NCBI GenBank assembly: GCA_017987055.1
Contig: JAGNUJ010000034.1
Span: 1-14,719, forward strand
Direction: 5' to 3'
Source of the DNA: Giesbergeria sp.
Lineage (GTDB): Bacteria > Pseudomonadota > Gammaproteobacteria > Burkholderiales > Burkholderiaceae_C
DNA length: 14,719 bases
Both the position numbers and the translations under genes were made by a program. The notes beneath the pieces are model-generated. The model made no database searches. It worked only from the letters and a program-made list of their open reading frames with translations, and was not told the origin of the DNA. Below, piece by piece: positions 1 through 14,719 of the stretch (within the stretch, counting starts at the first letter, position 1; each line of letters starts with the position of its first letter).

Positions 1-1842
1 GAGCGCGAGCTGAGCAAGCGCATGAACATTCCGGTGTTCCACGACGACCAGCACGGCACGGCCATCATCTCCAGCGCCGCGCTGCTCAACGGTTTGGAGC
101 TGGTAGGCAAAGACATTGGCAGCGTCAAAATCGCGGTCTCGGGCGCCGGCGCTGCCGCGCTGGCCTGCCTGAACGTGATGGTGGGTTTGGGCGTGCGCCT
201 TGAGAACATCTTCGTTTGCGATTCCAAGGGGGTGATTTACGAAGGCCGCCCCGGTGGCTACGACGAGTCCAAAGCCCGCTTTGCGCAAAAAACCGAGGCG
301 CGCACGATGGCCGATGCGGTCAACGGCGCGGACGTGTTTTTGGGCTGCTCTGCCCCCGGCGTGTTGACGGCCGAGATGCTGAAAACCATGACCGACAAGC
401 CGATCATCTTGGCGCTGGCCAATCCCGAGCCTGAGATTCGCCCCGAGTTGGCCAAGGCGGTGCGCCCCGACTGCATCATGGCGACTGGCCGCTCGGACTA
501 CCCGAACCAGGTCAACAACGTGTTGTGCTTTCCGTACATCTTCCGTGGTGCGCTCGATTGCGGTGCCACCAAAATCACCGAGGAAATGAAGCTGGCCTGC
601 GTGCGCCAAATTGCCGACCTCGCCAAAGAAGAAATGAGCCCCGAAGTGGCCGCGGCCTACGTCGGCAAAGAGCTGCGTTTTGGCCCCGACTACCTGATTC
701 CGACGCCGTTTGACTCGCGCCTGATCTTGCGTATTGCGCCCGCAGTTGCGCAAGCCGCAGCCGAGTCGGGCGTGGCCACGCGCCCGATTGCCGATATCGA
801 GGCGTACCGCGAAAGCCTGTCGCGCTTTGTCTACCAAACCAGCATGTTTATGCGCCCGGTGTTTGCCACCGCCAAGGCCAACTTGAAGCGCGTCGCCTAC
901 GCCGAGGGCGAAGACGAGCGCGTGCTGCGCGCCGCGCAAACTGCTATCGACGACGGTCTGGCGCGGCCGATTTTGATTGGCCGGCCCGCCGTCATCCAAG
1001 CGCGCATCAGCGCCGCCGGCCTGCGCCTGCAGCCCGGCGTCAACGTCGAAGTCTGCGACCCGGACGACGACCCGCGTTTCCGCCAATATTGGGAAACCTA
1101 CCACCGCCTGATGGGGCGCAACGGCGTCACGCCGGATGCGGCCAAGGCGGCAGTGCGCCGCTCCAACACCTTGATTGCCGCGCTGATGGTGCATGTCGGG
1201 GACGCGGACGCGATGCTGTGCGGCTTGGTCGGCAAATTTGACGGCCACGTCGCCCATGTGCAATCGGTGCTGGGTCTGAAAGACGGTGCGCCCGGCTTGG
1301 CGACGCTGAACGCGCTGATGCTGGAAAAGCACACCCTGTTCATTGCCGACACCTACATCAACGAAGACCCGGATGCCGAGCTGCTGGCCAGCATCGCGCT
1401 GATGGCGGCCGAAGAAGTGCAGCGCTTTGGCGTGCCGGCCAAGGTGGCATTTTTGTCGCACTCGATGTATGGATCGTCCAGCCGCCCCTCGGCGCTGAAA
1501 ATGCGCAAAGCGCGCGATTTGTTCGTCAAGGCGGCGCCGCACATTGAGTGCGATGGCGAAATGCACGGCGACGCGGCGCTGTCTGAAGCGGTGCGCGGGC
1601 GCATCGTTGAAGAGTCCACCCTGCACGGCGAAGCCAACGTGTTGATTTGTCCCAACTTGGACGCCGCCAACATCTTGTTCAACGTGCTGAAAATCACTGG
1701 CGGCCATGGCACCACCATTGGCCCGATTTTGCTCGGCTGTTCGGCATCGGCCCATGTGCTGACCCCGTCGTCCACCGTGCGCCGCGTGCTCAACATGACG
1801 GCGCTGGCCGCAGCCGATGCGGCAGCGAACCAAAAAGACTAA
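1..1842 (+). CDS. maeB: NADP-dependent malic enzyme with C-terminal phosphotransacetylase-like domain, 5'-truncated
   Basis: MaeB decarboxylates malate to pyruvate and reduces NADP, linking the TCA cycle to pyruvate and NADPH supply in the cytoplasm. The frame is open from base 1, so the start codon and roughly the first 150 residues lie outside the window. The visible part opens inside the malic-enzyme active-site region ([13 protein letters not shown], metal-binding Asp pair). The NAD(P)-binding Rossmann domain follows, with the [13 protein letters not shown] loop near 160-180. A linker around 790-830 leads into a phosphate acetyl/butyryltransferase-like domain from about base 825 ([13 protein letters not shown]) to the end, closing with [13 protein letters not shown]. 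In this family that domain is usually regulatory (acetyl-CoA binding) rather than catalytic. It ends in TAA. No terminator is seen before the tRNA-Ser promoter. The ATG at 22 is internal, not the start. Confidence 0.95.
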
Positions 1843-1861
1843 AAGTGGTTCGGCAGGCGGC

Positions 1862-1867
1862 TAGAAT
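1862..1867 (+). promoter_or_regulatory. -10 element of tRNA-Ser promoter
   Basis: TAGAAT matches the sigma70 -10 consensus at 5 of 6 positions. It lies 15 nt before the mature tRNA 5' end and is followed by a GC-rich discriminator (ACGCGC), which is typical of stringently controlled stable-RNA promoters. No good -35 hexamer is seen at 16-18 bp spacing, so the assignment rests on the -10 and its position. Confidence 0.5.
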
Positions 1868-1882
1868 ACGCGCTTGCCATTC

Positions 1883-1970
1883 GGAGGTTTGGGTGAGTGG
1901 TTTAAACCAGCAGTCTTGAAAACTGCCGACGGGAAACTGTCCGTGAGTTCGAATCTCACAGCCTCCGCCA
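1883..1970 (+). tRNA. tRNA-Ser, anticodon UGA
   Basis: An 88-nt class II tRNA with an encoded CCA end. The acceptor stem is GGAGGTT paired with AGCCTCC (one G-T wobble), with discriminator G. The anticodon arm is GCAGT / CTTGAAA / ACTGC with anticodon TGA at 1917-1919. A long variable arm and the T-arm loop TTCGAAT follow, as expected for serine tRNA. It reads UCA (and other UCN by wobble). Residues 36-38 are AAA, the MiaA/MiaB recognition context, so this tRNA is expected to carry ms2i6A37. Confidence 0.97.
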
Positions 1971-1982
1971 AAAATACAACAC

Positions 1983-2010
1983 AAAAAAGCGCCTTTCGAG
2001 GCGCTTTTTT
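1983..2010. terminator. Bidirectional intrinsic terminator (UUCG tetraloop)
   Basis: A perfect 12-bp hairpin: A6 followed by GCGCCT, the loop TTCG, then AGGCGC followed by T6. The flanking A and T tracts let it act on both strands. On the plus strand it ends tRNA-Ser, 13 nt upstream. On the minus strand it ends miaB, whose stop codon lies 22 nt away. The cUUCGg-like loop gives extra stability. Confidence 0.9.
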
Positions 2011-2031
2011 GTTGTGCAAGCGATGTTGCGT

Positions 2032-3366
2032 TTAGGCGCCTTCGCGCGTCAGCACCTCACCACGCAGCGTGTAGGCCTTGGCTTCGGTGATGGTCACATC
2101 CACCATCTGCCCCAGTAGGCGCGGCTGGCCGACGAAGTTGACCACGCGATTGCACTCGGTGCGGCCCATCAGCTCGGTGGCGTCGCGCTTGGAGGCACCT
2201 TCGACCAGCAGGCGCTGCACGCTACCGACGCGGCTTTCGCTGATGCTTTTGATGTTGGCGTTGATGGCGGCTTGCAACTCGTGCAGACGGCGCAGTTTGA
2301 CCTCGTGCGGTGTGTCGTCGTGCAGATTGGCGGCTGGCGTGCCGGGGCGCGGGCTGAAGATGAAGCTGAAGCTGTTGTCAAAGTGGACGTCGTCAATCAG
2401 CTTCATCATCTTGGCGAAGTCTTCTTCGGTCTCGCCCGGAAAGCCGACGATGAAGTCGCTGCTCATCGCCATCTCAGGGCGAATCGCGCGCAGTTTGCGC
2501 ACCGTGCTTTTGTATTCCATCGCGGTGTAGCCGCGCTTCATCGCCATCAAAATCCGGTCGCTGCCGTGCTGCACCGGCAGGTGCAGGTGGCTGACCAGTT
2601 TGGGCAACTCGGCATAAGCCGCAATCAGGCGCGGCGTGAACTCGTTGGGATGGCTGGTGGTGTAGCGCACGCGCTCAATACCCGGAATTTCGCAGACATA
2701 TTCCAGCAGCAGTGCAAAGTCGGCCATCTCGGCGGTGTCACCCATCTTGCCTTGATAGGCGTTGACGTTTTGCCCCAGCAGCGTGACCTCTTTCACGCCT
2801 TGGTCAGCGAGGCCGGCGACTTCGACCAGCACGTCGTCAAACGGCCGCGAGACCTCTTCGCCGCGCGTATACGGCACGACGCAGTAGCTGCAGTATTTGC
2901 TGCAGCCTTCCATGATCGAGACAAAGGCCGAGGCGCCTTCGACGCGCGCCGGCGGCAGGTGGTCAAACTTCTCAATCTCCGGGAAGCTGATGTCCACCTG
3001 CGCGCGGTTTTGCAGCGTGCGTTGGTTGAGCAGCTCGGGCAGGCGGTGCAGGGTTTGCGGGCCAAACACCACATCGACATACGGCGCACGCTTGATGATG
3101 GCCGCGCCTTCTTGGCTGGCAACACAACCGCCAACGCCAATTTTTACGCCCTTGGCTTTGAGGTGTTTGATGCGGCCGAGGTCGCTAAACACCTTCTCTT
3201 GCGCCCGCTCGCGCACCGAGCAGGTGTTGAACAAAATCAGGTCAGCTTCTTCCACGTCTTGCGTGGTCTCATAGCCTTCGGCGGCGTGCAGTACGTCCAA
3301 CATCTTGTCGGAGTCGTAGTCGTTCATCTGGCAGCCGAAGGTCTTGATAAATACTTTTTTGCTCAT
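2032..3366 (-). CDS. miaB: tRNA-2-methylthio-N6-dimethylallyladenosine synthase
   Basis: A radical-SAM methylthiotransferase that converts i6A37 to ms2i6A37 in tRNAs reading UNN codons. The 444-residue length is normal. The N-terminal MTTase domain begins KTFGCQMN and carries the three auxiliary-cluster cysteines at C12, C49 and C81. The radical-SAM CxxxCxxC motif is C155, C159, C162 ([16 protein letters not shown]). A C-terminal TRAM domain follows, rich in basic and beta residues. The ATG start overlaps the TGA of the upstream small gene in an ATGA junction, so the two are likely one transcript with coupled translation. It converges on tRNA-Ser(UGA), a predicted substrate, and shares its terminator. 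Confidence 0.97.
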
Positions 3367-3779
3367 TCTTTGGCTCGCTTTTGTGCAGCTTCGCTGGGGC
3401 TCAAAATCCAGGCGGAAATCAACATGCCGGTGCTGGGCTCGTTGACGTAATTGACCGTCAGCGAGGTGCCGACGACGGTGTGTATGGGCGTCAGCGCGTT
3501 GCTGGTGCTGAACAGGCGCATGCCCGGCGCCATGCGCACTGGCTTGCCGTTGAGCTGCGCTTCGTACAAGCCGGTGACGACCAAGGTGCCTCGCAGGGCC
3601 GCATTCGGAAAATGGCGCGTTTGGTTGGTTTCGTGTGCCTGTAGTTGCGGCAGCTGGGGCAACTGGGGCGGCTGCGGCAGCTGTTGCGCTTGGGCGCTGG
3701 CCGCAAGCAGCAAACTGCCGAGGGCGGCGCTAAATAAAGGGGTGGGGGCGGCACGAGGCCGTGTCAGGCAGCGAAGCAT
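3363..3779 (-). CDS. Small secreted protein of unknown function, upstream of miaB
   Basis: A 138-residue protein with no recognised enzymatic domain. The start chosen is the ATG at 3777-3779 because it opens onto a signal peptide: basic n-region (RCLTRPR), hydrophobic core ([12 protein letters not shown]) and an ASAQA-type cleavage site near residue 31. A short Gln-Leu-Pro repeat follows (residues 33-47). The rest (about 55-130) is a compact beta-rich segment containing [18 protein letters not shown] and a [15 protein letters not shown] motif. I recall similar small proteins beside miaB in other Burkholderiales, with no assigned role. Export to the periplasm is predicted. The stop overlaps the miaB start by 4 nt (ATGA). 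An in-frame extension upstream to 3899 is rejected because it runs through the tRNA-Met gene. Confidence 0.8.
3639..3683 (-). repeat. Five-unit 9-nt tandem repeat encoding Q-L/P-P
   Basis: Within the secreted protein, residues 33-47 read [15 protein letters not shown]. This is five 9-nt units, imperfect at the DNA level (CAGCTGCCG-like). It lies just after the predicted signal-peptide cleavage site and looks like a flexible linker. Copy number could vary between strains. Confidence 0.75.
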
Positions 3780-3820
3780 GGTGTGTATCCAGTGGCTGTT
3801 GAAGGACGGGAAAGGACAAT

Positions 3821-3854
3821 AAAAAAACCCGCACGGCTTGCGCGGTGCGGGTTT
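3821..3854 (-). terminator. Intrinsic terminator of tRNA-Met
   Basis: Read on the minus strand, CCCGCAC pairs with GTGCGGG around a 10-nt loop, and the stem is extended by three A-T pairs. A run of seven T follows at 3827-3821. It begins 7 nt after the tRNA 3' end, so it ends tRNA-Met transcription and separates it from the small gene-miaB unit. Confidence 0.85.
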
Positions 3855-3860
3855 GGTATT

Positions 3861-3937
3861 TGGTGGTGATAGGTGGATTTGAACCACCGACATCAGCATT
3901 ATGAATGCTGCGCTCTAACCAACTGAGCTATATCACC
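3861..3937 (-). tRNA. tRNA-Met (elongator), anticodon CAU
   Basis: A 77-nt tRNA with encoded CCA. The acceptor GGTGATA pairs with TATCACC, with discriminator A. The anticodon arm is CAGCA / TTCATAA / TGCTG with CAT at 3903-3901. The T-arm loop is TTCAAAT. The first acceptor pair is G-C, so it is not the initiator tRNA-fMet, which has an unpaired first position. CAU could also be tRNA-Ile2 (lysidine-modified). The overall sequence looks more like elongator Met, but a tRNA-Ile2 identity is not excluded without a covariance-model call. Confidence 0.93.
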
Positions 3938-3947
3938 GAAGCCGCAG

Positions 3948-3976
3948 ATTATAGGGCATTTTTACTGGTGTGTGAA
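3948..3976 (-). promoter_or_regulatory. sigma70 promoter of tRNA-Met
   Basis: On the minus strand, TTCACA (3976-3971) and TATAAT (3953-3948) are separated by exactly 17 bp. The -10 is perfect and the -35 matches 5 of 6. Initiation is expected about 7 nt downstream, just before the tRNA 5' end at 3937. The -35 lies inside the last codons of the enoyl-CoA hydratase gene. Confidence 0.85.
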
Positions 3977-4741
3977 CAAAGCTTTGCGTTTGTTGACGAA
4001 AGCATCCATGCCTTCTTTTTGGTCTTGCGTGGCAAACAGCGCGTGGAACAAGCGCCGCTCAAACATGATGCCGTCGTTCAGCGTGCCTTCAAAGGCGCGG
4101 TTGACCGACTCTTTGGCGGCCATGACCGCAATTTGCGAGAAGTCGCTGATGACCAGCGCAGCGCCCAGCGCCTCTTCTTGCAGCTTGTCCAGCGCGACGA
4201 CGCGGCTGACGAGGCCGGCGCTTTCGGCTTCGGCGGCGTTCATCATGCGCCCGGTCAAAGCCATGTCCATCGCTTTGGCTTTGCCGACAGCGCGTGGCAG
4301 GCGCTGCGTGCCGCCGGCGCCGGGAATGACGCCCAGCTTGATTTCTGGCTGGCCAAACTTGGCGTTGTCAGCGGCAATGATGAAGTCGCACATCATCGCC
4401 AGCTCGCAGCCGCCGCCCAAGGCGAAGCCGCTGACGGCGGCAATCACCGGCTTGCGGATGCTGCGGATTTGTTCCCAGTTGCGGCCGATGTAGTCGCCTT
4501 TGTAGACGTCGGCAAAGCTGTAGGTGGCCATTGCGCCAATGTCGGCGCCCGCAGCAAAGGCTTTTTCGCTGCCGGTGAGGATGATGCAGCCGATTTTTTC
4601 GTCGGCATCAAAGGCTTTGAGCGCTTGGCCCAGCTCGTCCATCAGCTGATCGTTCAGCGCGTTGAGTTGCTTGGGGCGGTTGAGCGTGATGACGCCTACT
4701 TTTTCGGCTTCGGTGCGGACTTCAATGCATTCGTAGGTCAA
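3962..4741 (-). CDS. Enoyl-CoA hydratase
   Basis: A 259-residue crotonase-family protein expected to hydrate trans-2-enoyl-CoA to 3-hydroxyacyl-CoA in cytoplasmic beta-oxidation. The N-terminal signature [13 protein letters not shown] is present. The oxyanion-hole regions are KAFAAGADI and [13 protein letters not shown]. Both catalytic glutamates of true hydratases are seen, at E113 (GGGCELA) and E133 ([15 protein letters not shown]), which favours hydratase over other crotonase activities. The start is TTG at 4741, supported by GGAG with a 7-nt spacer; the next Met codons would remove conserved N-terminal sequence. It lies 32 nt downstream of the M61 gene and is probably last in that unit. 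Its stop overlaps the tRNA-Met promoter region and no separate terminator is seen. Confidence 0.93.
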
Positions 4742-4748
4742 GGTCTAT

Positions 4749-4752
4749 CTCC
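4749..4752 (-). promoter_or_regulatory. Shine-Dalgarno supporting the TTG start of the enoyl-CoA hydratase
   Basis: GGAG on the minus strand, 7 nt before TTG at 4741. No in-frame ATG or GTG sits at a comparable distance, so this site decides the unusual TTG start. Confidence 0.7.
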
Positions 4753-4773
4753 GTTGGGGTTGCGAATGGGTGA

Positions 4774-6546
4774 CTATAACCAGCGCTGCACGGCGCCAGC
4801 GTCGGTGATGTGCAGGGCGACCGTGTCGCTGGCCGCGTCAGCCGGCTGGTGCAGTGGCAACGGCAGCGGCAAGCGCAGCAAACGCCCATCGCGGCTGACG
4901 AGGGCGGTGATGGCGGCGCCGTCGCCGGCCAGCAGCTGCAGTTGTTCTAGTTTGCTCAAGCGCCAGCCTTGGCCATCCACCTCAATGCCTAACCATTCGT
5001 CGCCCGCTGCCATGCCAGCGCGCTCGGCCAAGCCGCCGCGCAGCACGGTTTTGATCTGCACCGCGTGGTTTTCGCTCACGCGCAGACCGAGGCGCTGGGC
5101 CGGTTGCGCCGCCTCCGGCTGCAGCGCTACGCCGTGTGCCGCCAGCAGTTGGGCCAGCGGCAAATCAGCTGTGCTGTGGACCCAAGCGTCGATTTCCGCG
5201 TCAAACGAACGTCCTGTCAGCTGTTGCAGCACCGCGCGCAGGTCGCTCTCGGCCATAGCCCCGCCCTCGCAGCGCTGCCACAGCGTGCGCATCACGTCGT
5301 CCAGCGTGCTGCCTTCGTTGCGCAGCGTCAGGTCGAGGCACAGCGCCACCAGCGCGCCTTTGCTGTAGTAGCTGATGGTGGCGTTGGGCGTGTTCTCGTC
5401 CATGCGATAAAACTTCACCCACGCGTCAAAACTGGCTTGGGCGACGCTTTGAACGTAGCGGCCGGGCGCTTGCAGCACTTGGTTGATGCTTTTGCTCAGC
5501 AGCTTGAGGTAGGCCGCGTCATCGAGCAGGCCGGCGCGGCGCAGCAGCAGGTCGTCGTAATAGCTGGTGAAGCCTTCAAAAAACCACAGCAGTTCGGTGT
5601 AGTTCTCTTGGCGGTAGTCGTAGCGGGAAAATTCGCTCGGGCGCAGGCGTTTGACGTTCCACGCGTGAAAGTATTCGTGGCTGATCAGGCCGAGCAGCGT
5701 GGTGTAGCCGTCGTTGGTCTGCGGTGCGCTGGTGCGCGGCAGGTCGCTGCGGGCGCAAATCAGCGCTGTGCTGTTGCGGTGCTCCAGCCCGCCGTAGCCG
5801 TCGTGGACGGCGTTGAGCATGAACAAATAGCTGTCAAACGGCGGCTGGCCCTCGCCGTGCCAAAAGGCAATGGCGGTTTCGCAAATTTTGCGCGCATCGG
5901 CCAGCAGGCGTTGGCTATCAAACGACGGCGCAGCACCGGCGACGATGAAGCGGTGCGCCACGCTGCCCGCCTCGAAGCTGCCGCTCCAAAAATCGCCGAT
6001 TTCGACCGGGCAATCGACCAGCTCGTCGTAGTCCGCCGCTTGGTACACACCAAAGCCGTCGGTATCAATATTTAAGGGAAATAGGCCTGTAACGCACTGG
6101 ATACGGGCGCTAGCAGCTCTCATTTCAGGAGTAATTATCTCCATCGTGCAGCGCTGGTCGGTGAAGCCTTCGACGGCTAAGCACAGGCTGGTGCCGTTAA
6201 AGAAGCCGCGCGTCGCTTCCAAGCTGGCGCTGCGCACCGACGGGTCGTTGGCATAGACCTCGTACTGCACTTGCAGCGGCTGCGCGCTGTCGCAGGCCAC
6301 CTGCCAGCGCTGTTTGTTTTGCTGCACCAGCGCCACGCTGGCGCCGCCTTGGCTAGCGCGCAGTCCTTGCAGGTTTTTGCTGAACTCGCGCACCAAATAG
6401 CTGCCCGGAATCCACACCGGCAGTGACAGCGCTTGCTGCGGCTGCGGCGCGGCCACCGTCAGCGTGACGCGAAACAGGTGCGCGTGCAGGTCGGCGACTT
6501 CAACGCGGTAGTGGATGGCAGCGGCAGGTATGGGGCTTGCGGGCAT
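4774..6546 (-). CDS. M61 family (glycyl aminopeptidase-like) metallopeptidase with PDZ domain
   Basis: A 590-residue zinc peptidase of MEROPS family M61. The N-terminal beta domain contains VWIPGSYLVREFSKN (44-58) and AADYDELVD (170-178). The catalytic domain has GGLEHRNST (252-260) and the zinc motif HEYFH (H290, E291, H294). The third ligand is probably E324 in WFFEGFTSYY. A PDZ domain covers about 485-570. No signal peptide is visible, so it is probably cytoplasmic. The start ATG lies 5 nt after the dsbC stop, without a clear Shine-Dalgarno, suggesting translational coupling. Residues about 135-162 are encoded by an AT-richer stretch with rare ATA, AGA, CTA and TTA codons that includes an interspersed-repeat copy. 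The physiological substrate is unknown. Confidence 0.93.
   Translation of the reverse strand: MPASPIPAAAIHYRVEVADLHAHLFRVTLTVAAPQPQQALSLPVWIPGSYLVREFSKNLQGLRASQGGASVALVQQNKQRWQVACDSAQPLQVQYEVYANDPSVRSASLEATRGFFNGTSLCLAVEGFTDQRCTMEIITPEMRAASARIQCVTGLFPLNIDTDGFGVYQAADYDELVDCPVEIGDFWSGSFEAGSVAHRFIVAGAAPSFDSQRLLADARKICETAIAFWHGEGQPPFDSYLFMLNAVHDGYGGLEHRNSTALICARSDLPRTSAPQTNDGYTTLLGLISHEYFHAWNVKRLRPSEFSRYDYRQENYTELLWFFEGFTSYYDDLLLRRAGLLDDAAYLKLLSKSINQVLQAPGRYVQSVAQASFDAWVKFYRMDENTPNATISYYSKGALVALCLDLTLRNEGSTLDDVMRTLWQRCEGGAMAESDLRAVLQQLTGRSFDAEIDAWVHSTADLPLAQLLAAHGVALQPEAAQPAQRLGLRVSENHAVQIKTVLRGGLAERAGMAAGDEWLGIEVDGQGWRLSKLEQLQLLAGDGAAITALVSRDGRLLRLPLPLPLHQPADAASDTVALHITDAGAVQRWL
6084..6118. repeat. 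Interspersed repeat copy inside the M61 coding sequence
   Basis: This 35-bp segment matches 9671-9705 at 28 of 35 positions without gaps, including an identical 18-mer, ATACGGGCGCTAGCAGCT (6101-6118). Read on the minus strand it stays in frame and supplies M61 residues about 143-155, including RAASARIQ. The flanks (about 6064-6145) are also atypically AT-rich for the gene, so the inserted or replaced stretch may be larger than the recognisable core. Confidence 0.8.
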
Positions 6547-6551
6547 AGCGA

Positions 6552-7301
6552 TCAGCGGGCGCTGGAGGTTTTGGTGGGGCTGGCGGCATTCATCGCGCTG
6601 GTCAGGCGCTTTTCCAAGTCCGCCGCAGCGATGGCGCCGGGGACGCGGCTGCCGTCGCTCAGGATGAGCGTGGGTGTGCCGGTGATTTTGTGTTTCTTGC
6701 CAAACGCCAAGTTGCGTTGCAGCGCGCCCGTGTCGCAGCTGGCATCGGTGGGGGTTTTGTCGCGCAGCATCCAGTCATCCCACGAGGTGGTGCGGTCTTT
6801 GGCGCACCAGATGTTGCGCGATTTCTCGGCGGAATCGGGGCTGAGGATGGGATAAAGAAAGGTGTAGACGGTGACGTTGTCAATCTTTTGCAGGTCGCGT
6901 TCAAAGCGCTTGCAATAGCCGCAGTTGGGGTCGGCAAACACCGCCAATTGGCGCTTGCCGTCGCCGCGCACGGTGATGAAGGCGTCTTTCATCGGCAGCG
7001 CGCCAAAGTCCACGGCGCTCAATTTGGCGATGCGGTCTTCGGTCAGGTTGCGCCGCGCTTTGGTGTCAATCAGCTCGCCCTGAATCAAAAAATTGCCCTT
7101 GGCGTCGGTATAGAACACATCGGTGCCGACGCGCACTTCGTACAGCCCGGCCATCGGCGTGGTTTGCACTTCGTCGATTTTGTCGAGCTGCGGAATGCGC
7201 TCGGCCAAGGTTTTGCGGATGGCGCTTTCTTGGGCAAAGGCGGCGCTGGACAGGCTCAAGCCCAAAGCGGCAGCGGCGAGCAGGGAGGGAATCAATTTCA
7301 T
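6552..7301 (-). CDS. dsbC: Thiol:disulfide interchange protein DsbC, periplasmic
   Basis: DsbC isomerises wrong disulfide bonds in periplasmic proteins as a homodimer kept reduced by DsbD. The protein is 249 residues. The ATG at 7301 is chosen because it opens directly onto a signal peptide (MKLIPSLLAAAALGLSLSS, AFA cleavage near residue 23); an upstream in-frame extension to 7370 would bury it. The N-terminal dimerisation domain spans about 25-85, followed by a linker and a thioredoxin fold with active-site CGYC (C127, C130) and cis-proline TGTP (P210). A second cysteine pair, C166 and C189, matches the structural disulfide of the family. It lies 40 nt downstream of the UbiH-like gene and 5 nt upstream of the M61 gene. 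Confidence 0.95.
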   Translation of the reverse strand: MKLIPSLLAAAALGLSLSSAAFAQESAIRKTLAERIPQLDKIDEVQTTPMAGLYEVRVGTDVFYTDAKGNFLIQGELIDTKARRNLTEDRIAKLSAVDFGALPMKDAFITVRGDGKRQLAVFADPNCGYCKRFERDLQKIDNVTVYTFLYPILSPDSAEKSRNIWCAKDRTTSWDDWMLRDKTPTDASCDTGALQRNLAFGKKHKITGTPTLILSDGSRVPGAIAAADLEKRLTSAMNAASPTKTSSAR

Positions 7302-7341
7302 GTGTGGTCGGTCGAGTGGTGGGCAGGCGGTGGGACGCAGT

Positions 7342-8481
7342 TCAGTGCGAACCCATCGCGCGGCGGGCAATCCAGTTTTTCAGTGGACCGCTGCGTTCAA
7401 AGTTGGTCATTCCCCAGTTGCGCAGCAGTTGCCACGGGTTTTCGGGGCGCGAAAACAATTGCTGCAACCCATCGGTTGTCAGCCCCATGGGCAAGATGGC
7501 GGCTTTGCGCTGGCGCTCGTAGCGGCGCAGCAAACGCAGGTCGCCGACGCTGCGCCAGTTGCCGCGCTCACGCAAAATTTGCGCCAGCGCTTGCACGTCG
7601 CCCAGCCCCAAGTTCAGCCCTTGTCCGGCCAGCGGGTGTACGTTGTGCGCTGCGTCGCCGGCCAGCACCCAGCTAGCGCTGTCGCTGTGGGTTGGCTCGA
7701 TGGCGCCGCACCATTGGCGCGCCTGCGCCAGTTGCAGCGGCCAGGTGGCGCGCTCGCTGGTCATGCGCAGGCTGCCCAGCGCGCCGTGGCTGGCCGCTTG
7801 CAGGCATTGTGCAAACGCGTCGTCGTCCAGCGCCAGTAAACCGGGCACTTGCTCCGGGGGGACTGACCAGACCACGGCGGCAGAGTTCCCCTCGGCACCG
7901 CCCAACGGCAAAAAAGCCAAGATAGTGCCCTGCGAAAACCACTGCCGCGCCACTTGGCCGTGCGGCCGTTCGCAGGCAATGCGCGTGGCAATGGCGTGCT
8001 GTGGGTAGGGGGTGACATCAAACTCCACACCCCACTCGGCGCGGGTGCGGCTGGCGCGGCCTTCGCAAATCGCTGTCAGCGCTGCGGGCACCGGGGCGCT
8101 GACCCATTCGACCTGCGGCTGGTAGCGCACGGCCTCGGCCAAGCGCTGCTCTAGCGCGGGCACGTCAACAATCCACGTCAGCGCTGACACGCCCTGCTCG
8201 GCCGCGTCAAAGCAGACGCTGGCACCTTGGTCGCCCCAGACTTGCATTTGCGTGATGGGCGTGGCGTGGACTTCGTCCGGCCAAGTGCGCAGCGATTCGA
8301 GCACTTGGCGCGACGCGGTGTTGAGCGCGTAGGCGCGCACATCGCCGTCGGCTGCGTTAGACGGTTTGGCAGTGGGAGGCGCGACCAGCGCCACACGCAG
8401 CCGCTCACGGGCGAGCAACAGGGCTAGGGTGTGGCCGACAATGCCAGCCCCGCGGATACAGACATCAAATTTTTGCGGCAT
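7342..8481 (-). CDS. UbiH/UbiF/COQ6-family FAD-dependent hydroxylase
   Basis: A 379-residue class A flavoprotein monooxygenase, probably hydroxylating the aromatic ring of a ubiquinone precursor at the membrane. The N-terminal dinucleotide motif is GAGIVG (11-16). RAYALNTASRQVLESL (49-64) resembles the family's substrate/FAD segment. The second FAD motif is GDAAHNVHPLAGQGLNLGL (275-293), diagnostic of UbiH/UbiF/COQ6. Sequence alone does not say which ring position is hydroxylated, so no gene symbol is given. No Shine-Dalgarno precedes the ATG, and a TACAAT box at 8493-8488 would place the transcription start almost on the start codon. It is the first gene of the run continuing into dsbC and is divergent from ychF. 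Confidence 0.9.
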   Translation of the reverse strand: MPQKFDVCIRGAGIVGHTLALLLARERLRVALVAPPTAKPSNAADGDVRAYALNTASRQVLESLRTWPDEVHATPITQMQVWGDQGASVCFDAAEQGVSALTWIVDVPALEQRLAEAVRYQPQVEWVSAPVPAALTAICEGRASRTRAEWGVEFDVTPYPQHAIATRIACERPHGQVARQWFSQGTILAFLPLGGAEGNSAAVVWSVPPEQVPGLLALDDDAFAQCLQAASHGALGSLRMTSERATWPLQLAQARQWCGAIEPTHSDSASWVLAGDAAHNVHPLAGQGLNLGLGDVQALAQILRERGNWRSVGDLRLLRRYERQRKAAILPMGLTTDGLQQLFSRPENPWQLLRNWGMTNFERSGPLKNWIARRAMGSH

Positions 8482-8487
8482 AGGGCG

Positions 8488-8493
8488 ATTGTA
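8488..8493 (-). promoter_or_regulatory. Candidate -10 element for the UbiH-like gene
   Basis: TACAAT on the minus strand (5 of 6 to consensus), 6 nt upstream of the ATG. No convincing -35 lies 16-18 bp further up. If used, the transcript would begin at or next to the start codon, giving a leaderless message. Low confidence. Confidence 0.3.
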
Positions 8494-8502
8494 GGAGCGG
8501 CC

Positions 8503-8508
8503 TAAAAT
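8503..8508 (+). promoter_or_regulatory. Candidate -10 element for ychF
   Basis: TAAAAT (5 of 6 to consensus), 38 nt upstream of the ychF ATG and in the correct orientation. The expected -35 position lacks a good match. It sits in the 65-nt divergent region shared with the UbiH-like gene. Confidence 0.35.
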
Positions 8509-8546
8509 GCCGGGTTTGTCCCCCTTGAAACCTAGAAAGCCCTGCC

Positions 8547-9638
8547 ATGAGCCTCCAATGCGGCATCGTGGGTCTGCCCAACGTCGGCAAATCCACCCTC
8601 TTCAACGCGCTGACCAAGGCCGGCATCGCCGCCGAAAACTACCCCTTCTGCACCATTGAGCCCAACACTGGCGTGGTCGAAGTGCCCGATCCGCGCCTGC
8701 AGCAACTGGCTGAAATCATCACCCCCGAGCGCATCGTGCCGGCGATTGTCGAGTTTGTTGACATTGCCGGCTTGGTCGCTGGTGCCAGCACCGGCGAAGG
8801 CTTGGGCAACAAGTTTTTAGCGCATATCCGCGAAACCGATGCCACCGTCAACGTGGTGCGCTGCTTTGAAGACGACAACGTGATCCACGTTGCTGGCAAG
8901 GTCGATCCGATCTCCGACATCGAAGTCATCCAAACCGAGCTGTGTTTGGCTGACCTCGCTACGGTCGAAAAAGCGCTGCACCGCCACACCAAAACCGCCC
9001 GTTCTGGCGACAAGGACGCCATCAAGCTGGTGGCGCTGCTGGAGCAATGCCAAGCGGCGCTGAACGAAAACACTCCAGTGCGCGCGCTCGAATTCAGCAA
9101 AGAAGAGCTGCCCCTGGTCAAGCAGTTCTCGCTGATTACGGCCAAGCCTGCGATGTTTGTCGCCAACGTGGCCGAAGACGGTTTTGAGAACAACCCCTTC
9201 CTCGACCGCCTGCGCGAATACGCTGACAAGCAAGGCGCGCCGGTGGTGGCCATCTGCGCCAAGATCGAAGCCGAGTTGAGCGAGATGGACGACGAGGACA
9301 AAAAAATGTTCTTGGCCGAAATCGGCCAAAGCGAGCCAGGCCTGGACCGCCTGATCCGCGCCGCTTACAAGCTGCTGGGCCTGCAAACCTACTTCACCGC
9401 CGGTGTCAAAGAAGTGCGCGCTTGGACGATTCGCATCGGTGACACCGCCCCGCAGGCCGCTGGCGTAATCCACGGCGATTTCGAGCGCGGCTTCATCCGC
9501 GCCCAAACCATTGCGTTTGATGATTTCATCCAGTGCAAGGGCGAGCAAGGCGCTAAAGATGCCGGCAAGATGCGTGCGGAAGGTAAGGAATACGTGGTCA
9601 AAGACGGCGACGTGCTGAACTTTTTGTTCAACGTCTGA
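8547..9638 (+). CDS. ychF: Redox-regulated ATPase YchF (Obg/OLA1-like)
   Basis: A 363-residue P-loop protein, the standard length for YchF/OLA1. It binds ribosomes and prefers ATP to GTP, with proposed roles in stress and translation control. The P-loop is GLPNVGKS (9-16), the switch II region is DIAGL (72-76), and the altered G4 motif is NVAE (207-210) in place of NKxD, which explains the ATP preference in this family. A coiled insertion lies around 125-175 and a TGS domain forms the C-terminus (about 278-360, ending [13 protein letters not shown]). The Shine-Dalgarno is weak (AGAAAG, 8 nt before ATG). It converges with the TIGR01777 gene across a repeat-containing spacer. Confidence 0.97.
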
Positions 9639-9670
9639 GGTTTAGCCTGTGGGCGATTTAGAGTGTTTTT

Positions 9671-9705
9671 GGCCTCTAGCCCTTTAAATACGGGCGCTAG
9701 CAGCT
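9671..9705. repeat. Interspersed repeat copy between ychF and the TIGR01777 gene
   Basis: The spacer 9639-9726 holds a 35-bp element beginning GGCCTCTAGCCC and ending with the 18-mer shared with the M61 gene. It has an imperfect dyad (CTAGC at 9676-9680 with GCTAG at 9696-9700), so the transcript could fold into a hairpin. It lies between two convergent stop codons where no classical T-tract terminator is seen, so a transcription-end or mRNA-stabilising role is possible. I recall similar elements as frequent in Comamonadaceae genomes. Confidence 0.75.
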
Positions 9706-9726
9706 ATTAAATTTGATGCGCTGCAT

Positions 9727-10620
9727 TCACACCAACTGCGCCAGCGCCGCGCCCAGCTCGGGATAGCGAAACACAAAGCCTGCCTCTAGCGCGCGGCGCG
9801 GTTGCAGGCGCTGGCCGCCCAGCAGCAACACCGACATCTCCCCCAGCGCCAGCTGCAGCGCCCACGCCGGTGCCGGCAGGATGGCGGGGCGGTGCAGTGC
9901 AGTCGCCAACGCTTGGGTGAATTGCGCGTTGCGCACCAGCCCCGGCGCGCAGGCGTTGAAGACGCCGCTGCACTCGGTGTGGTGCAGCAAAAAATCAATC
10001 AGCGCCACTTCGTCTTGCAAGGCAATCCACGGCATCCACTGCTGGCCGCTGCCCAATCGCCCGCCCAGCCCCAAGCTGAACGGCAGGCGCAGTTTGCCCA
10101 GCATTCCCCCTGTCGGCGACAGCACCGGCGCAGTGCGCAGCAGCACCACGCGCACGCCCCATTGCCGGGCGCGCTCGGCCTCTTGTTCCCACGCGTGGCA
10201 CAGCTCGCTGCCAAAGTCAGCCGGGCCGCTGGCGCTGGCCTCGTCCAGCAGTTGCTCGCCTTGGTTGCCATACCAGCCGGTGGCAGAACCCGAGATCAAT
10301 ACCGGCGCGGGCGTGGCTTGGCGCGTCATCCAATCGACCAGCGTGCGCGTCAGCTCGATGCGGCTGTGGCGCAGCAACTGGCGGCGGCTTTGTGTCCAGC
10401 GGCGGTCGGCAATCGGGGCGCCAGCCAAGTTGATGACGGCATCGAACGCCATATCCGCTGGCAAGTCTTCTAGCTTGGCCACGCCGCGTGCGCCGCTGCA
10501 CAGCGCTGCCACGGCTGGCGGGCGGCGGCTCCAAACCCACAGTTCGTGGCCTTGTGGCTGCCAGTGTTGGCACAGGGCTTGGCCAATCAGGCCGGTGCCG
10601 CCGGTGAGGAGGATGCGCAT
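9727..10620 (-). CDS. TIGR01777 / YfcH family epimerase-like NAD(P)-binding protein
   Basis: A 297-residue extended short-chain dehydrogenase-like protein. The Rossmann motif is at the extreme N-terminus (ILLTGGTGLIG). Family hallmarks follow: DAVINLAGAPIADRRW, then VLISGSATGWYG, then MPWIALQDEVALIDFLL, and a C-terminal DUF1731 segment (LGEMSVLLLGGQRLQPRRALEAGFVF, without its last residues quoted). The substrate is unknown. The start is ATG at 10620, with GGAG 9 nt upstream; a GTG at 10665 would overlap the preceding gene and has no support. It is 38 nt downstream of the SDR gene and probably co-transcribed with it and the B12-binding regulator, so light or oxidative control is inferred. Confidence 0.9.
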   Translation of the reverse strand: MRILLTGGTGLIGQALCQHWQPQGHELWVWSRRPPAVAALCSGARGVAKLEDLPADMAFDAVINLAGAPIADRRWTQSRRQLLRHSRIELTRTLVDWMTRQATPAPVLISGSATGWYGNQGEQLLDEASASGPADFGSELCHAWEQEAERARQWGVRVVLLRTAPVLSPTGGMLGKLRLPFSLGLGGRLGSGQQWMPWIALQDEVALIDFLLHHTECSGVFNACAPGLVRNAQFTQALATALHRPAILPAPAWALQLALGEMSVLLLGGQRLQPRRALEAGFVFRYPELGAALAQLV

Positions 10621-10629
10621 GGTTTTTCT

Positions 10630-10633
10630 CTCC
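10630..10633 (-). promoter_or_regulatory. Shine-Dalgarno deciding the TIGR01777 start
   Basis: GGAG (followed by AGAAAA) on the minus strand, 9 nt before ATG at 10620. It supports this start over the in-frame GTG at 10665. Confidence 0.7.
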
Positions 10634-10658
10634 GAGTAGGTGGGTGGTAAGCGGTGGT

Positions 10659-11366
10659 TTACCACGGCAAGGCGTTGCCGTCATAAGCCCAAAAGCCGCC
10701 GGAAGTTTCTGGGCTGAGGCCGTCCAGTACCGCCAGCAAATCTGCGGCGGCGGCGCTGGCGGGCCGACCAATCTCCGCGCCGCGAAACGGGGCCGACAGG
10801 TGCGAATCGACCGTGCCCGGGTGCAACGCGGCCAACACCGCTTGGGGATGGGTGCGCGCCAGCTCGATGGCGGCGGTTTTGACCAGCATATTCAGCGCGG
10901 CTTTGGAGGTGCGGTAGCTGTACCAGCCGCCTAAGCGGTTGTCGCCGATGCTGCCGACTTTGGCCGACAGAACCGCAAACAGGCTGCGCTCTTGCCGCGC
11001 CAGCAGCGGCGCAAAGTGCGCCAGCACCAGCGCCGGGCCAAAGGTGTTGGTGGTGAAGCTGGCCATCAGGTGCGCGTAGTTCAACTGAGCCAAGCGTTTT
11101 TCGGGGCCGGCGCTGGCGCTGTGCAGCATGCCGGTGGCCACCACCAGCAAATGCAGCGGTGCAAAGTCCGGCTGGCTGCGCAGATATTGAGCGGCGGCGG
11201 CGATGCTGGCCTCCTCGGCAAAGTCGATGGGCGGCGTGCTGCCCCGGCCCAGCGCCAGCACCTGAGCGCAGCGCGGGTCGGTTTGCAGTTGTTTCACCAT
11301 CGCCGCTCCAATGGCACCGGAGGCACCAATGACCAGTGCGCGATAACCGTGGGGGAGTGATTGCAT
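10659..11366 (-). CDS. Short-chain dehydrogenase/reductase, C-factor (CsgA)-like
   Basis: A 235-residue classical SDR. The nucleotide-binding motif is GASGAIG (14-20), and the family Asn lies in the TTNTFGP segment (about 107). The catalytic residues are Y151 and K155 in YSYRTSK, with S139 as the likely Ser. The stretch VGSIGDNRLGGWYSYRTSKAA is typical of the C-factor-like group, and a TVDSHLSAPF loop follows. The substrate is unknown. Relatives often sit beside CarH/LitR-type regulators in Proteobacteria, as here. A Shine-Dalgarno-like AAAGG lies 6 nt before the ATG. The gene starts 39 nt after the regulator's stop. The spacer contains a run of eight G (eight C on the coding strand). Confidence 0.9.
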   Translation of the reverse strand: MQSLPHGYRALVIGASGAIGAAMVKQLQTDPRCAQVLALGRGSTPPIDFAEEASIAAAAQYLRSQPDFAPLHLLVVATGMLHSASAGPEKRLAQLNYAHLMASFTTNTFGPALVLAHFAPLLARQERSLFAVLSAKVGSIGDNRLGGWYSYRTSKAALNMLVKTAAIELARTHPQAVLAALHPGTVDSHLSAPFRGAEIGRPASAAAADLLAVLDGLSPETSGGFWAYDGNALPW

Positions 11367-11405
11367 GGCGTGGCCTTTGGGGGGGGTGTGTGGTGGGTTG
11401 CGTTG

Positions 11406-12494
11406 TTATTTGGTTGCTGCTGCGCTGTCGCTGCGCCACTGCGTCACCAAAGGTGCCAGCGCCGACAAGCTCTGCACCGCAGTGATCCCCAGCAGCGGTT
11501 TTTGGTACAGCGCGCTGCACGAGCCGCCCACCCACAGCGCGCGATTGGGCGGTAGTTGGCGGCGCAGTTCGCGCAGTTGGCTCAGAACGAGGGAGCCGCT
11601 TTGCAGGTTGGTAAAGCTCAGTGCTATTGCATCAGTGCGGTGGGCTTGCGCTGCTTGGACGATGTCGCTCAGCGGGGTTTGCGTGCCCAGCGAGATGCAC
11701 ACGCAGCCCTCCAGTGTCAGCAGTGCTTCGAGCATCAGCAGCCCCAAGCCGTGCGGCTCGCGTGGCAGGGTGGTCAGCAGCACACGTGGGCCTTGTAATC
11801 CCAAGGCTGGCGCTGGTGGCTGCGGCGGCATGGCCAGTGTGGCAATCGCCGAGCGCAGCACGCCAGTGATGACCTCGGTGTACAGGTGTTCTTCAAATAT
11901 CTCAAAACGCCCCTGCGCCCATGCCTCGCCGACGGCGGTGGTCAGCGGCGCGACCACCTCGGTGACGAAAGGTGCCAAGCCCATGCGCCACTGCGCTTGC
12001 AGCAGCGCGTGGCGCAGCGCCTGCGGGTCGTGCGCGGCAATGGCGTCCAGCAGGGCGGGTATTTCGGGCGTTTGCCACGCTGCCGGTAGGGCTTGTCGAG
12101 TGGCACTGGCTATGCCCGCTGTGCCCGCAGGCAAGGCGTTGTCCAGTGTTGTGCCGTCCAGCGCCAGCAAGGCTTGCAGCGCATCGTTGTCCAGTCCGAC
12201 CACCTTGCCCGGTCGCATACCCGCATCCAACAGCCGCCGAATCAGCTTGAGCTGCACCACCTGCGCGTTTGGATACAGCCGGTCGCCCGCCGCATCGCGC
12301 AGCGGTGCGGGAAAGCCATAGCGCTTCTCCCAGACGCGCAGCGTGTCTTTGGCCAAGCCGGTTTCGCGCTCGACAGCGGCAATCGACAGGGCGGCGATTT
12401 CGGGGGGCATTGCAAGGTGGCTCATGGGGCGGCAGGCGGTAAGTGGGTAAACGGTAGGCGGCAAGGCAGTGGGGATGGGTGCAGGGTTATCCAT
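11406..12494 (-). CDS. MerR-family regulator with C-terminal B12-binding domain (CarH/LitR-like photoreceptor)
   Basis: A predicted light-sensing repressor. With the ATG at 12494 it has 362 residues. An N-terminal Pro-rich tail (1-30) precedes a MerR winged helix (about 36-110: SIAAVERETGLAKDTLRVWEKRYG). A helical bundle carries W192-x9-E202-H203, the Wx9EH motif that packs against the adenosyl group in CarH. The Rossmann B12 domain has E246-P-H248-G-L-G251 (ExHxxG; H248 is the expected lower cobalt ligand), S293 and a late GG (323-324). In characterised homologues the AdoCbl form binds DNA in the dark and light releases it. The residue after W192 is Ala, where Thermus CarH has the His that caps cobalt after illumination. 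Start uncertain: TTG 12509, ATG 12425 or ATG 12410 are alternatives, and none has a clear Shine-Dalgarno. Confidence 0.9.
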   Translation of the reverse strand: MDNPAPIPTALPPTVYPLTACRPMSHLAMPPEIAALSIAAVERETGLAKDTLRVWEKRYGFPAPLRDAAGDRLYPNAQVVQLKLIRRLLDAGMRPGKVVGLDNDALQALLALDGTTLDNALPAGTAGIASATRQALPAAWQTPEIPALLDAIAAHDPQALRHALLQAQWRMGLAPFVTEVVAPLTTAVGEAWAQGRFEIFEEHLYTEVITGVLRSAIATLAMPPQPPAPALGLQGPRVLLTTLPREPHGLGLLMLEALLTLEGCVCISLGTQTPLSDIVQAAQAHRTDAIALSFTNLQSGSLVLSQLRELRRQLPPNRALWVGGSCSALYQKPLLGITAVQSLSALAPLVTQWRSDSAAATK

Positions 12495-12514
12495 CGACAG
12501 ATAGGACAAAATAA

Positions 12515-12542
12515 TTAGTATTGCGTAAATTGTCTAAGACAA
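12515..12542 (-). promoter_or_regulatory. Candidate promoter of the regulator operon
   Basis: On the minus strand, TTGTCT (12542-12537) is the -35, then a 16-bp spacer, then TACTAA (12520-12515) as the -10. The -35 is one arm of the palindrome, so a protein bound there would block this promoter. This suggests autoregulation. The expected start near 12508 favours translation from the ATG at 12494 or later. Confidence 0.45.
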
Positions 12543-12558
12543 ACATAATTTTGTCTAA
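12530..12558. promoter_or_regulatory. Predicted operator of the B12-binding regulator
   Basis: A perfect 13-bp inverted repeat, TTGTCTAAGACAA (12530-12542), is followed by a second TTGTCTAA at 12551-12558, which is 21 bp (two helical turns) from the first. A degenerate inverted half-site, AGGACAA, lies at 12503-12509. The site sits between the divergent regulator and FAD-oxidoreductase genes. CarH-type regulators bind repeated sites as tetramers, so this arrangement fits, though the exact consensus for this branch is not known to me. Confidence 0.65.
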
Positions 12559-12559
12559 T
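12530..12559 (+). promoter_or_regulatory. Candidate promoter of the FAD oxidoreductase-DUF1365 pair
   Basis: TTGTCT (12530-12535) and TCTAAT (12554-12559) are 18 bp apart. An alternative pair, TTGCGT (12521-12526) and CATAAT (12544-12549) at 17 bp, would place the palindrome in the spacer. Either way the operator overlaps the promoter. A weak Shine-Dalgarno, AGGG, lies 8 nt before the ATG at 12589. Confidence 0.45.
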
Positions 12560-12588
12560 CAATTTCACCCATTTTTAGGGCAAAGCTC

Positions 12589-13911
12589 ATGCAGGTTGCA
12601 GTGATTGGGTCAGGCGTATCGGGTTTGGCGGCGGCGCACCGCTTGCGCGGACAGGCGCGCGTGACGCTGTTTGAAGCCGGTGACTATTTTGGCGGCCACA
12701 CCCACACCGTTGATGTCAGCTTGCCCGATGCCAGCGGCCAAGTGGTGACACACGGCGTCGATACCGGCTTTTTGGTGTTCAACGAGCGCACTTACCCCGG
12801 CTTGATTGCGCTGTTTGAGGCATTGGGCGTGCCGACATCGCACTCGGATATGTCCTTCTCCGTCCAAGCGCCGGGCGCGGGCATTTTGGGCGCGCACGCG
12901 CTGGAGTGGAGCGGCTCCAACCTGCGCAGCGTGTTTGCGCAAAAGCGCAACCTGCTGCGCCCGCGCTTTTGGGGCATGTTGCAAGAGTTGCTGCGCTTTA
13001 ACCGCCTGTGCAGCGCGCTGGCCGAGTCGGGCGAAGAAGCTGCGCTGCGCCAGCCGCTGGGCGACTTTTTAGACCAGCACCGCTTTGGCGCGGCGTTTCG
13101 CGATTGGTATTTTCTGCCGATGCTGGGCTGCATTTGGAGCTGCCCAACCGATCAGATGCTGCTGTTTCCGGTCGCCACCATGATTCGTTTTTGCCACAAC
13201 CACGGGCTGCTGCAGGTGAGCGAGCGGCCGCAGTGGTTCACCGTGGCCGGCGGTGCGCGCCAGTATGTCGAGCACCTGATAGGCGGCGTGGACGACGCGC
13301 GTCTGTCCACGCCAGTGCGGCGCATCGTGCGCGACGCGGCCGGTGTCCACATCTACAGCCGCAGTCCGTCCGGTGATGAGCAAGTTGAGCGCTTTGATGC
13401 CGTGGTGATGGCTGTACACAGCGACCAAGCGCTGCGTTTGCTGGCACAACCCACCGTGCAAGAAGGCTTGGTGCTGGATGCCATCCGCTACCAGCCCAAC
13501 CGCGCCGTGCTGCACACCGACACCCACGTGCTGCCGCGCCGGCGCAGCGTGTGGGCGGCATGGAATTACGAGCGCGCCGCCAGCGCCCCCGATGTTGCGG
13601 CACGGGTGTGTTTGCACTACTGGATCAATGCCCTGCAGCCGCTGCCGTTTGCCCAGCCGGTCGTCGTCTCGCTCAACCCAGCCCGCGCCATCGACCCCGC
13701 CAAAGTGCTGGCCGAGTTTGATTACGACCACCCGGTGTTTGATATGGGAGCCATCGCCGCCCAAGCGCAAGTGCCGCAACTGCAAGGCGTGCAGAGCACC
13801 TGGTTTTGCGGCGCGTGGACGGGTTACGGCTTCCATGAAGATGGCCTGCAATCGGGCTACCGCGCCGCCGATTTGTTACTGGCGCAAATGCGCCGCCTGA
13901 AGGCTGCATGA
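12589..13911 (+). CDS. NAD/FAD-binding amine-oxidase-like oxidoreductase (COG2907 type)
   Basis: A 440-residue flavoprotein. The N-terminal FAD motif VIGSGVSGLAAAHRL (5-19) starts almost at Met1. FEAGDYFGGHTHTVDV (28-43) is the conserved acidic residue plus second FAD segment. The C-terminal WFCGAWTGYGFHEDGLQSG begins at W405 and closes the FAD site. There is no signal peptide. The substrate is not determinable here. Homologues next to DUF1365 and cyclopropane-fatty-acid-synthase-like genes have been linked to unsaturated or methylated acyl-chain modification; a related flavoprotein in Rhodobacter acts in furan fatty acid synthesis, from memory. Lipid chemistry is therefore a plausible inference. 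Its stop overlaps the next start (ATGA), and its promoter region contains the predicted regulator operator. Confidence 0.9.
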   Translation: MQVAVIGSGVSGLAAAHRLRGQARVTLFEAGDYFGGHTHTVDVSLPDASGQVVTHGVDTGFLVFNERTYPGLIALFEALGVPTSHSDMSFSVQAPGAGILGAHALEWSGSNLRSVFAQKRNLLRPRFWGMLQELLRFNRLCSALAESGEEAALRQPLGDFLDQHRFGAAFRDWYFLPMLGCIWSCPTDQMLLFPVATMIRFCHNHGLLQVSERPQWFTVAGGARQYVEHLIGGVDDARLSTPVRRIVRDAAGVHIYSRSPSGDEQVERFDAVVMAVHSDQALRLLAQPTVQEGLVLDAIRYQPNRAVLHTDTHVLPRRRSVWAAWNYERAASAPDVAARVCLHYWINALQPLPFAQPVVVSLNPARAIDPAKVLAEFDYDHPVFDMGAIAAQAQVPQLQGVQSTWFCGAWTGYGFHEDGLQSGYRAADLLLAQMRRLKAA

Positions 13912-14719
13912 ACATGCCCGCCGCTGCTGAAGCCGACAGCACGGCCGCACCGCACATCGCCTTTGGCCATGTGTGGCACACCCGGCTGCGCCCGCAGCGG
14001 CACCGTTTTATCTACCCCACCTTTTTCTTAATGCTGCCTATGCGCACCCTGCGCCAGCAGCCCGAGGCCAGCGGCGTTCTCGCCCGCAATCGGCGCGGCG
14101 CGCTGGCGTTTTATGACGCTGACCACGGCGACGGCCGCAGCGCCGAGCAAGGCGGCGCGCTGGCGTGGCTGGAAGAGCTGCTGGCGCGCGAAAACATCAC
14201 CGATGTCGATGGCGAAATCTGGCTGCACTGCTACCCGCGCGTGCTGGGCTACAGCTTCAAGCCGGTCAGCTTTTGGTACTGCCACCGCACTGACGGCAGC
14301 CTGCGCGCCATCGTCGCCGAGGTCAACAACACCTTTGGCGAGCGCCACACCTACGTGCTTGACCACCCGGTGTACGGCCAAGAGATGGCGGTGGACAAAG
14401 TGTTCCACGTCTCGCCGTTTTGTCCGGTTGAGGGCAGCTACCGCTTTCAATTTCAGCGCAGCGGCGCGCACGGTTTGCAAACCACGCGCCTGCGCATCGA
14501 CTACCACGACCAGCAAGGCGCGCTGCTGTTGACCGGTATGGGCGGGCGCTTGCAGCCGCTCACCGCTGCCAGCCGCCGCCACGCGCTGTGGCGCTATCCG
14601 CTGCTGACGCTGGCCGTTATCACCCGTATCCACTGGCACGCGCTGCTGTTGTGGATCAAGCGCGCGCCGTTTCACAGCAAACCGCCGCCGCCGGCGCAGG
14701 CCGTCACCCGCTCTTCATC
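13908..14719 (+). CDS. DUF1365 family protein, 3'-truncated by the window edge
   Basis: The frame opens with ATG at 13908, overlapping the TGA of the FAD oxidoreductase, and stays open to the last base (270 full codons). Family signatures are clear: GHVWHTRLRPQRHRFIYP (20-37, including Arg/His residues), LHCYPRVLGYSFKPVSFWYC (106-125), VAEVNNTFGERHTYVL (137-151) and DKVFHVSPF (163-171). The visible length is close to the usual 250-280 residues, so little is missing. The function is unknown. The family is repeatedly found between a COG2907 oxidoreductase and a cyclopropane-fatty-acyl-phospholipid-synthase-like methyltransferase, so involvement in lipid modification is inferred. A hydrophobic stretch near 230-250 may contact the membrane. 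Confidence 0.9.
   Translation, partial: MNMPAAAEADSTAAPHIAFGHVWHTRLRPQRHRFIYPTFFLMLPMRTLRQQPEASGVLARNRRGALAFYDADHGDGRSAEQGGALAWLEELLARENITDVDGEIWLHCYPRVLGYSFKPVSFWYCHRTDGSLRAIVAEVNNTFGERHTYVLDHPVYGQEMAVDKVFHVSPFCPVEGSYRFQFQRSGAHGLQTTRLRIDYHDQQGALLLTGMGGRLQPLTAASRRHALWRYPLLTLAVITRIHWHALLLWIKRAPFHSKPPPPAQAVTRSS

Follow-up and report, generated by a model that had tools for sequence, protein, structure and literature searches.

A putative B12 photoreceptor, LitR, encoded back to back with a predicted furan-lipid operon in Giesbergeria and other Burkholderiales

B12 photoreceptors of the LitR/CarH family are known mainly from the control of carotenoid genes (PMC9758184). Class I members are described by the possession of both a B12-binding_2 and a B12-binding domain (PMC9758184), and the full light signature consists of GxxW, EH, GxxH and GxxxP (PMC11796333). 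In Pseudomonas, a light-responsive LitR-type regulator over an ufaM cluster is known (PMC9758184). Furan fatty acid synthesis by UfaD and UfaO in Rhodobacter was published in 2020; the functions of both families were established with mutants and in vitro assays in two alphaproteobacteria, R. sphaeroides and R. palustris, where the furan enzymes were worked out (PMC7380195). RSP1091-1087 encode UfaD, UfaO, a GPH symporter, a 186-aa protein and an SDR (PMC7380195; PMC7074977). Among the matches listed from the open-licence PMC literature, judged by titles and opening lines of abstracts, none described control of furan-lipid genes by a B12-type LitR.

We analyzed a 14,719-nt stretch of a Giesbergeria genome, called the window below, by open reading frames and Pfam/NCBIfam models. 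The first-pass annotation had described a CarH/LitR-like regulator divergent from a flavoprotein and a DUF1365 gene, and in series with genes for an SDR and a TIGR01777 protein. All five genes were placed in this arrangement:

9727..10665, minus strand: TIGR01777/YfcH-type extended SDR with C-terminal DUF1731 (TIGR01777 336.9 bits, cut-off 207)
10659..11366, minus strand: SDR1, classical short-chain dehydrogenase, 39 bp behind litR
11406..12509, minus strand: LitR, with MerR HTH, four-helix B12-binding_2 and Rossmann B12-binding domains (Pfam)
12589..13911, plus strand: ufaD, FAD-dependent acyl desaturase family, amine-oxidase-type flavoprotein (Pfam/NCBIfam; PMC7380195)
13908..14719 (contig end), plus strand: ufaO, DUF1365 (270.7 bits)

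The TIGR01777 gene is the last of the LitR arm and overlaps the SDR gene; by eye, its start is likelier the ATG at 10620 than the GTG at 10665. LitR has an alternative ATG start at 12494. The best NCBIfam model for SDR1 was PRK09009, with 195 bits under its cut-off of 330. The DUF1365 gene is unfinished in the window because the contig ends there, and is completed a few codons further on contig C18 of the same genome (locus L104).

C18 shares 127 identical bases with the window end and carries, after ufaO, genes for UfaM, MFS_2, DUF3833, an SDR and SnoaL_2. Joined, the window and C18 read ufaD-ufaO-ufaM-MFS_2-DUF3833-SDR-SnoaL. The first-pass annotation had proposed a look to the right for a cyclopropane-synthase-like gene, and the next gene proved to be just that, the CMAS-family methylase ufaM. 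The ufaD-type FAD oxidoreductase, DUF1365 and CMAS methylase genes that stand together here were all present in 74 of 80 homologous loci; counted singly, ufaO was found in 80, ufaM in 74, SDR2 in 68 and DUF3833 in 64, with contig ends explaining some absences. Since the UfaD and UfaO families have been assigned, the pathway is known, namely that of furan fatty acids, and the earlier statement that a firm biochemical role is lacking for four of the five proteins is out of date for these two (PMC7380195). The nearest solved relative of UfaD is the amine oxidase LkcE, and a search by sequence gave no solved relative of DUF1365. The comparison also favored the suggestion that the locus modifies acyl chains or serves photoprotection. 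By analogy with characterized relatives, the enzymes here would catalyze the reactions of furan fatty acid synthesis, and their product would scavenge singlet oxygen or other oxidants.

The enzymes could instead yield another modified acyl chain, such as a methyl-branched or cyclopropane one. The likeness to the R. sphaeroides enzymes rests on operon make-up rather than direct sequence comparison, and the MFS gene of this genome looks broken. However, genes of the UfaD, UfaO (DUF1365) and UfaM types are grouped here with three companions as in Rhodobacter, where RSP1087-1089 are dispensable for the furan product (PMC7380195). We consider a product other than a furan fatty acid unlikely.

LitR exceeded the Pfam cut-offs for the N-terminal MerR HTH (MerR_1, 48.7 bits against 21.6), for B12-binding_2 (30.5 against 23) and for B12-binding (39.1 against 32.1). 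Its score with the NCBIfam CarH equivalog NF052513 was 107.2 bits, below the curated cut-off of 400. To compare residues, we took 110 LitR hits, dropped five for length or a stop (L009, L169, L173, L178 and L227) and removed nine repeats, which left 96 distinct sequences including the divergent L207. The adenosylcobalamin residues W131, E141, H142 and H177 are all present in the LitR of the window, and each was found in 95 of the 96, which bears out the earlier description of a LitR/CarH-like regulator with B12-binding residues. In L207 all four are missing; therefore, the clade can lose them. By analogy with characterized relatives, LitR would bind B12. Class II LitR, which lacks a recognizable Rossmann B12-binding domain, was rejected because Pfam detects this domain here. 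Class III LitR of Burkholderia was likewise rejected because B12-binding was found, whereas the C-terminus of that class is described as having no similarity to known domains (PMC9758184).

LitR of the window keeps W-x9-EH and the axial histidine and has alanine at the position of Thermus His132, the upper ligand in the light state; histidine at this position was found in none of the 96 sequences. Three of the four elements of the light signature are kept, and RxxH replaces GxxH; the glycine of GxxH, arginine in the window, is present in 31 of the 96. The missing His132 bears on the possibility that LitR binds adenosylcobalamin but reports B12 status or the redox state of cobalt instead of light, in which case expression of the operon would follow coenzyme supply or oxidants. 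Photolysis would then leave the oligomer intact because there is no upper-face histidine, and the Thermus H132A variant was reported to remain mostly tetrameric after light (PMC10442372). On the other hand, an earlier report cited in the same paper found disassembly of H132A (PMC10442372), and CtMerR, which has arginine at position 132, still goes from tetramer to monomer in light (PMC11796333). Another histidine at positions 132-140, found in 22 of the 96 LitRs, might also substitute for His132. We consider a regulator blind to light rather unlikely.

A second alternative is that LitR no longer senses B12 and answers to a separate photoreceptor, a short LOV or BLUF protein. Pseudomonas provides the model, since light-inducible genes near an ufaM cluster are there under the control of class II LitR and LOV (PMC9758184), and in Comamonas endophytica a LitR homologue has a BLUF gene at a distance of 3.2 kb. 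However, both B12 domains score above the Pfam cut-offs, and 95 of 96 LitRs retain the four adenosylcobalamin residues, as would not be expected of proteins that do not bind cobalamin. We regard control by such a partner as very unlikely.

The neighborhood of LitR and UfaD recurs across the genus and the family, and an isolated arrangement was thus rejected. LitR was coupled to ufaD in 32 of the 80 homologous loci. Within the genus, strong matches to LitR and to UfaD (E below 1e-80) fell in the same 16 of 26 genomes; one further genome, G001, had a weak LitR match (2e-21) and no UfaD. When 200 genomes of the family were sampled, UfaD was present in 87 of 94 LitR genomes and absent from seven (Fisher p 8e-6, kinship ignored). 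The two genes were 80-2863 bp apart in 75 of these 87, and apart or on separate contigs in 12 more of the 94. The conserved neighborhood in relatives, on which the first-pass annotation had staked its reading, was therefore found, with LitR and UfaD within 2.9 kb in 75 family genomes. In Azoarcus sp. KH32C, from another order, the complete operon is likewise preceded by a MerR gene in divergent orientation. Of the 32 loci with LitR, 6 had the TIGR01777 gene and 7 the SDR1 gene; neither gene occurred in any of the 48 loci that lack LitR. Photolyase-type genes were found near UfaD irrespective of LitR (14 of 32 loci with it, 11 of 48 without). In some relatives, the LitR arm includes photolyases or a lipocalin. 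CobA/BtuR was found in 22 of 26 genus genomes, including all 15 good ones; it was not found in this genome, which is 61% complete.

The intergenic region between litR and ufaD contains the following candidate sites:

12494..12521, plus strand: sigma-70-like promoter for ufaD, TCGACA-16-TAGTAT, 9/12 (consensus scan), just upstream of the palindrome
12503..12510, no strand: half-site GGACAAA on the upstream side, 33 bp away from the palindrome's right half, seen by eye in several relatives
12508..12557, minus strand: two sigma-70-like promoters for litR (consensus scan only)
12530..12542, no strand: predicted operator palindrome TTGTCTAAGACAA, consensus TTTGTCYWRGACAAA, core TGTCN3GACA
12550..12558, no strand: half-site TTTGTCTAA on the downstream side, 21 bp away from the palindrome's left half, seen by eye in several relatives

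An operator-like palindrome between the two arms had been noted before, and it was located here at 12530-12542, conserved beyond chance. After removal of nine duplicates, 101 distinct LitR upstream regions remained. The exact core lay within 350 bp in 79 of them (0.6 expected from a first-order Markov model), and 98 had it once a single mismatch was allowed (12.3 expected); in the other three it was missing even then. The palindrome also tracked LitR, being found in 28 of 32 loci with LitR versus 1 of 48 without (p 3e-16); it was not found within the searched stretch in four of the 32. This count retains L009, L041, L058 and L061, in which less than 1 kb of contig precedes ufaD. A chance palindrome was rejected on these two comparisons. 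In 1.68 Mb of this genome, the pattern TTGTCNWNGACAA occurred at one place only, the palindrome, and a reversed control pattern likewise once. The half-sites are less conserved: the upstream position much less than the palindrome, and the downstream one weak in column counts. The sigma-70 scan gave three sites on both strands where 0.4 were expected, and the first hexamers (TAGACA) of the two candidate litR promoters coincide with the downstream half-site and the palindrome, respectively.

LitR could also control its own arm only (litR-SDR-TIGR01777 and repair genes), with the furan operon driven elsewhere and the neighborhood merely inherited. Some LitR homologues lie away from ufaD: for plasmid homologues in Comamonas endophytica, Caballeronia and Eleftheria, no ufaD was annotated within 6-8 kb, and the palindrome or a one-mismatch form stands upstream of these genes too. 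Furthermore, both LitR and ChrR are missing from 56 of 158 UfaD genomes. Against this, the palindrome starts 24 bp from gpx where gpx stands in front (L015, L018 and L029) and 24-48 bp from ufaD in L026, L035, L036, L047 and L074, and it is missing in 47 of the 48 loci without LitR. Control confined to the LitR arm appears very unlikely.

The reading that we favor, with reasonable confidence, is that a class I-like B12 photoreceptor of the LitR/CarH type keeps the furan-lipid operon repressed in darkness and that light releases it. It is supported by the make-up of the operon, the pairing of LitR with UfaD, the palindrome, the conserved adenosylcobalamin residues, the exchange with ChrR described below, the CobA/BtuR genes of the genus and the Pseudomonas precedent. 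Against it weigh the lack of His132 and of the GxxH glycine, the low score with the CarH model, the loss of the B12 residues in L207, the LitR genes away from UfaD, the UfaD genomes with neither regulator, the LitR loci in which the palindrome was not found, the absence of a CobA match in this incomplete genome and the photolyase-type genes near UfaD where LitR is missing. Because a repressor of the B12 light-sensor type adjoins the furan-lipid genes back to back, bacteria with this locus probably switch on a furan-lipid shield with light. We infer dark repression, light induction and direct action of LitR at the palindrome. In the dark, LitR loaded with adenosylcobalamin would bind the palindrome and flanking half-sites and, lying over the core promoters, would silence both arms. 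On illumination the Co-C bond would break, LitR would let go, and ufaD-ufaO-ufaM(-CHI3)-MFS-DUF3833-SDR-SnoaL would be transcribed. UfaM would then methylate cis-vaccenoyl phospholipid chains, UfaD would desaturate the methylated chains and UfaO would close the furan ring with O2, giving a membrane lipid that may scavenge singlet oxygen or other oxidants. Induction would extend to the LitR arm (SDR and TIGR01777, joined in some relatives by photolyases or a lipocalin).

In Rhodobacter sphaeroides, the sigma-E/ChrR regulon provides singlet-oxygen control via ChrR, whereas here LitR stands in the place beside ufaD that chrR takes in other members of the family. ChrR scored above its cut-off in 19 of the 200 family genomes and occurred with LitR in only three (p 0.0065); its model TIGR02451 had no match in this 61% complete genome. 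Nine UfaD genomes of the survey had no listed coordinates. ChrR lay 0.81-0.94 kb from UfaD in eight of the nine ChrR genomes with a listed UfaD place, and on another contig in the ninth, G138. An ECF-like sigma gene was seen by eye between them in the one ChrR-UfaD locus inspected. It is about an even call whether sigma-E/ChrR was replaced before the furan-lipid operon of many Burkholderiales by a B12 photoreceptor that lacks the upper histidine, has a changed chemistry of the light state and uses an inverted-repeat operator of its own, so that photons would raise the membrane shield ahead of singlet oxygen.

LitR adjoins genes for oxygen-using membrane phospholipid remodeling in 75 of 200 sampled family genomes, and the same predicted protective operon stands beside a light-type regulator in some species and a singlet-oxygen regulator, ChrR, in others. 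The prediction extends the furan enzymes from two alphaproteobacteria to many Burkholderiales. It supplies a concrete candidate operator for LitR, and, since His132 is missing, the locus is a natural case for testing how a receptor of the CarH type might signal in its absence.

Compared with described systems, LitR shares the MerR HTH, both B12 domains, W131, E141, H142, H177 and GxxxP with class I CarH/LitR of Thermus thermophilus, Bacillus megaterium and Myxococcus xanthus. Carotenoid genes are the neighbors of class I CarH, whereas a furan-lipid operon is the neighbor here. Thermus CarH is also divergent from photoprotective genes (crtB and phr); it is 29% identical over 284 aligned positions, and LitR of the window differs in lacking His132. 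Class I CarH/LitR uses 11-bp direct repeats, nnnnTnnACAn (PMC9304148), whereas the candidate operator found here is an inverted repeat, TTTGTCYWRGACAAA. CtMerR (PDB 8JBS) also lacks a histidine at 132 and yet shows the light-driven change from tetramer to monomer (PMC11796333), although it matches LitR of the window with only 37 bits. The Pseudomonas pmlR1/pplR1 regulon resembles the locus in having a LitR-family repressor near phrB, an SDR, an FAD oxidoreductase and ufaM under light induction; its class II LitR differs in having no recognizable Rossmann B12 domain, a short LOV partner and the site T(G/A)TACA-N12-TGTA(C/T)A (PMC9758184). The same enzymes and companion genes, compared by operon make-up rather than sequence, are found in R. 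sphaeroides as RSP1091-1087 and RSP2144 (ufaM).

Gene calls and Pfam/NCBIfam domains bore out the five genes that the first-pass annotation had described at 9727-14719. They form two divergent arms:

11406-12509, - strand (leftward arm): litR, encoding a MerR/B12-binding regulator of CarH/LitR type, with an alternative ATG start at 12494
39 bp behind litR, - strand (leftward arm): SDR gene
overlapping the SDR gene, - strand (leftward arm): TIGR01777 gene
12589-13911, + strand (rightward arm): flavoprotein gene (ufaD)
13908-14719, + strand (rightward arm): DUF1365 gene (ufaO), overlapping the flavoprotein gene by 4 bp and cut by the contig end

A search of the same genome, in which the window is contig C76, showed that contig C18 begins with a second, partial DUF1365 match. 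The last 127 bases of the window were identical to the first 127 of C18, and this stretch was present in these two places only, so C18 is very likely the continuation of the locus. C18 carried, in order, genes for a CMAS-family methylase (ufaM), MFS_2, DUF3833, SDR, and SnoaL_2, then an AAA/APH-type gene and a VTT-domain gene. Rightward extension thereby yielded, in ufaM, a cyclopropane-synthase-like gene of the kind that the first-pass annotation had suggested looking for. The MFS gene (1463-2535 of the C18 locus L104) aligned piecewise with its relative, in two reading frames, and may be broken or misassembled.

In R. sphaeroides, UfaM was reported to methylate cis-vaccenoyl chains, the FAD/NAD-binding UfaD (RSP1091) to desaturate the methylated chain, and the DUF1365 protein UfaO (RSP1090) to form the methylfuran ring with O2 (PMC7380195). 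RSP1089 was described as a GPH symporter, RSP1088 as a hypothetical protein, and RSP1087 as an SDR (PMC7074977); they are 402, 186, and 245 aa long, respectively. Because the window and C18 together match this RSP1091-1087 set, the pathway of their enzymes is, by analogy, already known, and for two of them, the ufaD and ufaO types, the label "uncharacterised enzymes" no longer holds (PMC7380195). A P. syringae locus was also reported to combine ufaD, ufaO, cfa, SDR, and phrB homologs under control of an ECF sigma factor (PMC5507510). In UfaO, ten aligned relatives shared invariant H24, D72, H73, H107, H126, E138, E145, H147, H167, and H242, which would suit a metal-dependent oxygenase; sequence search found no solved relative of DUF1365/UfaO.

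Eighty loci with a UfaD relative, the best 80 of 557 matches, were fetched; genes were called by codon usage and named from Pfam. Among these best 80, ufaO was present in all, ufaM in 74, a second SDR in 68, SnoaL in 65, DUF3833 and CHI3 in 64 each, and MFS in 58. The named locus among them nearest to the window was that of Simplicispira psychrophila (UfaD 88%). Of the 80, 32 had LitR upstream, at most 3.5 kb away. A gpx gene, mostly directly before ufaD, occurred in 9 of these 32 versus 35 of the 48 without LitR. Genes behind LitR differed among loci, including SDR plus TIGR01777 as in the window, photolyases, a second flavoprotein, a lipocalin, and a CRP-type gene. The last, found in locus L036 (8090-8800), resembles Thermus, where the CRP-type gene ldrP lies behind carH.

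Between litR and ufaD lies a candidate operator, TTGTCTAAGACAA, with half-sites 33 bp to its left and 21 bp to its right, by eye about three and two helical turns away. Of 101 distinct LitR upstream regions, 79 contained the exact core, TGTCN3GACA, no more than 350 bp from where the HTH starts (0.6 expected). The consensus over LitR upstream regions was TTTGTCYWRGACAAA; the flanking half-sites were weak in column counts. Among the best 80 of 557 loci, the palindrome stood upstream of ufaD in 28 of the 32 with LitR versus 1 of the 48 without, and its position shifted with the first operon gene (gpx or ufaD). The single exception, L035, is on a 7.2-kb contig with no LitR. In the window, a consensus promoter scan placed the first litR hexamers inside the operator and a ufaD promoter just upstream of it, as expected for the predicted repression of both arms.

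L003, L004, L006, L007, L009, L014, and G002:C33:5097 carried a further copy of the palindrome inside litR, some 300-390 bp away from the other; the window lacks it. This copy may serve looping or as a roadblock. On a Comamonas endophytica plasmid (L237), chemotaxis-receptor genes flanked a LitR relative that has the palindrome upstream; a BLUF gene was nearby, and no annotated ufaD lay within 8 kb.

When 96 distinct LitRs were aligned with Thermus CarH numbering, W131, E141, H142, and H177 were each retained in 95, and the G and P of GxxxP in all 96. The sole exception, L207, a LitR relative beside UfaD, had lost all four B12-contacting residues and had no palindrome within one mismatch upstream; it is perhaps a B12-free derivative. 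His132 was found in none of the 96 (Met 37, Ala 28, Leu 14, Val 9, other 8). What the loss of His132 does is disputed: Thermus CarH H132A was reported to remain mostly tetrameric after light, with an earlier contrary report cited (PMC10442372), and CtMerR, with Arg at 132, to dissociate from tetramers into monomers on illumination (PMC11796333). A light response of LitR is therefore likely, by analogy, and may rest on different chemistry. Most LitRs of this clade have Cys at Thermus positions 193 and 195 (87 and 81 of 105), forming a Cys-x-Cys pair of the Rossmann domain that Thermus CarH lacks. AdoCbl supply is plausible, since all 15 good genomes of the genus, and 22 of the 26 overall, have cobA/btuR; it was not found in the window's own, 61% complete genome. 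A light-induced pigment screen described two weakly light-inducible isolates nearest Simplicispira metamorpha (96% 16S; PMC6739363), which shows only that near relatives can respond to light.

Of the 26 genomes of the genus, 16 had a strong LitR match, and these were also the 16 with a strong UfaD match; G001 had a weak LitR match and no UfaD. Across 200 family genomes from 115 genera, UfaD was found in 158 and LitR in 94, of which 87 also had UfaD. The neighborhood, whose conservation in relatives the first-pass annotation had made a test, was kept, with LitR and UfaD, by coordinates transcribed by hand, 80-2863 bp apart in 75 of the 200. ChrR, of the singlet-oxygen sigma-E/ChrR switch, passed the cut-off in 19 genomes, or in 61 with E 0.001 as the threshold, and co-occurred with LitR in 3 (Fisher p 0.0065, shared ancestry ignored). 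In 8 of the 9 genomes where the distance could be measured, ChrR was 0.81-0.94 kb from UfaD; in the single genome inspected, an ECF-like sigma gene was read by eye between them. Neither LitR nor ChrR was present in 56 of the 158 UfaD genomes. In ufaD operons with neither LitR nor ChrR close by, for example in L016, L020, L028 (Acidovorax), L048, L057, and L075, gpx or ufaD was preceded by a different conserved block, with a shared core by eye of about ACC-N3-TCAGT(C)ACAAA. These operons had no visible regulator gene alongside, and their regulator may act from elsewhere. Because, of 232 class genomes including our own, 73 had UfaD (E 1e-60) and 13 had LitR (E 1e-20), the coupling looks mainly a trait of the family and near kin, with the complete divergent arrangement also present in Azoarcus sp. 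KH32C (Rhodocyclales).

Overall, the arrangement first observed was confirmed and its interpretation supported in part, the furan-lipid pathway being known for two enzymes taken as uncharacterised. A literature search, covering titles and abstract openings in open-licence PMC, found no report of a B12-type LitR paired with a furan-lipid operon. In this locus, a known type of furan fatty acid operon stands next to a class I-like putative B12 repressor that lacks His132 and has an operator type of its own. Class I CarH operators are described as 11-bp direct repeats, nnnnTnnACAn (PMC9304148), and the Pseudomonas class II LitR site as T(G/A)TACA-N12-TGTA(C/T)A (PMC9758184), whereas the site here is an inverted repeat whose GACA half-site retains the ACA of the class I repeat. 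The furan fatty acid operon and class I B12 repressors were each known; their pairing may be new.
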